A stretch of DNA of 64,000 bases from Oscillospiraceae bacterium. Its GTDB lineage: Bacteria; Bacillota; Clostridia; Oscillospirales; Acutalibacteraceae. Of this stretch, positions 1 through 64,000 are shown piece by piece (the stretch's first letter is position 1; each line of letters opens with the position of its first letter). The notes under the pieces are model-generated. The model was not told the origin of the DNA. It saw nothing but the letters and a program-made list of their open reading frames with translations, and did no database searches. The stretch covers positions 1-64,000 of the forward strand of contig SVOY01000008.1 of NCBI GenBank assembly GCA_015066105.1, read 5' to 3'. Made by a program: the position numbers and the translations under genes.

Positions 1-113
1 TCTTCTTTTGCACTCAGCTCACTAAGGCTCTTTTTGACCTTTTTTGTAAGCTCCGTTGTGCACTCCTGTGGTTCAATGTTACCATAGTAGAAATCTTCAA
101 TAAAGTTGGACAT
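1..113 (-). CDS. DUF6809-like small protein (partial)
   Basis: N-terminal 37 codons of a minus-strand gene that runs off the left edge. The product starts MSNFIEDFYYGNIEPQE and continues with a Lys/Glu-rich helical stretch. This opening resembles the small DUF6809-type proteins common in Clostridia, whose function is unknown. A good ribosome site (AGGAGG, 6 bases before the ATG) supports the start. It is transcribed away from the truncated relaxase, so the break that removed the relaxase N-terminus lies between the two. The family call is from memory of the motif and rests on only 37 residues. Confidence 0.55.
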   Translation of the reverse strand, partial: MSNFIEDFYYGNIEPQECTTELTKKVKKSLSELSAKE

Positions 114-256
114 TCTGCACCTCCTTGCATTTTTCATAGCTAAACTATACTCTTTCTGTCACAAATGAGCGTCCGGCTATGTTGCATTTTGGGTGATACT
201 CACTTCACCCTTTACAGCATAACGCACACTGTCATATCGTAATAAATTCTGTTTCA

Positions 257-1294
257 ATGACTGACGGAAGAAAGATGAATGAAGACAGAGCGATGTACCG
301 ACTGTTCAGAAAGACGAGTGATGAAATCTGTCTTGAGCATGGATTATCTGTTATTCAAAATCCTAAAGGCAAACGCATACCATACAATGTTTACAAAGCA
401 AAGCAGAAAGGTATCAAAACAAAATATGATTATATGCGTGAAGATATTGATTATGCTATTCCGAGAAGCAGAAGTATAAAACAGTTTTTCAGAATTATGA
501 GTCAGAAGGGTTATTGGTTTGATGACGGTAAGATTGGTTACCGTACCGACAAGCACGGAGTTAAGCTTTCAAACCTTGGTGACGAATACTCTTATGAACG
601 TCTATGGGATAGGATTAATCATCAGAGGCTTTATGAGGTGGATGAAAATTTTTATAACTATACCTGTGCAAATAATTATCTTAAAAATCAAATCTTTGTT
701 TTTAACTACAAGGGGTATGAGTTTAAAGAATCAGCAGAGCATTACCGACACCCTGAAACCTTCAGCAGAACTGTTTCAGATTTTTCAAAACTGCTTGTAG
801 GTGGTGCTGTGCTCGGTGCACCTGTCATTTCACTTTTCTTTCTTGCTCTATTATTTGTGGGAGCAATAGCTGAAAAGAATAACTGCAATCCTCATCCATT
901 TTCACCGAAGATGAAATACTCTGCACCGAGGATTGAGTTTATGCACAAGCAGATTGAGCTTGCAATAAATGAAAAGCTTTATGACTTTGCAGAGGTGGAT
1001 AAATTTATTTCGAGGACAGACATCCGTATGGAGGAGCTTAAAACTCAGCGCAACAAAATTTACAATCAGATAAGAAGATGCAAAGACCCGACGGCTAAGG
1101 AAAACCTTATTGACCGTCGGGATTTTCTTACGTCTGAAATAGGCACACTGCGAGAAAAGATTAACATTGCAAAAAGAATCATTAAAGACAGACCAGGACT
1201 AGAGGAAAGTCTTGAAGCGGAGAAAGCACTTATCCGTGAATGGTACTTTCCCGAAAGAGTTCAGGTCAAAGAAAAACATTATGAAGGGAGGTAG
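257..1294 (+). CDS. Relaxase/mobilization protein, 5'-truncated remnant
   Basis: This is the C-terminal part of a MobA/VirD2-like relaxase that nicks oriT in integrative or mobilizable elements. The frame is open back to a stop at 194-196. The codons before the first ATG (from 197) spell a histidine-rich stretch ending HCHIVINSVS, which matches relaxase motif III with its metal-binding HxH. The part that follows (DEICLEHGLSVI, then REDIDYAI) is the usual linker of clostridial relaxases. The C-terminus has a hydrophobic segment (around residues 176-205) and a long charged helix (around 235-330). The N-terminal domain with the catalytic Tyr is absent, because an unrelated minus-strand gene occupies the sequence upstream. 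It is therefore almost certainly non-functional. It sits 5 bases before the next small gene, as in intact elements. Confidence 0.75.
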   Translation: MTDGRKMNEDRAMYRLFRKTSDEICLEHGLSVIQNPKGKRIPYNVYKAKQKGIKTKYDYMREDIDYAIPRSRSIKQFFRIMSQKGYWFDDGKIGYRTDKHGVKLSNLGDEYSYERLWDRINHQRLYEVDENFYNYTCANNYLKNQIFVFNYKGYEFKESAEHYRHPETFSRTVSDFSKLLVGGAVLGAPVISLFFLALLFVGAIAEKNNCNPHPFSPKMKYSAPRIEFMHKQIELAINEKLYDFAEVDKFISRTDIRMEELKTQRNKIYNQIRRCKDPTAKENLIDRRDFLTSEIGTLREKINIAKRIIKDRPGLEESLEAEKALIREWYFPERVQVKEKHYEGR

Positions 1295-1299
1295 ATGCT

Positions 1300-1485
1300 A
1301 TGAACGCTGAAGAGCTTTGCAAGAAAATGCAGGAAGAGAAAAAGGCTGACAGTGATGGGTATTTCGAAGAAGATATGTCTTCAAGCGAATATGCTCACAG
1401 GTATATGGGCAGACCCGGATATTCTGTAAGAAAACACTTACAGCTTATTATTGATGAACAGAAAAAGTATAAAAGAAATTATTAA
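1300..1485 (+). CDS. Hypothetical 61-residue element protein
   Basis: Small acidic/basic protein starting MNAEELCKKMQEEKKADSD and ending in a Lys/Tyr-rich tail. It has no recognised domain, signal peptide or membrane segment. It has a clear ribosome site (GAAGGGAGGT) and lies between the relaxase remnant and the ParB-like gene with almost no spacing, so it was probably co-transcribed with them in the original element. The position suggests an accessory gene of the mobilization module, but no function can be assigned from sequence. Confidence 0.6.
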   Translation: MNAEELCKKMQEEKKADSDGYFEEDMSSSEYAHRYMGRPGYSVRKHLQLIIDEQKKYKRNY

Positions 1486-1502
1486 TTTTATGGAGGTAAC
1501 TT

Positions 1503-2108
1503 ATGTTGAATAAAAGTATCAAATCACCGGTAAATATCCCGGTATCAAAAATTCATCCCTTTGAGGGAAATCCGTATAAGGTTTTGGATAACGATGAAAT
1601 GAATACTCTTATATGCAGTATTCAGGAGCAAGGTATTCTTACTCCCATAATTATCCGACCTATTGAAAACACAGATGAATATGAGGTGATAAGCGGACAC
1701 CGACGCTTACACGCTACAGTCAAAGCAGGGATGAAAGAAGTCCCTGCTTTTATTTATGCCGTCAGCCGTGACGAAGCAGCAATTATGCTTGTGGACAGTA
1801 ATCTGCACAGGGAGCATATTCTGCCAAGTGAACGAGCATTTGCTTACAAATTGAAAATGGAGGCAATGAGCCGTCAAGGAAAAAGAACAGATTTGACTTG
1901 TGGACAAGTTGGCCACAAGTCAAGAGATGGTGTTTCAGAAACCGAAAGTGGCAGACAGGTACAAAGATATATCCGTCTGACTTATCTCATCCCCGAACTG
2001 CTTGAGCTTGTTGATGAAGAGAAAATTGCTCTTACGCCTGCTGTTGAGCTTTCTTATCTCACCGATGAAGAACAGTATGCTCTTCTTGATGCGATTGAGC
2101 TTGAATAA
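1503..2108 (+). CDS. ParB/Spo0J-family protein, cut short by in-frame stop
   Basis: ParB-like N-terminal domain: VSKIHPFEGNPYK at residue ~15, the DSNLHREHILPSERAFAYK stretch at ~98, and the GHRR box (~residue 64) that corresponds to the CTP-binding GERR motif of ParB proteins. Such copies on clostridial integrative elements are thought to serve maintenance or regulation of the element. The ribosome site (GGAGGT) before ATG 1503 is good. The frame ends at a TAA (2106-2108) just after LLDAIELE. The same frame then continues open for another 83 codons with sequence typical of this family, so the gene looks inactivated by a single nonsense change. The truncated product keeps the N-terminal and HTH regions but loses the C-terminal part. 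Confidence 0.8.
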   Translation: MLNKSIKSPVNIPVSKIHPFEGNPYKVLDNDEMNTLICSIQEQGILTPIIIRPIENTDEYEVISGHRRLHATVKAGMKEVPAFIYAVSRDEAAIMLVDSNLHREHILPSERAFAYKLKMEAMSRQGKRTDLTCGQVGHKSRDGVSETESGRQVQRYIRLTYLIPELLELVDEEKIALTPAVELSYLTDEEQYALLDAIELE

Positions 2109-2360
2109 AGAACACCGTCTCTTTCTCAGGCTGTCCGCTTCAAAAAGTTAAGTCAGGCAGGAGAACTTACGGCTGAAGACATTGAAATCATTATGCAGGA
2201 AGATAAGGCAAATCAAAAGCCCATGTTCAAGGTATCTATGGAAAGGTTGCAGAAAGTCGCACCTAAGGTTAAGGATAAAGACTTTGAAGATTTTGTGCTA
2301 AAGGCTTGTGAGCATTATTACAGATACCTGCTCCGTCAAAGAGACAGGGATTCACGATAA
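2109..2360 (+). pseudogene. 3' remainder of the ParB-like gene after nonsense codon
   Basis: Directly in frame with the preceding gene, 83 codons run to a TAA at 2358-2360. They read RTPSLSQAVRFKKLSQAG, then LTAEDIEIIM, and end in a helix ending YRYLLRQRDRDSR. The PSLSQA-x-R-x-KKLS pattern is what normally follows the HTH region in element-borne ParB proteins. No start codon with a ribosome site is apparent at its beginning. I therefore read it as the severed C-terminus of the upstream gene, not as a separate gene. Confidence 0.75.
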
Positions 2361-2378
2361 GGAAGGAGGTGATGTCTA

Positions 2379-2612
2379 TTGAAGATTAATGCAATTAAAA
2401 GAAATTATATTTCAAGCCTTGACGGTTTACCTTATCTGCTTACACTTGAGATGGTGGCAGGTCTGACGGGCTTTAATTATGAGACGTTAAAGAAATACTG
2501 TCAGAAAGGTACAATCAAGGCTCGAAAAATCGGAAGAGAATGGCGTGTCAGTCAGGATGATTTTCTCAAAATGGGACTCGGCACATTTGATGATAATGAC
2601 GTTAAACAGTAA
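2379..2612 (+). CDS. Excisionase-like helix-turn-helix protein (TTG start)
   Basis: 77-residue DNA-binding protein of the MerR-like/excisionase (HTH_17) type. The core runs LTLEMVAGLTGFNYETLKK, then GTIKARKIGREWRVS, the common helix-turn-helix plus wing of Xis-like proteins. The start is TTG at 2379, 9 bases after AGGAGG; an ATG at 2372 gives only a five-codon frame. It lies 54 bases before the integrase gene, the classic xis-int order, so it probably directs excision of the element by the integrase. The role is inferred from family and position. Confidence 0.8.
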   Translation: MKINAIKRNYISSLDGLPYLLTLEMVAGLTGFNYETLKKYCQKGTIKARKIGREWRVSQDDFLKMGLGTFDDNDVKQ

Positions 2613-2666
2613 TATTGACGTGAGGGGTGCGAAAGCATCCCTCAAATACTTTTTCAGGAGGACAAA

Positions 2667-3833
2667 ATGAATAAGATTTATGTAGAAAAAAACAGCTTTT
2701 GTACCCGACTTTATATAGGTACAGATGCCAACGGAAAACCCAAATACAAAAAGCTCAAGGCTAAGACGGAGAAAGAGCTTGAGAAGAGAGTACGAGAATA
2801 CAAGAACGCAATAGACAGCGGTCTTAACATTCTGAAAAATAATGATACCCTCATAAAATGGGTTAACCACTATCTTGAAACAATAGAAAGTGAGGTTATG
2901 TGTGATAATATCAAAGAGTCAGAATATAAAACTCTGAAAGCAAGATTGCAATACTTTGTAGATTACAAAGTCGGACTTCTTGCAAAAACAAAGCTCAATG
3001 ATATTCTTCCTTCTCACATTCAACCCGCCGTAAACGAATTATACAAGAAAAATCCGTCAACAGGCAAAACTACGGCGAAGAAAACTATTCAAAGATATAT
3101 CAGAGCTCTTGCTAATGTGTTTGAATTTGCAAGAAAAGAGAGAGCCTATAATTTCTGTAATCCCTGCGAGGATTTGAAAATCCCTAAAAATTCAGTCACC
3201 AAAACCCGTACAGCTATAAATAAGCATACTATCCAACTAATCCTTACTACTGAACACAGAGCTAAACTCCCTGCTTGTATAATGCTACTTGCAGGTCTCA
3301 GACGAGGTGAACTTACGGCTCTGACTTGGTTTGATATTGACTTCAAGAACAAAATCATCAATGTTAATAAATCTTATGATTTCAAACAGTGCGAATTGAA
3401 GGAAACTAAAACCAAAGCCGGTATGAGAAAAATACCTATGAATGATTTTCTTTGCAATTTACTTCTTGAAGCTAAAAAGCATTCTAAGGGCTCCTATGTC
3501 GTTCAGAAGGTTTACGGAGGAAGAATGACGGAAACAGCGTGGAAACGCCTTTTCGAGAGCTATATGGAAGCGTTAAGGGTAGCTGACTGTGCACACGAGA
3601 ACAACCTCTGTTTTGCGGATGAATGTTTTGAAGAGTTTACCGCACATCAGCTTCGCCACACCTACTGTTCTATGCTTCAATGGTCAGGTGTTGATATTAA
3701 AACAGCACAGGAGCTTATGGGACACAGTGAGTACGGTGTAACAGCAAATATTTACACTCATGTTGATGATGCTACAAAAACCAATGCCGCTATGCTACAA
3801 GACAAATTTATTAAGGAAACATTAGTTTCATAA
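2667..3833 (+). CDS. int: Tyrosine recombinase (integrase)
   Basis: 388-residue site-specific recombinase of the phage-integrase family, which integrates and excises the element. The layout is an N-terminal arm-binding region (~1-55), a core-binding SAM-like domain (~60-160) and a catalytic domain (~185-375). The catalytic residues are all visible: R212 (AGLRRGEL), a Lys near 250, H327 and R330 (HQLR), H353 (MGHS) and the nucleophile Y363 (IYTH). The length is normal for Tn916-type integrases and the frame is intact. A ribosome site (CAGGAGG) precedes ATG 2667. The gene points toward tRNA-Trp, about 320 bases away. Unlike its neighbours it shows no sign of decay. Confidence 0.95.
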   Translation: MNKIYVEKNSFCTRLYIGTDANGKPKYKKLKAKTEKELEKRVREYKNAIDSGLNILKNNDTLIKWVNHYLETIESEVMCDNIKESEYKTLKARLQYFVDYKVGLLAKTKLNDILPSHIQPAVNELYKKNPSTGKTTAKKTIQRYIRALANVFEFARKERAYNFCNPCEDLKIPKNSVTKTRTAINKHTIQLILTTEHRAKLPACIMLLAGLRRGELTALTWFDIDFKNKIINVNKSYDFKQCELKETKTKAGMRKIPMNDFLCNLLLEAKKHSKGSYVVQKVYGGRMTETAWKRLFESYMEALRVADCAHENNLCFADECFEEFTAHQLRHTYCSMLQWSGVDIKTAQELMGHSEYGVTANIYTHVDDATKTNAAMLQDKFIKETLVS

Positions 3834-3840
3834 ACGATTA

Positions 3841-3881
3841 AGAGCAGAAAGATTTTAAAGGCCTTTCTGCTCTGTTTTTTT
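3841..3881 (+). terminator. Rho-independent terminator of int
   Basis: Perfect 11-bp stem (AGAGCAGAAAG / CTTTCTGCTCT) with an 11-base loop, followed by a T-run, starting seven bases after the integrase stop codon. Confidence 0.9.
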
Positions 3882-4018
3882 ACGATATATTTTTATACAT
3901 AATGAGTGACAAAACACCAAAATCAGGGCACGCGGTAAAAAATACCCTAAAAAACGCTATATTTTCAATTAACAAAAAGCTCAAACCCCCTTATCACAAC
4001 AGGGCTCGCGGTCTTTTA

Positions 4019-4042
4019 CGGGGGACATATCGGGGGACATAT
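4019..4042. repeat. Exact tandem repeat, 2 x 12 bp, near the element end
   Basis: The 12-mer CGGGGGACATAT occurs twice with no spacer. It lies between the integrase terminator and tRNA-Trp, where the N-terminal domain of a tyrosine integrase would bind short direct repeats (arm sites). That role is inference. The surrounding 3882-4107 contains no convincing gene: the 61-codon ORF at 3902 lacks a ribosome site and protein-like sequence. Confidence 0.6.
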
Positions 4043-4107
4043 AGTGCTCGAAAATGTACGATATTTTACGGTAAATTGCGATTTTAGCAAAATTGATTTT
4101 AGGTATG

Positions 4108-4152
4108 AAAAAAGCCCGAAACCCTTGTAAAATCAAGGTTTTTCGGACTTTT
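4108..4152 (-). terminator. Terminator of the tRNA-Met/tRNA-Trp transcript
   Basis: On the minus strand, four bases after the tRNA-Trp CCA end, AAGTCCGAAAAACCTTG pairs with CAAGGGTTTCGGGCTT across a short loop and is followed by a T-run. The position fits the end of the two-tRNA transcript. Confidence 0.85.
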
Positions 4153-4155
4153 CTT

Positions 4156-4231
4156 TGGCAGGGGCAGAAGGGCTCGAACCCTCGGCACGCGGTTTTGGAG
4201 ACCGCTGCTCTACCAACTGAGCTATACCCCT
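4156..4231 (-). tRNA. tRNA-Trp (CCA anticodon)
   Basis: 76-nt cloverleaf on the minus strand: acceptor AGGGGTA/TGCCCCT, D-loop AGCTCAGTTGGTAGAGC, anticodon stem GCGGT/ACCGC with loop CTCCAAA (anticodon CCA), T-arm GAGGGTTCGAGCCCTTC and encoded CCA end. Its 3' end faces the integrase, which makes it the likely integration target of the element (inference). Confidence 0.95.
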
Positions 4232-4240
4232 ATATTAAAA

Positions 4241-4317
4241 TGGTGGGCCATCAGGGACTCGAACCCCGGACCGACCGGTTATGAGCCGGTTGCTCTAACC
4301 AACTGAGCTAATGGCCC
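4241..4317 (-). tRNA. tRNA with CAT anticodon (Met, or Ile2)
   Basis: 77-nt cloverleaf on the minus strand: acceptor GGGCCAT/ATGGCCC, anticodon stem ACCGG/CCGGT with loop CTCATAA, T-arm with GGTTCGAGTCC and encoded CCA. Lack of the initiator features makes it an elongator. The CTCATAA loop and TTAGCTCAGTTGGTTAGAGC D-arm would also suit the lysidine-modified tRNA-Ile2, so Met versus Ile is not settled from sequence. It is co-transcribed with tRNA-Trp. Confidence 0.9.
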
Positions 4318-4337
4318 ATGTGTCAGCTGACTTTGGT

Positions 4338-4366
4338 AGTATATCAAAGAAGAGATAATTTGTCAA
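4338..4366 (-). promoter_or_regulatory. Promoter of tRNA-Met/tRNA-Trp
   Basis: Minus-strand TTGACA (4361-4366), 17-base spacer, TATACT (4338-4343), about 20 bases upstream of the CAT tRNA. Confidence 0.85.
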
Positions 4367-4428
4367 GGGATTTTTAATAAAATTTTACTTTTTATTTCAG
4401 AACACAAAAAATAAATTTAGTAAAACAG

Positions 4429-4457
4429 TTGATTTTTTTTATTGTATAATGTATAAT
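4429..4457 (+). promoter_or_regulatory. Promoter of tRNA-Pro
   Basis: TTGATT (4429-4434), 17-base spacer, TATAAT (4452-4457), 18 bases before the tRNA 5' end. It is divergent from the tRNA-Met/Trp promoter. Confidence 0.8.
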
Positions 4458-4475
4458 ATTCAGCGTTGTAATAAT

Positions 4476-4552
4476 CGGGGTATGGCGAAGTTTGGTATCG
4501 CGCTTGGTTCGGGACCAAGAGGCCATGGGTTCGAATCCCGTTACTCCGACCA
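4476..4552 (+). tRNA. tRNA-Pro (CGG anticodon)
   Basis: 77-nt cloverleaf: acceptor CGGGGTA/TACTCCG, anticodon stem CTTGG/CCAAG with loop TTCGGGA (anticodon CGG), T-arm with GGTTCGAATCC and encoded CCA. Confidence 0.95.
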
Positions 4553-4554
4553 AA

Positions 4555-4590
4555 GAAAACGACAAGTTTCGACAGAAACTTGTCGTTTTC
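4555..4590 (+). terminator. Perfect 16-bp hairpin after tRNA-Pro
   Basis: GAAAACGACAAGTTTC, loop GACA, then its exact complement, two bases after the CCA end. The T-run after it is weak (TTTTC-AGTTTTA). It probably acts as terminator and/or 3'-processing signal. The left arm is also found after tRNA-Gln at 39675. Confidence 0.75.
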
Positions 4591-4596
4591 AGTTTT

Positions 4597-4740
4597 ATTC
4601 GCCTTGCGGCAAGTTGTATTGCTTCGCAGTTATATTGTGCTTCGCACAGTGTTATTTGCTTCGCAAACTTATCGGCGAATGAAATAACACTTAACCCGTA
4701 GGCTTCAATAACACTCTGCCGTAGGCAGAAAAACACTTAA
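4597..4740. repeat. Array of short variable hairpins after tRNA-Pro
   Basis: A string of small stem-loops: CTTGCGGCAAG, TGTGCTTCGCACA (4637-4649), TTTGCTTCGCAAA (4655-4667) and CTGCCGTAGGCAG (4715-4727). They are separated by an AT-rich linker that appears as AGTGTTATT in the first half and as its complement AATAACACT in the second half. An outer pair ATTCGCC (4597-4603) / GGCGAAT (4674-4680) can close the first group. No coding frame fits. A second array of the same design lies at 39707-39860. The rest of the gap to 4913 shows nothing recognisable. Confidence 0.75.
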
Positions 4741-4913
4741 AAGAGGTGCGATTTTCTTTTTCGGGGATAATTATGCCCTTGTTTTGACATAAACATTTTT
4801 GTTCAGAATATATAGTCTGACTTTTTTAAAATCAGTAAATTCTTTATAAATAATCCCACCGAAAATCCGTCCCCCCAAAAAAACACATACCAAAAATATT
4901 TTTAAGCTTTATC

Positions 4914-4942
4914 TTGACACTTTACTTTAAAAGTTGTAAAAT
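4914..4942 (+). promoter_or_regulatory. Promoter of the Cys-repeat secreted protein
   Basis: TTGACA (4914-4919), 17-base spacer, TAAAAT (4937-4942), 50 bases upstream of ATG 4993. Confidence 0.8.
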
Positions 4943-4992
4943 TATGGTGTATAAAATGGAATGAGTGTAACTTGTTCAAGGAGGTTTTTTCA

Positions 4993-5733
4993 ATGCAGAA
5001 AAACTTGTTCAAAAAGTATATGTCAGTGGCTTTATCGGTGCTGATGCTTTTGTCCTGCTGGGTGTGGGCGGCACCTGCCGAGGCTGATGCAATTACTGAT
5101 ACCGTTGCTTCTCATACGGACGAAGATAACAACGGATATTGCGACTCCTGTGATGAATTGATTTGTGAACACGCTGAAACCGAAACCGTTGGCGAAAACC
5201 CCGCAACCTGTGAGTTTGACGGCTATACCGGTGATAAGGTGTGTGTGAAATGCGGCCTTACTGTTGAAAAGGGTAGTGCTGTTGCTGCTTACGGCCACAG
5301 CTTCGGCTCGGCACCCGTTCAGACTGTTGAAGCAACCTGTAAAAACGGCAGAACACTTGTTTATAAGTGCAAAAGCTGCAGCTATACCTATTCTGAGGTA
5401 GTCAGTGGCTACGGCCCTCATCGTATTGTTGTTGTGGAGGATACGGCTCCCACCTGCGATAAGCCCGGCTATTATGTGCATTTCTGCCTCACCTGCGATA
5501 CCTCGGTTCAGGTAATCGAAACAGAGCCCACCGGCCACGTTGATGAAAATTTTGACGGTGCTTGCGATGTGTTCGGCTGCGGTGCTGTGGTTGAAACCGC
5601 ACGTTCAACCAAGTGCTCCTGCATTTGCCATAACGATAATCCCTTTATGCAGTTTATTTATAAGCTTGTCAGCACTTTCTGGAAGCTGTTAGGTGTAAGT
5701 CAGGTTTGTGATTGCTCAGCAGTACACTATTGA
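4993..5733 (+). CDS. Secreted Cys-repeat protein with C-terminal CxCxCH/HY tail
   Basis: About 246 residues. Start chosen at ATG 4993, which has AAGGAGG 8 bases upstream; an in-frame TTG at 4972 would overlap that site. An N-terminal signal peptide (basic MQKNLFKKYM, hydrophobic core, AAPAEADA) predicts export. The mature part has about five repeats of roughly 30-40 residues built on a CxxC pair and a preceding Cys, each ending near Gly-His, such as CVKCG, CKSCS and CLTCD. The last ~40 residues hold CSCICH, an aromatic amphipathic helix (FMQFIYKLVSTFWKLLG) and CDCSAVHY. I recall this tail from other clostridial secreted proteins, where its role is unknown; metal binding or surface retention is possible. 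It is a single gene with its own promoter and terminator. Confidence 0.85.
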   Translation: MQKNLFKKYMSVALSVLMLLSCWVWAAPAEADAITDTVASHTDEDNNGYCDSCDELICEHAETETVGENPATCEFDGYTGDKVCVKCGLTVEKGSAVAAYGHSFGSAPVQTVEATCKNGRTLVYKCKSCSYTYSEVVSGYGPHRIVVVEDTAPTCDKPGYYVHFCLTCDTSVQVIETEPTGHVDENFDGACDVFGCGAVVETARSTKCSCICHNDNPFMQFIYKLVSTFWKLLGVSQVCDCSAVHY

Positions 5734-5760
5734 TTTAAGGCATAACAATAATAAAAGAAG

Positions 5761-5810
5761 AACAGATGTAATTCAAGGTGAAGCATAGCCTTGAGTTACA
5801 TCTGTTTTTG
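5761..5810. terminator. Bidirectional terminator between convergent genes
   Basis: AACAGATGTAATTCAAGG pairs with CCTTGAGTTACATCTGTT around a 10-base loop. T-runs follow on the plus strand. It separates the secreted protein from the convergent minus-strand operon. Confidence 0.85.
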
Positions 5811-5842
5811 AGTTTATGTAAGCTTTACTGTTGCTGAAGGTC

Positions 5843-6700
5843 TTATTCTGTAAATTCAGCCTTCCAGGTGAAGTTGAATTCACTGTCCGGAGTGAGCTTC
5901 TGAATTCCGTCCTTTTGTGAAAAATCGGCCTTTCTTTCACGGGAATCGTTTACACCGCACCAAGGCTCAATGCAGACATAGGGTGCCCCGGGCTTTGCCC
6001 AGATGCCGAGATAGGGCGAATTGCCAAGGTCAAAGCTTACCCTTCTTGCCGAGCTTTTGCTTTCAAGCGTGATGCGCTTTGATTTTACGCCCTTGAGAAT
6101 CAGAGCATCCTCGTTGAAAATATCCTTTGTAACGGTAATTGTTCTTTCGTTTCTTAAAACGGGGTAGGTATCGGGTAATCTCAGTGACTTTTCAAGGTCA
6201 ATTTTGATTGTGTCAAGGGTTTCGTTTTCGTCAAACACAAGTGTGTCGCCGATTTCGCAGTTGAAGGCAGGGTGTGCACCGAGGGAAAAATACATATCCC
6301 TTTTGTTTTTGTTTATAACTGTGTGCTTTACGGAAAGACTGTTTTTTTCAAGGCTAAAGGTTACGATTAAATCAAAGCAGTAGGGATAGGACTTGAGCGT
6401 CTGCTCGTTTTCTGTAAGAATAAAGCTCACACTGTCCTCAGCCTTTGCTTTGAGTGACCAGGGCAGCTTTCTTGCAAAGCCGTGCTTTTCAAGGGAATAA
6501 ACCTTTGAATCGAGAGTATAGCTGTCGTTGATAAGTCTGCCGATTATAGGAAAGAGAATGGGGGACTGACCCGACCAGATTTCGGGGTTGCCCTGCCACA
6601 GAAACTCATAGCCGCTTTTCTTTGAAACAACACTTGTAAGCTCTGCGCCGAATTCCTTTACTCCTACCTTGAGAAAGTCGTTTTCAATATAATGTATCAT
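5843..6700 (-). CDS. Aldose 1-epimerase family protein (LacX-like)
   Basis: 285-residue galactose-mutarotase-fold protein. Visible features are FGAELTSVVSKKSGYEFLWQG at the start, SPILFPIIGRL (~45-55), KHGFAR (~72-77), SLGAHPAF (~139-146, with the His expected in the sugar-binding site) and IEPWCGVND near the C-terminus. This pattern is that of the LacX/YeaD-like subgroup, which acts on the anomeric carbon of hexoses or hexose phosphates. Length is normal. It is the last gene of the minus-strand operon, 17 bases after luxS. The exact sugar cannot be told. Confidence 0.88.
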   Translation of the reverse strand: MIHYIENDFLKVGVKEFGAELTSVVSKKSGYEFLWQGNPEIWSGQSPILFPIIGRLINDSYTLDSKVYSLEKHGFARKLPWSLKAKAEDSVSFILTENEQTLKSYPYCFDLIVTFSLEKNSLSVKHTVINKNKRDMYFSLGAHPAFNCEIGDTLVFDENETLDTIKIDLEKSLRLPDTYPVLRNERTITVTKDIFNEDALILKGVKSKRITLESKSSARRVSFDLGNSPYLGIWAKPGAPYVCIEPWCGVNDSRERKADFSQKDGIQKLTPDSEFNFTWKAEFTE

Positions 6701-6717
6701 AAAAAAATCACTCCTTT

Positions 6718-7182
6718 TTATTTTGTGGGATATTCAAGCATTTCAGCCGTCCAGCCATCAAGCACCCTGCACATGGCGGCGGCTTCTTTTTTTGCGGTGT
6801 CAAGGTTGTGGTCACGGTAGTTGCCGCATTCCTGTGCAGAAACACCGGGTATGTCTCCTTCAAAATCCGCACAGAAAGCAAGCGCCGCTTTTGTAAGCTC
6901 AACGGCCTCTGCCTTGCTTACACTGTCTGTGGTAATAAAATAAAAGCCCGTGCGGCAGCCCATAGGACCGAAATAAACAACGTTATCCTTGTGAACGCTG
7001 TTTCTTACGTAGGTTGCAAAAAGATGCTCAAGGGTGTGAATTGCACCGTTTTCCATAACCTCTTCAACGTTGGGTCTTCTTGTGCGTATATCGTAGGTTA
7101 CGGTATTGGCATCAACCCTTGAAAGGTACATTCCTTTGGGGAGAATGGTGTGGTCGATTGTGAATGAGGCAATTTTTTCCAT
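6718..7182 (-). CDS. luxS: S-ribosylhomocysteine lyase LuxS
   Basis: Converts S-ribosylhomocysteine to homocysteine and DPD, the precursor of autoinducer-2, in the activated-methyl cycle. The 154-residue length is normal. Metal ligands H49 and H53 (HTLEH) and C119 (QECGNY) are present, as is the catalytic C76 (GPMGCRTGFY). The substrate-binding stretch SRVDANTVTYDIRTRRPN is intact. A ribosome site (GGAAGAG) precedes ATG 7182. It lies 14 bases after recG in the operon. No pfs/mtn nucleosidase, the enzyme that makes its substrate, is in the window. Confidence 0.97.
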   Translation of the reverse strand: MEKIASFTIDHTILPKGMYLSRVDANTVTYDIRTRRPNVEEVMENGAIHTLEHLFATYVRNSVHKDNVVYFGPMGCRTGFYFITTDSVSKAEAVELTKAALAFCADFEGDIPGVSAQECGNYRDHNLDTAKKEAAAMCRVLDGWTAEMLEYPTK

Positions 7183-7196
7183 ATTACTCTTCCTTT

Positions 7197-9233
7197 CTAA
7201 TTGAGGGTGATTCTTTTTTTGTCTGTAAAAAGCGAGCGCACGGCGGCTTTGAGCCCTTTGTTTTCGTGCAGCATAAGGCGGGGGTCTTTTTTCAGGATTT
7301 CCTCGCTTGCCTGCTTGCTTTGTCTTACAATATCCATATTTTCCGTAAGGTCGGCAATTTTTAGCTTCGGTATGCCCGATTGCCTTGAGCCGAAGAAATC
7401 ACCGGGTCCGCGAAGCTCCAGGTCCTTATCGGCAATTTTAAAGCCGTCTGAGGTTTTGCACATTATTTCAAGCCGTGAGCGTGCACCTTCTCCCTCAGCA
7501 TCGCTTATGAGTATGCAGTAGGATTTTTCCTTGCCTCTGCCGACTCTGCCGCGGAGCTGGTGAAGCTGTGAAAGGCCGAAGCGCTCTGCATTTTCTATAA
7601 CCATTATAACGCTTTCGGGTACGTCAACGCCCACTTCAATTACCGTTGTTGCAACAAGCAGGCTGATTTCGCCCGAGGCAAAGTCCTTCATTATCTTTTC
7701 TTTTTCTTTAGCTTTCATTTTGCCGTGCAGAAGGCCAATTTTATAATCGGAAAAATGCTCCTTCTTCAGCTTTTCGGCATATTGCTTGGCGGCGGTGAGG
7801 TCGCCCTCGTTTTCTTCTACAAGAGGGCACACGATGTAAGCCCTGAGACCGAGGTCAAGATGCTTTTTAATAAAGGTGTAGATGCGCTGACGGTAGGTGG
7901 TATCTACGGCGTAGGTGGATATTTTTTGTCTGCCCTTGGGCAATTCGTCAATTACGGTCAGGTCAAGGTCGCCGTAAACAATCAGTGATATCGTACGGGG
8001 AATTGGTGTCGCACTCATTACAAGGGTGTGCGGATTTGTTCCCTTATCGCCGAGTGCACCTCTTTGCTTTACACCGAAGCGGTGCTGCTCATCGGTTATG
8101 ATAAGTCCGAGTGAGGCAAAACGGGTATCCTCGGTCAAAAGAGCGTGCGTGCCTATAATAACGTCAGTCTCGCCGTTTATGAGCCTTTGCTTTATTTCGT
8201 TTTTCTTTTTTGCCGAAACCGAGCCGGTAAGAAGCTCCGTTTTTATGTCGGTGCCCTCAAAAAGCCTTGTAAGCGTGGCGTAGTGCTGACGGGCAAGTAT
8301 ATCCGTCGGTGCCATAAAGGCACTCTGAATTCCGTTTTTTGCCATAGAAAATATGGCTGAGGCGGCCACAACGGTCTTGCCGCTTCCGACATCACCCTGA
8401 ATCAGTCTGTTCATCGGTGTGCTGCCTTTGAGGTCACTTATGCAGGCTGAAATTGCCTTTTTTTGCGCACCGGTAAGACAGAAGGGGAGACGAGCTTCAA
8501 ATTCGGCGGAAAAATCCTTTTCAAGCTTCAGTGCGGTTGTGCCGCGGTTTCTATCTTTCAGCAATTTCATACCGAGCTGAAGAAGCAGAAGCTCTTCAAA
8601 AATGAATCTGCGCCTTGCAATTTCAACGTCGTGGGGATTCTGAGGTCTGTGGATGCTTCTGAAGGCAAACTGCTCATGGCAAAGCCCGTATTTTTTTCTT
8701 ATCCCGTCGGGAATGATATCTCCCTGAGAGTCCTTTTCGTAAAGCGAAAGAGCGTTGGCAATGATTTTTGAAAGCATTTTGCTTGTAAGCCCCGCCGTCA
8801 GCGGATAAACTGGGAGCATAGCATTTTCACTGTCTGCCTTTTCAATAACAGGGTTTGTAATCTCAAACATACCTCTGTTGAGTTGAATTTTTCCGTAAAA
8901 ATAATACTCCTCACCCTCGATAAGGCTTTCTGCAAGATAGCTGTTGTTGAAAATGCTCAGGTGCACGGAATATTCTCCGTCAATGAGCAGGGTTTTATAT
9001 ATTGTCATACCCCGGCGGATTTCGTTTTTTACCGGCGTATAGCCCACAACAGCACAAAAGCAGGCCGTTGTACCGGGTACAAGCTTAGGTATCGGTGTGG
9101 GCGCGGAAAAATCCAGATAGCTGCGGGGAAAATAGCGGATGAGGTCAGAAAGGGTATGAATATCAAGCTTATTAAGGAGTGTTGCCCGTTTTTCACCAAC
9201 ACCCTTTATAAATTTTAAAGGAGTTTCCTTCAT
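7197..9233 (-). CDS. recG: ATP-dependent DNA helicase RecG
   Basis: Branched-DNA translocase that remodels stalled forks and Holliday junctions. 678 residues, the usual length. N-terminal helical and wedge/OB domain (~1-240) with PRSYLDFS near residue 36. Helicase domain 1 has Walker A GDVGSGKT (~280) and DEQH (~381); helicase domain 2 ends with the RGRVGRG motif VI and the RecG-typical LELRGPGDFFGSRQSG. ATG 9233 is preceded by a GGGCGGTGAGG region that serves as ribosome site. It is the fourth gene of the operon, between a peptide-binding protein and luxS. Confidence 0.97.
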   Translation of the reverse strand: MKETPLKFIKGVGEKRATLLNKLDIHTLSDLIRYFPRSYLDFSAPTPIPKLVPGTTACFCAVVGYTPVKNEIRRGMTIYKTLLIDGEYSVHLSIFNNSYLAESLIEGEEYYFYGKIQLNRGMFEITNPVIEKADSENAMLPVYPLTAGLTSKMLSKIIANALSLYEKDSQGDIIPDGIRKKYGLCHEQFAFRSIHRPQNPHDVEIARRRFIFEELLLLQLGMKLLKDRNRGTTALKLEKDFSAEFEARLPFCLTGAQKKAISACISDLKGSTPMNRLIQGDVGSGKTVVAASAIFSMAKNGIQSAFMAPTDILARQHYATLTRLFEGTDIKTELLTGSVSAKKKNEIKQRLINGETDVIIGTHALLTEDTRFASLGLIITDEQHRFGVKQRGALGDKGTNPHTLVMSATPIPRTISLIVYGDLDLTVIDELPKGRQKISTYAVDTTYRQRIYTFIKKHLDLGLRAYIVCPLVEENEGDLTAAKQYAEKLKKEHFSDYKIGLLHGKMKAKEKEKIMKDFASGEISLLVATTVIEVGVDVPESVIMVIENAERFGLSQLHQLRGRVGRGKEKSYCILISDAEGEGARSRLEIMCKTSDGFKIADKDLELRGPGDFFGSRQSGIPKLKIADLTENMDIVRQSKQASEEILKKDPRLMLHENKGLKAAVRSLFTDKKRITLN

Positions 9234-9251
9234 TTCCTCACCGCCCTTTCT

Positions 9252-10805
9252 TTAATATTTTTGTGTCCAGGATGAAATGTTTTTAAAGGGCTCATATTCG
9301 TTTATGTCACCCTCAAAGCTTATTTCATTTGAATAATAAGCAATGCCTGTTCTGTAGCAGATGGGAATGAAGGGATATTCCTCTTCAAACACACCTATAA
9401 ATGTGTTTATGTCAATACTGCCGGTTTTGAAGTCGCTGTAAGCGCTTCTGATTGTTGAGGAGGTTATGCCGTAGGCGGCACTGCCGCCCTTTTTGAAAAA
9501 GCAGCTGAGGTCCATGTTGGGAGAAATGCGTACCTCGCCGATATAAAGGTCATAGTCGCCGTCCTCAAGGGCCTCCTCGTAATCGTCAAAGGAAAGGGAC
9601 TTCACCGTAACCCTGAGACCGAGATTCTGTAAGCATTTTCCTATATATTTGGCACAGCTGACCTTTGTTTCGCTTTCCTTGTTTACAATGATTTTAACGT
9701 CAAAATATCCGTCAGAATCATAACGGTAGCTTTTGTCGTTGGCCGAATATGCGTAGCCGGCTTCGTCGAGGATGTTGCCCGCCTTAATGAGATTGTATTC
9801 GTAATCGGGCAGATTGAGGTCCTTGACTGCAAACCAATTCGGGTTAAAGGGTGTATCCGTAAGGGTGCAGAAGTTATCAAAAACCGTGTCTGCAAGTGAG
9901 CTTTTGTCAATTGCAAGACGTAAGGCCTTGATTACCTGCTTGTTTTTGAAGGCTGATACCGAGCCCTTGTAGCCGAGATAAATAAGATTGTTGGTGTTAA
10001 CAGGCACCGTGGTTGCCGTCAGCTTTGTAAAGGTGCCGGTATCCATATCATTGTAATAATAGGTGAGCTCACCCGTCTGAACACGGTAGATTTCCTCGTT
10101 GTCTGCGATGATGGGGACAAGGCCGATTGTTTTTGTGCTCATTGTTTCGCCTCTGGTGTTATTGGCATTTGCAACAAGCACATACTGTCCGCTGATGCTT
10201 CTGAGAATATAGCGGCCGCTGCCTACGGGCAGTGAGGCGGTTCCCGTTCCGTTCTGCACAATGGGGAAGGTGAGACACTGCTGAGCATATACGTCGGGCT
10301 GCTTAAGGGTAAAGGTTACCGTGTCCGTTCCTGCTTTTGCCGAAGAGAAATTTGAAAGCCTGCCCTTGTAGGCGTCACACTTTTTGGCAAGCCTGAAGGA
10401 GTAAACAACGTCATAGGCCGTAAGTGAGCTGCCGTTTGAAAAGGTGATGCCGTCAATGAGCTTTACCGTTATCTTTTTGCCGTCATTGTGGAATTCCTTT
10501 GCAAGAAGCATGGTTGACGAGCAATCGGAATTAAGAATAAAAAGCGGGTCGTAAAGCAGTGTGGAAATACTGAGGTTTGTCGGGCTTTTTGTTTTGAAGG
10601 GGTTGAAGGATTTGCCTTTGAAATAGGGGAGACTGATGCTGCTAAGGGCCTTAATGTCTTCTTCATCCGTCTGCTCCTGTGACACAGCCTGACTTGTGAC
10701 TTCTGTTGTCTGCTGCTCGGGCGTGTTGCTGACAAATTTTCCCGAAAGTATGATTGCGGTAATAACGGCAGCCATACATATAATTGTTATTATAATCTTT
10801 TTCAT
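9252..10805 (-). CDS. ABC-type oligopeptide-binding protein (SBP family 5)
   Basis: 517-residue extracytoplasmic solute-binding protein. The N-terminal hydrophobic helix (residues 4-22) has no lipobox Cys, so it is either a signal peptide or an uncleaved anchor. The family-5 core is visible: KSPTNLSISTLLYDPLF, VKLIDGITFSNGSSLTAYDVVYSF (the YDVVYS signature, ~120), YSGKSVSAFKNKQVIKALRLAID-like segment (~290) and a C-terminal domain ending GDINEYEPFKNISSW. It should bind peptides or similar ligands outside the membrane. No permease or ATPase gene is adjacent, so it is an orphan sitting between ymdB-like and recG. The ligand is unknown. Confidence 0.88.
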   Translation of the reverse strand: MKKIIITIICMAAVITAIILSGKFVSNTPEQQTTEVTSQAVSQEQTDEEDIKALSSISLPYFKGKSFNPFKTKSPTNLSISTLLYDPLFILNSDCSSTMLLAKEFHNDGKKITVKLIDGITFSNGSSLTAYDVVYSFRLAKKCDAYKGRLSNFSSAKAGTDTVTFTLKQPDVYAQQCLTFPIVQNGTGTASLPVGSGRYILRSISGQYVLVANANNTRGETMSTKTIGLVPIIADNEEIYRVQTGELTYYYNDMDTGTFTKLTATTVPVNTNNLIYLGYKGSVSAFKNKQVIKALRLAIDKSSLADTVFDNFCTLTDTPFNPNWFAVKDLNLPDYEYNLIKAGNILDEAGYAYSANDKSYRYDSDGYFDVKIIVNKESETKVSCAKYIGKCLQNLGLRVTVKSLSFDDYEEALEDGDYDLYIGEVRISPNMDLSCFFKKGGSAAYGITSSTIRSAYSDFKTGSIDINTFIGVFEEEYPFIPICYRTGIAYYSNEISFEGDINEYEPFKNISSWTQKY

Positions 10806-10826
10806 CGTTCCGTTTCCTTTGCGGTT

Positions 10827-11600
10827 TTATTCAAAGCTGACAAGCTCTGTTGAGGTGCATTTTCCGCTCGCGTTATCAATGCTGAATATACAGCCGTTTG
10901 CCATTGACGGACCTTTGGCCTTATCAAAGCGCTTGGGCATATTGAAGCGGAATTTGTCAATAATTATATCCTTGTCAACGCCGAGCACACTGTCCTTCAC
11001 ACCGCACATGCCCACGTCCGTTATATAGCCGGTGCCGCCCTTTAAAACAGTGTTATCGGCCGTAAGCACGTGTGTATGCGTGCCGAAAACCGCAGAGACT
11101 CTTCCGTCAAGGAAAAAGCCCATTGCCTTTTTCTCACTTGTTGCCTCGGCGTGAAAATCAACAAGAATAATATTTGTTTTATCCTTGATTTTTTCAATTT
11201 CACGCTCAACGGCACCAAAGGGGTTTTCAAGGCACTCCATATACATAGTTCCCATAACGTTGATAATGCCTATGCTGAAAAAGCCGCAGTCAACAACCCT
11301 TGAGCCGACACCGGGATTGCTTTTGTGATAATTGCAGGGTCTTATGATAAATTCGTTTTCGTCAAGCAGGTCAAAAACCTCCTTGCGTCTGTAAACGTGG
11401 TTGCCCGTTGTTATAAAGTCAACCCCCGAGGAAAAAAGCAGCTGAGCGGATTCGGGTGTAATGCCGTTGCCGTCTGCCGAGTTTTCGCCGTTTGCTATGC
11501 AAAAATCAATGCCCTTGAGCCTTTTGAAGGCGGAAAGCTTGTTTTTGAGAAAATCACAGCCCTCTCTGTTAACAACGTCGCCTAAAACAAGAATATTCAT
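10827..11600 (-). CDS. ymdB: YmdB-family metallophosphoesterase (TIGR00282)
   Basis: 257-residue calcineurin-like phosphodiesterase. In Bacillus YmdB hydrolyses 2',3'-cyclic nucleotides and affects biofilm and motility decisions. Metal-binding motifs are in order: MNILVLGDVV (Asp8), ANGENSADG (Asn/Glu ~38), TTGNHVYRR (Asn-His ~67), DFHAEATSEK (His ~148) and GTHTHV (~173). Length is normal for the family. It is the second gene of the minus-strand operon, 10 bases after the histidine phosphatase. Confidence 0.93.
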   Translation of the reverse strand: MNILVLGDVVNREGCDFLKNKLSAFKRLKGIDFCIANGENSADGNGITPESAQLLFSSGVDFITTGNHVYRRKEVFDLLDENEFIIRPCNYHKSNPGVGSRVVDCGFFSIGIINVMGTMYMECLENPFGAVEREIEKIKDKTNIILVDFHAEATSEKKAMGFFLDGRVSAVFGTHTHVLTADNTVLKGGTGYITDVGMCGVKDSVLGVDKDIIIDKFRFNMPKRFDKAKGPSMANGCIFSIDNASGKCTSTELVSFE

Positions 11601-11610
11601 ATCTTACCTC

Positions 11611-12312
11611 TTATACATATTCGCTTATGTCAAAGTCATCGTCGTTGGGTATATAATCCCAGCCGTCGTAGTAATTGCCTTCCTTTTCCTCCTCGGACAA
11701 ATCGGGTATCTGCCTGACTGCCTCAAGCTTGTGACCCGACATCCACAAAAAGTGGGAAAGATAAAGCGTGTAGCCGCAGCCCGAGGGAGTAAGCCATTCG
11801 GTGGATGATGCCTCGGGAATGGCGAAGTTTGCCATTATGGCGGAAATGACACCGCCGTGAGTGACGATTGCAACGTTATCCGTGCCTGTTTTAAGTATGC
11901 CGTCAATAATTTTAACAAAGCAGGAGCAGACTCTGTCTGCAAACTCTTCGTTGCTTTCGCCAAAGGGGGGCTTGATGTTCTCTTCGCCCTTGAGCCAGCG
12001 GTCGAAAAGCGGCTGCTTTTCGTGAAGATATTCAGCGGTCTGACCTTCAAATTCGCCGAAGTTGTATTCGGTGAGCCCGTCTATTTCAATGGGCTGAAGC
12101 TCGGGGTAAAGGAGCTTTGCCGTTTCCTTGCATCTCGGCAGGGGAGAGGTGAACACAAAATCAGCGTGGGGATATACGTATTCCTCCTTCATCTGTAAAA
12201 GCTGACCCTTGCCCTCGTCGCAAAGCGGTGTGTCGTTTCTGCCCGAATAAACGCCTTCAAGGTTATGCTGAGTAAGACCGTGTCTGATAAGATGTATTTT
12301 ATAATTTTTCAT
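11611..12312 (-). CDS. Histidine phosphatase (phosphoglycerate mutase-like)
   Basis: 233-residue branch-2-type histidine phosphatase. The RHG motif LIRHGLTQHN carries the phospho-accepting His10. GRNDTPLCDEG follows, and the second His is in VTHGGVISA (~151). It could act on small phosphorylated metabolites or the cobalamin precursor (CobC-like); the sequence does not decide. The acidic C-terminal tail (YDGWDYIPNDDDFDISEY) is unusual in length. It is the first gene of a six-gene minus-strand operon with intergenic spacings of 10-21 bases. Confidence 0.88.
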   Translation of the reverse strand: MKNYKIHLIRHGLTQHNLEGVYSGRNDTPLCDEGKGQLLQMKEEYVYPHADFVFTSPLPRCKETAKLLYPELQPIEIDGLTEYNFGEFEGQTAEYLHEKQPLFDRWLKGEENIKPPFGESNEEFADRVCSCFVKIIDGILKTGTDNVAIVTHGGVISAIMANFAIPEASSTEWLTPSGCGYTLYLSHFLWMSGHKLEAVRQIPDLSEEEKEGNYYDGWDYIPNDDDFDISEYV

Positions 12313-12344
12313 ATCTCATTCACCTTAAAATAAATATTCATTTT

Positions 12345-12373
12345 ATTATATAATAAACGAATATAAATTTCAA
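12345..12373 (-). promoter_or_regulatory. Promoter of the recG-luxS operon
   Basis: Minus-strand TTGAAA (12368-12373), 17-base spacer, TATAAT (12345-12350), 33 bases before the first start codon. It is divergent from the asnS promoter. Confidence 0.8.
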
Positions 12374-12406
12374 TAAAAACAAAGTAAAATAATGGCGCGC
12401 ATTGTA

Positions 12407-12435
12407 TTGATTTTTTTATAACTTGCTGATATAAT
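12407..12435 (+). promoter_or_regulatory. Promoter of asnS
   Basis: TTGATT (12407-12412), 17-base spacer, TATAAT (12430-12435). The leader to ATG 12479 is about 35 bases and holds AAGGAGG; there is no T-box in front of this synthetase gene. Confidence 0.8.
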
Positions 12436-12478
12436 TAACTATCAATGTGTAAATTTCTCCAAGGAGGTTTAATATAAT

Positions 12479-13873
12479 ATGAAACGTACTGAAATTGCAA
12501 AGCTTTACGAAAACGCCGCTTCCTTCAAGGACAGCAAGGTTACCGTATGCGGTTGGATTCGTACCAACAGAGACTCAAAGGTTTTAGGCTTTATGGAGCT
12601 CAACGACGGCAGCTGCTTCAAGGGCGTGCAGGTTGTTTTTGAAAAGGAAAAGCTTACAAATTTTGCCGAGGTTGCAAAATATAATGTTGGTGCGGCAGTT
12701 GTTGTTGAGGGTGATTTTATTCTCACTCCCGAAGCAAAGCAGCCCTTTGAAATCAATGCAACAAGGGTTACCCTTGAGGGTGCATCCGCTCCCGAATATC
12801 CCTTGCAGAAGAAAAGACATTCACTTGAATACTTAAGAACTATTGCTCACTTAAGACCCAGAACGAATATCTATTCAGCCGCATTCAGAGTGCGCTCTGT
12901 TGCCGCTCAGGCAATTCACCGCTTTTTTGAGGGTGAGGGCTTTATCTATGCTCACACACCGCTTATTTCCTGCAGTGACTGTGAGGGCGCAGGTGAAATG
13001 TTCAGAGTAACAACTCTTGATATGAAAAATCCGCCCCTTACCGAGGACGGTGAAATTGATTACAGTGAGGACTTTTTCGGCAAGAGTGCCTTCCTTACCG
13101 TTTCGGGTCAGCTTCAGGGCGAAATTATGGCTCAGGCCTTCGGCAAAATTTACACCTTCGGTCCCACCTTCCGTGCGGAAAAGAGCTACACTCAGCGCCA
13201 TGCCGCCGAATTCTGGATGATTGAGCCGGAAATTGCTTTTGCAGACCTTTGCGACGATATGGACCTTGCAGAAAGAATGATTAAGTTTGTAATCAATTAT
13301 GTAATGGAAAACTGCAGGCAGGATATCGAATTCCTTAATCAGTTTGTTGACAAGGGACTTATTGAACGTCTTACTGCCGTTGCAACCTCAGACTTTGCAA
13401 GGGTTACTTATACAGATGCCGTTAAAATGCTTGAAGAAAATAACGATAAGTTTGAATTCAAGGCATATTGGGGCTGTGACCTTCAGACAGAGCACGAAAG
13501 ATATCTTACAGAGCAGATTTTCAAAAAGCCTGTTTTCGTTACAGATTATCCCAAGGAAATCAAGGCCTTTTATATGAGACTCAATGACGACGGCAAGACC
13601 GTTGCCGCCTGCGACTGCCTTGTTATGGGGATAGGCGAAATCATCGGCGGCAGTCAGCGTGAGGAGCGCTATGACGTACTGCTTGAAAGAATAAAGGAGC
13701 TCGGCCTCAACGAGGAGGACTACTGGTGGTATCTTGACCTTCGTAAGTACGGCGGCACAAAGCACGCAGGCTTCGGCCTCGGCTTTGAAAGGCTTGTAAT
13801 GTACCTTACGGGTATTTCAAACATCAGAGACGTGCTTCCCTTCCCCAGAACAACGGGCTCAGCAGATTTTTAA
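12479..13873 (+). CDS. asnS: Asparaginyl-tRNA synthetase
   Basis: Class IIb synthetase that charges tRNA-Asn. 464 residues, normal length. The N-terminal OB-fold anticodon-binding domain (~15-100) includes [12 protein letters not shown]. The catalytic domain has motif 2 in [21 protein letters not shown] and motif 3 in [15 protein letters not shown] near the end. The WMIEPE and [12 protein letters not shown] signatures favour Asn over Asp. The start is ATG 12479 after AAGGAGG. It is followed at 25 bases by an aminotransferase that may supply amino acids from the same metabolic branch. Confidence 0.97.
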
Positions 13874-13898
13874 TTCTATTTTCAGGAGGTTATATGCT

Positions 13899-15179
13899 AT
13901 GCCGGAATTAAAATCCTATACAAAAGAACAGCTTCTTGAGCTTAAGGCGGCTCTTGAAAAGGAATATGCCGACTATAAGGCACAGAACTTAAAGCTTGAT
14001 ATGTCAAGAGGCAAGCCGGGCTCAGACCAGCTTGCAGTTTCAAACGGTCTGCTTGATGCCGTTACCTCAAGAGACTGGGAGGACGATGCAAGCAACCACA
14101 GCCTTGAATACAGAAACTACGGCCTTCTTACAGGTATTATTGAATGTAAGGAGATTTTTGCAAAGCTTCTTAAGGTTCCCACAAAGAATGTTATTGTCTG
14201 CGGTAACTCGAGCCTTAATATGATGTTTGACTATATTACGCAGTGTATGCTTACCGGCAGCGGCGGCAAGCCCTGGAAGGACCAGGAGGAGCTTAAATTC
14301 CTTTGCCCCTCACCCGGCTATGACAGACACTTCTCTATAGCAGAATATTACGGCATCAAGCTTATCCCCGTTGCAATGACGGGCAAGGGTCCCGATATGG
14401 ATGCTGTTGAAGAGCTTATCAAGGACCCCACGGTCAAGGGTATGTTCTGCGTTCCCAAGTATTCAAATCCCACGGGCGAAACCTACAGCCGCGAAACCGT
14501 TGAGAGAATTGCCGCAATGTGCCCCGCAGCAGACGATTTCCGCATTATCTGGGATAACGCTTACATCATTCACGACCTTGCAGAGGAAAGCGACAAGCTT
14601 GATAATATTTTTGACGTGCTTAAAAAGTACGGCCATGAGGATATGGTAATCGAATTTACCTCAACCTCAAAAATCAGCTTCCCCGGTGCAGGTGTTGCTG
14701 TTCTTGCCGCATCTGACAAAAACATTGAAATGATAATCAGCCGTATGTCCATTCAGACAATCGGCTATGATAAGCTCAATCAGTTCAGACACGTTAAATT
14801 CTACAAGGATGTAAAGGGCATCAAGAATCATATGAAGCTTCACAGAAATATCCTTGCTCCTAAGTTTAAGGCTGTTATCAATGAGTTCAAGTCACAGCTC
14901 GGCGAATATAAGATTGCTCATTGGACAAAGCCCAACGGCGGTTACTTTATCAGCCTTGACGTTATGCCCGGCACTGCAAAAAGGGTTTATGAGCTTTGCA
15001 AGGAGGGCGGCGTAACGCTTACTACCGTTGGTGCAACCTTCCCTTACGGCATTGACCCCGAGGATAAGAACATAAGAATTGCACCTTCCTATCCTCCCGT
15101 TGATGAGCTTATGACTGCCACAAAGCTTCTTTGCCTTTGTGTAAAGCTTGCCGCAGTTGAAAAATTACTTGCAGAGTAA
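13899..15179 (+). CDS. Class I aminotransferase of the aspartate aminotransferase (PF12897-like) group
   Basis: 426-residue PLP enzyme. The N-terminal LDMSRGKPGSDQL and the Schiff-base lysine K258 in STSKISFPGAG mark the subgroup first described for corynebacterial AspT. Other cofactor contacts are KYSNPTGETYS (~187) and WDNAYIIHDL (~218). It should transfer the amino group between aspartate (or a related amino acid) and 2-oxoglutarate. The ribosome site CAGGAGG is 10 bases before ATG 13899. It lies downstream of asnS and may share its promoter, giving an aspartate/asparagine gene pair. Confidence 0.9.
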   Translation: MPELKSYTKEQLLELKAALEKEYADYKAQNLKLDMSRGKPGSDQLAVSNGLLDAVTSRDWEDDASNHSLEYRNYGLLTGIIECKEIFAKLLKVPTKNVIVCGNSSLNMMFDYITQCMLTGSGGKPWKDQEELKFLCPSPGYDRHFSIAEYYGIKLIPVAMTGKGPDMDAVEELIKDPTVKGMFCVPKYSNPTGETYSRETVERIAAMCPAADDFRIIWDNAYIIHDLAEESDKLDNIFDVLKKYGHEDMVIEFTSTSKISFPGAGVAVLAASDKNIEMIISRMSIQTIGYDKLNQFRHVKFYKDVKGIKNHMKLHRNILAPKFKAVINEFKSQLGEYKIAHWTKPNGGYFISLDVMPGTAKRVYELCKEGGVTLTTVGATFPYGIDPEDKNIRIAPSYPPVDELMTATKLLCLCVKLAAVEKLLAE

Positions 15180-15199
15180 AAAACAATTAAAGTTTTTTG

Positions 15200-15223
15200 G
15201 TTACTTTTTTTCAAAAAAGTAAC
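15200..15223. repeat. Perfect palindrome GTTACTTTTTT/AAAAAAGTAAC
   Basis: 11-bp inverted repeat with a 2-base spacer, 21 bases after the aminotransferase stop, followed by a GC-rich patch (GCCCCGCGGCGAGCGC). It can serve as a terminator on either strand. I recall similar GGTTACTTTTTT...AAGTAACGCC elements scattered in related genomes, so it may be a dispersed intergenic repeat (from memory). Confidence 0.55.
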
Positions 15224-15279
15224 GCCCCGCGGCGAGCGCTGAAGAATTTATTTCTCGGCAGGGCTTTATAAAAAAATCA

Positions 15280-15312
15280 CAGCACCTTGTTTTGCGACAA
15301 GGTGCTGTTTTA
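15280..15312. terminator. Terminator of the XRE regulator gene
   Basis: CAGCACCTTGT / ACAAGGTGCTG with a 6-base loop. T-runs lie on both sides (TTTTAT on plus, GATTTTTTT on minus), so it serves the convergent genes. Confidence 0.85.
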
Positions 15313-15552
15313 TAGTTCATATTCAATTATGTCTTCAACCTTGCAATTTAAGGCGAAACAAAATCTCGCCAAAATATCGCTGTCAATTCTTTCAACTTCA
15401 CCAGAATGCCATTTGTTTATAACCTCAAAACGTGTGTTTGTCATCTTTGAGAGTTGGTATCTAGTGAGATTTTTTTCTTTCATAACTTCACCAAGCTTAA
15501 TTTTAATTTTGCCATAATCTTTTACCATTGTGATTTGTTCTGACTTATTCAT
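15310..15552 (-). CDS. XRE-family helix-turn-helix regulator
   Basis: 80-residue Cro/CI-type DNA-binding protein. The HTH runs KLGEVMKEKNLTRYQLSKMTN (helix 2 at TRYQLSKMT), then FEVINKWHSGEVERIDSDILARFCFALN and the usual CKVEDIIEYEL ending. It is a single-domain regulator with no ligand or oligomerisation domain. An AAGGTGG ribosome site precedes ATG 15552. It is divergent from a promoter at 15600-15628, and an inverted repeat flanks that promoter, so autoregulation and control of the divergent secreted protein are plausible. Confidence 0.88.
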   Translation of the reverse strand: MNKSEQITMVKDYGKIKIKLGEVMKEKNLTRYQLSKMTNTRFEVINKWHSGEVERIDSDILARFCFALNCKVEDIIEYEL

Positions 15553-15590
15553 TTATACCACCTTATTGATTTTACTATATTATATAAAAC

Positions 15591-15677
15591 AATTACAGCT
15601 TGACAAAGTACATATGTGATGTTACTATTTAAATGGGGTTGGATTTTAGTTGTGTCAAAAGCATAAAAGCTGTAATT
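15591..15677. promoter_or_regulatory. 11-bp inverted repeat flanking divergent promoters
   Basis: AATTACAGCTT (15591-15601) and AAGCTGTAATT (15667-15677) are exact complements 65 bases apart. Next to them are TTGACA and TGTCAA half copies. They surround the plus-strand promoter and touch the minus-strand promoter of the XRE gene. A pair of operator half-sites that allow looping is one reading. The remaining 15678-15855 is AT-rich leader with nothing recognisable. Confidence 0.5.
15600..15628 (+). promoter_or_regulatory. Promoter toward the 141-residue secreted protein
   Basis: TTGACA (15600-15605), 17-base spacer, TACTAT (15623-15628). The leader to ATG 15856 would be about 220 bases. On the minus strand TTGTCA-16-TATAAT reads toward the XRE gene. 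Confidence 0.6.
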
Positions 15678-15855
15678 CATATCTGAGTTTTCGTTACATA
15701 AAGATTTATTTTAAAAATTTTGTTACTTATTATTTGTTTAAAGATTGTACTAGTAGAATGAGTTAAAGCGAGAAGGGTATCTTATGGAAATATAACGGCT
15801 AATTAGTAACTTGTTTATATGTGACAAAATTTGTTTTTAAGAAAGGAATGATATT

Positions 15856-16281
15856 ATGTTAATTAAAATTCAATCGTTTATTATTGCAATTTATCTGTTA
15901 ATCGCAGGCTTGTCCTATGCCGACAAAACGGTAAAAGTTGAGTGCGACATTGATTTTGCTGTAACCGAATTTTCTCCCGGTGAATCTGGCACTTTTGAAA
16001 TCAGGTGTAAAAATATCGGAATTCCTTTTAAGGGTGAAAGCCCGCATAATGTTGATTATTCATTTTTCAAAACAGTTGGCGGTGAAAGGGTATATCTTGA
16101 TTTTACATGTGCCGTTGATGAAGGAAACAGTCTTAATCTTTTTGTGGTGAAAAACGCAGAAGAATTTATCATAAACGGCAACTTTACTTTGGACGAAGAT
16201 GCCGAAAAGGGTGTTTACAGTATTGAAATCAAGGTCTACGGCTGTGAGCACATTTTTGAAAATGTATTTACTGTTAATTAG
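15856..16281 (+). CDS. Small secreted protein of unknown function
   Basis: 141 residues. A signal peptide is clear (MLIKIQSFIIAIYLLIAGLSYA), with predicted cleavage before DKTVKVECD. The rest looks like a single beta-sandwich: alternating hydrophobic strands, a FSPGESGTFEIRCKN turn typical of Ig-like or transglutaminase-associated folds, and four Cys residues that could form two disulfides. I do not recognise a family. The ribosome site AAGAAAGGAATG precedes ATG 15856. It stands alone, with the divergent XRE regulator upstream and the valS leader right behind, so it may be under control of that regulator. Confidence 0.75.
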   Translation: MLIKIQSFIIAIYLLIAGLSYADKTVKVECDIDFAVTEFSPGESGTFEIRCKNIGIPFKGESPHNVDYSFFKTVGGERVYLDFTCAVDEGNSLNLFVVKNAEEFIINGNFTLDEDAEKGVYSIEIKVYGCEHIFENVFTVN

Positions 16282-16283
16282 TC

Positions 16284-16312
16284 TTGACATATTCATTTTC
16301 TTGTGTTAAAAT
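16284..16312 (+). promoter_or_regulatory. Promoter of T-box-valS
   Basis: Consensus TTGACA (16284-16289), 17-base spacer, TAAAAT (16307-16312), starting three bases after the previous stop codon. The predicted transcript begins about 16318. Confidence 0.85.
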
Positions 16313-16317
16313 TGCCT

Positions 16318-16557
16318 CAATATTGTAAAGCAATGAGCGGGAGGAGTAATTCTCCGCAGCCTTTTCAGAGAAAAGACGGTTGGTGCAAGTCTTAAGGCAA
16401 GGGAATGAAGGTCGCCCGTGAGCTTCGGGAAGAAAGAGTAATTGAGTAGACCCCGACGTATGTCCGCGTTAAGGCTTTTGAGTGCAGAGGTTAATTCTCT
16501 GAATTCAGGTGGTACCACGGAAATTTCTCCGTCCTGATTTTACAGGACGGAGTTTTT
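16318..16557 (+). ncRNA. T-box riboswitch (tRNA-Val sensing) of valS
   Basis: A leader of about 240 bases with the conserved T-box core AGGTGGTACCACGG (16507-16520). A terminator (CTCCGTCCTG 16527-16536 / CAGGACGGAG 16543-16552 plus T-run) directly follows. The T-box bulge can pair with the uncharged CCA end of tRNA. A GTC triplet at 16411-16413 in the distal part of stem I fits a valine specifier; that assignment is my reading, not a fold. Low charged tRNA-Val should favour antitermination and valS expression. Confidence 0.92.
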
Positions 16558-16589
16558 ATTTTTGTAATATATTGAACGGAGTGAAATAA

Positions 16590-19211
16590 ATGGCAAAAGA
16601 ACTTGCAAAGCTCTACGACCCGAAGGACGTAGAAGACAGAATTTACAAAACCTGGCTTGACGGAAAATATTTCCACGCCGAGGTTGACCCCAAAAAGAAC
16701 CCTTACACAATCGTGATTCCTCCACCGAACATTACCGGTCAGCTTCATATGGGTCACGCCCTTGACAATACCCTTCAGGATATTCTTATCCGCTTCAGAA
16801 GAATGCAGGGCTATGATACTCTCTGGCTCCCCGGCACCGACCACGCTTCAATTGCTACCGAGGCAAAGATTGTTGAGGCAATGAAGGCCGAGGGCCTTTC
16901 AAAGGAAGACCTTGGCAGAGAAGGCTTTCTTGAAAGAGCCTGGGAGTGGAAGGCTCAGTACGGCGGAAGAATTATTGAACAGCTTAAAAAGCTCGGCTCA
17001 TCCTGCGACTGGGACAGAGAACGCTTTACCCTTGACGAGGGCTGTTCAAAGGCCGTTAAAGAGGTTTTTGTAAACCTTTACGAAAAGGGGCTTATCTACC
17101 GCGGCGAAAGAATTATCAACTGGTGTACTCACTGTAAAACATCAATCTCCGACGCCGAGGTTGAATATGAGGAAAAGGACGGCAGCTTCTGGCATTTTGC
17201 TTATCCCTTTGCAGACGGCAGCGGCAGCATTATTGTTGCAACAACCCGTCCCGAAACAATTCCCGGTGATACGGGTATTGCTGTTCATCCCGATGACGAA
17301 AGATACAAGGATGTTGTCGGCAAAACCGTAATTATGCCTGTTATCGGCAGAGAAATCCCCATTGTTGCAGACTCTTACGCAAAAATGGATAAGGGAACAG
17401 GTGCCGTTAAAATCACACCTGCACACGACCCCAACGACTTTGAGGTTGGTCTTCGTTGCAATCTTCCCGTGCTTGATGTTATGACCGACGACGGCTTTAT
17501 GAACGAAAAAGCAGGCAAGTACGCCGGTATGAATCTTATGGAATGCCGTAAGGCTATTGTTGAGGACCTTACCGCTGCAGGCGCACTTGTTAAAATTGAG
17601 CCCACAAAGCATGAGGTCGGCACCTGCTACCGTTGCCACACAGCCGTTGAGCCCAAGGTTTCAAAGCAGTGGTTTGTAAAAATGGAGCCCCTTGCAAAGC
17701 CTGCAATCAAGGTTGTACGCGACGGTGAGGTTAAATTCATCCCCGAACGCTTTGACAAAATTTATTACAACTGGATGGAAAACATCCGTGACTGGTGTAT
17801 TTCCCGTCAGCTCTGGTGGGGTCACAGAATTCCTGCCTGGTACTGCGCTGACTGCGGCGAAATCACCGTAAGCAAGGGCGAGCCCGACTGCTGCTGTAAG
17901 TGCGGCAGCAAAAACATTGAGCAGGACCCCGATACCCTTGATACCTGGTTCTCCTCAGCCCTCTGGCCCTTCTCAACCCTCGGCTGGCCCGAAAAAACTC
18001 CCGAGCTTATGCACTATTATCCCACAAGCACCCTTGTAACGGGATATGATATTATTTTCTTCTGGGTTGCAAGAATGATTTTCTCAGCCTGTGAGCAGAT
18101 GGGTCAGGTGCCCTTTGACACTGTATTTATTCACGGTATCGTCCGTGACGAGCTTGGCAGAAAGATGAGTAAATCACTCGGCAACGGTATTGACCCGCTG
18201 CTTGTTATTGATAAGTACGGCGCCGATGCTCTTCGCTTTACTCTTGCAACGGGTAACAGCCCCGGAAATGATATGCGCTACAGCGACAAGAAGGTTGAGG
18301 CAAGCCGTAACTTTGCAAACAAGATTTGGAATGCCGCACGCTTCATCCTTATGAACCTTGATGAAAATGAGCCCGCACCTCATATTCCCGCAGACCTTGC
18401 ACTTGAGGATAAGTGGATTCTTTCACAGTTCAACACCCTTACAAGGGAAATTACCGACAACCTTGATAAGTTTGAGCTCGGTATTGCAGTGCAGAAGCTC
18501 TATGACTTCATCTGGGATATCTTCTGCGACTGGTTTATTGAGCTTGCAAAAATCAGACTTCAGAAGGGCGGCGACGAGGCAAAGACCGCAAGGGCAGTGC
18601 TCGTTTACGTTATGAGCGAAACCCTTAAGCTTCTTCATCCCTTTATGCCCTTCATCACTGAGGAAATCTGGCAGACACTTCCTCACGACGGCGAAACTAT
18701 TATGAAATCCGCCTGGCCCGTATTTGACGATGCTCTTGTTTTCACAAAGGAAGAGGAGCAGATGAATATGATTATGGATGCAATCCGTGCAATCCGTAAC
18801 AGAAGAGCGGAAATGAATGTTCCTCCCTCAAGAAAGGCCCACGTTTACGTTGCAACGGAAAAGAAGGATATCTTTGATAAGGCAGTTGTATTTATGCAGA
18901 GACTTGCTTCAGCCTCCGACGTAACGGTTGGCGACAGCTTTAACCTTGAAGGCAGTGTAAGCATTGTTACCGCCGAGGCAAAGATTTACATTCCCATGGG
19001 TGACCTTGTTGACTTTGAGGCTGAAAGAAAGCGCCTTAACAAAGAAAAGGAAGCAGCTGAAAAGAAGCTCAGCCAGATAAACGGCAAGCTCAACAACCCC
19101 GGCTTCCTTGCAAAGGCTCCGCAGAATGTTATCGACGGACAGAAGGCTGACGCAGAAAAGCTTACTGAAAAAATCAAAATGATTGAAGAAAGCCTTGCGG
19201 CTCTCGGCTGA
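16590..19211 (+). CDS. valS: Valyl-tRNA synthetase
   Basis: Class I synthetase, 873 residues, normal length. HIGH motif as HMGH (53-56, within PNITGQLHMGHALDN). CP1 editing domain around 190-340, with the TTRPETIPGDTGIAVHP signature that clears mischarged threonine. KMSKS motif at 525-529. C-terminal coiled coil (~810-870) typical of ValS for tRNA contact. A zinc-type Cys cluster CADCGEI...CCCKCGSKN lies near 418-440. The gene is under T-box control and is followed at 32 bases by a GDPD gene. Confidence 0.98.
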   Translation: MAKELAKLYDPKDVEDRIYKTWLDGKYFHAEVDPKKNPYTIVIPPPNITGQLHMGHALDNTLQDILIRFRRMQGYDTLWLPGTDHASIATEAKIVEAMKAEGLSKEDLGREGFLERAWEWKAQYGGRIIEQLKKLGSSCDWDRERFTLDEGCSKAVKEVFVNLYEKGLIYRGERIINWCTHCKTSISDAEVEYEEKDGSFWHFAYPFADGSGSIIVATTRPETIPGDTGIAVHPDDERYKDVVGKTVIMPVIGREIPIVADSYAKMDKGTGAVKITPAHDPNDFEVGLRCNLPVLDVMTDDGFMNEKAGKYAGMNLMECRKAIVEDLTAAGALVKIEPTKHEVGTCYRCHTAVEPKVSKQWFVKMEPLAKPAIKVVRDGEVKFIPERFDKIYYNWMENIRDWCISRQLWWGHRIPAWYCADCGEITVSKGEPDCCCKCGSKNIEQDPDTLDTWFSSALWPFSTLGWPEKTPELMHYYPTSTLVTGYDIIFFWVARMIFSACEQMGQVPFDTVFIHGIVRDELGRKMSKSLGNGIDPLLVIDKYGADALRFTLATGNSPGNDMRYSDKKVEASRNFANKIWNAARFILMNLDENEPAPHIPADLALEDKWILSQFNTLTREITDNLDKFELGIAVQKLYDFIWDIFCDWFIELAKIRLQKGGDEAKTARAVLVYVMSETLKLLHPFMPFITEEIWQTLPHDGETIMKSAWPVFDDALVFTKEEEQMNMIMDAIRAIRNRRAEMNVPPSRKAHVYVATEKKDIFDKAVVFMQRLASASDVTVGDSFNLEGSVSIVTAEAKIYIPMGDLVDFEAERKRLNKEKEAAEKKLSQINGKLNNPGFLAKAPQNVIDGQKADAEKLTEKIKMIEESLAALG

Positions 19212-19243
19212 TTTTAAATAACTGTTTATAAGGAGTGTTATTT

Positions 19244-19963
19244 ATGTCAAAAATATTTGCACACAGAGGCTTCAGCGGCAAATATCCCGAAAACACTATG
19301 CTTGCCTTTGAAAAGGCAGTTGAAATAGGTGTTGACGGTATCGAAATGGATGTTCATCTTACAAAGGATAATGAGCTTGTAATTATTCACGATGAAAATA
19401 TAAAGCGCACCTGCAACGGCGAAGGCCTTGTACGTGATATGACTCTTGAGGAGCTTAAAGCCTTTGATGCCTCAGCAACCTTTACGGGTGTTTACGGCGT
19501 TAATCCAATCCCTACTTTAAGAGAATACTTTGAGCTTGTCAAGGATACGGATATTATCACCAATATTGAGCTTAAAACAGGCATTTTTGAGTATCCCACC
19601 ATTGAAAAAAGAGTCATTGATATGATTTATGAGTACGGACTTCAGGATAAGATTATCCTTTCCTCCTTCAACCATTTTACCGTAAAGCGCTGTGAGGAAA
19701 TAGCTCCCGAAATCAAACGCGGTTTCCTCTGCGAAAGCTGGCTTATCAATTACGGCAAGTATACTGCCGAGCAGAATGTTCAGTGCTGTCATCCCATTTT
19801 CTGCAATCTCTCAAAGGAGGTTGTTGATGAAATGCATGGTGCAGGCTGTGAAATCAACACCTGGACGGTAAATGAGTATGAGGATATTGAGCGTCTTGCC
19901 GCCCTCGGTGTAGATGCCCTTATCGGCAATTTCCCCGACAGAATGATTGAAAAACTCAGATAA
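19244..19963 (+). CDS. Glycerophosphodiester phosphodiesterase
   Basis: 239-residue cytoplasmic GDPD/UgpQ-type enzyme that releases glycerol-3-phosphate from deacylated phospholipids. All catalytic elements are present: HRGFSGKYPENT (His and the PENT loop), GIEMDVHLTKD (Glu and Asp metal ligands), IIHDENIKRTCNG (His-Asp) and later IELKTG and WTVN. ATG 19244 is chosen because AGGAG lies 8 bases before it; a GTG at 19235 would overlap that site. It probably reads through from valS and ends at a strong terminator. Confidence 0.93.
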   Translation: MSKIFAHRGFSGKYPENTMLAFEKAVEIGVDGIEMDVHLTKDNELVIIHDENIKRTCNGEGLVRDMTLEELKAFDASATFTGVYGVNPIPTLREYFELVKDTDIITNIELKTGIFEYPTIEKRVIDMIYEYGLQDKIILSSFNHFTVKRCEEIAPEIKRGFLCESWLINYGKYTAEQNVQCCHPIFCNLSKEVVDEMHGAGCEINTWTVNEYEDIERLAALGVDALIGNFPDRMIEKLR

Positions 19964-19971
19964 AAACTTGT

Positions 19972-20015
19972 AACGGCAGTCGGACTTTTGCTGTCCGGTT
20001 GCCGTTATTCTTTTT
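19972..20015 (+). terminator. Terminator between GDPD gene and polA
   Basis: AACGGCA-gt-CGGAC / GTCCG-gt-TGCCGTT stem with 7-base loop, then ATTCTTTTT. polA starts 11 bases later, so part of polA transcription may depend on read-through or on an undetected promoter. Confidence 0.85.
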
Positions 20016-20026
20016 GAGGTGAAATT

Positions 20027-22633
20027 ATGAGATTACTTGTAATCGACGGAAACAGTATAATCAACAGAGCCTTTTACGGCATAAAGCTGCTTACAACAAA
20101 GGACGGTCAATTCACAAACGGCATTTACGGCTTTATGAATATACTTATAAAGCTCAGGCAGGAGTGCGAGCCCGACAGAGTTGCCGTTGCCTTTGATGTT
20201 CACGCACCAACCTTCCGCCATAAAATGTATGATGAATACAAGGCGGGCAGAAAGGGTATGCCCGATGAGCTGAGAAGTCAGATGCCCGTTTTAAAGGAGC
20301 TTCTTACGCTTCTCGGCTATACGATTGTAGAAAAAGAGGGCTTTGAGGCTGATGATATTCTCGGAACGCTTTCCGCTCAGTGTAAGGACGAGGATAAATG
20401 CTTTGTTGCAACGGGCGACCGTGACTCGCTTCAGCTTGTAAGCGACAATACAACGGTATTGCTTGCCGCAACAAAAATGGGCAAGGCAACCACCGTTATA
20501 TACGATAAGGCTAAAATCAAGGAGGACTACGGTGTAGAACCTCAGGGAATGATTGAAATCAAGGCTCTGATGGGCGACTCCTCAGACAATATTCCCGGTG
20601 TTGCCGGCATAGGACAGAAAACGGCAGGCGACCTTATTTCACGCTTCGGCAGTATCGACTATATATATGAAAACATTGATGAAATAGATATAAAAAAGGG
20701 TGTACGTGAAAAGCTTATTGCCGATAAGGAGAATGCCTATCTCAGCCGTACACTCGGTACGATAAGCCTTGAAGCACCCGTTGACCTTGATATGGACAGC
20801 TATATTATCGGCGGCGGTGATGCCGGCAAGGCCATTCGTCTTCTCTCTCAGCTTGAAATGTTCGGTATCATTGAAAAGCTTGGTCTGACGGCGGAAAAGC
20901 TTACGGTTGCGCCCGAGGAAGAAAAAGCTGAAGGTGAAAAGCTGCCCTTGCGTTATGAGCGCGACCTTCCCGGCCTTCTCGGCAGACTTAAAAATGAGGG
21001 TAAGGCATATTTTACCTGCGATTTTGACGGCGCAGATATTATAAAGCTGTTTTTCTCCTTTGAAAATGAAGTGCTTTGCATTGAAAGCAACTGCCTTGAT
21101 TTTTACGATTTTATCCCCACTTTCTTTGAGGGCGAGTGGGAAAAGCACACCGATGATACAAAGCCGCTTCACAAGTATGCACTTTTGCACGGCTTCAGCC
21201 TTAAGAACGTTAAAACAGACCTTGCACTTGCAGGCTACATTCTTAATCCTGCGGCGAATTCCTATTCCCTTGAGCGACTTGCCGCTGAGTATGATGTTCC
21301 CGTGACGGAAATAGCCTTTGACGGTGAAGAGGATGAGGACGTTAGGAGGGCGAGGGAATGTACCTTTGTTAAAAAGCTTTCCGAGCTTTTCCGCAAGCAA
21401 ATCAGTGAAAACGGCCAGGATATGCTTCTTGATGAGATTGAAATCCCCCTTGCCGCAGTGCTTGCAGGCATGGAAAACAAAGGCTTTCTTGTTGATAAAG
21501 AGGGCATAGAGGCCTTTGGCGTTGAAATGGGTGAGCGCATTGACAGGCTTACTGCCGAAATTTATGAAAAGGCGGGCTGTCAGTTCAATATAAATTCTCC
21601 GAAGCAGCTCGGCACGGTGCTTTTTGAAACCCTGGGACTTCCCTGCAAGAAGAAGACAAAAAGCGGCTACAGCACAAATGCCGATGTTCTTGAGGAGCTT
21701 GCGGGGGAATACCCCATAGTTGCCCTTGTGCTTGAATACAGAACGCTTGCAAAGCTCAAATCCACCTATTGTGAGGGTCTGCTCAAGGTAATAGGCAAGG
21801 ACGGCAGAATCCGCTCCACCCTCAACCAGACAGAAACAAGAACCGGCAGAATTTCCTCAACTGAGCCGAATTTGCAGAATATACCCGTAAGAAGTGAAAT
21901 AGGAAGCCGTATGCGCAAGTTTTTTGTGGCCGGCGAGGGCAATGTGCTTGTTGATGCCGACTATTCACAGATTGAGCTGCGTGTGCTTGCTCACCTTTCT
22001 GCTGACAAAACGATGATAAAGGGCTTCAACGACGGCGAGGACATTCACCGCATCACCGCCTCTCAGGTGTTCAATATGCCTATGCATATGGTCGCACCCC
22101 TTATGCGAAGCCGCGCAAAGGCGGTTAACTTCGGTATAGTTTACGGTATCGGTGCCTTTTCACTTGCAAAGGATATAGGCGTAAGCCGCAAGGAGGCAGA
22201 CAGCTATATAAAGGGTTATCTTCATCATTATGAGGGCATACGCAGTTATCTTGAAAAGGTTGTTGCGGATGCAAGAGAATGTGGCTATGTTGAAACAATG
22301 TTCCGCCGCAGAAGATATCTTCCCGAGCTTACCGCAAGTAACAAAATGCTTCAGGCCTTTGGCGAGCGTGTGGCTAAAAACGCTCCCGTTCAGGGCTCGG
22401 CCGCCGATATAATCAAAATTGCAATGGTCAGGGTGGCAAAGCGCCTTGAAGCAGAAAGGTGCAGTGGCAGACTTATAATGCAGGTGCACGATGAGCTTAT
22501 CATTGAATGTCCCTCAGAGGAAAAAGAGCAGGTTGAAAAAATTCTTAAGGAAGAAATGGAAAAGGCCTGCGAGCTTGTTGTGCCGCTTACCGTTGATGTC
22601 AATACGGGTAAGACCTGGTTTGAAACTCATTGA
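20027..22633 (+). CDS. polA: DNA polymerase I (probably without proofreading)
   Basis: 868 residues in three parts. The 5' nuclease domain (1-~290) keeps its Asp cluster (LVIDGNSIINRAFYG; EADDILGT; GDSSDNIPGV). The middle domain (~310-470) lacks the DxE of ExoI (it reads TCDFDG) and the Asp in the expected ExoII/III places, so 3'-5' exonuclease activity is probably lost, as in many Gram-positive PolA proteins. The polymerase domain has motif A with D645 (DYSQIELRVLAH), the RSRAKAVNFGIVYG O-helix and motif C with D822 (QVHDE). It fills gaps in repair and replaces Okazaki primers. Confidence 0.97.
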   Translation: MRLLVIDGNSIINRAFYGIKLLTTKDGQFTNGIYGFMNILIKLRQECEPDRVAVAFDVHAPTFRHKMYDEYKAGRKGMPDELRSQMPVLKELLTLLGYTIVEKEGFEADDILGTLSAQCKDEDKCFVATGDRDSLQLVSDNTTVLLAATKMGKATTVIYDKAKIKEDYGVEPQGMIEIKALMGDSSDNIPGVAGIGQKTAGDLISRFGSIDYIYENIDEIDIKKGVREKLIADKENAYLSRTLGTISLEAPVDLDMDSYIIGGGDAGKAIRLLSQLEMFGIIEKLGLTAEKLTVAPEEEKAEGEKLPLRYERDLPGLLGRLKNEGKAYFTCDFDGADIIKLFFSFENEVLCIESNCLDFYDFIPTFFEGEWEKHTDDTKPLHKYALLHGFSLKNVKTDLALAGYILNPAANSYSLERLAAEYDVPVTEIAFDGEEDEDVRRARECTFVKKLSELFRKQISENGQDMLLDEIEIPLAAVLAGMENKGFLVDKEGIEAFGVEMGERIDRLTAEIYEKAGCQFNINSPKQLGTVLFETLGLPCKKKTKSGYSTNADVLEELAGEYPIVALVLEYRTLAKLKSTYCEGLLKVIGKDGRIRSTLNQTETRTGRISSTEPNLQNIPVRSEIGSRMRKFFVAGEGNVLVDADYSQIELRVLAHLSADKTMIKGFNDGEDIHRITASQVFNMPMHMVAPLMRSRAKAVNFGIVYGIGAFSLAKDIGVSRKEADSYIKGYLHHYEGIRSYLEKVVADARECGYVETMFRRRRYLPELTASNKMLQAFGERVAKNAPVQGSAADIIKIAMVRVAKRLEAERCSGRLIMQVHDELIIECPSEEKEQVEKILKEEMEKACELVVPLTVDVNTGKTWFETH

Positions 22634-22668
22634 CATTGTTAATAATTTGTTATAATTCCCGGTAAATG

Positions 22669-22697
22669 TTGATAATTTTTCTTTGGTGATGTAAAAT
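22669..22697 (+). promoter_or_regulatory. Promoter of the secreted hydrolase
   Basis: TTGATA (22669-22674), 17-base spacer, TAAAAT (22692-22697), 31 bases before ATG 22729. Confidence 0.65.
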
Positions 22698-22728
22698 TTT
22701 TCCGTAAATAATGAAGGGAGATTTTATT

Positions 22729-24498
22729 ATGAAGAAAATTATCAGCATTTTACTTTGTCTTGTAATGGCCTTTTCCTGCTTTACGGTTGCTTTTGCCGCC
22801 GATAGCGAAGGCTCCTACACACCTGCTTATGACGAAAATACCCCCGTTGTTGTTCTTCACGGCATAGGTCAGAACAACACCTATATTCTTGACGAAAACG
22901 GAAACAGAAAGCTCGATTCAAACGGCGATTATATTACCGGCTGGCCCCTTGAAATTGATGTGGCCGCTCTTGTTGCCGATATTCTGCCGAATATGCTTTA
23001 TTCAATTTTCACCCGTCAGGATAACGGACTTTCCGAAGCAATGAAGGAGGGTGCTTACGACCTTCTTTATGCAATTCATAAGGATAATGAGGGCAACTAC
23101 GAAAATGACATTGAGGTGCCCTGCTATAACTGTCCCATGTCTGAAATGCCCAAGGAGGAAAGAGAGCATATTTACGATATGATACCTCTTCGCCGTTGCG
23201 GCGAAATCATCGGTGAGGATAACCTTTTCTATTTCGGCTATGACTCACTGGGCGACATTCAGGCAACAACAGACAGACTTCACAAGTATATCAACGAGGT
23301 TGTTCTTCCTCAGACAGGTGCAGAAAAGGTAAACATCTGTCCCATCAGCCTCGGCGGTACCGTTGCAGTCAACTATATTGACAAGTACCCCGAAGACCAT
23401 AAGCTTATAAAAAAGATGGTTTACGTTGTTCCCGCCATTGACGGCTCAGATATTGTCGGTGACGTGCTTACGGGCAATCTCAGCATTTATGATGACGAGA
23501 CCCTTTACAAAAAGCTGCTTGTAACCCTTATGGGCGACAGCTTTACAACCTATCTTCTCAATATGGTGCTTCGCGTTCTTCCCTCAACTGTATTAAGGCA
23601 GGCACTTCTCGGCCTTTGCGAGGGCGTGGTTGAAGCCGCCATAAGAAGCACCACTCAGCTCTGGGCACTCTGCCCCACAGAATATTATCCCGAGGCCCGT
23701 GAAAAGTGGCTTTCGGATGATGAGTATGCTCTTATCAGAGAAAAGGTGGATGCCTTTATGCAGGCAAGAGCAGACTTTGCTGATAACACAAGCTCAATCA
23801 TTGCCGGCAGCGGCAGAGTTTACGATATAGTCTGCTATGACCTTGAGCTGTTTCCGCTTTCAGCCGATTACAAAACCACCAATTCTGACGGTATAATCCA
23901 GTCAGCATCAACCTCAATGGGCGCAACCTTTGCTGACCTCGGTACAACTCTCGGCGAAAATTACGTTGCTGCAGGCAATTACTGCAATAACCCTGCGCAC
24001 AATCATCTTTCACCCGACGGAATGGTTGACCCCACAACGGGTCTTCTTCCCTGCACAACCTGGTTCTTCAAGGGTCAGTCACATGAGGACCTTGCAAATA
24101 ATGACGTTGTGCTTACTCTTGCAACCGAGCTTATGACTGATGACAATATGATTGATGTTTACAGCAACCCCGTTGCATATCCTCAGTTCAACGGTGCAAG
24201 AAGTGTCAGATATGTAAACCGTGACCTTGCTCTTTGGAGTGCCGCTGACAAATCGGCTTATTCCGCTGACGAAATTGCTGAAATTGAAAACGCAATCGCT
24301 TTTATTAACGAGCTTAAAAACGAAACCGTTATTGATTCTGAAAAATGGCTTGAGGCACAGGAAAAGCTTGATGCCGCACTCGTCTCTGCAGGTGCAAAGG
24401 AAAGCTCTGAGCCCGATTGCTTTGAGGATTTTCTTGCAATGATGTTTGAAGGTCTTAACGACGCTCTTAATGCAGTTGCAGTTAAATTAGGTTTATAG
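22729..24498 (+). CDS. Secreted alpha/beta-hydrolase (lipase-like)
   Basis: 589 residues from ATG 22729 (AAGGGAG before it; an in-frame ATG at 22711 has no site). Signal peptide MKKIISILLCLVMAFSCF ending VAFAAD. The lipase-like entry VVVLHGIGQNNTY (~35) contains the oxyanion HG. The probable nucleophile is S207 in CPISLGGTVAVNY, a GxSxG variant with Pro in first place, followed by YVVPAIDGSD. The middle and C-terminal parts are mostly helical and unrecognised, with a HNHLSPDG loop (~424) that may hold the catalytic His. The product should be an exported esterase or lipase; the substrate is unknown. Confidence 0.8.
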   Translation: MKKIISILLCLVMAFSCFTVAFAADSEGSYTPAYDENTPVVVLHGIGQNNTYILDENGNRKLDSNGDYITGWPLEIDVAALVADILPNMLYSIFTRQDNGLSEAMKEGAYDLLYAIHKDNEGNYENDIEVPCYNCPMSEMPKEEREHIYDMIPLRRCGEIIGEDNLFYFGYDSLGDIQATTDRLHKYINEVVLPQTGAEKVNICPISLGGTVAVNYIDKYPEDHKLIKKMVYVVPAIDGSDIVGDVLTGNLSIYDDETLYKKLLVTLMGDSFTTYLLNMVLRVLPSTVLRQALLGLCEGVVEAAIRSTTQLWALCPTEYYPEAREKWLSDDEYALIREKVDAFMQARADFADNTSSIIAGSGRVYDIVCYDLELFPLSADYKTTNSDGIIQSASTSMGATFADLGTTLGENYVAAGNYCNNPAHNHLSPDGMVDPTTGLLPCTTWFFKGQSHEDLANNDVVLTLATELMTDDNMIDVYSNPVAYPQFNGARSVRYVNRDLALWSAADKSAYSADEIAEIENAIAFINELKNETVIDSEKWLEAQEKLDAALVSAGAKESSEPDCFEDFLAMMFEGLNDALNAVAVKLGL

Positions 24499-24537
24499 TA
24501 TTACGGTCAATGCCGTAAGCCCTTTTGAAAGGTAAGT

Positions 24538-25218
24538 ATGAAGTATAACAGTATTATCAAGGGTGAATTCATTAAAAGGCTCAACCGTTTTGTTGCCTTG
24601 TGCCGCATTGACAGCGAAGATATTTATTGCCACGTGAAAAATACGGGGCGGTGCAAGGAAATACTTGTTGAAGGAGCAGAATGCTTTCTTGAGGTCAGCT
24701 CAAACCCGCAAAGAAAGTACGGGTATTCCCTCGTAACCGTGAAAAAAGGGGAGCGGCTTATAAACATTGACTCTCAGGCACCGAATAAAGCAGTAGGTGA
24801 ATTTCTGAAAGAAGGAAAGCTGTTTTCCGATATAAGTTTTATTCAGCCGGAAAAGACCTACGGAAATTCCCGCTTTGATTTTTATTTTGAGCACGGCGGT
24901 AAAAAGGCTTTTCTTGAGGTCAAGGGAGTCACCCTGGAAAAGGACGGTGCCGTATTCTTTCCCGATGCGCCTACGGAAAGGGGAACAAAGCACCTGAATG
25001 AGCTTTGCGATTGCATAGAGCAAGGATATGAGGCTTATGCATTTTTTGTTGTGCAGATGAAAAACGTCAAAGCCTTTTCGCCAAACGATTCAACGGATTT
25101 CGCTTTCGGTAAGGCGCTGAGAGCTGCGGCGGACAAGGGCGTGAAAATAATCTGTTACGATTGTTCCGTTACGGAAAATGAAATGTTAATAGAAGCTGCT
25201 GTGCCGGTAATACTTTAA
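24538..25218 (+). CDS. sfsA: DNA/RNA nuclease SfsA
   Basis: 226-residue SfsA-family protein (sugar fermentation stimulation homolog, now known as a nuclease). N-terminal OB-like part FIKRLNRFVALCRID, HVKNTGRCKEILVEGAE (~31-48), and a PD-(D/E)xK-like core: SRFDFYFE (~116), FLEVKGVTLE (~128, the ExK) and FPDAPTERGTKHLNEL (~144). Length is typical. ATG 24538 lies 40 bases after the hydrolase gene with a GAAAGG ribosome site, so the two may be co-transcribed. Confidence 0.95.
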   Translation: MKYNSIIKGEFIKRLNRFVALCRIDSEDIYCHVKNTGRCKEILVEGAECFLEVSSNPQRKYGYSLVTVKKGERLINIDSQAPNKAVGEFLKEGKLFSDISFIQPEKTYGNSRFDFYFEHGGKKAFLEVKGVTLEKDGAVFFPDAPTERGTKHLNELCDCIEQGYEAYAFFVVQMKNVKAFSPNDSTDFAFGKALRAAADKGVKIICYDCSVTENEMLIEAAVPVIL

Positions 25219-25237
25219 GTATTGCCGGTACTTTTTG
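25201..25237 (+). terminator. Terminator overlapping the end of sfsA
   Basis: GTGCCGGTAATACTT pairs with AAGTATTGCCGGTAC; the stop codon (25216-25218) lies in the loop side of the stem. CTTTTTG follows. Confidence 0.8.
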
Positions 25238-25269
25238 TGTGCATAATTATTAAATCATCGAAAAAAATA

Positions 25270-25298
25270 TTGCCAAACAGTTAAATTTGTGTTATCAT
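25270..25298 (+). promoter_or_regulatory. Promoter of the GDPD-like membrane protein
   Basis: TTGCCA (25270-25275), 17-base spacer, TATCAT (25293-25298), about 40 bases before ATG 25338. Confidence 0.65.
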
Positions 25299-25337
25299 TA
25301 CAGAGTATGAAACTGAAGCTCCCGAAAGGTTAATATA

Positions 25338-26576
25338 ATGAATTTAAAAAAGAAATTTATTGCTTTATTTGTGCTTGTTATTTGCGTATTGCCTCTTGTC
25401 GGCTTTTCTTGTGCGGCTTTTTCTGAAAAGGAAATTGCTGTCGGTAAGTTCTACTCAGATGAAACAAAGCTTCTTAGCATTTCTCACAGAGGCGACACGG
25501 CAAATTATCCCGAAAATTCACTCAAGGCAGTTGAATCAGCTTTTAGCAAGGGCGCGGATTTTGTTTCCGTAAGCCTTGATAAAACCTCTGACGGTGTGTT
25601 TTATCTTTCTGAAAGGGAAAGTCTCGGCAACATCTGCAACGCACCCTATGAAAAGCTTTCTGAAATAAGTTCAGACGAAATCGGCAGCTACAGATTGTTT
25701 GACGTTTACGGAAATGAAACAGAGTTTGCCCTCACATCGCTTGAAGAGCTTTTGGATAATACCGACAGTGAGGACGGAATTATCCTTGACATTTTATCAG
25801 AGGATAAGGATGCCGTTTACGATATTCTGAGTGAAAACAACGCTCTTTACAGGGTGATTATCCGTACGGACGATTCCTGCTCAAGGCTTGCCGAGTGGCT
25901 TGAAGCAAAGCCGGAAAAGGTTTATTCAATCTGTGTTTACGGCGGCAACATCATTTTCAGCACGGCTTCGGCTTACAATAACGCTTCGGCTGAGGAAATG
26001 CCTGCCGTGCAGTACAGCAGCAAAAACTATTTTAACGTTGCCTACGGTGATTTTTTTGCAAACAGATATCTTTTAAGCGGAAAAGTCCGTGCGGTTGCGG
26101 CAACCTATTCACCTGACCTTTGCGGTCAGAGAGCTGACGGCGGCGACGGATGGAATGAGCTTATAAACAAAGGCTACAGTGTAATTGAAACCAACAATAT
26201 TGAAGCCTTTACAGCTTACAGAGATGAAACGGTGAGGCTTGAAAAGGAGCTTGCCGCGCTTACCCTTAAGGCTGATGAGGCTGATAAATCCGTATATTCG
26301 CAGGTGAGCCTTGATAATCTTGAAAAAGCTATGGCTGAATGTGAAAAGCTGCTTTCCTCATCCGTTTTTTCACTCGGTGAGGCTCAGCAGGCTTACTCTC
26401 GCTTGCTTTTTGCACTTGAGGATATGAAAATATCCACGGGTGAGGTTGATACAAGGGGAGCATTGAATGTTACCGCAGGAAAGCTTACGGCAACGGTGCT
26501 TGTCGGTGCGGCTCTTCTTTGCGGTCAGATATATGTATATAAAATGCGTAAGGCAAAAAAGGAGAAGCAAGATTAA
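25338..26576 (+). CDS. GDPD-like membrane-anchored protein, catalytic residues lost
   Basis: 412 residues: signal peptide (basic MNLKKK, hydrophobic to ~26), a GDPD-type barrel (~45-300), a helical segment (~300-370) and a C-terminal membrane helix (~385-402) with a Lys-rich cytoplasmic tail. The barrel opens with SHRGDTANYPENSLKAV like active GDPDs. The metal-binding ExD is replaced (FVSVSLDKTSDG) and the HD pair reads LSERES. It is therefore probably not a working phosphodiesterase and may bind a ligand or act as a scaffold outside the cell. It pairs thematically with the active GDPD at 19244 but is not in its operon. Confidence 0.78.
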   Translation: MNLKKKFIALFVLVICVLPLVGFSCAAFSEKEIAVGKFYSDETKLLSISHRGDTANYPENSLKAVESAFSKGADFVSVSLDKTSDGVFYLSERESLGNICNAPYEKLSEISSDEIGSYRLFDVYGNETEFALTSLEELLDNTDSEDGIILDILSEDKDAVYDILSENNALYRVIIRTDDSCSRLAEWLEAKPEKVYSICVYGGNIIFSTASAYNNASAEEMPAVQYSSKNYFNVAYGDFFANRYLLSGKVRAVAATYSPDLCGQRADGGDGWNELINKGYSVIETNNIEAFTAYRDETVRLEKELAALTLKADEADKSVYSQVSLDNLEKAMAECEKLLSSSVFSLGEAQQAYSRLLFALEDMKISTGEVDTRGALNVTAGKLTATVLVGAALLCGQIYVYKMRKAKKEKQD

Positions 26577-26618
26577 AACTGAGCTTACGCATTATAAATA
26601 TTGAAGGAGGAAAATAAA

Positions 26619-28211
26619 ATGCAGTTGAAAGAACAGTCATCCTGGCTCGAAAGAGCAAAGACACCCGAAGAGGTGGGTGTATCCTCAAAAGAGGTGCAGG
26701 CCTTTGTTGACCATTGTATGGAGCTCGGCAAGGAGCTTCACTCATTTATTGTAATCCGCCACGGAAAAATTGCCTGCGAGGCATACCGTGAGCCTCTCGG
26801 CCCCGAGCATAAGCATATGATGTATTCGGTAAGTAAGTCCTTTACCTCAACGGCTATCGGCTTTGCCGTGCATGAGGGCTATTTTAGCGTTGACACAAGA
26901 GTTATCGATATCTTTCCCGAGCTTCGCGGCGATAAGCCCGACGAATATCTTGAGGAAATGACGGTTGAAGACCTTCTTACCATGAGAAGCGGCAAGGAGG
27001 TAAGCGTTTTCCTTGACAGAACAAAGGACCGCTGGCTTGAGGATATTATGAATTCACGTTGGATTTCTGAGCCGGGCACCGAGTTCCTTTATATCAGTGA
27101 GAATATGTACGTGCTCTGTGCCATTATCCACAAGCTTTGCGGAATGAGCGTTATGGAGTTCCTTAAGCCCCGTCTTTTTGACCCTCTCGGCATTGAAGAC
27201 CCCTTCTGGGAGACCTGCCCCAAGGGAATTGAAGCAGGCGGCTGGGGTATGATGCTTAAAACAAGCGACCTTGCAAAGTTTACATATTGCTATTCACAGG
27301 GCGGTAAATTCAACGGCAAGCAGGTAATCCCCGAGGAATGGGTAAAGGAGGCTACACGCTACCACGCTGATACAGAGGCGGCCAACAATGAATCCGACTC
27401 AAAGGTAGGCTACGGCTACTGCTTCTGGAGAAATGCCGGCTACAAAAACAGCTACCGTGCAGACGGTATGTTCTGTCAGTTCGGTATTGTGTTTGAAGAT
27501 CTTGACGCCTGCTTTATTTCAACGGGCGGTGAAATTAACGAGCAGGGAATGCGTGACGTTATCTGGGACCATTTCCCCAAGGCCTTCCTTGAAGAAAACG
27601 ACGGTGAAACCGTTGAAATCAGCATCCCCGCCTATGAGCGTGTTCCCGAAAAGAGCCGCTCGGCACTTGAGCAGAGACTTGACGGCAAGAGCATGAAGCT
27701 GTCAAAGCCCATTGCCGTTAACCTTGCAGGCTATCCCACAAGCGTTGTTCCTCTTCCCGCTTTGTTTATGGAAAGTGACAAGGCAGGTAACATCAGCGAC
27801 CTCAGCTTCAGATTTTTCGATGACCACTGCGTAATGACCTGGACAGAGGGCGATGAAATCAACAGCATTAAAATCGGTCTTGACGGCGAATACCGTTGGG
27901 ATGAAATCGTTATCGGCAAAATTCCTTATCACACCTGCTCTGTAGGTTGCTGGAATACCGACAGCATTTTTGAGGTTCATATCCGTTGCATTGAGGTTGT
28001 ATCCGAAAGAATACTTACCTTTAAGTTCAACGGCGATAACGTTGTTCTCAGACCGTCCTCAAATCCGTCAATTGCCGTTATGGCCGAAACTCTTAAGGAG
28101 ACGGTCAAGAGCGTTATCAAGCAGCCTCTTGTTCAGTCTGCAGTTACAAAGGCATTGCCCAAAATCGTGCCTCTTATTGATGCTGTTCAGCGCGGAAAGA
28201 TTAAGGATTGA
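26619..28211 (+). CDS. Serine hydrolase of the beta-lactamase/esterase family
   Basis: 530 residues from ATG 26619 (GAAGGAGG ahead; the longer frame begins at a TTG without a site). The beta-lactamase-like fold (~10-330) has the SxxK motif in MYSVSKSFTS (Ser-Lys near 73-76) and a Tyr in the expected second position (YISENMY). The C-terminal ~200 residues form an extra beta-rich domain. No signal peptide is present, so it is cytoplasmic. It is related to EstB-like esterases and 6-aminohexanoate-dimer hydrolases; the substrate is unknown. It is followed at 17 bases by a YhhN gene. Confidence 0.88.
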   Translation: MQLKEQSSWLERAKTPEEVGVSSKEVQAFVDHCMELGKELHSFIVIRHGKIACEAYREPLGPEHKHMMYSVSKSFTSTAIGFAVHEGYFSVDTRVIDIFPELRGDKPDEYLEEMTVEDLLTMRSGKEVSVFLDRTKDRWLEDIMNSRWISEPGTEFLYISENMYVLCAIIHKLCGMSVMEFLKPRLFDPLGIEDPFWETCPKGIEAGGWGMMLKTSDLAKFTYCYSQGGKFNGKQVIPEEWVKEATRYHADTEAANNESDSKVGYGYCFWRNAGYKNSYRADGMFCQFGIVFEDLDACFISTGGEINEQGMRDVIWDHFPKAFLEENDGETVEISIPAYERVPEKSRSALEQRLDGKSMKLSKPIAVNLAGYPTSVVPLPALFMESDKAGNISDLSFRFFDDHCVMTWTEGDEINSIKIGLDGEYRWDEIVIGKIPYHTCSVGCWNTDSIFEVHIRCIEVVSERILTFKFNGDNVVLRPSSNPSIAVMAETLKETVKSVIKQPLVQSAVTKALPKIVPLIDAVQRGKIKD

Positions 28212-28228
28212 TTTTCTGGAGGGATTAT

Positions 28229-28975
28229 ATGTTTTTAAAAATACTTTTTGTTTTGACTATACTTGCCGAATTTTACACCGTACCCACGTTCTTAAAGTAT
28301 TATTGGCCCCAAAAGTGCAAGAAGTCGCTTCTGTTCAAAATGATATCAGCAACGCTTTTTGTGCTTTGCGGCGTGCTTGCAATGAAGATATCCGGCAACA
28401 ACACCTCTTATGCTTCGCTTATGATAATCGGTCTTGTTTTCGGTTGGGTGGGTGACTATTTCCTGCACAGCCTTAAAAACAAGATGGTTGAGTTTGTTAT
28501 CGGTGTAGTGGCATTTTTGGTAGGACATCTCTTTTACATTGCGGCGTTTTACCATGCGCTGAAAACACTCCGTCCCGATGCAAAGCTGCTTAATTGGTAT
28601 GATTTTGTGGCTGTGGGTGCTGTGTTTGCCCTTGTATGTGTTTATGTTGCCGTTAAAAAGCTTTATCAGAAAAAGGGTCCCATGGTAATAGGCCTCATGC
28701 TTTACGGCATTTTCCTTACGGCAATGGTTGTAAAGGCCTGCCTTTATATGTACGCCGAGTGGGATTACGGCATAAACGATACTATGGTGCCTGCCCTTCT
28801 TACAGTAGGCATCGGCTCGGTGTTCTTTTTCCTCTCGGATGCCTCTCTCGGCCTTATCCTTACAGGTGATGAGGTTAAAAAGAATATGCGCTTTTTCAAC
28901 ATTATCACTTATTTCATTGCACAGGTTTTGCTTGCAGTGAGCATCCTTTTCATAAGGTCAAGTGTATTGGTATAA
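28229..28975 (+). CDS. YhhN/TMEM86-family membrane protein
   Basis: 248 residues with about eight hydrophobic segments. The family signature is present: GLVFGWVGDYFLH (Gly-Asp in a membrane helix) and GVVAFLVGHLFYIAAF, then FFLSDASLGLIL. Eukaryotic members are lysoplasmalogenases, and a bacterial one has been assigned the same activity, so action on plasmalogen-type lysolipids is possible. Plasmalogens occur in Clostridia. ATG 28229 has TGGAGGG upstream and it is likely co-transcribed with the preceding hydrolase. Confidence 0.85.
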   Translation: MFLKILFVLTILAEFYTVPTFLKYYWPQKCKKSLLFKMISATLFVLCGVLAMKISGNNTSYASLMIIGLVFGWVGDYFLHSLKNKMVEFVIGVVAFLVGHLFYIAAFYHALKTLRPDAKLLNWYDFVAVGAVFALVCVYVAVKKLYQKKGPMVIGLMLYGIFLTAMVVKACLYMYAEWDYGINDTMVPALLTVGIGSVFFFLSDASLGLILTGDEVKKNMRFFNIITYFIAQVLLAVSILFIRSSVLV

Positions 28976-28990
28976 TTATAAATCAGCTTT

Positions 28991-29020
28991 GCACCCGATG
29001 AAAATCGGGTGCTTTTCTCT
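28991..29020 (+). terminator. Terminator after the YhhN gene
   Basis: GCACCCGAT / ATCGGGTGC with loop GAAA, then TTTTCTCTT. Confidence 0.9.
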
Positions 29021-29041
29021 TAATATTTTTACCTTTTACTA

Positions 29042-29070
29042 TTGCTCATTTATTATAATTGTGCTATAAT
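29042..29070 (+). promoter_or_regulatory. Promoter of the ruvCAB operon
   Basis: TTGCTC (29042-29047), 17-base spacer, TATAAT (29065-29070), 30 bases before ruvC. Confidence 0.7.
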
Positions 29071-29100
29071 TACTTGATAATTACAGTGAGGTAGTATGCC

Positions 29101-29613
29101 ATGATTATTTTGGGTATCGACCCCGGCTATGCCATAGTTGGCTACGGTGTTCTTGAATACAGAAACAATCACTTTACCGTTATTGATTACGGTGCAATTC
29201 TTACCGATGCAAAAACGCCCTTTAATGAGAGGCTTGAAATTATTTACGACAGACTCTGCAGTATTATTGATACTCACAAGCCCGATGCCATGAGCGTTGA
29301 AAAGGTGTTTTACAACAGCAACGCTAAAACCGTAATTGATGTAAGCCAGGCGAGGGGAGTAATAATGCTTGCGGCGCAGAAAAAGCGCGTGCCCGTTTTT
29401 GAATATACACCCTTGCAGGTGAAGCAGAGTGTCGTAGGCTACGGCCGTGCTGAAAAAAATCAGATACAGGAAATGACCAAGCGCATACTTGCTCTTGAAA
29501 AGGTGCCCAAGCCCGACGATACCGCTGATGCCCTCGCAATGGCAATATGCCACGGACATTCAAGCGGCTCACTGTCAGCCTTCGGCAATATGCGTATAAG
29601 AAAGGGGATTTAA
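29101..29613 (+). CDS. ruvC: Holliday junction endonuclease RuvC
   Basis: 170-residue resolvase that cuts Holliday junctions symmetrically. Acidic catalytic residues: D7 in ILGIDPGYAIVGYG, E in SVEKVFYNSN (~66), and the C-terminal pair in KPDDTADALAMA (~140). The RNase H-like fold motif QARGVIML is present. Length is normal. It is followed after three bases by ruvA. Confidence 0.97.
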   Translation: MIILGIDPGYAIVGYGVLEYRNNHFTVIDYGAILTDAKTPFNERLEIIYDRLCSIIDTHKPDAMSVEKVFYNSNAKTVIDVSQARGVIMLAAQKKRVPVFEYTPLQVKQSVVGYGRAEKNQIQEMTKRILALEKVPKPDDTADALAMAICHGHSSGSLSAFGNMRIRKGI

Positions 29614-29616
29614 CCT

Positions 29617-30219
29617 ATGTTTTACAGTATAACGGGTAATGTTGTAAAGACGGGTGCAGGCTTTGCGGCCGTTGAGTGCGGCGGCGTTGCCTTCAGATGC
29701 CTTACCTCAAATCAGACCCTTTATGAAATTTCCGGCGAAAAGCAGGCAACCCTTTATACCTACCTTAATGTAAGAGAGGATGCGCTTGACCTTTTCGGCT
29801 TTTCAACCGAATACGAGCTCGAATGGTTTAAAATGCTGATTTCTGTCAACGGCGTAGGCCCCAAGGCGGCACTTGCAATACTTTCGGAGCTTTCGGCTGA
29901 TAAGCTTGCTCTCAGTATTTCCTCCAACGACGAAAAGGCAATCTGCCGTGCACCGGGCGTAGGTAAAAAAATTGCACAGAGAATAATACTTGACCTTAAG
30001 GATAAGGTGAAAAATCTTGCAGGCGAAAGCGTTACAACGGCTGAAATTGAAAAAATCAGTGCCGTTAACGATATGTCGAATACAAGTGAGGCCGTTGCCG
30101 CACTTTCAATGCTCGGCTACAGCCAGTCAGAGGCCTCGGTTGCCGTCAGCAAGCTTGATCCGACCTTGCCGGTTGAAGCACTTATAAGGCAGGGACTTAA
30201 ACTATTATCAAATCAGTAA
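29617..30219 (+). CDS. ruvA: Holliday junction helicase subunit RuvA
   Basis: 200 residues. OB-fold domain (1-~63, FYSITGNVVKTG; TYLNVREDALDLFGF), a double helix-hairpin-helix domain (LISVNGVGPKAALAILS and RAPGVGKKIAQRIILDLKDK) and a C-terminal RuvB-binding domain (~150-200, EAVAALSMLGYSQSEA). It holds the four-way junction as a tetramer and guides RuvB. Sits between ruvC and ruvB. Confidence 0.97.
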   Translation: MFYSITGNVVKTGAGFAAVECGGVAFRCLTSNQTLYEISGEKQATLYTYLNVREDALDLFGFSTEYELEWFKMLISVNGVGPKAALAILSELSADKLALSISSNDEKAICRAPGVGKKIAQRIILDLKDKVKNLAGESVTTAEIEKISAVNDMSNTSEAVAALSMLGYSQSEASVAVSKLDPTLPVEALIRQGLKLLSNQ

Positions 30220-30230
30220 GGTGAAAATAA

Positions 30231-31250
30231 ATGGATTTTGAAGAAAGAATTGTTGCTCCCGATATGACGAGCCTTGACAGTGATATTGAGCTGTCTCTCA
30301 GACCCAAGGTGCTGACGGATTATATCGGCCAGGAAAAAGCAAAGGAAAACCTTGAGGTTTATATAAAGGCGGCACTCAGCCGCGGTGAGGCACTTGACCA
30401 TGTGCTTCTTTACGGACCTCCGGGTCTTGGCAAAACAACCCTTGCAGGTATTATTGCAAATGAAATGAACGTAAATCTCAGGGTAACGTCGGGCCCCGCC
30501 ATTGAAAAGCAGGGCGACCTCGCCGCACTGCTTACAAACCTCAACGAAGGCGATGTTTTGTTTATTGACGAAATTCACAGGTTAAACAGAAGCGTTGAAG
30601 AGGTGCTTTATCCCGCAATGGAGGACAATGCCCTTGATATAATCATCGGCAAGGGCCCCTCTGCACGCTCAATAAGGCTCGATTTGCCAAAGTTTACGCT
30701 TGTGGGTGCCACAACAAGGGCAGGACAGCTTTCCGCGCCCTTGCGTGACCGCTTCGGTGTCATTCTCCGCCTTGAGCTTTATTCGCCCGAGGAGCTTGCA
30801 CAGATTGTTACGAGAAGCGCGGGAATTCTCGGCATTGATATTGAAAAATACGGCGCACTTGAAATTGCCGCCCGTTCAAGAGGCACACCGAGAATTGCAA
30901 ACCGTCTTCTTAAAAGAGCAAGAGACTTTGCTCAGATAAGGGGCAACGGCATAATTGATGAGGACAGTGCCGACTACGCTCTTGAAAAGATGGAAATTGA
31001 CCACCTGGGACTTGATAATATTGACAGACTGCTGCTTGAAACAATGATAAAAAGCTACAACGGCGGCCCCGTAGGCCTTGAAACCATTGCGGCAGCCATA
31101 GGCGAAGAGGCAGTGACTATAGAGGATGTTTACGAGCCCTATCTTATGCAAATCGGCTTTTTGGGCAGAACGCCCCGAGGCAGAGTCGCCACGGTGCAGG
31201 CCTACGAGCATCTTGGTCTTACCAAGCCCAACACACAGATAACTTTTTAA
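30231..31250 (+). CDS. ruvB: Holliday junction helicase motor RuvB
   Basis: 339-residue AAA+ ATPase. N-terminal [13 protein letters not shown], Walker [10 protein letters not shown] (~65), Walker B FIDEIHR (~113), arginine finger region [18 protein letters not shown] (~160-175) and a winged-helix C-terminal domain ([12 protein letters not shown] ... [16 protein letters not shown]). It pumps DNA through the RuvA-junction complex. The ribosome site AAGGTGAAA precedes ATG 30231. Confidence 0.98.
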
Positions 31251-31259
31251 GGTGATTTT

Positions 31260-32141
31260 ATGAGATATACAAAAGATTGGAAGGATTACGAGCTTATTGA
31301 TTGCTCCGACGGCGAAAAGCTTGAGCGTTGGGGTGATATAATTCTTGTAAGGCCCGATCCTCAGGTAATATGGAAAACTCCCAAAACCAACCCTTTGTGG
31401 AGAAAGGCGAGTGCTTATTACCGCCGTTCAAAAACAGGCGGAGGAGCCTGGGAGGTAAGGGGAAAGATGCCACCTTACTGGAGCATTAAATATAAGGACC
31501 TGACCTTCAACATAAAAACTATGGGCTTTAAGCATACGGGCCTTTTTCCTGAACAGGCAGTTAACTGGGACTACACCCGTGAGCTCATTAAAAAAGCAAA
31601 CCGACCCGTTAAGGTGCTCAACCTTTTTGCCTATACGGGCGGCGCAACCGTTGCGGCACTGAGTGAAAATGCCCACGTTGTTCACGTTGATGCATCAAAG
31701 GGTATGACACAGTGGGCAAAGGAAAACGCCGTTTCATCCTCATTGCAGGACAGAAGCGTAAGGTGGATTGTTGATGATTGCATAAAATTTGTTCAGCGTG
31801 AAATCCGCCGCGGCAATAAGTACGATATAATTATTATGGACCCGCCATCATACGGCAGAGGCCCCGGCGGCGAGGTGTGGAAGCTTGAGGATGAGGTTTA
31901 CAGCTTTGTTGAGCTTTGCAGTGAGCTGCTTCACGAGGACTCAATGATGATGCTTATCAATTCGTACACAACGGGTCTTTCAGCCTCTGTTATGGAATAT
32001 ATTCTCGGTGCCGTGATAAAAAAGAAATTCGGCGGCAGCGTAAAATCCTCCGAAATCGGTCTTCCGGTAACGGAAACGGGTATGATTCTTCCCTGCGGTG
32101 CCTCGGCAATATGGGAAAAAGCCGGTGATATAAATGAGTAA
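31260..32141 (+). CDS. Class I rRNA methyltransferase (RlmI/RlmK-like)
   Basis: 293-residue SAM-dependent methyltransferase. SAM-binding motif I is VLNLFAYTGGATVAAL (~120). Motif II is VVHVDASKGMTQWAKENA and motif IV is IIMDPPSYGRGPGGE (~195), a DPPxY that suits base methylation. It lacks an N-terminal PUA domain, so it corresponds to the short clostridial relatives of RlmI (23S rRNA cytosine-C5 methylation); the target base is inferred. It overlaps ecfA1 by 8 bases. Confidence 0.88.
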   Translation: MRYTKDWKDYELIDCSDGEKLERWGDIILVRPDPQVIWKTPKTNPLWRKASAYYRRSKTGGGAWEVRGKMPPYWSIKYKDLTFNIKTMGFKHTGLFPEQAVNWDYTRELIKKANRPVKVLNLFAYTGGATVAALSENAHVVHVDASKGMTQWAKENAVSSSLQDRSVRWIVDDCIKFVQREIRRGNKYDIIIMDPPSYGRGPGGEVWKLEDEVYSFVELCSELLHEDSMMMLINSYTTGLSASVMEYILGAVIKKKFGGSVKSSEIGLPVTETGMILPCGASAIWEKAGDINE

Positions 32142-32988
32142 GTTTATTGAATTTGAAAACGTTTCCTTTGCTTACCGTGATGAGGACGAGGGAACGGAGC
32201 ATAAGGTTATAGAAAATCTGAGCCTTGCTGTTGACAAGGGCGACTTTGTTTGCGTGCTGGGCCATAACGGCTGCGGAAAATCCACCACGGCAAAGCTTTG
32301 CAATGCAATTTTACTGCCTCAGTCGGGCAGGGTGCTTGTTGACGGCATTGATACAAGGCAGGAGGATAAAATCAACGATATCAGAAGAAAGGTCGGTATG
32401 GTTTTTCAGAATCCCGACAATCAGATTGTTGCAACAATCGTTGAGGATGATGTTGCCTTCGGCCCTGAAAATCTTGGTGTTCCTGCTGAGGAAATAAGAA
32501 GACGCGTTGATGAAGCACTAAGGCAGGTTGAAATGTATGACTTTCGCCTTTCAGAGCCTCACAAGCTTTCGGGCGGTCAGAAGCAGAGGGTTGCCATTGC
32601 GGGCATAATTGCAATGAAGCCCGAGTGTATAGTGCTTGATGAGCCTACCGCCATGCTTGACCCGCGCGGCAGACGTGAGGTAATGAAAACGGTAAAAATG
32701 CTTAACGAGGAGTTTGGCATAACCGTTGTTTTCATTACACATTATATGGACGAAGCCGTAAAAGCAAAAAGAGTAATTGTTATGGATGAAGGTAAAATCA
32801 TCCTTGACGGTTCACCGCGCAAGGTGTTCACTCAGGTTGATACACTCAAAAAAGCGGGACTTGACATTCCCGAGGCAACGGAGCTTGCAATTCAGCTTGC
32901 AAAGGACGGCGTCGGTATCAGAAAAGACGTGCTTGATATAGATGAGCTTTTTGAAGGCCTTGTCAGCTTAATGGAGGATAAAAATTGA
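32134..32988 (+). CDS. ecfA1: ECF transporter ATPase EcfA1
   Basis: 284-residue ABC ATPase of the shared energy-coupling module for vitamin and metal uptake. Walker A GHNGCGKST (~43), Q-loop MVFQNPDNQIVA, signature LSGGQKQRVAIAG (~144), Walker B CIVLDEPTAMLD and H-switch FITHYMDE. C-terminal extension ending LFEGLVSLMEDKN is typical. It shares 8 bases with the methyltransferase and 4 with ecfA2. No substrate-binding S component is in the window, as expected for a group II module serving several S proteins. Confidence 0.96.
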   Translation: MSKFIEFENVSFAYRDEDEGTEHKVIENLSLAVDKGDFVCVLGHNGCGKSTTAKLCNAILLPQSGRVLVDGIDTRQEDKINDIRRKVGMVFQNPDNQIVATIVEDDVAFGPENLGVPAEEIRRRVDEALRQVEMYDFRLSEPHKLSGGQKQRVAIAGIIAMKPECIVLDEPTAMLDPRGRREVMKTVKMLNEEFGITVVFITHYMDEAVKAKRVIVMDEGKIILDGSPRKVFTQVDTLKKAGLDIPEATELAIQLAKDGVGIRKDVLDIDELFEGLVSLMEDKN

Positions 32989-33854
32989 GTATTACAGTTC
33001 TTGAAACAGATAAGCTCACACATATTTATTCAAAGGGCACAACCTCACAGGTTGATGCCGTCAGAGATGTGAGCCTTAAAATTGAACAGGGAGAGCTTGT
33101 GGGCATTATCGGTCACACAGGCTCAGGCAAAAGCACCCTGATTCAGCATTTCAACGGACTTTTAAAGGGTACAAGCGGCAGTGTTTATCTTGAGGGCAAG
33201 GATATATGGAAGGATAAAAGGAATATCCGTGATGTGCGCTTCAAGGTCGGTATCTGCTTTCAGTATCCCGAATATCAGCTTTTTGAAGAGACGGTTTATA
33301 AGGACATTGCATACGGACCTAAAAATATGAAGCTTCCCGAAGAGGAGATTGACCGCAGAGTCAGAAAGGTTATTTCCTATGTTGGCCTTGATGAAAGCTA
33401 TCTTGAAAAATCTCCCTTTGACCTTTCCGGCGGTGAAAAACGCCGTGTTGCAATAGCGGGCGTTATGGCTATGGAGCCGACGGTGCTTATTCTTGACGAG
33501 CCCTGTGCAGGCCTTGACCCCCGGGGCAGGGAAACCGTTCTTTCGCTTATCAGCTCTTACCGCGAAGCTACGGGCAGTACGGTGCTTGTTGTCTCTCACA
33601 GTATGGAGGATATTTCAAAAATCGCCACAAAGGTGCTTGTTATGAACAACTCACGTCTTGCCTATTACGATACGGTTGACGCGGTTTTCACCCACGCTGA
33701 TGAGCTTTATGAAATGGGCCTTAATGTGCCTGAGCTTACAAGGCTTTTTATAAAGCTTCGCGAAAAGGGATATGATGTGCCTGCCGATGTTTATACCGTT
33801 GAAAAGGCAAGGCAGGAGCTTCTTAAGCTTCTTTCGGGGAGGTGCGGCAAATGA
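32985..33854 (+). CDS. ecfA2: ECF transporter ATPase EcfA2 (TTG start)
   Basis: 289-residue partner ATPase. Walker A GHTGSGKST (~40), Q-loop ICFQYPEYQLFEETV (the EcfA2-type FQYPEYQLF), signature LSGGEKRRVAIAG and Walker B LILDEPCAGLDPRG. The start is TTG at 32985, overlapping the stop of ecfA1 (TTGA), with GGAGG 7 bases ahead inside ecfA1. This suggests translational coupling. It heterodimerises with EcfA1. Confidence 0.96.
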   Translation: MSITVLETDKLTHIYSKGTTSQVDAVRDVSLKIEQGELVGIIGHTGSGKSTLIQHFNGLLKGTSGSVYLEGKDIWKDKRNIRDVRFKVGICFQYPEYQLFEETVYKDIAYGPKNMKLPEEEIDRRVRKVISYVGLDESYLEKSPFDLSGGEKRRVAIAGVMAMEPTVLILDEPCAGLDPRGRETVLSLISSYREATGSTVLVVSHSMEDISKIATKVLVMNNSRLAYYDTVDAVFTHADELYEMGLNVPELTRLFIKLREKGYDVPADVYTVEKARQELLKLLSGRCGK

Positions 33855-34663
33855 TATCTGATATTACCATTGGTCAGTATTACAAAGAAAATTCCGTTGT
33901 TCACCGCCTTGACCCGAGAAATAAAATAATCCTTACGGCCGTGCTTATGGCAATGATTTTCTGCTGTAAGAATTTTCTGTCGCTTGCCGTTGTATCTGCG
34001 GTGATACTTGTTTCAATCATTTTTTCAAAAGTACCCCTTAAAATGTTTCTTAAAAGCCTTAAATCGATTATACCGATTATTCTCTTTACCGCTTTATTGA
34101 ATCTCTTTTATATCAAGGGCGGAAGAGAATGGAGCTTGTGGTTTCTGACAGTAACGGAAAAGGGTATCTATACGGCAGTGTTTATGGCCTTCAGAATTAT
34201 ACTTCTTATCGTTTCAAGCTCACTGCTTACTTATACAACAGTGCCGACGATGCTCACAGATGCCATAGAGAGACTGCTTTCACCGCTTAAGGTGTTTCAT
34301 ATTTCCGTACATTCTCTTGCAATGATGATGACACTTGCTTTGAGGTTTATACCAACTCTCATTGAAGAAATTGAGAGAATTACAAACGCTCAGAAGGCAA
34401 GGGGAGCGGATTTTGAAAACGGAAGCCTTATTGACAGAATAAAGTCTCTTATTCCCGTGCTTGTGCCCTTGTTTGTCTCATCCTTCAAAAGAGCCTATGA
34501 CCTTGCTTTTGCAATGAGCTGTCGCTGTTATACCGGCGGCGAGGGCAGAACAAGAATGAAGCAGACGAGCTTCGGCATTAAGGATTTTGCAGCTGATTTA
34601 TTCTTTGCAGCAGGCTTTGCGGGTATAATTTTGCTGAATAAATATTTTGGAGCTTTGATTTGA
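33851..34663 (+). CDS. ecfT: ECF transporter membrane subunit EcfT
   Basis: 270 residues from ATG 33851, which overlaps the ecfA2 stop (ATGA) and has GGGGAGG upstream; an in-frame GTG at 33842 falls inside that site. Five or six membrane helices. The cytoplasmic coupling helices carry the Ala-Arg-Gly signature (NAQKARGADFENG, ~180) and a second Arg-rich stretch (AMSCRCYTGGEGRTR). It links the two ATPases to S components. Confidence 0.95.
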   Translation: MISDITIGQYYKENSVVHRLDPRNKIILTAVLMAMIFCCKNFLSLAVVSAVILVSIIFSKVPLKMFLKSLKSIIPIILFTALLNLFYIKGGREWSLWFLTVTEKGIYTAVFMAFRIILLIVSSSLLTYTTVPTMLTDAIERLLSPLKVFHISVHSLAMMMTLALRFIPTLIEEIERITNAQKARGADFENGSLIDRIKSLIPVLVPLFVSSFKRAYDLAFAMSCRCYTGGEGRTRMKQTSFGIKDFAADLFFAAGFAGIILLNKYFGALI

Positions 34664-34664
34664 T

Positions 34665-35411
34665 ATGAAAAGGAATATCAGCCTCACACTGATGTATGAC
34701 GGAAGCAGTCTGCACGGCTGGCAGATGCAGGAGAATGCCGCTACTGTTCAGGGACATCTCACCGATGCCCTGGAGAGAATTCTCGGCCATAAGGTCACGC
34801 TTTACGGCTGCAGCCGTACCGATTGCGGAGTTCACGCCAACACCTTCTGCTGTAATTTCCGCACCGAAAGGGAAACGCCCTGCGAAAAAATCAAGGTAGG
34901 TGCAAATGCACTTGTTCCCGAAAGCATTGCGGTTTTATCTGCCGAGGAAAAGCCCGAAGGCTTTAACGCACGCTTTGACTGCAAGGGCAAGGAATATGTT
35001 TATAAGGTGTGGAATTCCAGGGTGCGAAACCCCTTTTACACCAACAGAGCACTGCACCACCCGATAAGTCTTGACGAGGCACTGCTTGATAAGGAATGTA
35101 AGGCCTTTATCGGCTATCACGATTTTTCGGCCTTTTGCGCAAGCGGCACAGAGGTGCAGGATAAAAGACGGACGGTTTATGATTTTTCCGTAAGGCGCGA
35201 GGGCGACCTTGTTCTTTTTACCGTAAAGGGCGACGGCTTTCTGTACAATATGGTAAGGATTATGGTAGGAACCTTGCTTGACATAAACAGCGGAAAAATC
35301 CCTGCAGGCACACTCGCCGACATAATCGAGTCAAAGGACAGGTTAAAAGCCGGCATTACGGCAAGGGCCTGCGGCCTGTATCTCAATAAAGTTTTTTATG
35401 ATGAAATATAA
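34665..35411 (+). CDS. truA: tRNA pseudouridine(38-40) synthase TruA
   Basis: 248 residues. MYDGSSLHGWQMQ at the start, the catalytic Asp in GCSRTDCGVHA (~52), FDCKGKEYVYKVWN (~103), FCASGTEVQDKRRTVYD and VRIMVGTLLDINSGKI near the end. Modifies U38-40 in the anticodon arm of many tRNAs. It starts one base after ecfT, so it is the last gene of the ruv-ecf run. Confidence 0.96.
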   Translation: MKRNISLTLMYDGSSLHGWQMQENAATVQGHLTDALERILGHKVTLYGCSRTDCGVHANTFCCNFRTERETPCEKIKVGANALVPESIAVLSAEEKPEGFNARFDCKGKEYVYKVWNSRVRNPFYTNRALHHPISLDEALLDKECKAFIGYHDFSAFCASGTEVQDKRRTVYDFSVRREGDLVLFTVKGDGFLYNMVRIMVGTLLDINSGKIPAGTLADIIESKDRLKAGITARACGLYLNKVFYDEI

Positions 35412-35426
35412 ATTAGGTTATAAATA

Positions 35427-35455
35427 TTGTTTATTTTCAAACAGTATGATATAAT
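35427..35455 (+). promoter_or_regulatory. Promoter of cvpA-pgsA
   Basis: TTGTTT (35427-35432), 17-base spacer, TATAAT (35450-35455), 33 bases before cvpA. Confidence 0.7.
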
Positions 35456-35488
35456 ACACTTTAATGTTAATAAAAAAGGAGGAATTCA

Positions 35489-36199
35489 ATGGCTTATATT
35501 GTTGATATAATTATTGTAGCAATTTTTGCTCTTGTAATTATAATATCTGCAAAAAAAGGCTTTTTCAGAAGCTTCATTGACTTTGCGGGCTCAATGATTG
35601 CCGTTATTGCCGCAAGGGTTTTGTCAGCAAACTGTGCAAAGGGTGTTTTTGAAAGCTTTGTTGCTCCCGGTGCAGAAAAGCTTCTTGCTCAGAATCTCGG
35701 CTCAGCCGCAACAACGGATTATACTCAGCAGGTTGAAAACGCAATCAACTCGCTTCCCGAGGGACTTGACGGTATATTGCAGATTATGGGCATTGACAGT
35801 CAGAGCATAATGGATAAGGCCGCAGAGGGTGTCAACCTTAACGGTGACAACCTTGTTGAAAGCCTTATGAACAGCATTGTCACACCCGTGGGTACGGCCG
35901 TGCTGCAGTTTGTGCTTTTTGTTGTTTTTGCAATTGCGCTTATTTTCTTTATCAAGGTTTTCGGCAGAGTTTTTGATAAGATATTCAAAAAGCTCCCCGT
36001 TATCAAAGGCCTTAACAAGAGCCTCGGTGCCGTTTTCGGTGTTCTCAGAGGTTTGATCATTGTGGTTATTGTTTCAATGCTTATAAGCGTTGTTGTAAGC
36101 TTTACTAACAATGAAATGCTTATAACAAGCGTTGAAAATTCAATAATAGTTAATGCGATAAGCGGTGCGTTGTCGTCTCTTATCGGAATAAACATTTAA
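35489..36199 (+). CDS. CvpA-family membrane protein
   Basis: 236 residues with four membrane segments: VDIIIVAIFALVIIISAKKGF at the start (the KKGFFRSFIDFAGS turn is the CvpA signature), a second at ~25-45, and two at ~135-155 and ~185-205 joined by a basic loop (RVFDKIFKKLPVIKGLN). Family members affect colicin V export in E. coli and surface or biofilm traits elsewhere; the molecular role is unsettled. ATG 35489 has AAGGAGG ahead. pgsA follows at 16 bases. Confidence 0.85.
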   Translation: MAYIVDIIIVAIFALVIIISAKKGFFRSFIDFAGSMIAVIAARVLSANCAKGVFESFVAPGAEKLLAQNLGSAATTDYTQQVENAINSLPEGLDGILQIMGIDSQSIMDKAAEGVNLNGDNLVESLMNSIVTPVGTAVLQFVLFVVFAIALIFFIKVFGRVFDKIFKKLPVIKGLNKSLGAVFGVLRGLIIVVIVSMLISVVVSFTNNEMLITSVENSIIVNAISGALSSLIGINI

Positions 36200-36215
36200 A
36201 AGTGAGGATATCAAT

Positions 36216-36851
36216 ATGAAAGATTTATTCAAAGGCTGTTGGACAATTCCCAACCTGCTCTCTCTTATCAGAATTTTACTTATTCCCGTTTTCGGTGTGC
36301 TTTTCTATAACGACCAGAAAATCGCCGCTGTTGTAGTGCTTGCTCTTTCGGGCCTTTCCGATATGTTTGACGGAAAAATTGCAAGACGCTTCAATCAGGT
36401 CAGCGACCTCGGCAAGATTCTCGACCCCGTTGCCGATAAGCTTACACAGATTACAATTGCAATTATGCTTTTCCTTGATTTCAAAAATTCAAGCGACAAG
36501 CTCATCAATGCCTTCGGCTGGGTTTTCCTTGTTTTCCTTATCAAGGAGGCTATTATGATTATCGGCGGCCTTGTAATGCTGCTTATGAACATCAGACCCG
36601 GTGCCGCTGAAATCTGGGGCAAGCTTGCAACAGGTGTGTTCTATGTTGGTATGGTTGCAATTATTGCGGCAGGCCCCGATGTAGGTGCCTTCAATGATGT
36701 GCTCGGCTTTGAGCTTCCTGCAGTAGTTACGGGTATTATAGTAGTTGTTTCTGCAATTATGACCGTTATTGCCTTCCTCAGCTATATGCCCGAAACCTTC
36801 AGACAGTTCAAGGAGCACTTTGCTGAGAAAAAGGCTGCAAAGACAAAATAA
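36216..36851 (+). CDS. pgsA: CDP-alcohol phosphatidyltransferase (PgsA-type)
   Basis: 211 residues and about five membrane helices. The CDP-alcohol transferase signature is complete (D-G-x2-A-R-x8-G-x3-D-x3-D, seen as DGKIAR...GKILDPVAD at ~47-70). The start IPNLLSLIRILLIPVFG is typical of phosphatidylglycerophosphate synthase, which condenses CDP-diacylglycerol with glycerol-3-phosphate. A longer loop and the Ala/Lys tail do not change the call. Confidence 0.93.
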   Translation: MKDLFKGCWTIPNLLSLIRILLIPVFGVLFYNDQKIAAVVVLALSGLSDMFDGKIARRFNQVSDLGKILDPVADKLTQITIAIMLFLDFKNSSDKLINAFGWVFLVFLIKEAIMIIGGLVMLLMNIRPGAAEIWGKLATGVFYVGMVAIIAAGPDVGAFNDVLGFELPAVVTGIIVVVSAIMTVIAFLSYMPETFRQFKEHFAEKKAAKTK

Positions 36852-36900
36852 TTCACTCTCTTAGGAAAGGAAGCCGTGGATACGGCTTTATGGCACTCAT

Positions 36901-39216
36901 ATGAAAAAAATGATTTGCTCAAGATGCAAAAAACGTCCCGCGGTAATTTTTATTTCAAAAATTGTTGACGGAAAAACCGTGCCCGAGGGTCTTTGCATCA
37001 ATTGTGCAATGGAAATGAATATTGGCCCCATCAAGCAGATGATGGAGCAGATGGGTATTACTGAAGAGGATGTTGACTCAATCAGCGAGCAGTTCAGCAA
37101 TATGTTCCCCGATACCGACGGCGACGGCTCCTTTGAGCCGGGCGGCTCACCCACAATGCCCTTTCTTCAGGGTCTCTTCGGTGATATGCAGAACGGACTC
37201 AGTGTACGCAACGAAAACAAGGCTGAGGCTGTCAAGTCAGAGACGGATTCAACTGCCGACGGCAAAAAGCAGGGCAGAAAGTCCAAAAGAGAAAAAGAAA
37301 AGAAAAAGAAGTTTCTTTCACTTTACTGCACTGACCTTACCGCAAAGGCAAGGGACGGAAAAATTGACAACATAATCGGCAGAGATAAGGAGCTTTCAAG
37401 AGTTATCCAGATTCTTTGCAGACGCTCAAAGAATAATCCCTGCCTTATAGGTGAGCCCGGCGTGGGTAAAACCGCCATTGCTGAGGCTCTTGCACAGAAA
37501 ATTGCAGAGGGCAAGGTGCCTGCAAAGCTTGCCGATAAGGAGATACATCTTCTTGACCTTACCGCTCTTGTTGCGGGTACTCAGTTCAGAGGTCAGTTTG
37601 AAAGCCGTATCAAAAACCTTGTTGATGAGGTGAAATACAACGGCAACATCATTCTTTTTATCGATGAAATTCACAATCTTGTTGGTACAGGTGATGCCGA
37701 AGGCTCAATGAATGCCGCAAACATTCTCAAGCCTGCGCTTTCCCGCGGTGAAATTCAGGTTGTGGGTGCAACCACCTTTACCGAGTACAGAAAGCATATT
37801 GAAAAGGATGCCGCACTTGAAAGACGCTTCCAGCCCGTTAAGGTTGACGAGCCTTCAATTGAGGATGCTACCGAAATTCTTCTCGGCATCAAAAAATATT
37901 ACGAGGCATACCACCGTGTAACAATAAGCGATGCTCTTGTAAGAAAGGCTGTTGTTCTTTCAGAAAGATACATTACAGACCGTTTTCTGCCCGATAAGGC
38001 TATTGACCTTCTTGACGAGGCCTGCACCTGTGCAAACCTTCGCAACAGGGCAATCAGCGACCTTGAAATCAGTGAGCGCAAGCTTGCCGAGCTTAAGCTT
38101 GATGAAGAGGACCTTATGAGCGAAACGGAAAATATCGACTACGAGGCTATTGCAAAGCTCAAAAGCGATATTGTTCTTTGCGAAAACGATATTCAGGGTC
38201 TTACCGAAAGGGCAAACGACAATGCCGTAACAGAAGAGGACATTGCAAAGGTGATTGAGCTTTGGACGGGTGTGCCCTCAAGCAAGGTTATCGAAAGTGA
38301 CCTTAAAAAGCTCGGCTCACTTGAGTCAACGCTTAAAAGCAAGGTTATAGGTCAGGATGAGGCTATTGCGGCTATAGCCGCCGCCATAAGGCGCAGCCGT
38401 GTGCAGATAAGCCCCAGAAGAAGACCTGCCTCATTCATCTTTGTAGGCCCTACGGGTGTGGGCAAAACCGAGCTTGTAAAGCAGATTTCCACAGAGCTTT
38501 TTTCAACTCCCGAAACGCTTATCAGACTTGATATGTCAGAGTTTATGGAAAAGCACAGTGTTTCCCGTATTATCGGCTCGCCTCCGGGCTATGTCGGCTA
38601 TGACGAGGCCGGTCAGCTTACCGAAAAGGTAAGAAGAAAGCCCTACAGCGTTATTCTTTTTGACGAAATTGAAAAAGCACACCCCGATGTAATGAATATT
38701 CTCCTTCAGATTCTTGACGAGGGCAGAATTACCGATGCACAAGGCAGAACGGTAAACTTTGAAAATACGGTTATCGTTATGACCTCAAACGCGGGCGGTG
38801 AAAGAAAGGGCGGTGCTCTCGGCTTCGGCAAGGAGAAGGGAGACGCAACAAAAGATAAAATAATGAAGGCTCTTTCTGATTTCCTTCGCCCCGAATTTAT
38901 CGGCAGAGTTGATGAAATTGCAATATTCAATGCTCTCAGCGTAGAGGACTATGAAAAGATTGCCGAGCTTTTACTTGAGGAGCTTAAAGGCAGTCTTAAG
39001 GAAAAGGACATTGAATTCAGGTGGACGGCTGATGTTTCAAAGTATCTTGCCGAGAATTCACACGGAGGACAGCGCGGAGCAAGAGACTTAAGAAACCTTA
39101 TCCGCAAAAAGATTGAAGACGGAGTTGCCAACATAATAATTGACAATGCTGACACATCCGTCAGCGGAATTGCCGCTGATGTTAAGGATGGCGAAATCGC
39201 ACTTTCACACATATAA
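36901..39216 (+). CDS. clpE: ClpE-type AAA+ unfoldase with N-terminal zinc finger
   Basis: 771-residue HSP100 ATPase. The N-terminus has a four-Cys zinc motif (C6, C9, C32, C35) in place of the Clp_N repeats. It is followed by an acidic and then Lys-rich linker (~75-140). AAA domain 1: Walker A GEPGVGKT, Walker B ILFIDEIHN. A shortened middle coiled coil (~385-445). AAA domain 2: GPTGVGKTEL, FDEIEKAHPD. The LGF loop (GALGFGKEKG, ~640) is the ClpP-docking site, so it should feed substrates to ClpP. The zinc finger and short middle domain match ClpE rather than ClpC. It is monocistronic and ends at a good terminator. Confidence 0.9.
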   Translation: MKKMICSRCKKRPAVIFISKIVDGKTVPEGLCINCAMEMNIGPIKQMMEQMGITEEDVDSISEQFSNMFPDTDGDGSFEPGGSPTMPFLQGLFGDMQNGLSVRNENKAEAVKSETDSTADGKKQGRKSKREKEKKKKFLSLYCTDLTAKARDGKIDNIIGRDKELSRVIQILCRRSKNNPCLIGEPGVGKTAIAEALAQKIAEGKVPAKLADKEIHLLDLTALVAGTQFRGQFESRIKNLVDEVKYNGNIILFIDEIHNLVGTGDAEGSMNAANILKPALSRGEIQVVGATTFTEYRKHIEKDAALERRFQPVKVDEPSIEDATEILLGIKKYYEAYHRVTISDALVRKAVVLSERYITDRFLPDKAIDLLDEACTCANLRNRAISDLEISERKLAELKLDEEDLMSETENIDYEAIAKLKSDIVLCENDIQGLTERANDNAVTEEDIAKVIELWTGVPSSKVIESDLKKLGSLESTLKSKVIGQDEAIAAIAAAIRRSRVQISPRRRPASFIFVGPTGVGKTELVKQISTELFSTPETLIRLDMSEFMEKHSVSRIIGSPPGYVGYDEAGQLTEKVRRKPYSVILFDEIEKAHPDVMNILLQILDEGRITDAQGRTVNFENTVIVMTSNAGGERKGGALGFGKEKGDATKDKIMKALSDFLRPEFIGRVDEIAIFNALSVEDYEKIAELLLEELKGSLKEKDIEFRWTADVSKYLAENSHGGQRGARDLRNLIRKKIEDGVANIIIDNADTSVSGIAADVKDGEIALSHI

Positions 39217-39223
39217 ACAGCCG

Positions 39224-39255
39224 GGTCCGTTCTTTATGGACGGACCTTTGTTTTT
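39224..39255 (+). terminator. Terminator of clpE
   Basis: GGTCCGT / ACGGACC with a 9-base loop, followed by TTTGTTTTT. Confidence 0.85.
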
Positions 39256-39289
39256 AATGAAATATATTGCAATTTTTTTTGAAAAAGGC

Positions 39290-39318
39290 TTGACAATATA
39301 ACCTCAATTGTGTATAAT
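39290..39318 (+). promoter_or_regulatory. Consensus promoter of the four-tRNA cluster
   Basis: TTGACA (39290-39295), 17-base spacer, TATAAT (39313-39318), about 20 bases before tRNA-Gly. It is a perfect consensus, as suits a strong stable-RNA promoter. Confidence 0.93.
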
Positions 39319-39338
39319 AATCAGCGTTGCACAGCTCT

Positions 39339-39412
39339 GCGGGTGTAGTTCAATGGTAGAATCCCAGCCTTCCAAGCTGGTCGTGTGGGTTCGATTCCCA
39401 TCACCCGCTCCA
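39339..39412 (+). tRNA. tRNA-Gly (TCC anticodon)
   Basis: 74-nt cloverleaf: acceptor GCGGGTG/CACCCGC, anticodon stem CCAGC/GCTGG with loop CTTCCAA, T-arm with GGTTCGATTCC and encoded CCA. Confidence 0.97.
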
Positions 39413-39423
39413 AGTTAATATAT

Positions 39424-39500
<77 letters not shown>

Positions 39501-39507
39501 GTAGGTG

Positions 39508-39584
39508 GTGGATATAGCTCAGTTGGTTAGAGCGCCAGGTTGTGGCCCTGGAGGTCGTCGGTTCGAATCCGATTATCCACCCCA
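39508..39584 (+). tRNA. tRNA-His (GTG anticodon)
   Basis: Acceptor GTGGATA/TATCCAC with G at -1 (39507) opposite C73, the His identity pair. Anticodon stem CCAGG/CCTGG with loop TTGTGGC. Encoded CCA. Confidence 0.97.
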
Positions 39585-39597
39585 TTTAATTTTATAT

Positions 39598-39672
39598 AGG
39601 GGTGTCGTCAAGCGGTAAGACACAACACTTTGACTGTTGCATTCGTAGGTTCGAATCCTGCCACCCCTGCCA
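39598..39672 (+). tRNA. tRNA-Gln (TTG anticodon)
   Basis: 75-nt cloverleaf: acceptor AGGGGTG/CACCCCT, anticodon stem CAACA/TGTTG with loop CTTTGAC, encoded CCA. The last tRNA of the cluster. Confidence 0.97.
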
Positions 39673-39679
39673 AAGAAAA

Positions 39680-39706
39680 CGACAAGTTTCGACTTGTCGA
39701 TTTTTC
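39680..39706 (+). terminator. Terminator of the tRNA cluster
   Basis: CGACAAGT-TTCG-ACTTGTCG, 8-bp perfect stem, then ATTTTTC. The sequence from the CCA end through AAAACGACAAGTTTCGAC is identical to that after tRNA-Pro at 4550-4574. Confidence 0.88.
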
Positions 39707-39860
39707 ATTTATGTCCGCAGGACATAACTTCATTACGAGCGAAGCGAGTACTTCATTTTACTGCTTGCAGTAAACTTCATTGTCCGCTTGCGGACATAAA
39801 ACGAAGTTGCCTTACGGCAAATGAAGTGCTGTCGCAATGAAGTCGCCCTTCGGGCAAACG
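39707..39860. repeat. Second array of short variable hairpins after tRNA-Gln
   Basis: Stem-loops ATGTCCGCAGGACAT (39711-39725), TTACTGCTTGCAGTAA (39758-39773), TGTCCGCTTGCGGACA (39781-39796), TTGCCTTACGGCAA (39807-39820) and GCCCTTCGGGC are divided by an 8-base linker. The linker reads ACTTCATT in the first half and its complement AATGAAGT in the second half, so the whole array is a large inverted structure. Stem sequences differ from unit to unit while linkers are kept. No open frame or known element explains it. Same design as 4597-4740 but with a different linker. Confidence 0.8.
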
Positions 39861-39880
39861 CATTGACGAAACCGTTAACA

Positions 39881-39909
39881 TTGCAAATTGATAGTATGTG
39901 TGCTATAAT
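39881..39909 (+). promoter_or_regulatory. Promoter of the TfoX-like gene
   Basis: TTGCAA (39881-39886), 17-base spacer, TATAAT (39904-39909), 34 bases before ATG 39944. Confidence 0.7.
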
Positions 39910-39943
39910 CATATCGACAAGTAAGAATTTATAGAGGTGTAAT

Positions 39944-40252
39944 ATGGCTTCAAGTAAAGAGTATTTGGATTTTGTGTTGGAACAGTTATCCGAATTAGAT
40001 GATATAACATACAGAGCAATGATGGGCGAATACATCATTTATTATCGCGGTAAAATTGTCGGCGGTATTTATGATGATAGGTTACTTGTAAAAACTGTCA
40101 AATCTGCGATTTCTCTTATGCCGGCTGCACCCTATGAATTACCTTATGAGGGAGCAAAAGAAATGCTGTTGGTCGATAATATAGACAGTAAAGAGTTTCT
40201 GACTGAACTATTTAATTCGATGTATGATGAACTCCCTACATCCAAGAAATAA
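39944..40252 (+). CDS. TfoX/Sxy N-terminal-domain protein
   Basis: 102 residues, only the TfoX N-terminal domain: LDFVLEQLSELDDITYRAMMGEYIIYYRGKIVGGI followed by DDRLLVKT. In gamma-proteobacteria TfoX/Sxy drives competence gene expression together with CRP. Stand-alone N-terminal-domain copies in Firmicutes have no established role. A TAGAGGTG ribosome site precedes ATG 39944. It has its own promoter and terminator. Confidence 0.85.
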   Translation: MASSKEYLDFVLEQLSELDDITYRAMMGEYIIYYRGKIVGGIYDDRLLVKTVKSAISLMPAAPYELPYEGAKEMLLVDNIDSKEFLTELFNSMYDELPTSKK

Positions 40253-40307
40253 ACAACTTCCGATTTGCCGGGTTGTTGCTGTTTTTAACCGGTAAACATT
40301 TTAAAAC

Positions 40308-40335
40308 ACCAAGTCGCAGGACTTGGTATTTTTTA
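40308..40335 (+). terminator. Terminator of the TfoX-like gene
   Basis: ACCAAGTC-GCAG-GACTTGGT perfect stem, then ATTTTTTAT. Confidence 0.9.
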
Positions 40336-40359
40336 TCCGTTATATATATGAAAAACAAA

Positions 40360-40388
40360 TTGCATTTTTAAAAACCCTATGCTATAAT
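40360..40388 (+). promoter_or_regulatory. Promoter of the oxidoreductase/YhcH operon
   Basis: TTGCAT (40360-40365), 17-base spacer, TATAAT (40383-40388), followed by the possible small frame at 40407. Confidence 0.65.
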
Positions 40389-40406
40389 TTCAAAGGAAAT
40401 GTTTTA

Positions 40407-40576
40407 ATGCTGAGGGGGATTAACCCGGGTAATATAAAAGATACCAGGCTCGTCTCTGCTCTTAAAAGGATTTGTGACAGTGACCCTATACCTTCAGAGA
40501 CTATCCGCACGATGAAAAATGGCTTCTTGATACCCGTGAGGCAGTTAATGCCCGTATAAAAGAACTGAGGAGGTAA
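40407..40576 (+). pseudogene. Possible frameshifted small gene ahead of the oxidoreductase
   Basis: From ATG 40407 (AAAGGAAA before it) the frame reads MLRGINPGNIKDTRLVSAL and onward, ending at 40559. A one-base shift near 40481 (-1 at GACCCT) joins it to a second frame, PYTFRDYPHDEKWLLDTRE then AVNARIKELRR. That frame stops at 40574-40576, immediately before the next gene, overlapping its AGGAGG site in the way normal for an operon. The joined product would be about 57 residues. I do not recognise it. It could be a broken gene, a programmed shift, a sequencing error, or simply leader. Confidence 0.35.
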
Positions 40577-40579
40577 GCT

Positions 40580-41542
40580 ATGGGAAAATTCAGATGGGCT
40601 TATGTAGGCAGCGGCGGTATTGCCGAGTCTACGGCTAAGAGTATACTAAAGGGCAACCACCTTATAACAGCCGTTTATTCAAGAACCTACAGTAAGGCAA
40701 AGGCCTTTGCCGATAAATATTGTGCAAGGGCATACGAAAGCTTCGAGGAGCTTCTGAATTCGGGAGAATTTGATGCGCTTTATATTGCAACGCCACATAC
40801 CGCACACGTTGAATATGCCGTTGCCGCGCTGAAAAGGAAAATCCCCGTGCTTTGTGAAAAGCCTGTTGGCGTTACGGCTGCCGATGTTGAGCTGCTGATA
40901 AAAACCGCAAAGGAAAACGATACTTATTTTGCAGAGGCAATGTGGACCTGGTTTTCCGATACGGCTTTGGGCGTGAAAAAATGGGTGCAGAGTGAAGTCG
41001 TCGGCAGGACTGAGCGCGTTGAAATTCATTATGCTTTTCACGGCCTTGCAAAAAGCAAGGATTCCCGTGTGCGAAATCCTATGACCGCGGGCGGTGCACT
41101 TCTTGATATCGGCATTTACCCCGTTACATACTGTTACAATCTTTTCGGCTATCCCGATAAAATAAGCTGTGAGGGTGAAATACGTGACGGCATTGATGTC
41201 AGGGAAAAAATCGTTCTTTCATACGGTGATACGGTTTGTGAGCTGTACATTTCCTTTGAGGAGCTTAAGGAAATGTTTTCCCTTAAGGGTACAAAGGGAA
41301 GAATAATTATACCCGCTTTTCACGTTTCGCCTTATGCGCTTATGCTTGGCCCCAAGGGTGTCAGATTCACCTTTGGCAAAACCACCTATCTCAACGAGTT
41401 TGACCGCTGTGCCCGGGAGATAATGAGCGGCAAAAAGGAATCGGACTATGTACCCTTTGAGGCAACCTTAAGCTGTATGAAAATTATGGATGAATGCCGC
41501 AGACAGATGGGACTTGTATATCCCTTTGAAAAAAATGTTTAA
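40580..41542 (+). CDS. Gfo/Idh/MocA-family oxidoreductase
   Basis: 320 residues. The N-terminal Rossmann fold (WAYVGSGGIAESTAKSIL, ~4-20) binds NAD(P). CEKPVGVTAADV (~93) has the family Glu-Lys-Pro with the catalytic Lys. The C-terminal beta-sheet domain includes DIGIYPVTYCYNLFG (~177, the DxGxH/Y-like motif with Tyr in place of His). It oxidises or reduces a cyclic sugar or sugar derivative. The neighbour 14 bases downstream is a YhcH-type protein, which hints at aminosugar or sialic-acid-related metabolism (inference). Confidence 0.92.
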   Translation: MGKFRWAYVGSGGIAESTAKSILKGNHLITAVYSRTYSKAKAFADKYCARAYESFEELLNSGEFDALYIATPHTAHVEYAVAALKRKIPVLCEKPVGVTAADVELLIKTAKENDTYFAEAMWTWFSDTALGVKKWVQSEVVGRTERVEIHYAFHGLAKSKDSRVRNPMTAGGALLDIGIYPVTYCYNLFGYPDKISCEGEIRDGIDVREKIVLSYGDTVCELYISFEELKEMFSLKGTKGRIIIPAFHVSPYALMLGPKGVRFTFGKTTYLNEFDRCAREIMSGKKESDYVPFEATLSCMKIMDECRRQMGLVYPFEKNV

Positions 41543-41556
41543 TAAGGAGTAATGTT

Positions 41557-42009
41557 ATGATAAAGGATAATTTAAAAAACTGCGAAAAATACACAAAGGC
41601 TCACGACGGCTTTGCCGAGGCCTTTGCTTTTCTGAAAAAAGCCACGGATGAAAAGCTTCCCGAGGGCAGATACGAAATAGACGGAGACAGGGTTTTTGCC
41701 TTTATTCAGAGCTATACCTCAAAAACCGAATCGAGCTTTGAGGCTCACAGAAATTACATTGACATTCAGTTCATTATGTCGGGTGTTGAGGTGATGAAGG
41801 TTGCCGATATTTCAAAGGTGACGCCCTCTTGCGATTACAGTGCCGAAAAGGACATCGGCTTTTTTGAGGATTATGAAAAAGCATCTGTATTGACCGTTGA
41901 AGAAGGGGAGTACGGCATTTTCTTCCCCTGGGATGCTCATAAGCCGGGTCTGTGCTTTGATAATAATCCCGACAATGTGAAAAAGGTTGTTGTCAAGGTG
42001 CGTGCATAA
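41557..42009 (+). CDS. YhcH/YjgK/YiaL-family protein
   Basis: 150 residues, single cupin-like domain. The metal-binding pattern is seen in ALEAHRNYIDIQFIMSGVE-type stretch (SSFEAHRNYIDIQ, ~66) and a late His in FFPWDAHKPGL (~128). Family members include the YhcH anomerase of the sialic acid operon and the EbgC subunit. It is probably a sugar anomerase or isomerase helper, co-transcribed with the oxidoreductase. AAGGAG precedes ATG 41557. Confidence 0.9.
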   Translation: MIKDNLKNCEKYTKAHDGFAEAFAFLKKATDEKLPEGRYEIDGDRVFAFIQSYTSKTESSFEAHRNYIDIQFIMSGVEVMKVADISKVTPSCDYSAEKDIGFFEDYEKASVLTVEEGEYGIFFPWDAHKPGLCFDNNPDNVKKVVVKVRA

Positions 42010-42062
42010 TAAGCATTTGTTTTGTTTTAATTATAATTTTATAAATAAATCAGGGAGGAAAA

Positions 42063-43622
42063 ATGATGAAAAATTACGATGTAATAATCATCGGTGCAGG
42101 TAACGGCGGCCTTGCTGCGGCTGCAACCTGTGCAAAGGCAGGTCTTTCAACGCTTTTGCTTGAAAGGCACAATATCCCGGGCGGCTCAGCATCTTCATTT
42201 GTGCGCGGAAGATTTGAGTTTGAGCCCTCGCTTCATGAGCTTTGCGGCGTAGGCTCACCGGAGAAAAAGGGTGATGTAGAGGATATGTTTATCCGCTTTG
42301 GCGGCGATGTGGATTGGCTTACGCACGATTCAACCTTCCGTCTCGTTGTTCCCGCAAAGGAAGGCGACAAGGATGCCTTTGTCAATGAAGACGGTGTAAG
42401 GGTGACGGTGGATGCGCGTATGCCCGTAGGCTTCAAGCCCTTTGCCGAAAAGCTTGAAGAGCTTGTTCCCGGCTCCTATGAAAGCTGTATGAAGGCGTTT
42501 GAGCTTTCGGCAAAGCTTTTCCGAGCCTTTGATGCCCTTGATAAGCCTAAAAAGCTTGTCGGCTCAATCAAGGATTTGCCCGATATAATGCGTATGGTAT
42601 CCCATACAATGAAGGAAGCTCTTGACGCTCTCGGTATGCCCAAAAAGGCTCAGGATATCTTCAACACATATTGGTGCTATATGGGCTCGCCCGCCTCAAA
42701 GTTCGATTTTCTTTATTATCTTACCGTTCTTCACTGTTATGTTGAAAACGGCACGGGAATACCTAAGCTCCGCAGTCACGAAATGAGTCTTGCCCTTGAT
42801 AAGGTAATCCGTGATGCAGGCGGCGAAATCTGGTACAACTCCGAGGTCACAAGGGTTATTATGAAAAACGGTAAGCCTGCAGGTGTTGTTATCAACGGCG
42901 GCAAAGAGGTTTACGGCAGGTATTTTATCTGCAACAGCTCGCCCAATACTGTATGGGCAGACCTCTTTGATGAAAAGGATATCCCCGAAAAACAGCTTAA
43001 AATGCTTGATACAAGAAAGATTGCCTGTGCTCTTACAACAGTTTATCTCGGTATGAACAGAACTAAGGAGGAGCTTGGCATTACCGATTATTCCGTATTT
43101 ATTGCTCCCGATTCTGATTCTGACAAGCAGTATGAGGCCGCACAGAATTATTTCAGCGGTTACTGCATAATAAACTGCCTTAATGAAATTATTCCCGACT
43201 GCACTCCTGAGGGCACCTGTCAGCTTTTCCTTACAACTATGACCTTTGGCGATGTTATGAAGGATGTTGAACCGAAGGACTATAAAAAGTTCAAGAATAA
43301 GGTAGCAAGGGATATGATTAAAACCTGTGAAAAGGCACTCAACATTTCAATTATGCCTTATATTGAAGAAATAGAGGTCGCACTGCCTCCTACATTTGCA
43401 CGCTATCTTAACACACCCCGGGGTACGCCCTACGGATATATGCTTGAAAAATGGGACAGCATGATTCCGCGAACCGTTCAGTATCTTCAGGACCAGCCCT
43501 TTGATAATTTCTTCTTCTGCGGCGCAAGCCAGGAAAGAGGCGACGGCTACGGCTGTGCTTACTATACGGGTGAAAAAGCCGGCGGACTTGTTGTTAAAGC
43601 ACTTGAAAAGGAGGGTAAGTGA
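42063..43622 (+). CDS. CrtI/RetSat-like FAD-dependent oxidoreductase
   Basis: 519 residues. N-terminal dinucleotide fold DVIIIGAGNGGLAAAATCAKAG with ERHNIPGGSASSF (~33-48), as in phytoene desaturases and retinol saturases. The central substrate region has Cys/Tyr-rich YWCYMGSPASKFDFLYYL. The C-terminal FAD motif FFFCGASQERGDGYGCAYYTGEKAG (read as two parts around residue 490) closes the flavin site. No carotenoid genes are near, so desaturation of phytoene is unlikely. Reduction or isomerisation of a lipid-like substrate is more plausible. The next gene, two bases on, encodes a reductase that could supply electrons. Confidence 0.82.
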   Translation: MMKNYDVIIIGAGNGGLAAAATCAKAGLSTLLLERHNIPGGSASSFVRGRFEFEPSLHELCGVGSPEKKGDVEDMFIRFGGDVDWLTHDSTFRLVVPAKEGDKDAFVNEDGVRVTVDARMPVGFKPFAEKLEELVPGSYESCMKAFELSAKLFRAFDALDKPKKLVGSIKDLPDIMRMVSHTMKEALDALGMPKKAQDIFNTYWCYMGSPASKFDFLYYLTVLHCYVENGTGIPKLRSHEMSLALDKVIRDAGGEIWYNSEVTRVIMKNGKPAGVVINGGKEVYGRYFICNSSPNTVWADLFDEKDIPEKQLKMLDTRKIACALTTVYLGMNRTKEELGITDYSVFIAPDSDSDKQYEAAQNYFSGYCIINCLNEIIPDCTPEGTCQLFLTTMTFGDVMKDVEPKDYKKFKNKVARDMIKTCEKALNISIMPYIEEIEVALPPTFARYLNTPRGTPYGYMLEKWDSMIPRTVQYLQDQPFDNFFFCGASQERGDGYGCAYYTGEKAGGLVVKALEKEGK

Positions 43623-43624
43623 TT

Positions 43625-44830
43625 ATGGCAGATTTAAAATCACTCAAAGCTACTAAATTTTTGTCCATGCTTTCCGACAGACAGGCAAGGTTTGAAAAGG
43701 GCAGGGCAGAATTGCCTCAGCTTTCAGACCAGGCAAGAGTAATTGCCAAGGCTCTTCATCCTAAGCGTCAGTATCTTAAAATTGCCGAAATAATCGACAG
43801 GGCAGAGGACTGCAAAAGCTTTGTCCTCGTTCCCGATGAGGAAAGGGGCACAAGCTCCCTTGCCTGGTTCGGTGCAGGTAAGTACCTTACCGTGTTTGAA
43901 ATAATCGAAGGTATGCCTATAACAAGAGCTTATTCCATTTCTTCTTCACCCAAAGAGGCTCTTGAAGGCAAATATGTGCTTACAATCAAGCTCGTTGAGG
44001 GCGGCCTTATGTCGCAGTATATTTTTGACACCTGGACCGTAGGCAGAGGTGTTGAGGTTTCGGCTCCCTCCGGTAATTTTGAATATCAGGAGCTCCGCGA
44101 TGCAAAAAAGGTTATCTGCCTTGCTGGTGGCAGCGGTATTACGCCTTTTGTTTCAATGGCCAAAGCAATAGCTGACGGTGACGAGGATTTTGAAATGACC
44201 CTTCTTTACGGTAGCCGTAATGCAAAGAGCATACTATTTAAAGCTGAGCTTGAGGAGCTTTGCGCCAGCTGTGACAAAATCAAGGTTGTGCACGTGCTGA
44301 GTGACGACGGTAACATCGGTGAGGACGACGGCTTTGAAAAGGGCTTTATAACCGCAGAGCTTATTAAAAAGTACGCACCCGAAAAGGAAAAGTATTCTGT
44401 TTTCCTTTGCGGACCTCAGCAGATGTACGAATTTCTTGACAAAGAGCTTGAAAAGCTGAGCCTTGAAAAGAAGTATATCCGCCACGAGATGTTCGGCGAG
44501 TTTCATAATCCCTCCACTCAGGCCGATTATCCCGACGGTGTATCAGACACTGTAAAAATCAAGGTGACAATTCAGGATAACACCTATGATATTGAAGGCT
44601 CATCAAACGATTCCGTATTGCAGATTCTTGAAAAGAACGGCATTTCCGCACCTGCCCGTTGCAGAAGCGGTGAATGCGGCTTCTGTCATTCACATCTTAT
44701 CTCGGGCAAGGTATATGTGCCCAAGGCTCTTGAATACCGCCGTCTTGCCGACTATAAATTCGGCTGTATTCATCCCTGCTGTTCATTTCCTCTTACTGAC
44801 CTTGAGATAAATGTTCCCGCGGCTGAATAA
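43625..44830 (+). CDS. Ferredoxin-NAD(P)H reductase with C-terminal 2Fe-2S domain
   Basis: 401 residues from ATG 43625 (AGGAGG 9 bases ahead; a GTG at 43619 overlaps the previous stop). Order: a ~75-residue N-terminal region, an FAD-binding domain with RAYSISSSP (~100), an NAD(P) domain with CLAGGSGITPFVSMA (~160) and CGPQQMYEF (~263), then a plant-type ferredoxin domain (~305-400) with CRSGECGFC and a fourth Cys in GCIHPC. It passes electrons from NAD(P)H via FAD to the iron-sulfur cluster. The likely partner is the CrtI-like protein encoded just upstream. Confidence 0.9.
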   Translation: MADLKSLKATKFLSMLSDRQARFEKGRAELPQLSDQARVIAKALHPKRQYLKIAEIIDRAEDCKSFVLVPDEERGTSSLAWFGAGKYLTVFEIIEGMPITRAYSISSSPKEALEGKYVLTIKLVEGGLMSQYIFDTWTVGRGVEVSAPSGNFEYQELRDAKKVICLAGGSGITPFVSMAKAIADGDEDFEMTLLYGSRNAKSILFKAELEELCASCDKIKVVHVLSDDGNIGEDDGFEKGFITAELIKKYAPEKEKYSVFLCGPQQMYEFLDKELEKLSLEKKYIRHEMFGEFHNPSTQADYPDGVSDTVKIKVTIQDNTYDIEGSSNDSVLQILEKNGISAPARCRSGECGFCHSHLISGKVYVPKALEYRRLADYKFGCIHPCCSFPLTDLEINVPAAE

Positions 44831-44841
44831 TTGAATATATC

Positions 44842-44876
44842 AACACCCTGCAGTCTTCTGTGAGTTGCAGGGTGTT
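44842..44876. terminator. Bidirectional terminator between convergent genes
   Basis: AACACCCTGCA / TGCAGGGTGTT with a 13-base loop. It overlaps the stop codon of the minus-strand TSUP gene. Confidence 0.85.
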
Positions 44877-45237
44877 ATTCCTTTGAGCGTTTTTCAAACA
44901 AGGTTTTAACCCCGAGAATAAGCAGAATACCGCCGAAGAGCTTCTTAAGAAGAGCTGTCGGTATCCGCGGCAGAATTATGAAACCGAGAAGCATACCTGC
45001 CGCCGCCGTGGGCATAAGCTTTAAAAAGAGCTTTTTGTCAACAAGTCCCTTTCTGATATTACTTATCAGTGCAAAAATTCCCGTGGCAATGAAAAACAGC
45101 AGATTTATGCCCTGGGCGTTTTTCTGCTCAAGAGACAGAAAGGTAGTAAGATAAATTATCAGCACAGAGCCTCCGCCGATGCCCATTGCACCGAGAAGTC
45201 CCGACAAAAAGGATGCGAGTATAACATAAGGTGTCAT
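44875..45237 (-). CDS. TauE/SafE (TSUP) permease, C-terminal half protein
   Basis: 120 residues with four membrane helices; half the length of usual TSUP permeases (~250). It contains one complete TSUP repeat: SFLSGLLGAMGIGGGSVLIIYL (the glycine-rich GxGGG loop) and, at the end, PTALLKKLFGGILLILGVKTL. Its ATG overlaps the stop of the upstream half gene (ATGA), so the two are translationally coupled and probably form one transporter of sulfur-containing or organic anions. Which anion cannot be told. Confidence 0.85.
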   Translation of the reverse strand: MTPYVILASFLSGLLGAMGIGGGSVLIIYLTTFLSLEQKNAQGINLLFFIATGIFALISNIRKGLVDKKLFLKLMPTAAAGMLLGFIILPRIPTALLKKLFGGILLILGVKTLFEKRSKE

Positions 45238-45593
45238 CTGAATATCATCCTCACTCCCGCCCAGATTATGAAGGCTGAAAATATTTTCCTCAAAAGTCCG
45301 TCGGGCAGCTTTTTCAGCAGTAGACTGCCTGTCAGCGCACCGGGAATTCCCCAGGGGATAAAGCTTATTGCGTCTTCTATTTTGAAATATCCGTTGAAAA
45401 GATAATAAGCGGTGCTGAATGCTGAAAGCAGTACGGTTACTGCAAGTGCGGTTGCCTGCGACTTTTTTTGTGAAAGACCTTTTTTATTGAGAGCTATTAC
45501 GAAAAGTATTCCGCCGCCCGACCCGAACAGTGCGTTAATTGCGCCCGATAAAAAGGAAACTAATCTGAATACGGAATTTCTGATTTTGCTCAC
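45234..45593 (-). CDS. TauE/SafE (TSUP) permease, N-terminal half protein
   Basis: 119 residues, again one TSUP repeat: LVSFLSGAINALFGSGGGILFVIAL with the GSGGG loop, and the end PDGLLRKIFSAFIIWAGVRMI. It mirrors the downstream half gene in length and motif order, as expected if a normally fused tandem-repeat permease exists here as two subunits. The start is near the AT-rich 45594-45700 region, and the gene opens a two-gene operon. Confidence 0.85.
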   Translation of the reverse strand: MSKIRNSVFRLVSFLSGAINALFGSGGGILFVIALNKKGLSQKKSQATALAVTVLLSAFSTAYYLFNGYFKIEDAISFIPWGIPGALTGSLLLKKLPDGLLRKIFSAFIIWAGVRMIFR

Positions 45594-45703
45594 CCGGCTT
45601 TATAAACTGAATAAATTCGGCAATTATTTTGCATTTTTTGCTTAAAAACACAAAAAATGTGTATATTCTTTAAAGTTTTTAAGCAAATAATTTGTTTTAT
45701 CTA

Positions 45704-45732
45704 TTGTAAATATAAAATTTAAGTGATATAAT
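45704..45732 (+). promoter_or_regulatory. Promoter of the zinc-ribbon membrane protein
   Basis: TTGTAA (45704-45709), 17-base spacer, TATAAT (45727-45732), 28 bases before ATG 45761. Confidence 0.7.
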
Positions 45733-45760
45733 CTATACATAAAATTTAGGAGGACTTAAT

Positions 45761-46312
45761 ATGATTTGTAAATTTTGTGGTAACGTAATTGAAGATAATT
45801 CAGATTTTTGCTTCATTTGCGGACAGAAGGTTGTAGCTGAGGCTCCTGCTTATGCCGCTGAGGTTTATTCACAGAAGCCCGAGGGTGCCCCTGCTGAAGT
45901 AGCTCCCGAGCAGCCTGTTTACGCAGCTCCCGCTGAGCCCGTTTATGCCGCTCCCGCAATCCCCGAAGAGGAAACCGGCAAGAAGGGTAAGAAGAAGGCA
46001 AAGAAAGCTAAAAAGGCAAAGAAGGCTGAAAAGCCCGAGCTTACAAAGGGCGGCAGATTCTTCACAGGTCTTTTCGCAGCATTGTTCCTTGTTGTTGCAG
46101 GCGTGCTTGTTATAATGGGTAAGGCAACCTTCGGTATTATTGCTGCAGCTGTAGGTGCTATTGTTGCTTATGCTTATTACAAGAAATCCAAGAAGGCTCT
46201 TGCCGCAGGCTATGAGGATAAGGCAGTTGATATCCTCAACACCTCTATGATCGGTCTTTGCGTCGGTATGGTTGTTCTTGTGCTTGCACTTGCCAAGGCA
46301 TATATTTTCTGA
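45761..46312 (+). CDS. Zinc-ribbon membrane protein with Lys/Ala-rich linker
   Basis: 183 residues. N-terminal zinc ribbon C3-C6...C17-C20 (CKFCG / CFICG). Then an Ala/Pro/Val linker with two copies of PVYAAPA, a dense basic run (KKAKKAKKAKKAEK, ~83-98), and three membrane segments (~107-126, ~127-146, ~163-182). Proteins of this layout are frequent in Firmicutes and of unknown function. The basic stretch before the membrane could bind nucleic acid or lipid head groups (inference). Own promoter and terminator. Confidence 0.82.
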   Translation: MICKFCGNVIEDNSDFCFICGQKVVAEAPAYAAEVYSQKPEGAPAEVAPEQPVYAAPAEPVYAAPAIPEEETGKKGKKKAKKAKKAKKAEKPELTKGGRFFTGLFAALFLVVAGVLVIMGKATFGIIAAAVGAIVAYAYYKKSKKALAAGYEDKAVDILNTSMIGLCVGMVVLVLALAKAYIF

Positions 46313-46329
46313 TTTTAATATTATTTCGG

Positions 46330-46367
46330 GCTGTAAAAAACGAAAGTTTTTTACAGCTCTTTTTTTT
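46330..46367 (+). terminator. Terminator of the zinc-ribbon gene
   Basis: GCTGTAAAAAAC / GTTTTTTACAGC with a GAAA loop, then a run of T. Confidence 0.9.
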
Positions 46368-46452
46368 CGCCTCTTTTTTCCGTTTATATTTTAACACCAA
46401 AAGCAAAAATTATTATTGCGACTTTTTTGCTTTTGTCGCAGGGAGGTGGAAA

Positions 46453-47667
46453 ATGAAAAAAATAATCAAATGCTTTTGCTGTGCGCTTATGTCTCTGTGC
46501 ACTCTTCTTATGTCCGCAGTGGTTTACGGCTTTTACACTCTGCCGGATGAAATGTATACCCTTGAAGGCTCTGATATCGACGTAGGATTTTATTCCTGCA
46601 CCTTTTCTGATGAGCAGACAAAAAACAAATCAAGGGCCGTCAGTGCCGTGGGTGAGTACAAGGTAAATATCAGCCTTTTTGATAAAATCCCCGTAAAAAT
46701 TTCAAACCTTACGGTAAGCAACAGAAGATACGTTGTTCCTTCGGGAGATATAATCGGCCTTAGAATGTTTACCGACGGTGTGATGATTGTTGCAACGGAT
46801 ACCGTTGACAGTGAAAAAGGGGCGGTAAATCCGTCAAAATCGGCAAGGCTTGAAACGGGTGATGTAATCCGTGCAATTGACGGCATAAAAATTGAAAGCT
46901 CCGCACAGGTAGAACAGCTTGTAGCTTCAAGCGGCGGTAAAACATTGCGCATTGAATATACGAGAAACGGCGCGACTCTTTCAGCTGAAATTACGCCCGA
47001 ATATTCAGTAAGCGAGCAGCGTTACAAAACGGGGCTGTGGATAAGAGACAGTGCAGCGGGAATAGGCACAATGACCTTTTACGAGAAAAGCACGGGCTTT
47101 TTTGCTTCCCTTGGTCACGCCGTGTGTGATATTGATACGGGTGAAATTCTGCCTCTTTCAAACGGCGATATTGTCGATGCCTCAATAAGCGGTTGTGTTA
47201 AGGGCAAGGCAGGCACGGCGGGTGAGCTTTGCGGCAGCTTTAAAAATCAAAGCCTCGGTGCTCTTTTTCTGAATGACGGCTGCGGCGTGTTCGGCTATCT
47301 GACAAAAACCGATAAAACGGCAGAAGAAATACCCATTGCGCTGAAAAGTGAAATAAGAACGGGCAGTGCGCAGATTATAGCCACCGTTGAAAATGAAAGC
47401 AAGGCTTATTACGATATTGAAATTGAAAAGCTTAACCCGGATGACAAGGACGGGAAAAATATGATAATAAAAATCAAGGATGCCGCTCTTATTGAAAAAA
47501 CGGGCGGTATAGTGCAGGGAATGAGCGGCAGTCCCATAATTCAGGACGGCAGACTTGTGGGGGCGGTAACTCACGTTTTTCTCAATGACCCGACAAGGGG
47601 TTACGGCATTTTTGCCGAAACCATGCTCACTCACGCACGTGAGGCTGAAATGAAGCAGGCAGGCTGA
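46453..47667 (+). CDS. spoIVB: SpoIVB sporulation serine protease
   Basis: 404 residues from ATG 46453 (GGGAGGTGG ahead; the longer upstream frame overlaps the previous gene). N-terminal membrane anchor (~8-28), PDZ domain (~110-180, LETGDVIRAIDGIKIESSAQVEQL) and an S55 peptidase domain with catalytic H222 (LGHAVCD) and S360 (GMSGSPII). It closes with VGAVTHVFLNDPTRGYGIF. In Bacillus it cleaves SpoIVFA in the intermembrane space to let SpoIVFB activate sigma-K. Its presence supports a spore-forming ancestry. spo0A, its usual neighbour, is not next to it. Confidence 0.95.
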   Translation: MKKIIKCFCCALMSLCTLLMSAVVYGFYTLPDEMYTLEGSDIDVGFYSCTFSDEQTKNKSRAVSAVGEYKVNISLFDKIPVKISNLTVSNRRYVVPSGDIIGLRMFTDGVMIVATDTVDSEKGAVNPSKSARLETGDVIRAIDGIKIESSAQVEQLVASSGGKTLRIEYTRNGATLSAEITPEYSVSEQRYKTGLWIRDSAAGIGTMTFYEKSTGFFASLGHAVCDIDTGEILPLSNGDIVDASISGCVKGKAGTAGELCGSFKNQSLGALFLNDGCGVFGYLTKTDKTAEEIPIALKSEIRTGSAQIIATVENESKAYYDIEIEKLNPDDKDGKNMIIKIKDAALIEKTGGIVQGMSGSPIIQDGRLVGAVTHVFLNDPTRGYGIFAETMLTHAREAEMKQAG

Positions 47668-47673
47668 TTAGGT

Positions 47674-47719
47674 GGCAACATTCTGCAGAAAAAGCTTTTG
47701 CAGATGTTGCCGTTTTTTT
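47674..47719 (+). terminator. Terminator of spoIVB
   Basis: GGCAACATTCTGCA / TGCAGATGTTGCC (one mismatch), then GTTTTTTT. Confidence 0.9.
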
Positions 47720-47844
47720 ACATTCATTTTTCCTTGAAAAATAAAATAAGATTTATTATAAATCCCTTTTTTATTGTAAAACTATAATATAAAACCGAAA
47801 ACGGGGTTGCTTTTAATTTCCCCGTTTGTTTAAGGAGTGTTACA

Positions 47845-49281
47845 ATGCTTTCAGACCGTTCCCTTTCGGCGGGTGATATATTCGGCAGCTTTATCGGTAC
47901 CTTCAACGATTATTTTTATTCCTACATTCTTATAATTCTGCTTTTGTTTTTCGGCATATACTTTACCCTCCGAACGGGCTTTGTACAGCTTCGCTTTTTC
48001 AAAGAGCAGCTTCGTGCCGTTACTGAAAAGCCCGAAGACGGCAAGAGCGTATCCTCCTTTCAGGCATTGATGCTTTCAACGGCCTCACGGGTGGGAACGG
48101 GTAATATTATCGGCGTTTCAACGGCGCTTTGCCTTGGCGGCTTCGGCTCGGTGTTCTGGATGTGGGTGGTTGCCGTTGTGGGCGGTGCTCTTGCATTTGT
48201 TGAAAGCACCCTTGCGCAGATATTCAAAAAAAGGGGAGCGGACGGAAGCTACGGCGGCCCTGCCTATTATATTGAAGCGGCACTTAAAAGCAGGAAGCCC
48301 GGAGTGCTTTTTTCCGTGCTTCTTATAATGACCTACGGCATAGGCTTCAATATGCTTACATCCTACAATCTGCAGTCAACCTTTTCGCAGTACAGCTTTT
48401 ACAATGACGAAATCTCTCCCTGGATTATCGGTGCCGTAACGGCGGGTATTGTCGGCTTTTGCTTTCTCGGCGGCGGCAAGCGGATTGTAAGTGTCACATC
48501 CTTTCTTGTGCCGGTTATGGGCGTGATTTATATTTTAACGGCCTTTATAATAGTTCTTCTCAACGCTCACTCCATACCGTCGGTTCTGAGAACGGTATTC
48601 ACCGAGGCCTTTGACCTTGAAGCGGTTTTCGGCGGCTTTTCCGGCTCTTGTGTTATGTACGGCATAAAGAGGGGACTGCTCAGCAATGAGGCAGGCGTCG
48701 GCTCTGCGCCCAATGCCTCAGCCGCGGCCAAGGTGAGCCACCCGGTAAAGCAGGGCCTTGTTCAGATGCTTTCGGTTTCAATAGATACTCTGCTTATCTG
48801 CACGGCAACGGCATTTATGTGTATGTGCTCAGGAGTTGAGCCTTCGGCTGAAATATCCGGTGCAAAATACGTTCAGCTTTCTGTTCAGAGCACCCTCGGA
48901 AGCATCGGCCCCGTAATCATAACCGTTGCAATGGTGCTTTTTGCTTTTACAACCCTTGTGGGTAATATTTATTACGTTGAAAAATGTGTCGGCTACATTA
49001 TCGGCAAGGAGCCGGGCAAGGCTGTGAGCAACATTACAAAGCTTTTTCTTGCCGCCTTTACCTTTGCCGGAGCCGTACTGAACGCTGACCTTTTGTGGAA
49101 CATTGCCGATCTGACTATGGGGCTTATGATACTTATCAACGTTCCCGTAATTGCGCTTCTGAGCAGGTACACCTTCAGAGCACTTAAGGACTACGAAAAT
49201 CAGCGGAGAAGAGGGGAAAATCCCGTCTTTTTTGCAAGAAATATCGACCTTCCTTACGAGGTGGATTATTGGAAAATGTAA
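47845..49281 (+). CDS. Sodium:alanine/glycine symporter (AGCS family)
   Basis: 478 residues and about eleven membrane helices. The AGCS signature is visible in FQALMLSTASRVGTGNIIGVSTAL (~71-95, substrate and Na+ site), MYGIKRGLLSNEAGVGSAPNASAAAKVSHPVKQGL (read in two parts around 271-300) and the last cytoplasmic part RNIDLPYEVDYW. It takes up alanine or glycine with sodium. The TAAGGAGTG ribosome site precedes ATG 47845. Single gene between two terminators. Confidence 0.93.
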   Translation: MLSDRSLSAGDIFGSFIGTFNDYFYSYILIILLLFFGIYFTLRTGFVQLRFFKEQLRAVTEKPEDGKSVSSFQALMLSTASRVGTGNIIGVSTALCLGGFGSVFWMWVVAVVGGALAFVESTLAQIFKKRGADGSYGGPAYYIEAALKSRKPGVLFSVLLIMTYGIGFNMLTSYNLQSTFSQYSFYNDEISPWIIGAVTAGIVGFCFLGGGKRIVSVTSFLVPVMGVIYILTAFIIVLLNAHSIPSVLRTVFTEAFDLEAVFGGFSGSCVMYGIKRGLLSNEAGVGSAPNASAAAKVSHPVKQGLVQMLSVSIDTLLICTATAFMCMCSGVEPSAEISGAKYVQLSVQSTLGSIGPVIITVAMVLFAFTTLVGNIYYVEKCVGYIIGKEPGKAVSNITKLFLAAFTFAGAVLNADLLWNIADLTMGLMILINVPVIALLSRYTFRALKDYENQRRRGENPVFFARNIDLPYEVDYWKM

Positions 49282-49286
49282 CTATT

Positions 49287-49325
49287 CGCACAGGGTGTTT
49301 TATATCCTGTGCGTTTCTGCATTTT
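49287..49325 (+). terminator. Terminator of the symporter gene
   Basis: CGCACAGG / CCTGTGCG with an 11-base loop, followed by TTTCTGCATTTTT. Confidence 0.75.
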
Positions 49326-49436
49326 TATAGAAAAAATAACGATTAAATTGTTAACTAAATGTAAACATAAGCTGATAACTATTTAACTTTAACTATATAT
49401 ATGTTAAAATACACATGTATATAAGATGGTGTCTTT

Positions 49437-49577
49437 ATGTGTCTTTTCGGTAATTTTTTCAGCAGGTTAACCGATGTTTTTCCTGCAAAGCAGATAGCTT
49501 TACAACTGTTAAGATATTTGCTTTACAGGAACGATTTCCCGGATATGGCTGACAAGTTAAAAGCTTTACTTTTTTAG
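49437..49577 (+). CDS. Possible 46-residue small protein upstream of the giant gene
   Basis: ATG 49437 to TAG 49575. The product starts MCLFGNFFSRLTDVFPAKQ and ends DMADKLKALLF; it is mildly amphipathic with a hydrophobic start. It follows a TATGTTAAAAT box by about 30 bases. The ribosome site (AGATGGTG) is weak. No homolog is recalled. A hairpin with AGCTTTTCGG / GCTGAAAGCT arms follows at 49576. It may be real, a leader peptide, or chance. Confidence 0.3.
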   Translation: MCLFGNFFSRLTDVFPAKQIALQLLRYLLYRNDFPDMADKLKALLF

Positions 49578-49818
49578 CTTTTCGGTCAAGCCTTGACAAG
49601 CTGAAAGCTTTACAAAAAAGTGTGCAAAAGAGATGCCGTATACAATAATAAAAACCTTTTTGTTATTTAATGTTTTTAAAACATAAAATATAAAACGGTT
49701 GATATGGGAGGATTGATAAACTTACCGTCGGTTCCCGTTTGGCTTGCGGGAGTTGACAAAAGTGGGAGCGTGGGCTCCTTAAGCAAATTCAAAGAAATAA
49801 TTTTAATGGAGGAAAAAC
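49578..49818 (+). other. Unassigned leader of the giant secreted protein
   Basis: 240 bases without a convincing gene. It starts with a hairpin around TCAAGCCTTGA (49589-49599). Before the gene are two GC-richer stem candidates: TCCCG...CGGGA (49731-49749) and GGAGCGTGGGCTCC (49766-49779), the first preceded by a decoy GGGAGG at 49705. The true ribosome site is TGGAGG at 49808. This could be a structured 5' leader; it matches no riboswitch consensus that I know. Confidence 0.4.
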
Positions 49819-52800
49819 ATGAAAGTTACCAAAAAACTTTTATCCGTGCTTTTGTCAATCATTATGATTATGACAAGCATGAGCGTATGCTTCGGTACCT
49901 TTGTTGTGCCTGCTGCAGCTGAAGATGTTGACTATACTCAGCAGCTTGCTGATAAGCTCAAGGACAGTGCATACGCAGACACACTTGCTCTTCTCGGTAA
50001 AAGCACCAAGAGTGGTAGCAAATTAGCACAAACCACAACTGTTACTTTCAGTAGCTACAAGAACTTCAAGCAGGCTGCTGAGCTTCTTCGTCTTGTTCAC
50101 AATGCTATGAAGCAGACAGACTCTTACAAGAAGGCTTACGACTTTGCGAACGGTCTTGACAGTAACAGTAAGACCGACCAGGCTGCTGCTTGTAACGGTG
50201 CTAACACCAAGAATCTTTATGATGATATCATTAAAGGTCTTGAAAAGAAGAGTGTTACAATCGACACAAACATCACAACATTCATTGGCAGTGTTTACCA
50301 TATGGACGGTGCTACCGCTCATAACAAAGACTCAAACGGTAAGAGCTCTCTTTCGACATGGAAAAACACTGTAACATATTCAACAACTGACTACAAGGGC
50401 TACCTTGCTCAGATTGGTAAGGCATCAGCCGTAGAGTCATCTGCTGAAATGGGTGTTCAGTATGTTATTCAGATGCAGGGTAATCTTTACTACAAAGACG
50501 GTTGCGATAAGAAGTATCACCATCAGATCTGGCTTGAAAATACAGATATCGCAGCTCCCTCAACTTCATCAACAAACACAGAAATGAAGTCAAAGGTTAA
50601 TGCTCACATTTCAGAGCTTGAAAGCTTCATCAACATCACCTATGCTGAAATGCTTGCAATGAGCAAAACCGCACTTGACAACAAGGTTTCCGAGCTCGAT
50701 ACTGCTATTTCAAATGCAGTTACATATTGCGGCGCTCAGTCAACCTATGATGCTCTTTATGCTGACTATGCAGCGGGTATTGCTAATTTCCGCACATCGA
50801 TTCAGTCAGCAAAGGACTTTGCAAACTTTATGCCCACAGTTGATGCTTGGAATGCTTTTGTTGAAGCTAATCCCAATTACGGTGTATTCCAGTATCCCAA
50901 CTTCGGTGTTAAGGGCTCAGAAGGCCACACAAACCTTCTTGCCGATTATGCAACCTTCAAGGCATACCGTGATTACCTCCTTACCGGTGGTTCAATTTAC
51001 GATTACCTTGTTGATTACAATTACATTGACGAAGCCTACTACACCAACTTCTACGATAACGTAGTTGCTTATGACCTTCAGGACTCAAAGGATGCAGCTG
51101 ATGCTCTTTATATTCAGTATGCAGCTTCAGTTGCCGATGTAGAAGGCGAAGCAGAAATGACTCTTGAAGAAAAGACGATTGTTTACAACGAATTCTGCGG
51201 CTTTATCAATAATATCGGCAACTATTCAGACCAGGTTGTAGCTGCTGTTTATACAGACGGCTGGCAGTATCTCATCGATATGAGAGAATACTTCAAGTGT
51301 GAAATCAATCCTGCAGTTCTTTATTTTGCTGAAAATGCATATAAGACCTTTACGGAGTTGAGCACAACGGCTCTTTGGGATGAAATCAATGTTGCAAAGG
51401 GTCATCAAGCAGACCTTACAGCTCTTTATAATGAAGTAAAGACTAACATCGGTCAGGATAAGGCTGACAGTCTTCTTTCAGGTCTCAGAGCTGATGCTAC
51501 AACAATGATTGAGAATCTTTATAAGACTCTTGCAGACCGCTTTACTCTTGAAGTAAACAATGCATGGGACGTTTACGTTGCCCTCGGCAAGCCCACAGCT
51601 CTTAAGGTTGATACCTTCCTTCAGCTTTCAGCTGTTATGGTTGCTATTGAGCCCTCAATCCTTACAGACCTTCAGGCTGCAGGTAAGGCAGGTTATATCA
51701 CTCAGACAACAATCGACAGATATAACGAGCTTATGAAGGTAGGCGGCATCTATGAAATCTGGAACGCTTATGCTTCAACCTTCGGCTTCCCCGACTATAA
51801 GCAGACTGAGATTAAGTATGATGACCGTATTCCTATGGAAGGCGATGAGCTCAAAACAGCTAACGACCCCGTAACAGAGGCAGAAATGCTTAAGCTTATT
51901 GAAGCTCTTGACACAATCATCACAAGTGACACAGTCGGCAATCTTCTCGGCGGACTCCTCGGTGCAGAAGAAGGCGAGGGCTTTGACCTCGGTGCAATGC
52001 TTACAGACCTTATAAAGGGCGCACTCTTTACTGACGACTTCATCAACACAGTTGTTCAGATGCTCTATCCTCTCGTTCTCGGTGAGTTCGATAAGGTATG
52101 GGCAACCCTTCCTATCACTGTTACCTACTCAGGTATGAACATCAAGGTTCAGTATGAAAAGACTCTTCATACTATCCTTAAGGAAGGCGAATTTGAAATT
52201 TATCCCGACCTTCTCGCGTCAAGACTTGAAAAGCGCGATCAGTCAACAAAGTATGCTGATAACATTGCTCTTCTCAAGGCAGCAGGCGGCGAAGCTGACT
52301 CCTGGGAGTCACCCAAGCTTGTTGATGTTGAAACAGGTAAGCTCAAGCTCTCATGGGGCGTAACAGAGCAGAAGGAAAAGCTTGATGCAGGTGAAATCAC
52401 ACAGGCTCAGTTTGATAAGTTCTTCTATGATGCATTCGAAGATGCTACCTCAGGTCTTCTTCCTCTTCTCACAACCCTTATCACAAACAAGGCATGGACA
52501 CCTGCTAAGTGCGAGGATATCGGTAAGGCTAATGCAACACTTCTCACTCTTAATATCTCACTTCAGCTCGGTTCAAGAGCTACAAGCGGTTACGCCAATA
52601 TGCTTGTACCCATCTACGAGCTTCTCGGTGTTCCCTACACAGCTGTATCAACAATTGAAAGCAGCACATATAACTCAGACGTTTCATACGTTCTTGAACA
52701 GATTCTTACTCCTGTCTTTACATTCCTCGATAAGCTCGGTGACGCACCCGTAGATACACTTCTCGAGGTTCTTCCCGACCTTGTTTATGCTCTTGCATTC

Positions 52801-55800
52801 CGTATGGCTAAGCCCATGCTCAATATGCTTAACTGTGACATCACATATGATGCTTCAGCAACACTTGTTGGCTCAGTTCTTGCTGACGGTGCTTACATTG
52901 CAGTCGGTGACCTTCTTATCGGTAACGAAGAAGACAAGCTTCTTAAGGAAGAAATGTTTGCAGGCGGTCTCAACTCAATCCTTGCATTCTTCGGCCTCAA
53001 CATTCCTGCAATCGACCAGGCTAAGCTTGCTACTCTCGGTGAGCTCACAACAATGAGCACATCAAGAAAAGCATGGATTTATGACAATTCAGCTATCGCT
53101 GCAAATACAGCTTACACAATCAAGGCTGATAAGGCTGACGTAGCCTACTATCTCCTTTCATACATTCTCGGCATCGTTAAGGACGAAGCTTCACTCAGAC
53201 AGCTTCTCAGTCTCTTTATGACTAAGGAGGATGAGAACGGCGAAGCAGTTGCCGATACAGAAGCTATCGATGCACTTATTAACGACACTCTCTACAATGA
53301 CGAGGGTCTTAACCTTGACGAAATCAACACAGGCAATGCAATCGCAGCTATCGTTGAGCTTGCAAATCAGATTGAATACGGTGTTGATCCTTACACATGG
53401 TATGCAGGCGAATATGATTCACCTGTCGGCACATCAGCAGCAGAAATTTACCTCAATCCCAACAATGACTGGACGGAAGACAAGGCTCAGTACCTCTATG
53501 ACAACCTTGAAAATCTTCTTGCATCAATCTTCACAATGGCAAAGCTTGACCTTGATGCCGAAGCTGAAGGTGTTCAGACATCAATTGAGGATGCACTCGG
53601 CGTTGCAATAAACGGTCTCTTTACAAATGAAACCGTAACGGCACTTGCTAAGCTTCTCGGTTCACTTTCAGACCTCGAAGCACTTCTCGCAGGCGGCGAA
53701 GAAACACCCGACGCAAACGAGCCCGAAACAGTTGAAGAAGGCGAAGAGGAAGCAGCAGGTCTCAACATTGCTGAAATTCTTAATGACCTTCTTGTTAACG
53801 AACTCGGCATCGACCTTTCGGTTTATGCTCAGTATGCTGATATTGCTGAAGGCGAAGTAGTTGACTTTGGTGTAACAGATGCAGAGTCATTTGCAGCAGC
53901 TCTTACAGAGCTCCTTGCTCCTCTTAAGAATGTACTTGACTTCATCCTTGGCGGTAAGGACCTTACCCTTATCGACAGCGCAATCACACTTCATGGCTAT
54001 AAGGGCTATGACAACGCAATTATTCCTCTTCTTGAGGCTCTCGGTGCAACTCCTGCCGCTTACACAGAAGGCGCAGACACACTTGCACTTACACTTGATG
54101 CACTTGTTGGCGTAATCAACAAGCTTACAACAAACGATCCCGCAGTGGATTATGACGGCGCTATCTATACTATTATTGATATGCTTCCCGGCGTTCTCTA
54201 CTATATTTCAAGTAATGCACTTTCACAGGGTGTAGATAAGCTTCTCACTCCCGTATATGCAGTTCTTGATACAATCCGTCCCATCTACAATGTTAACCTC
54301 AGCGAGCTTCTTGCAGGTATTGAAGTTGACCTTGATAAGGACGGCGTTAAGGAGTCTCTCGGCCTTGACCTTAAGAATCTTGACTGGACCTTCATCTTCG
54401 GTCTTCTCAACGACCTTCTCGGTCTTGACCTCAGCGCTCTTAAGCAGGTTATCTATGATGTATCAAAGGTAATCGGTGAAGAGTATAACTCAGCATCAGC
54501 TCTTCAGAGCACTTGGAAGAAGGGTGCATACAACGCAAACTTCTCTCAGGCAGATATGCTCACCGTTATCCTTTCATTTGTTCTTGAATGGGCAACTGTA
54601 AAGGAAAATGCTGATAAGCTTGATGAGCTTCTTAAGACAAACGGCATCATCGCTTCACTCAACACAGTATTTGCTGATGTTGAAATCACCTACGGTACAC
54701 CCGACTGGGCTTACTGGTTCTCAACAGAAGACGAATTCAACGCATATCTTGCAGGCGATGCCAACATTCCCAATACACTCGCAGCTCTCGATTGGGAGAA
54801 CATTGAAAGCAATGATTGGAACCTTGAAGCAGCAAAATACTTTGCAGACAACCTTCCCGAGCTTGTTGACCTTATCATCGGTATGATTAACAAGGACAAG
54901 GTTGACGAAGACGGCAATGCGCTTCCCACCAATCTTTCAGACCTTCTCAGTGGTCTTGTGAACGGTCTCGTTAATGCCGAGACAATCAACAGCCTTGTTG
55001 GTATGCTCACAAATCTCCTTGCAGACATTGACGAAAATCTTATCAACACTGCAGGCTATCTCCTTGATATTGACCTTGCAGGTCTTAAGGCTTACACCTG
55101 CAAAGCAGAAATCAACACAATCAGCGACTTCATCAACGAGCTCGCAGTTGTACTTGATACATATGCAGGCGGTCTTGTAAACTGGCTCTTCTTCGGTGAT
55201 GACTACAGATTTGCCAAGAAGTCAGACAGCACAGACACAATCGTAATCAACGGCGGCCTCGGCTATGAAAAGGGTCTTGCAATGATTCTTGAAGCACTTG
55301 GCTGTGAGCTTCCCGAAAAGCCTGACACCAAGTCAGTTCTCGGTGCACTTGCAACAAGAGTTGAAGAAATTTTTGCTGCTCCCGTTGACGAGATTATCGA
55401 GCTTCTTCCCAACCTTGTTTACTTCCTCAACGCAAACGGTGCAGGTGTTGCAGTTGACAACCTCCTTAAGCCCGTTAACGCACTTCTTACAAAGCTTCAG
55501 GCATTCGGCCTCAACGTAAACCTCAACGAGCTCATCGGTATTGACCTTGCAGAGCTTTCACTTGAAAACGTTGTAACAATCGTTGAAGGTGCAACCGACC
55601 TTCCCCTTGATGCCGCAGAAAACATTCTTGTAAACTTCTGCACAGGTAAGATTACAAAGGGCGAATTCATTTACAAGATGGAAGCAGCCGAAGAAGATGT
55701 AATCACAATTCTTCTGGTTGTTGCACTTGAGCTTGTTTCAGATGATGCATTTGCAGCTAAGCTTGACGAAATGCTTGGAACAGACTTCATCGCACAGCTT

Positions 55801-58572
55801 AAGAATGTATTTGCCGGTGTTGAAATTGATTACGCTTCTCCTGAGTGGGAGTATCCTCTTGCTGATAACGGTACAGTTGATGTAATGAAATATGCAATTA
55901 CTTATCCCAACAACTGGACTGAGGCTACAGCTCAGTACGTAGCTGACAATCTTCCCGAAATTGCTGACCTTATCGCTGGTCTCATTGACAGCAACTACGA
56001 TTCACTTTCAGCTCTTCTTAAGGCTAATGTGAATGTATTCACAGGTGAAACTCTCGAATCACTTGTTTCAAGCATCACTAATCTTCTCGGCGGTATTGAT
56101 GACGGACTTCTTGACGCTGCAGGCGTGCTTCTCGGTGCAGACGTTGTAGGTCTTAAGAAATACGAGGCTCCTGCGGGCATTGATACAGTTGATGAATTTG
56201 CAGCAGAGCTTGCGAATATACTCAATACTCACGCAAAGGGCATTGTGGAATGGCTCCTTCTCGGCGATGACTACAATATTCTTGTTAAAGATGCTGACGG
56301 TATCGGCGAAGGCCTTGTAACTGAAGGTTCATACATTACAGTTACCGGTGCAGACGGTTACGCAGAAGGTCTTGCACTTCTTCTTGAAGCACTTGGCTGT
56401 GAAGATCTTCCCGCCGCTGACGGTGCAACAGAAGAAATTGTAACAGGCGTTCTCACTTCTGTTGCAGAGCTCATCAACAAGATTCTCGACAATCCTGTTG
56501 CAACCGTTCTTGACATTCTTCCCAACGTTCTCTACTTCCTCAATGCAAACGGTGTTGCAGCTGTAGTTGATAACACTCTTGCAGCAGTTACCGCTCTTAT
56601 TGAGAAGCTTGCAGTATTTGGCGTTAACGTTGATATCAACTCACTTGTAAACATCAAGTCACTTCTTAAACTCGGCGATGAAGCAGCAATCAGTCTTGAT
56701 AACCTTTCAATGGCAGCAGTTCTTGAAGCAGTTTCACTTATGGTAGGTCTTGACCTTACTCTTATTGAAGACGTGCTTGTAGGCTTTGCTCTCGGTGAGG
56801 TTAAGGAATACGATTCAGTAAGTGCATCAGCTGCTTATAAGATGTCTTACAAGGATGAGTTTGATAAGCATGACATGGTAACAGTTCTTGTTAACCTTGT
56901 TCTTCTCACTATCGCAGACGAAGACAACGCAGAGTTCGTTAAGGGTCTTGTAGGCGAGGCTGCTTACACAGTAATTCTTAACCTTTGCAACGGTGTAGCT
57001 CCCGTAGCTATTCAGGAATTCGATTGGCAGTTCACTGATAAGGCAGATACCGGTGAAGTATTCTCAGCTTTTGAAAGCTCAGAACTTTACGAGGGTTATT
57101 CTTACGGTCCTCTTTACACCGAGGAAATGGCTGAATACATTGCTGACAACTTCGGTCAGTTTGTTGATAACATCCTTTACCTCCTCGGCATCAAGATTAA
57201 CGGTGTAGCAGTTAATAACCTTACAGACCTTATCAACGGCTTACTTAACGGCTCACTTTACAACAGCTCAAATGTAATCGCAATCCGCGATGCACTTGCA
57301 GGCGTGCTTGCAGGTATTGAAGACCTTGAAGTGAACGGTAAGAATGTTGGTAAGTACATTGCAGCAGTTCTTGCAAACTCAGAGGTTGCTGACATTTCTG
57401 CAGTAGCAGATGTTGAGGTTCCCGAGTTTACTGAGGACAGAGAGCAGTTTGTAGCATCACTTTGCGATGTTCTTGAGCCTCTTTATCCCGTTCTCAAGTG
57501 GTTACTTGCTGACGATGACATTGCATTCTTTGTAGACCTTGAAAAGAATGACCTTATCAAGCTTGAGGGTGCTGAAGGCTACGCTTACGGTATCATTCCT
57601 CTTCTTGAAACACTTGAGTGTGAAGGTATTCTTGCTCCCGCTGATTACAATGCAGCAGTTGATGAGGACGGCAGCGTTCTTCTCACATCAATCCTCAATC
57701 CTCTTCTTGACAGAGTGGATACAATTGTTGCAGATGATCCTGCATCAGCAATTCTTGCAATGCTTCCCAACATCATTTACTTCATCAACTCCAACGGTGT
57801 TGATACAGTAATCAAGAACACACTCAATGCGGTTTACACACTTCTCAGTGCTATTGAGCCCATCGCAGCAATCGATCTCTATGAGCTTCTCGGTGTTGAA
57901 TTCCTTGAAACTCTTGATTTCGAAACTCTGTTCCAGATGCTTCTTGACCTTATTGCTGACGCAACAGGCTATAAATTTGAAAACATCGATGCAAGTGCAG
58001 TTGAAGAGCTTACCGTAGGTACACTTGAATCCTACACATCTCTTAACGAAAAGACTGCATACAAGATGGTTTACAACGAAGAAGCTTCAAAGGATGAGAT
58101 GGTAACAGTAGTTCTCAGACTTCTTGTAACCTTCATTATGCATGAGAACAACAGAGAAATGCTTCTTGGCCTTCTTAAGGATAACTTAGGTATGAGCGAG
58201 GATGCAGAAGGATATCTCCGCGGCGTTCTTGACAGCATTGCTTCACTTGCAACTGACACATACCTCGGTATGGATCAGGCACTTGCAGTAATCTACTATC
58301 TGTTCTACAGTGCAGATATCGGCTCAGCAGAGCTTGTAAACGGTATTAAGGATATCAACGCTGAGTGGCAGAACATTCTCAAGGAGCTCAGCAGATCAGA
58401 GGATCCCGATGAAATCACAATCGGCGACTTCCTCGGCAACTTCCTTGATAAGTATATGGAAGATGTATTTACCTCAGATGGTATTGCTCCCAACGGTCTT
58501 ATCGCATTCTTCCAGAGAATTATTGAATGGTTCAACAAGATTGTTGCATGGTTTAAGGCTCTTATGGCTTAA
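49819..58572 (+). CDS. Giant secreted repeat protein (2917 residues)
   Basis: The largest gene in the window. Signal peptide: basic MKVTKK, hydrophobic core, predicted cut after PAAA (residue 34). Residues ~35-900 are mostly helical with coiled-coil character. From ~920 to ~2720 about five divergent repeats of roughly 365-470 residues follow. Each has a GY-x-x-(G/A)-(I/L)-x-x-LLE-x-LG block (near 923, 1395, 1815, 2180, 2587) and a LP-(N/D)-x-(V/L/I)-Y-(F/Y/A) block. Four copies of a W/Y-x-E-x-A-x-Y-x-x-DN helix precede the last four. The composition is acidic and Leu/Ala-rich. There is no LPXTG, dockerin, S-layer or enzyme motif. The C-terminus is an aromatic amphipathic helix (FFQRIIEWFNKIVAWFKALMA, 21 residues, described here as ending WFKALMA). 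Codon use looks more biased than in neighbours, suggesting high expression. It is probably a surface or extracellular structural or adhesive protein; function unknown. Confidence 0.85.
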   Translation: MKVTKKLLSVLLSIIMIMTSMSVCFGTFVVPAAAEDVDYTQQLADKLKDSAYADTLALLGKSTKSGSKLAQTTTVTFSSYKNFKQAAELLRLVHNAMKQTDSYKKAYDFANGLDSNSKTDQAAACNGANTKNLYDDIIKGLEKKSVTIDTNITTFIGSVYHMDGATAHNKDSNGKSSLSTWKNTVTYSTTDYKGYLAQIGKASAVESSAEMGVQYVIQMQGNLYYKDGCDKKYHHQIWLENTDIAAPSTSSTNTEMKSKVNAHISELESFINITYAEMLAMSKTALDNKVSELDTAISNAVTYCGAQSTYDALYADYAAGIANFRTSIQSAKDFANFMPTVDAWNAFVEANPNYGVFQYPNFGVKGSEGHTNLLADYATFKAYRDYLLTGGSIYDYLVDYNYIDEAYYTNFYDNVVAYDLQDSKDAADALYIQYAASVADVEGEAEMTLEEKTIVYNEFCGFINNIGNYSDQVVAAVYTDGWQYLIDMREYFKCEINPAVLYFAENAYKTFTELSTTALWDEINVAKGHQADLTALYNEVKTNIGQDKADSLLSGLRADATTMIENLYKTLADRFTLEVNNAWDVYVALGKPTALKVDTFLQLSAVMVAIEPSILTDLQAAGKAGYITQTTIDRYNELMKVGGIYEIWNAYASTFGFPDYKQTEIKYDDRIPMEGDELKTANDPVTEAEMLKLIEALDTIITSDTVGNLLGGLLGAEEGEGFDLGAMLTDLIKGALFTDDFINTVVQMLYPLVLGEFDKVWATLPITVTYSGMNIKVQYEKTLHTILKEGEFEIYPDLLASRLEKRDQSTKYADNIALLKAAGGEADSWESPKLVDVETGKLKLSWGVTEQKEKLDAGEITQAQFDKFFYDAFEDATSGLLPLLTTLITNKAWTPAKCEDIGKANATLLTLNISLQLGSRATSGYANMLVPIYELLGVPYTAVSTIESSTYNSDVSYVLEQILTPVFTFLDKLGDAPVDTLLEVLPDLVYALAFRMAKPMLNMLNCDITYDASATLVGSVLADGAYIAVGDLLIGNEEDKLLKEEMFAGGLNSILAFFGLNIPAIDQAKLATLGELTTMSTSRKAWIYDNSAIAANTAYTIKADKADVAYYLLSYILGIVKDEASLRQLLSLFMTKEDENGEAVADTEAIDALINDTLYNDEGLNLDEINTGNAIAAIVELANQIEYGVDPYTWYAGEYDSPVGTSAAEIYLNPNNDWTEDKAQYLYDNLENLLASIFTMAKLDLDAEAEGVQTSIEDALGVAINGLFTNETVTALAKLLGSLSDLEALLAGGEETPDANEPETVEEGEEEAAGLNIAEILNDLLVNELGIDLSVYAQYADIAEGEVVDFGVTDAESFAAALTELLAPLKNVLDFILGGKDLTLIDSAITLHGYKGYDNAIIPLLEALGATPAAYTEGADTLALTLDALVGVINKLTTNDPAVDYDGAIYTIIDMLPGVLYYISSNALSQGVDKLLTPVYAVLDTIRPIYNVNLSELLAGIEVDLDKDGVKESLGLDLKNLDWTFIFGLLNDLLGLDLSALKQVIYDVSKVIGEEYNSASALQSTWKKGAYNANFSQADMLTVILSFVLEWATVKENADKLDELLKTNGIIASLNTVFADVEITYGTPDWAYWFSTEDEFNAYLAGDANIPNTLAALDWENIESNDWNLEAAKYFADNLPELVDLIIGMINKDKVDEDGNALPTNLSDLLSGLVNGLVNAETINSLVGMLTNLLADIDENLINTAGYLLDIDLAGLKAYTCKAEINTISDFINELAVVLDTYAGGLVNWLFFGDDYRFAKKSDSTDTIVINGGLGYEKGLAMILEALGCELPEKPDTKSVLGALATRVEEIFAAPVDEIIELLPNLVYFLNANGAGVAVDNLLKPVNALLTKLQAFGLNVNLNELIGIDLAELSLENVVTIVEGATDLPLDAAENILVNFCTGKITKGEFIYKMEAAEEDVITILLVVALELVSDDAFAAKLDEMLGTDFIAQLKNVFAGVEIDYASPEWEYPLADNGTVDVMKYAITYPNNWTEATAQYVADNLPEIADLIAGLIDSNYDSLSALLKANVNVFTGETLESLVSSITNLLGGIDDGLLDAAGVLLGADVVGLKKYEAPAGIDTVDEFAAELANILNTHAKGIVEWLLLGDDYNILVKDADGIGEGLVTEGSYITVTGADGYAEGLALLLEALGCEDLPAADGATEEIVTGVLTSVAELINKILDNPVATVLDILPNVLYFLNANGVAAVVDNTLAAVTALIEKLAVFGVNVDINSLVNIKSLLKLGDEAAISLDNLSMAAVLEAVSLMVGLDLTLIEDVLVGFALGEVKEYDSVSASAAYKMSYKDEFDKHDMVTVLVNLVLLTIADEDNAEFVKGLVGEAAYTVILNLCNGVAPVAIQEFDWQFTDKADTGEVFSAFESSELYEGYSYGPLYTEEMAEYIADNFGQFVDNILYLLGIKINGVAVNNLTDLINGLLNGSLYNSSNVIAIRDALAGVLAGIEDLEVNGKNVGKYIAAVLANSEVADISAVADVEVPEFTEDREQFVASLCDVLEPLYPVLKWLLADDDIAFFVDLEKNDLIKLEGAEGYAYGIIPLLETLECEGILAPADYNAAVDEDGSVLLTSILNPLLDRVDTIVADDPASAILAMLPNIIYFINSNGVDTVIKNTLNAVYTLLSAIEPIAAIDLYELLGVEFLETLDFETLFQMLLDLIADATGYKFENIDASAVEELTVGTLESYTSLNEKTAYKMVYNEEASKDEMVTVVLRLLVTFIMHENNREMLLGLLKDNLGMSEDAEGYLRGVLDSIASLATDTYLGMDQALAVIYYLFYSADIGSAELVNGIKDINAEWQNILKELSRSEDPDEITIGDFLGNFLDKYMEDVFTSDGIAPNGLIAFFQRIIEWFNKIVAWFKALMA
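52580..57900 (+). repeat. Five divergent coding repeats inside the giant gene
   Basis: The conserved GY...LLE-x-LG block recurs at about 52586, 54003, 55264, 56359 and 57580, spacing 1095-1420 bases. The W-x-E-x-A-x-Y-x-x-DN block recurs at about 53470, 54820, 55915 and 57115. Units are similar at protein level but clearly diverged, so the duplications are old. The third and fourth units are the closest pair (LEALGCE, LPN-x-LYFLNANG). Confidence 0.75.
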
Positions 58573-58583
58573 TCATGAGCTTT

Positions 58584-58619
58584 ATCACACCGCCGTTAAT
58601 TCGGCGGTGTGATTTTTTT
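58584..58619 (+). terminator. Terminator of the giant gene
   Basis: ATCACACCGCCG / CGGCGGTGTGAT, 12-bp perfect stem with 6-base loop, then TTTTTT. Confidence 0.95.
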
Positions 58620-58678
58620 GCTTGATTTTTTACCTTCTTTGTGTTACAGTGGAGAAGTAAGTAAAAGGAGGAGAAAAA

Positions 58679-59935
58679 ATGAAGAAGATATCGGTTATTG
58701 GCCTTGGCAACAGAGGCAGTGAATATATGGGCTTTCTTAAGAGCTTCCATTCCAAAAAGGTTAGCATTTTTGCAGTTTGCGATATCAGTAAGCAGGCTTT
58801 AAAGGATATTGCACCTAAATTCGGTATACCTGAAGAAAGGTGCTATAATGACACGGAAAGCTTTTTTCGCCAGGGCGTTATTTCAGATGCACTGATAATT
58901 GCCACTCAGGATGCAAGTCATTATGAAATTACAAAAAAGGCACTTGAAACGGGCTATAAATATATTCTTCTTGAAAAGCCGGTCAGCGGAGTTAAGGAAG
59001 AATATACAGAATTGAGAGACCTTGCCGAGGAAAAGGGTGCATTGCTCATTATCTGCCACGTTTTGCGTTATTCAAATTACTATAAGAAAATCAAAGAAAT
59101 AATTTCAAGCGGAAAAATCGGCGATATTGTTTTTGTTAACCATACGGAAAACGTCGGCTACTTTCACTTTGCCCACAGCTTCGTACGCGGAAATTGGCAC
59201 AGTGAGCTTGCCTCTACTCCTTCTATTCTTGCAAAATGCTGTCACGATATTGACTTAATCTCCTGGTTTGTTGAAAGTCCCTGCGTAGCTGTCAGCTCCG
59301 TAGGCTCACTCAGATATTTCAATTCAGCCAATGCGCCCGAAGGCGCAACACCGACCTGTATGGGCGGCTGCAAGGCAAAGGAAAATTGCCCCTACGATGC
59401 TGAAAGGCTTTACATAACCGACCCGTTTTATAAAGCAAAGTTCATCAAATATATGAAGCGTACCCTTACGGGAAAAATGAGTAACAGCAGGGCGGATATT
59501 GTCAATGCAATAAAATACGGCGATTACGGTAAATGCGTATTTTTAAACGACAACGATGTTTGTGACCATCAGCTTGTTACAATGCAGTTTGAAAACGGTG
59601 CAGTAGCCGTGCTTAATATGAACGGATTTTCCGATAAAATGTTCAGAGAATGTCACATTGTGGGAACAAAGGGTGAGCTGATAGGTTACGGAACCGGGCT
59701 TGAAATGAGAATTTTCGGCGGAAAATCACACAAAGTGTTTACGGGCAGTCCTGCAATAAGCGGCCACGTTGAGGGTGATATACGTACCGTTGCAGGCTTT
59801 GTTAAAATAATTTGCGGTGAACTGACCGACCTTACAGATATAACAACGATAGATGCAACGGTTGAAAGCCACAATATTGCTCTTGCCGCCGATATATCGC
59901 GAAAAAACGGCGGTCAGCCCGTTAAGCTGAAATAA
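58679..59935 (+). CDS. Gfo/Idh/MocA-family oxidoreductase
   Basis: 418 residues. NAD(P)-binding start SVIGLGNRGSEYMGFL (~5-20), ILLEKPVSGVKEEY (~97, Glu-Lys-Pro with the catalytic Lys) and the CCHDIDLISWFV (~187) motif with His in the catalytic place. A Cys-rich insertion (CMGGCKAKENCPYDAERLY, ~230) is a feature of a subgroup that I recall from other gut Firmicutes and Bacteroidetes. It probably acts on a sugar or inositol derivative. AAAGGAGG precedes ATG 58679. It stands alone between terminators and is only distantly like the 320-residue paralog at 40580. Confidence 0.9.
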   Translation: MKKISVIGLGNRGSEYMGFLKSFHSKKVSIFAVCDISKQALKDIAPKFGIPEERCYNDTESFFRQGVISDALIIATQDASHYEITKKALETGYKYILLEKPVSGVKEEYTELRDLAEEKGALLIICHVLRYSNYYKKIKEIISSGKIGDIVFVNHTENVGYFHFAHSFVRGNWHSELASTPSILAKCCHDIDLISWFVESPCVAVSSVGSLRYFNSANAPEGATPTCMGGCKAKENCPYDAERLYITDPFYKAKFIKYMKRTLTGKMSNSRADIVNAIKYGDYGKCVFLNDNDVCDHQLVTMQFENGAVAVLNMNGFSDKMFRECHIVGTKGELIGYGTGLEMRIFGGKSHKVFTGSPAISGHVEGDIRTVAGFVKIICGELTDLTDITTIDATVESHNIALAADISRKNGGQPVKLK

Positions 59936-59953
59936 AACAGAAGTTAAAAAGAT

Positions 59954-59994
59954 AACAGATGTATTCAATTACCAAGGTGAATACATCTGTTTTA
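59954..59994 (+). terminator. Terminator after the oxidoreductase gene
   Basis: AACAGATGTATTCA / TGAATACATCTGTT with a 10-base loop, then TTACTGTTT. Shares AACAGATGTA and a CAAGGTGAA loop segment with the hairpin at 5761. Confidence 0.85.
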
Positions 59995-60026
59995 CTGTTT
60001 AATATATTCAATTTAACATATTAATG

Positions 60027-60055
60027 TTGATTTAAGTGATGTTTTGTTGTATAAT
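60027..60055 (+). promoter_or_regulatory. Promoter of the lon operon
   Basis: TTGATT (60027-60032), 17-base spacer, TATAAT (60050-60055). No CIRCE or CtsR-like heptad repeat is visible around it. Confidence 0.75.
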
Positions 60056-60091
60056 AGCTTGAACTAAAGTTACTGAGGATTGGTATTTATA

Positions 60092-62512
60092 ATGGCTATT
60101 AACAGAATTTACAAATCTATGCCTACTGTTGCAGTAAGGGGCATTGTTATATTTCCCGGTGTGCGCTTTCATTTTGATATAGCACGCAAAAAATCAATTG
60201 CCGCAATTGAGGCCGCAATGAATGATGACCAGAAGGTTTTTCTTGTTGCTCAGAAGGATGCGCTTGTTGATGACCCGACACCCGTAGATTTATTCAATTA
60301 CGGCGTTATTGCAAGTGTAAAGCAGATACTCAAGGCACCCAACGAAAATCAGATGAGGATTGTTGTTGAGGGCCTTGTAAGAGCGCAGATTGCTGACGTT
60401 ATTACCGTTCAGCCTTATTTCAGCTGTGATGTAAGAGAGCGCAGAACACCTGCCGTAAAAAGTGAAGACACCGTGCTTAAGGATGCTCTTGTCAACAAGC
60501 TTAAAACGGAGCTTATTTCATATATGGGCTACACCTCACGCAGTGAGGAGGAGGCACGCAGAGATGCCGAGATTTTTTATACTGAGGATTCGAGTGATTT
60601 TGCAGACCTGGTTGCAGGCAACATCATACCCGATTACCGTGTAAGGCAGAAAATACTTGAAAAGGTTTCTCTTATTGACCGCCTTGAATTTCTTCTCGAT
60701 GTGCTTCGCAAGGAGAACAATATTCTTAAAATTGAAAACGAAATTGAAGGCAAAGTTGAAAAGCAGATGGAGGATAATCAAAAGGATTATTATCTCAGAG
60801 AAAAAATCAGAGCAATTTACAATGAGCTTGGTGAGGGTGAGGATGTCCTTTCCGATTCTGTCAAATACAAAGAAAAAATCAAGGCTCTTGCTTGCAGTGA
60901 TGAAATCAAGGAGAAGCTTTTTTCAGAATGTGACAAGCTTTCCAAAATGCAGGGCACATCCGTTGATGCGTCTATTATCAGAGCTTATCTTGATACGGCG
61001 TTGTCCTTAAAATTCGGCAGCTATACAGAGGATAATCTTGATGTTGTCAGAGCTGAGCACATACTTGATGAGGACCATTACGGACTTGAAAAAGTCAAGG
61101 AAAGATTTGTTGAAATGCTTGCCGTAAAGGCAAAAACAGATAATCTTAAGGGGCAGATTATCTGCCTTGTTGGACCTCCGGGTGTGGGTAAAACCTCAAT
61201 TGTGCGCAGTGTTGCCAAGGCAATGGGCAGAAAATATGTGAGAATGTCCCTTGGCGGTGTCAGCGATGAGGCTGAAATCCGCGGCCACAGAAAAACCTAT
61301 GTGGGTGCAATGCCCGGCAGAATTGTGAATGCATTGATTCAGGCCAAAAGCTTTAATCCGGTTATTTTGCTTGATGAAATTGACAAGCTCGGCAAGGATT
61401 ACAAGGGCGACCCTGCCTCGGCCTTGCTTGAGGTGCTTGACCCTGAGCAGAACAACACTTTCAGAGATAATTACATGGAAATTCCCATTGATTTGAGCAA
61501 GGTGCTTTTCATCACCACTGCAAACGATGCTTCAACAATTCCCGCGCCGCTTTACGACAGAATGGAAATCATTGAGCTTGTCAGCTATACTCAGCAGGAA
61601 AAGGAAATAATTGCAAAAAAGCATATTATCAAAAAGCAGATTAAGCTTCACGGCCTTACGGGTAACAACATCCGTTTTTCTGATGAGGCCATCAGAACCC
61701 TTATAACCAAATATACCTCTGAAGCCGGCGTTAGAAGGCTTGAGCAGGTAATTGCTTCGGTTTGCAGAAAAAGCGTGCTTCTTCTTGAAAAAAGCGGCAG
61801 TAAGCGCATAAGCGTTACATCTGAGCTTCTTGAAGAAATGCTTGGCCCCGGAAAGTACAAAAACGAAGAGCTTCTTAATGAAAATGCCGTAGGTGTTGTA
61901 AACGGCCTTGCCTGGACAAGGGTAGGCGGTGAAATACTGCAGGTTGAAGCCGTTGCAATGGAGGGTGAAGGCAAAATTGAGGCCACGGGCTCTCTCGGCG
62001 ACGTTATGAAGGAGTCTGCAAAGGCGGCATACAGCTACCTGAGAAGCAAAAAGGATAAATACGGTATTTCTCTTGAGTCGTTTACTAAAAACGATATTCA
62101 TATTCACGTGCCTCAGGGTGCCGTTCCTAAGGACGGACCCTCGGCCGGTGTTACCATTTCAACTGCACTTTATTCAGCACTCAGCGGAAAAAAGGTTGAC
62201 AGAAAGGTTGCAATGACGGGTGAGGTTACCCTTACGGGCAGGGTGCTGCCCATTGGCGGTCTCAGAGAAAAATCAATGGCCGCATATAAAGCAGGCATTA
62301 AAAAGGTGATAATCCCGAAGGATAATTACGCAGATTTGTGGGAAATTGATAAAACCGTAAAGGAAAATGTTGAATTTATTCCCGTTTCAACTATTGATGA
62401 GGTGCTTGCCGTTGCTGTTGTCAACGATTTTCAGGATGACAAGGCTTCCGTTATATTCTCACATCACGATGTAATTATAAAAGACAGGAGGCAGAACAGT
62501 GAAATTCGATAA
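60092..62512 (+). CDS. lon: ATP-dependent protease Lon
   Basis: 806 residues from ATG 60092 (the longer frame begins with a TTG). N-terminal substrate-binding LON domain (~10-200, PTVAVRGIVIFPG), coiled coil (~200-270), AAA+ domain with Walker A GPPGVGKTS (~360) and Walker B ILLDEIDKLG, and protease domain with catalytic S684 (PKDGPSAGVT) and K727 (LREKSMAA). It degrades damaged and regulatory proteins. Followed by engB with a 14-base overlap, the classic lon-engB pair of Firmicutes. Confidence 0.98.
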   Translation: MAINRIYKSMPTVAVRGIVIFPGVRFHFDIARKKSIAAIEAAMNDDQKVFLVAQKDALVDDPTPVDLFNYGVIASVKQILKAPNENQMRIVVEGLVRAQIADVITVQPYFSCDVRERRTPAVKSEDTVLKDALVNKLKTELISYMGYTSRSEEEARRDAEIFYTEDSSDFADLVAGNIIPDYRVRQKILEKVSLIDRLEFLLDVLRKENNILKIENEIEGKVEKQMEDNQKDYYLREKIRAIYNELGEGEDVLSDSVKYKEKIKALACSDEIKEKLFSECDKLSKMQGTSVDASIIRAYLDTALSLKFGSYTEDNLDVVRAEHILDEDHYGLEKVKERFVEMLAVKAKTDNLKGQIICLVGPPGVGKTSIVRSVAKAMGRKYVRMSLGGVSDEAEIRGHRKTYVGAMPGRIVNALIQAKSFNPVILLDEIDKLGKDYKGDPASALLEVLDPEQNNTFRDNYMEIPIDLSKVLFITTANDASTIPAPLYDRMEIIELVSYTQQEKEIIAKKHIIKKQIKLHGLTGNNIRFSDEAIRTLITKYTSEAGVRRLEQVIASVCRKSVLLLEKSGSKRISVTSELLEEMLGPGKYKNEELLNENAVGVVNGLAWTRVGGEILQVEAVAMEGEGKIEATGSLGDVMKESAKAAYSYLRSKKDKYGISLESFTKNDIHIHVPQGAVPKDGPSAGVTISTALYSALSGKKVDRKVAMTGEVTLTGRVLPIGGLREKSMAAYKAGIKKVIIPKDNYADLWEIDKTVKENVEFIPVSTIDEVLAVAVVNDFQDDKASVIFSHHDVIIKDRRQNSEIR

Positions 62513-63086
62513 TCCTATTTTTGAAACCTCCTTCGGCTCGTTTAAACAGCTGAACGCATCTGATATACCCGAGGTTGCTTTTTCGGGTCGCTCAAATGTG
62601 GGCAAAAGCTCGCTTTTAAACAGATTGCTTTCGCGCAAATCTCTTGCCCGTGTAAGCTCAATGCCCGGCAAAACTGTAACAATAAACTTTTTCAGGGTTG
62701 ATAAATGCAGATTTGTCGACCTTCCGGGCTACGGATACGCAAAGGTTGCAAGGGATGAAAAGCTTCGTTGGGCGGAGCTTATGGAGGGATATTTTTCCTC
62801 GGGCAGAGATATACGCCTTGTGGTTCAGCTTATTGATATGAGGCATATGCCTTCACAGCAGGATATAGATATGATTGAGTATATGCTTGAGTGTGAAATT
62901 CCTTTTGTTGTTGCACTTACAAAGTGTGACAAGCTTAACAAAACCGAAAGATTGAATCAGCTTGAGGCATTATGCTCGCTTCTTGCAAAATACGGAAATA
63001 TCAGCGTTGTACCTTTTTCAAGCACAAAGGGTGACGGCGTTGAAGAATTAAGAGGACTTATTTCAAAAGCGGTTGAGGGTGAATAA
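62499..63086 (+). CDS. engB: Ribosome biogenesis GTPase EngB/YsxC (GTG start)
   Basis: 195 residues. G1 GRSNVGKSS, G2/G3 SSMPGKTVTINFF and DLPGYGYA, G4 LTKCDKLN, G5 PFSSTKG, all in order. It helps assemble the large ribosomal subunit. The start is GTG 62499 inside the end of lon, with AGGAGG 6-7 bases ahead. Likely translationally coupled to lon. Confidence 0.97.
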   Translation: MKFDNPIFETSFGSFKQLNASDIPEVAFSGRSNVGKSSLLNRLLSRKSLARVSSMPGKTVTINFFRVDKCRFVDLPGYGYAKVARDEKLRWAELMEGYFSSGRDIRLVVQLIDMRHMPSQQDIDMIEYMLECEIPFVVALTKCDKLNKTERLNQLEALCSLLAKYGNISVVPFSSTKGDGVEELRGLISKAVEGE

Positions 63087-63087
63087 T

Positions 63088-63660
63088 ATGAAGCAGATTT
63101 TTGCGGATAAAATGAAAAGCAATCCGATAATAGCCGGTGTAAAGGACATAGCAAGGCTTGATGATGCACTTGCTTCGGATTGTGAAATTGTGTTTCTTCT
63201 CTGCGGAACTATATTCGATTTGAAGGAAACGGTTGACAGAGTAAAAAAAGCGGGAAAGCTTGTTTTTATTCACGTTGATTTGCTTGACGGGTTTTCAAAG
63301 GATGCAACTGCGCTTAAGTATATCAGCAGTGAAATCTGTCCCGACGGTATAATTTCTACCAAAAACAGCCTTCTCAAGGCGGCCAAAAGCTTAGGCCTGC
63401 TTACCGTTCAGAGAGTATTTATAATTGATTCTCTTTCCATTGAAACGGCTGTAAAGGCATCGCAGATGATAAATCCCGATGCAATAGAGATATTGCCCGG
63501 AATTATGCCGCGCATAATAAAAAAGCTCAGCACAAGCCTTGAGGTTCCCGTTATTGTCGGCGGACTTGTCAGCGAAAAGAGCGATGCAACCGTTGCACTT
63601 GAGAACGGTGCACTCGGCGTGTCAACGTCATCAAAAGAAATATGGGGGATGAAAATATGA
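63088..63660 (+). CDS. glpP: Glycerol-3-phosphate responsive antiterminator GlpP
   Basis: 190 residues from ATG 63088, one base after engB. TIM-barrel regulator: NPIIAGVKDIARLDDAL (~12-28), FLLCGTIFDL, KLVFIHVDLLDGFSKD (~63-78), DGIISTKNSLLKAAK and EILPGIMPRII (~140) are all family hallmarks. In Bacillus GlpP binds glycerol-3-phosphate and glp leader RNA to prevent termination. No glp operon is adjacent here; two GDPD-like genes in the window could feed the same metabolite. Confidence 0.93.
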   Translation: MKQIFADKMKSNPIIAGVKDIARLDDALASDCEIVFLLCGTIFDLKETVDRVKKAGKLVFIHVDLLDGFSKDATALKYISSEICPDGIISTKNSLLKAAKSLGLLTVQRVFIIDSLSIETAVKASQMINPDAIEILPGIMPRIIKKLSTSLEVPVIVGGLVSEKSDATVALENGALGVSTSSKEIWGMKI

Positions 63661-64000
63661 TAAGCATCAGAAAATATCAGCCTGAGGATAAGCCGGCCGT
63701 AAGGCACATTCTTATCGAAACCTCACGCCTTCCCGTTGAAACGGAAAAGGACATTAAATTACTTGAGCTTCTTTATAACGATTATTATACCGAGGTTACT
63801 CCCGGATACTGCTTTGTTGCGGCCGATGAAAAGGACGAGGCTATAGGCTACATTATCTGCGCACCCGATTATAAGAGCTTCAGAAGAAACTTTTTTAAAT
63901 TCTACCTTCCCGAAATCAGAGAGCTTGGTATGAAATATTACACCCAGGCATTTATGGATGTTATGGGTCACGCTCTGTATGCAAAAAAGTATCCCGCGCA
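63657..64000 (+). CDS. GNAT-family acetyltransferase (partial)
   Basis: First ~114 codons; runs off the right edge. Starts at ATG 63657, overlapping the glpP stop (ATGA). The start MISIRKYQPEDKPAVRHIL is the typical beta1-alpha1 of GNAT folds, followed by YTEVTPGYCFVAADEKDEA and IGYIICAPDYKSF (strand 4). Its layout (long PGYCFVA-D segment and F-x-x-YLPEIRELG) resembles the acetyltransferase domain linked to O-GlcNAcase-like proteins in gut bacteria, but the acetyl-CoA-binding part lies beyond the window. Confidence 0.8.
   Translation, partial: MISIRKYQPEDKPAVRHILIETSRLPVETEKDIKLLELLYNDYYTEVTPGYCFVAADEKDEAIGYIICAPDYKSFRRNFFKFYLPEIRELGMKYYTQAFMDVMGHALYAKKYPA

Follow-up and report, generated by a model that had tools for sequence, protein, structure and literature searches.

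A lineage-restricted family of long repeat proteins with recurrent helical C-terminal tails in Oscillospiraceae

Results

A 2,917-residue ORF with an ATG start, found at 49819-58572 (+) in a 64,000-nucleotide stretch of Oscillospiraceae bacterium GCA_015066105.1 (contig SVOY01000008.1, positions 1-64,000, hereafter the window; the source genome is labelled G000), belongs to class A of a family of repeat proteins. It has no relatives in Pfam, NCBIfam, PHROGs or the PDB sequences, and the statement in a preliminary description of this DNA that the protein has no known domain holds for these four collections. The unit is repeated within the protein, the family is restricted to one lineage in the genomes sampled, inner units have been amplified, similar tails recur on other proteins of the genome, and a small relative forms a conserved gene pair with an ABC/FtsX transporter. 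With about even confidence, we infer that the ORF product is an abundant, exported, polyanionic surface scaffold, kept at the membrane face by its C-terminal helix.

The gene and its product

The ORF is separated from a sodium:alanine symporter gene by a 537-nt leader (49282..49818, +), in which a strong ribosome-binding site, GGAGG, is read directly at 49807-49811 (+). The leader has no match in Rfam and shares only short similarity with the leaders of orthologues, the best being the ribosome-binding site itself and one stretch of 37 bases. An intrinsic terminator, a 12-pair stem followed by a T run, lies at 58584-58613 (+); leader and terminator had both been pointed out before, and both stand. 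Codon use had been judged typical of strong expression, and the CAI of 0.528, calculated with the EF-Tu gene of the same genome and no other gene as reference, is indeed the highest among the 20 window genes tested.

The protein starts with a signal peptide (residues 1-34, 49819..49920, +; cleavage site placed by eye), and its orthologues, as well as a 10,378-residue paralogue from the same genome, have starts that resemble it. The N-terminal region that follows (residues ~35-735, 49921..52023, +), about 700 residues long, shows partial conservation confined to the nearer orthologues in blastp searches with residues 1-880. The acidic, Leu/Ala-rich composition reported earlier is borne out (D+E 15.5%, K+R 5.8%, L 13.1%, A 11.2%), and the net charge is -284, with -990 for the 10,378-residue giant and -49 for a small paralogue of ~870 residues. 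The last 60 residues contain no LPXTG-like motif, in agreement with the cell-wall sorting signal having been described as absent. Three sortase genes are present in the genome, so a standard anchoring route exists, and the ORF lacks the signal for that route.

The genes flanking the ORF in the window are unmatched by the flanking frames of named class-A loci. In three related genomes, an LGT-like integral membrane gene is found 60-216 bases upstream of the class-A gene (L061:1244-2152, by Pfam; L062:1255-2082 and L066:71-967, by eye), a position at which the window has none. Elsewhere in the window, at 16324-16539 (+), a T-box leader (Rfam, 140 bits) lies just upstream of an 873-residue ORF that is probably an aminoacyl-tRNA synthetase.

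Five diverged repeat units

About five diverged repeats of ~400 residues had been proposed behind the signal peptide, with an iterative profile search as one way to check them. The iterated profile finds five cores, each of ~155 residues, together with two weak partial matches between cores (residues 1208-1288 and 1654-1750). The cores occupy residues 859-1018 (52393..52872), 1349-1498 (53863..54312), 1762-1906 (55102..55536), 2118-2277 (56170..56649) and 2537-2691 (57427..57891), all on the plus strand. An independent profile, made from 12 class-C units and no window sequence, recovers all five at 34.0-92.2 bits, and the best of 300 shuffles of the ORF scores 2.2 bits with the same profile. 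The core starts are spaced by 490, 413, 356 and 419 residues, giving diverged units of ~355-490 residues. The motif blocks originally noticed are present but less regular than described; the strict form of GY...LLE occurs in three places and that of W-x-E-x-A-x-Y in two, so that a profile is needed to see all five units.

Each unit consists roughly of a helical lead-in, a core with the motifs GxxGY...PLLEALG and LPNLxYFI, and a second hairpin with helices. In 123 units, conservation of at least 90% is seen at positions holding F, G, G, Y, L, P and N, a pattern more suggestive of a scaffold than of an active site. The last unit of the ORF reaches up to 70% identity to the last units of other class-A proteins; the other four cores are 21-34% identical to the last core of the ORF itself.

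Pfam returns no family for the ORF at E <= 1, and hence no SLH or other wall-binding domain and no lectin, carbohydrate-binding or Ig-like domain. The last three kinds are likewise absent from the giant over the 9,773 of its 10,378 residues searched, where Pfam gave three sub-threshold matches, all to families other than FIVAR/GA (lowest E 0.0027). A single AlphaFold2 model of the last two units plus tail, with both of their cores (residues 2080-2917, 56056..58569, +; 91 sequences), is mostly helical with short beta hairpins (pLDDT 86.3, pTM 0.75), and Foldseek finds no match to it at E <= 0.001 and no clear PDB counterpart. No paper found in the open-licence literature names the repeat family or the helical tails.

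Paralogues, distribution and classes of relatives

On contig C17 of the source genome (2.48 Mb, 85% complete), the minus-strand frame at 68480-99613 encodes the giant paralogue, 10,378 residues long. This frame has 17 profile matches, 15 of which were taken into the unit tree, a tail resembling that of the ORF and a CAI of 0.55 against EF-Tu; glycosyltransferase and UDP-sugar dehydrogenase genes adjoin it. Directly upstream is the gene for an exported protein of 2,409 residues (C17:100032-107258, minus strand; also L013:2032-9258) with a weak List_Bact repeat match and a tail of the Cys/His type described below. The small paralogue, on contig C8, has two units, a C-terminal transmembrane segment followed by a basic tail, and a CAI of 0.278.

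Among 200 sampled genomes of the GTDB family, the core was detected in 32, representing 20 of 135 genera (E <= 1e-5), and the longest open frame containing it had 10,516 residues. The order sample gave three of 295 genomes: besides the source genome, these are a second member of its family and a genome from a different family that has just one match; in the class sample, the source genome was the only one of 391. A peptide pattern matched 113 stretches in named genomes, 101 of them encoding a relative, and none of its 26 matches on viral contigs was confirmed. The best 80 of the 101 relatives form 76 named loci, some of which overlap on one contig or come from near-identical genomes; their titles give Clostridia, Clostridiales, Oscillospiraceae, Ruminococcaceae or genera placed there, and many are from ruminant gut.

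The named loci contain 71 frames complete at the C end, and seven further frames, cut at that end, fall outside this count: 24 are of class A, 14 of class B, one of class A with a Cys/His tail, 26 of class C (including L069, an assembly-gap fragment), four of class D and two of class E. In class B (giant type) and class D, the locus boundary truncates the frames on the N-terminal side. Classes A and B end in an aromatic helix, class C in a transmembrane segment or basic tail (25 of 26) and class E in a sortase-like signal, but the ending was itself the criterion for class, so the two do not vary independently. The class E proteins, L087 and L091, are two-unit relatives of 919-920 residues that end in PTGD, a hydrophobic segment and a basic tail. 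A rule for signal-peptide-like starts recognizes 37 of the 47 frames with a complete N end; two of the other ten are broken by assembly gaps, and eight, by eye, have a hydrophobic start but no suitable ATG.

Class-D genes are overlapped at their ends by a frame of 332-392 residues that combines a hydrophobic segment at the N-terminus with a recurring domain of no described kind (L088:11068-12243, L089:11086-12084, L090:4082-5077 and L097:11062-12129). By eye, a frame of this type also lies downstream of the ABC gene in L169. In the source genome, the gene that overlaps class D has only a weak partial match (E 0.009).

Of the 24 proteins whose 135 cores were placed in a tree, ten are of class A; the first units of seven of these group with one another and with the giant's first unit (support 0.90). 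In the remaining three, the first core listed is placed elsewhere, perhaps because the true first core fell under the score filter. A second cluster (support 0.99) is formed by the last unit of the ORF with those of four near relatives. Between these ends, units 3 and 4 share one clade, in which L066 has a third copy, and units 8 to 14 of the giant alternate between two tree groups, as expected if growth proceeded by two-unit blocks. The units of two class-D proteins, of which eight and nine are visible, cluster with the class-C first unit, while the last of them join the class-C second unit; class D hence looks like an amplified class C. The tree thus points to amplification of inner units between conserved ends.

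A conserved gene pair in the small relatives

For 23 of the 26 class-C entries, alignment to an ABC/FtsX gene starts within -27 to +25 bases of the point where the class-C frame ends. This partner is a single chain that combines ATPase and permease (in L014, ABC_tran PF00005, E 8.1e-35, and FtsX PF02687, E 5.7e-19). The two-unit class-C protein itself matches no Pfam family at E <= 0.01, and so no HlyD-like domain. Two of the unpaired entries are the fragment L069 and L136, whose contig ends 135 bases on; the third, L133, is a real exception, a class-C-like gene with no such ABC gene nearby. Viewed from the transporter, a class-C protein is encoded upstream of all 12 ABC orthologues (at least 58% identity, at least 886 residues; 11 called by profile and one, cut by the contig, by eye) and of none among the 18 retrieved loci that ranked next. 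Matches occur in 82 of 200 genomes, and the 30 loci represent part of them; outside the 30 are two shorter matches, one at a second place in G060 (57% identity) and one in G070, a genome with no core match, where the ABC match is partial (60% identity over 417 residues). Genomes such as G002 and G008 encode long repeat proteins although no ABC match reaches the threshold used, so that long proteins do not need the pair.

In the source genome, the small paralogue is preceded on the opposite strand by a MarR-family gene, and 12 of 15 upstream frames inspected in other loci appear regulator-like by eye (MarR 8, TetR 4). The transporter is unmatched among the frames flanking class-A and class-B genes; its link is to the small paralogue, not to the ORF.

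Two kinds of C-terminal tail

After a GIAPNG segment, the ORF ends in the aromatic amphipathic helix that the preliminary description had noted (residues 2893-2917, 58495..58569, +), recognized by tail alignment, helical moment (0.63, p=0.003 against shuffles) and the structure model, where its block pLDDT is 63-73. The class-A tail consensus, from 14 of 25 tails including that of the ORF, is NGxIxFFQKIxxFFQKIIDWFKNLF, and class-B proteins end in ESLNWFQRLIKKIKEFFQKIFSIFK or near variants. Thirteen tails or helices have moments above those of same-letter shuffles (p 0.000 to 0.029), three of which, at 0.39-0.48, are inside the ordinary range given by the C-termini of 32 other window proteins (mean 0.34, maximum 0.55).

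A profile of this first tail has 13 matches in the source genome at E <= 10, one being the ORF. Seven of the other 12 are C-terminal, two N-terminal and three neither; E falls below 0.001 for just three of the 12, and the case for the weaker matches depends on where they lie. The C-terminal matches are a Big_2 protein on C13 (E 9.7e-5), a 73-residue frame on C21 (E 2.8e-4) that has no signal peptide, and frames on C4 (0.08), C23 (0.11), C10:193151 (0.30), C10:543048 (0.44) and C8 (5.8). Export-type starts are seen for C4, C8 and, by eye, C10:543048, those of C13, C23 and C10:193151 lying outside the DNA examined. The N-terminal matches, a BD-FAE-like esterase (C10:31200, E 8.5e-4) and a C6 protein (C6:29564, 0.07), indicate that the helix is not confined to C-termini. 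An aromatic helix of similar type also occurs at L061:11300-12235.

A second tail has C-x-C-x-C-H, or a variant, before its helix and C-x-C-G-x-x-H-Y, or something near it, after (CxCxCH...FFWKLF...CxCGxxHY). A profile of three sequences, among them the window gene at 4972-5733 (+) and the 2,409-residue gene beside the giant, finds 12 matches in the source genome at E <= 1, of which nine reach E <= 7.1e-7. The nine are frames of 99 to 3,613 residues, in the window at 4972-5733 (+) and on contigs C17, C8, C10, C26 and C1, with the tail no more than ~14 residues from the C end. Five have a signal-peptide-like start (the window gene, C17, C26, C1 and C10:52742), three start outside the DNA examined, and the 99-residue frame shows none. 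In the orthologue L083, the Cys/His tail replaces the aromatic one. Pfam and NCBIfam searches of seven proteins or pieces bearing either tail place no family on the tails. The likeness of the two suggests that both may be one kind of anchor, with the Cys/His form possibly stabilised by metal or disulfides.

Discussion

The export signal, codon bias, negative charge, amplified inner units and differing C-ends together argue for a surface scaffold held at its C-terminus. The protein would be exported by Sec through its N-terminal signal peptide, and outside the cell its five ~400-residue helical units, with their short beta hairpins, may form an elongated chain. The aromatic amphipathic helix would be the last part to leave the Sec channel and could then sit in the outer face of the membrane, or bind an envelope partner, keeping the protein attached to the cell. 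The unit from which it is built also makes up the 10,378-residue version and the weakly codon-biased two-unit version with its transmembrane anchor, and the ABC/FtsX transporter may power coat assembly, release or sensing. The long genes, unlike the anchored one, have a strong codon bias, which supports an abundant ORF product. A surface fibre, adhesin or matrix protein had been suggested at the outset; that the ORF encodes a large exported repeat protein outside the families in the libraries is upheld, and a surface location is supported only indirectly, by the C-terminal membrane or sortase-like anchors of relatives and by similar tails on other proteins, several of them with export signals.

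Glycan binding is common in large repeat surface proteins of gut bacteria, and an adhesin, with the repeats as a stalk and with binding to host mucin, plant glycans or other cells by either the units or the little-conserved N-terminal region, would fit the ruminant gut source of many named loci, the recognition of the N-terminal region in fewer relatives than the last unit, and the sugar-related genes beside the giant. The lack of any lectin, carbohydrate-binding or Ig-like domain in the ORF, or in the part of the giant searched with Pfam, speaks against this explanation, which we consider fairly unlikely. The tight pairing of the two-unit relative with the ABC/FtsX gene, the regulator-like frames upstream and the strong negative charge could instead mean that the units bind a hydrophobic or cationic ligand, a lipid or peptide, with the long proteins as sponges for the transporter; yet no transporter match flanks class-A or class-B genes, and Foldseek offers no counterpart at E <= 0.001 for the modelled units, which leaves such substrate handling improbable.

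The tail could also mediate self-assembly or receptor binding instead of membrane binding. Were it to self-associate after release, the protein would build an extracellular matrix rather than a membrane-held coat, as a short, amphipathic, aromatic tail and, by eye, the absence of a classical transmembrane segment at the end of the ORF would allow. Relatives, however, carry membrane or sortase-like anchors at the same position, and similar helices occur at the N-terminus of two other proteins, making a released matrix protein distinctly improbable. A chance or decayed reading frame is refuted by conservation and can be put at next to nothing, given the many relatives with intact frames, the identity between last units from different genomes, the strong codon bias and the matches to the independent class-C profile.

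Beyond the membrane-held scaffold, a wider and more tentative reading, on balance doubtful, is that a lineage of uncultured gut Oscillospiraceae has a surface-building system of its own, in which one undescribed fold gives abundant coat fibres of 3,000 and 10,000 residues and a two-unit membrane protein driven by a dedicated ABC/FtsX motor, and a new C-terminal helix anchor, found in forms that have Cys/His brackets and forms that do not, holds the coat and many other exported proteins. From the two kinds of helical tail, it seems that gut Clostridia may retain proteins at the cell in a way not recognised so far, one that would change how their surface proteins are predicted, and the gene pair offers a testable handle on possible coat building.

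S-layer proteins are acidic, have more Lys than Arg and few Cys, and show strong codon bias. The ORF shares all of these traits, but unlike SLH-type S-layer proteins it has no SLH or other Pfam wall-binding domain. Ebh is a giant surface protein of Staphylococcus aureus built from short helical bundles of the FIVAR/GA type. The present family is likewise repeat-built and giant, but Pfam finds no such repeats in the ORF or in the part of the giant searched, and its unit is ~400 residues long. Giant bacterial surface proteins are already known, but the present family is absent from the domain libraries searched and has a ~400-residue unit of no clear known fold so far. In passages of PMC11573180, a giant helical surface protein of S. 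aureus is given almost 10,000 residues and 5,000 residues is the mark for "huge" proteins; the 10,378 residues of the giant, in a genome of 2.5 Mb, are twice that mark.

Giant1-5 of Apilactobacillus kunkeei, as presented in passages of PMC12863079, are exported proteins of 3,000-8,000 residues with long helical repeats, encoded in one genome, and resemble the present proteins in these respects and in a possible stalk or surface role. According to the same passages, Giant1-4 have beta-solenoid N-terminal domains and Giant1-5 SH3b-like C-terminal domains, whereas the ORF has no Pfam domain and ends in an amphipathic helix; ABC pairing, present here for the small relative, goes unmentioned in those passages. 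MacA-MacB and FtsX-type ABC systems likewise have a membrane-anchored extracytoplasmic protein encoded beside the ABC/FtsX gene. The present pair differs from MacA-MacB in that ATPase and permease share one chain, and the partner, which matches no Pfam family at E <= 0.01, shares its units with the giants.
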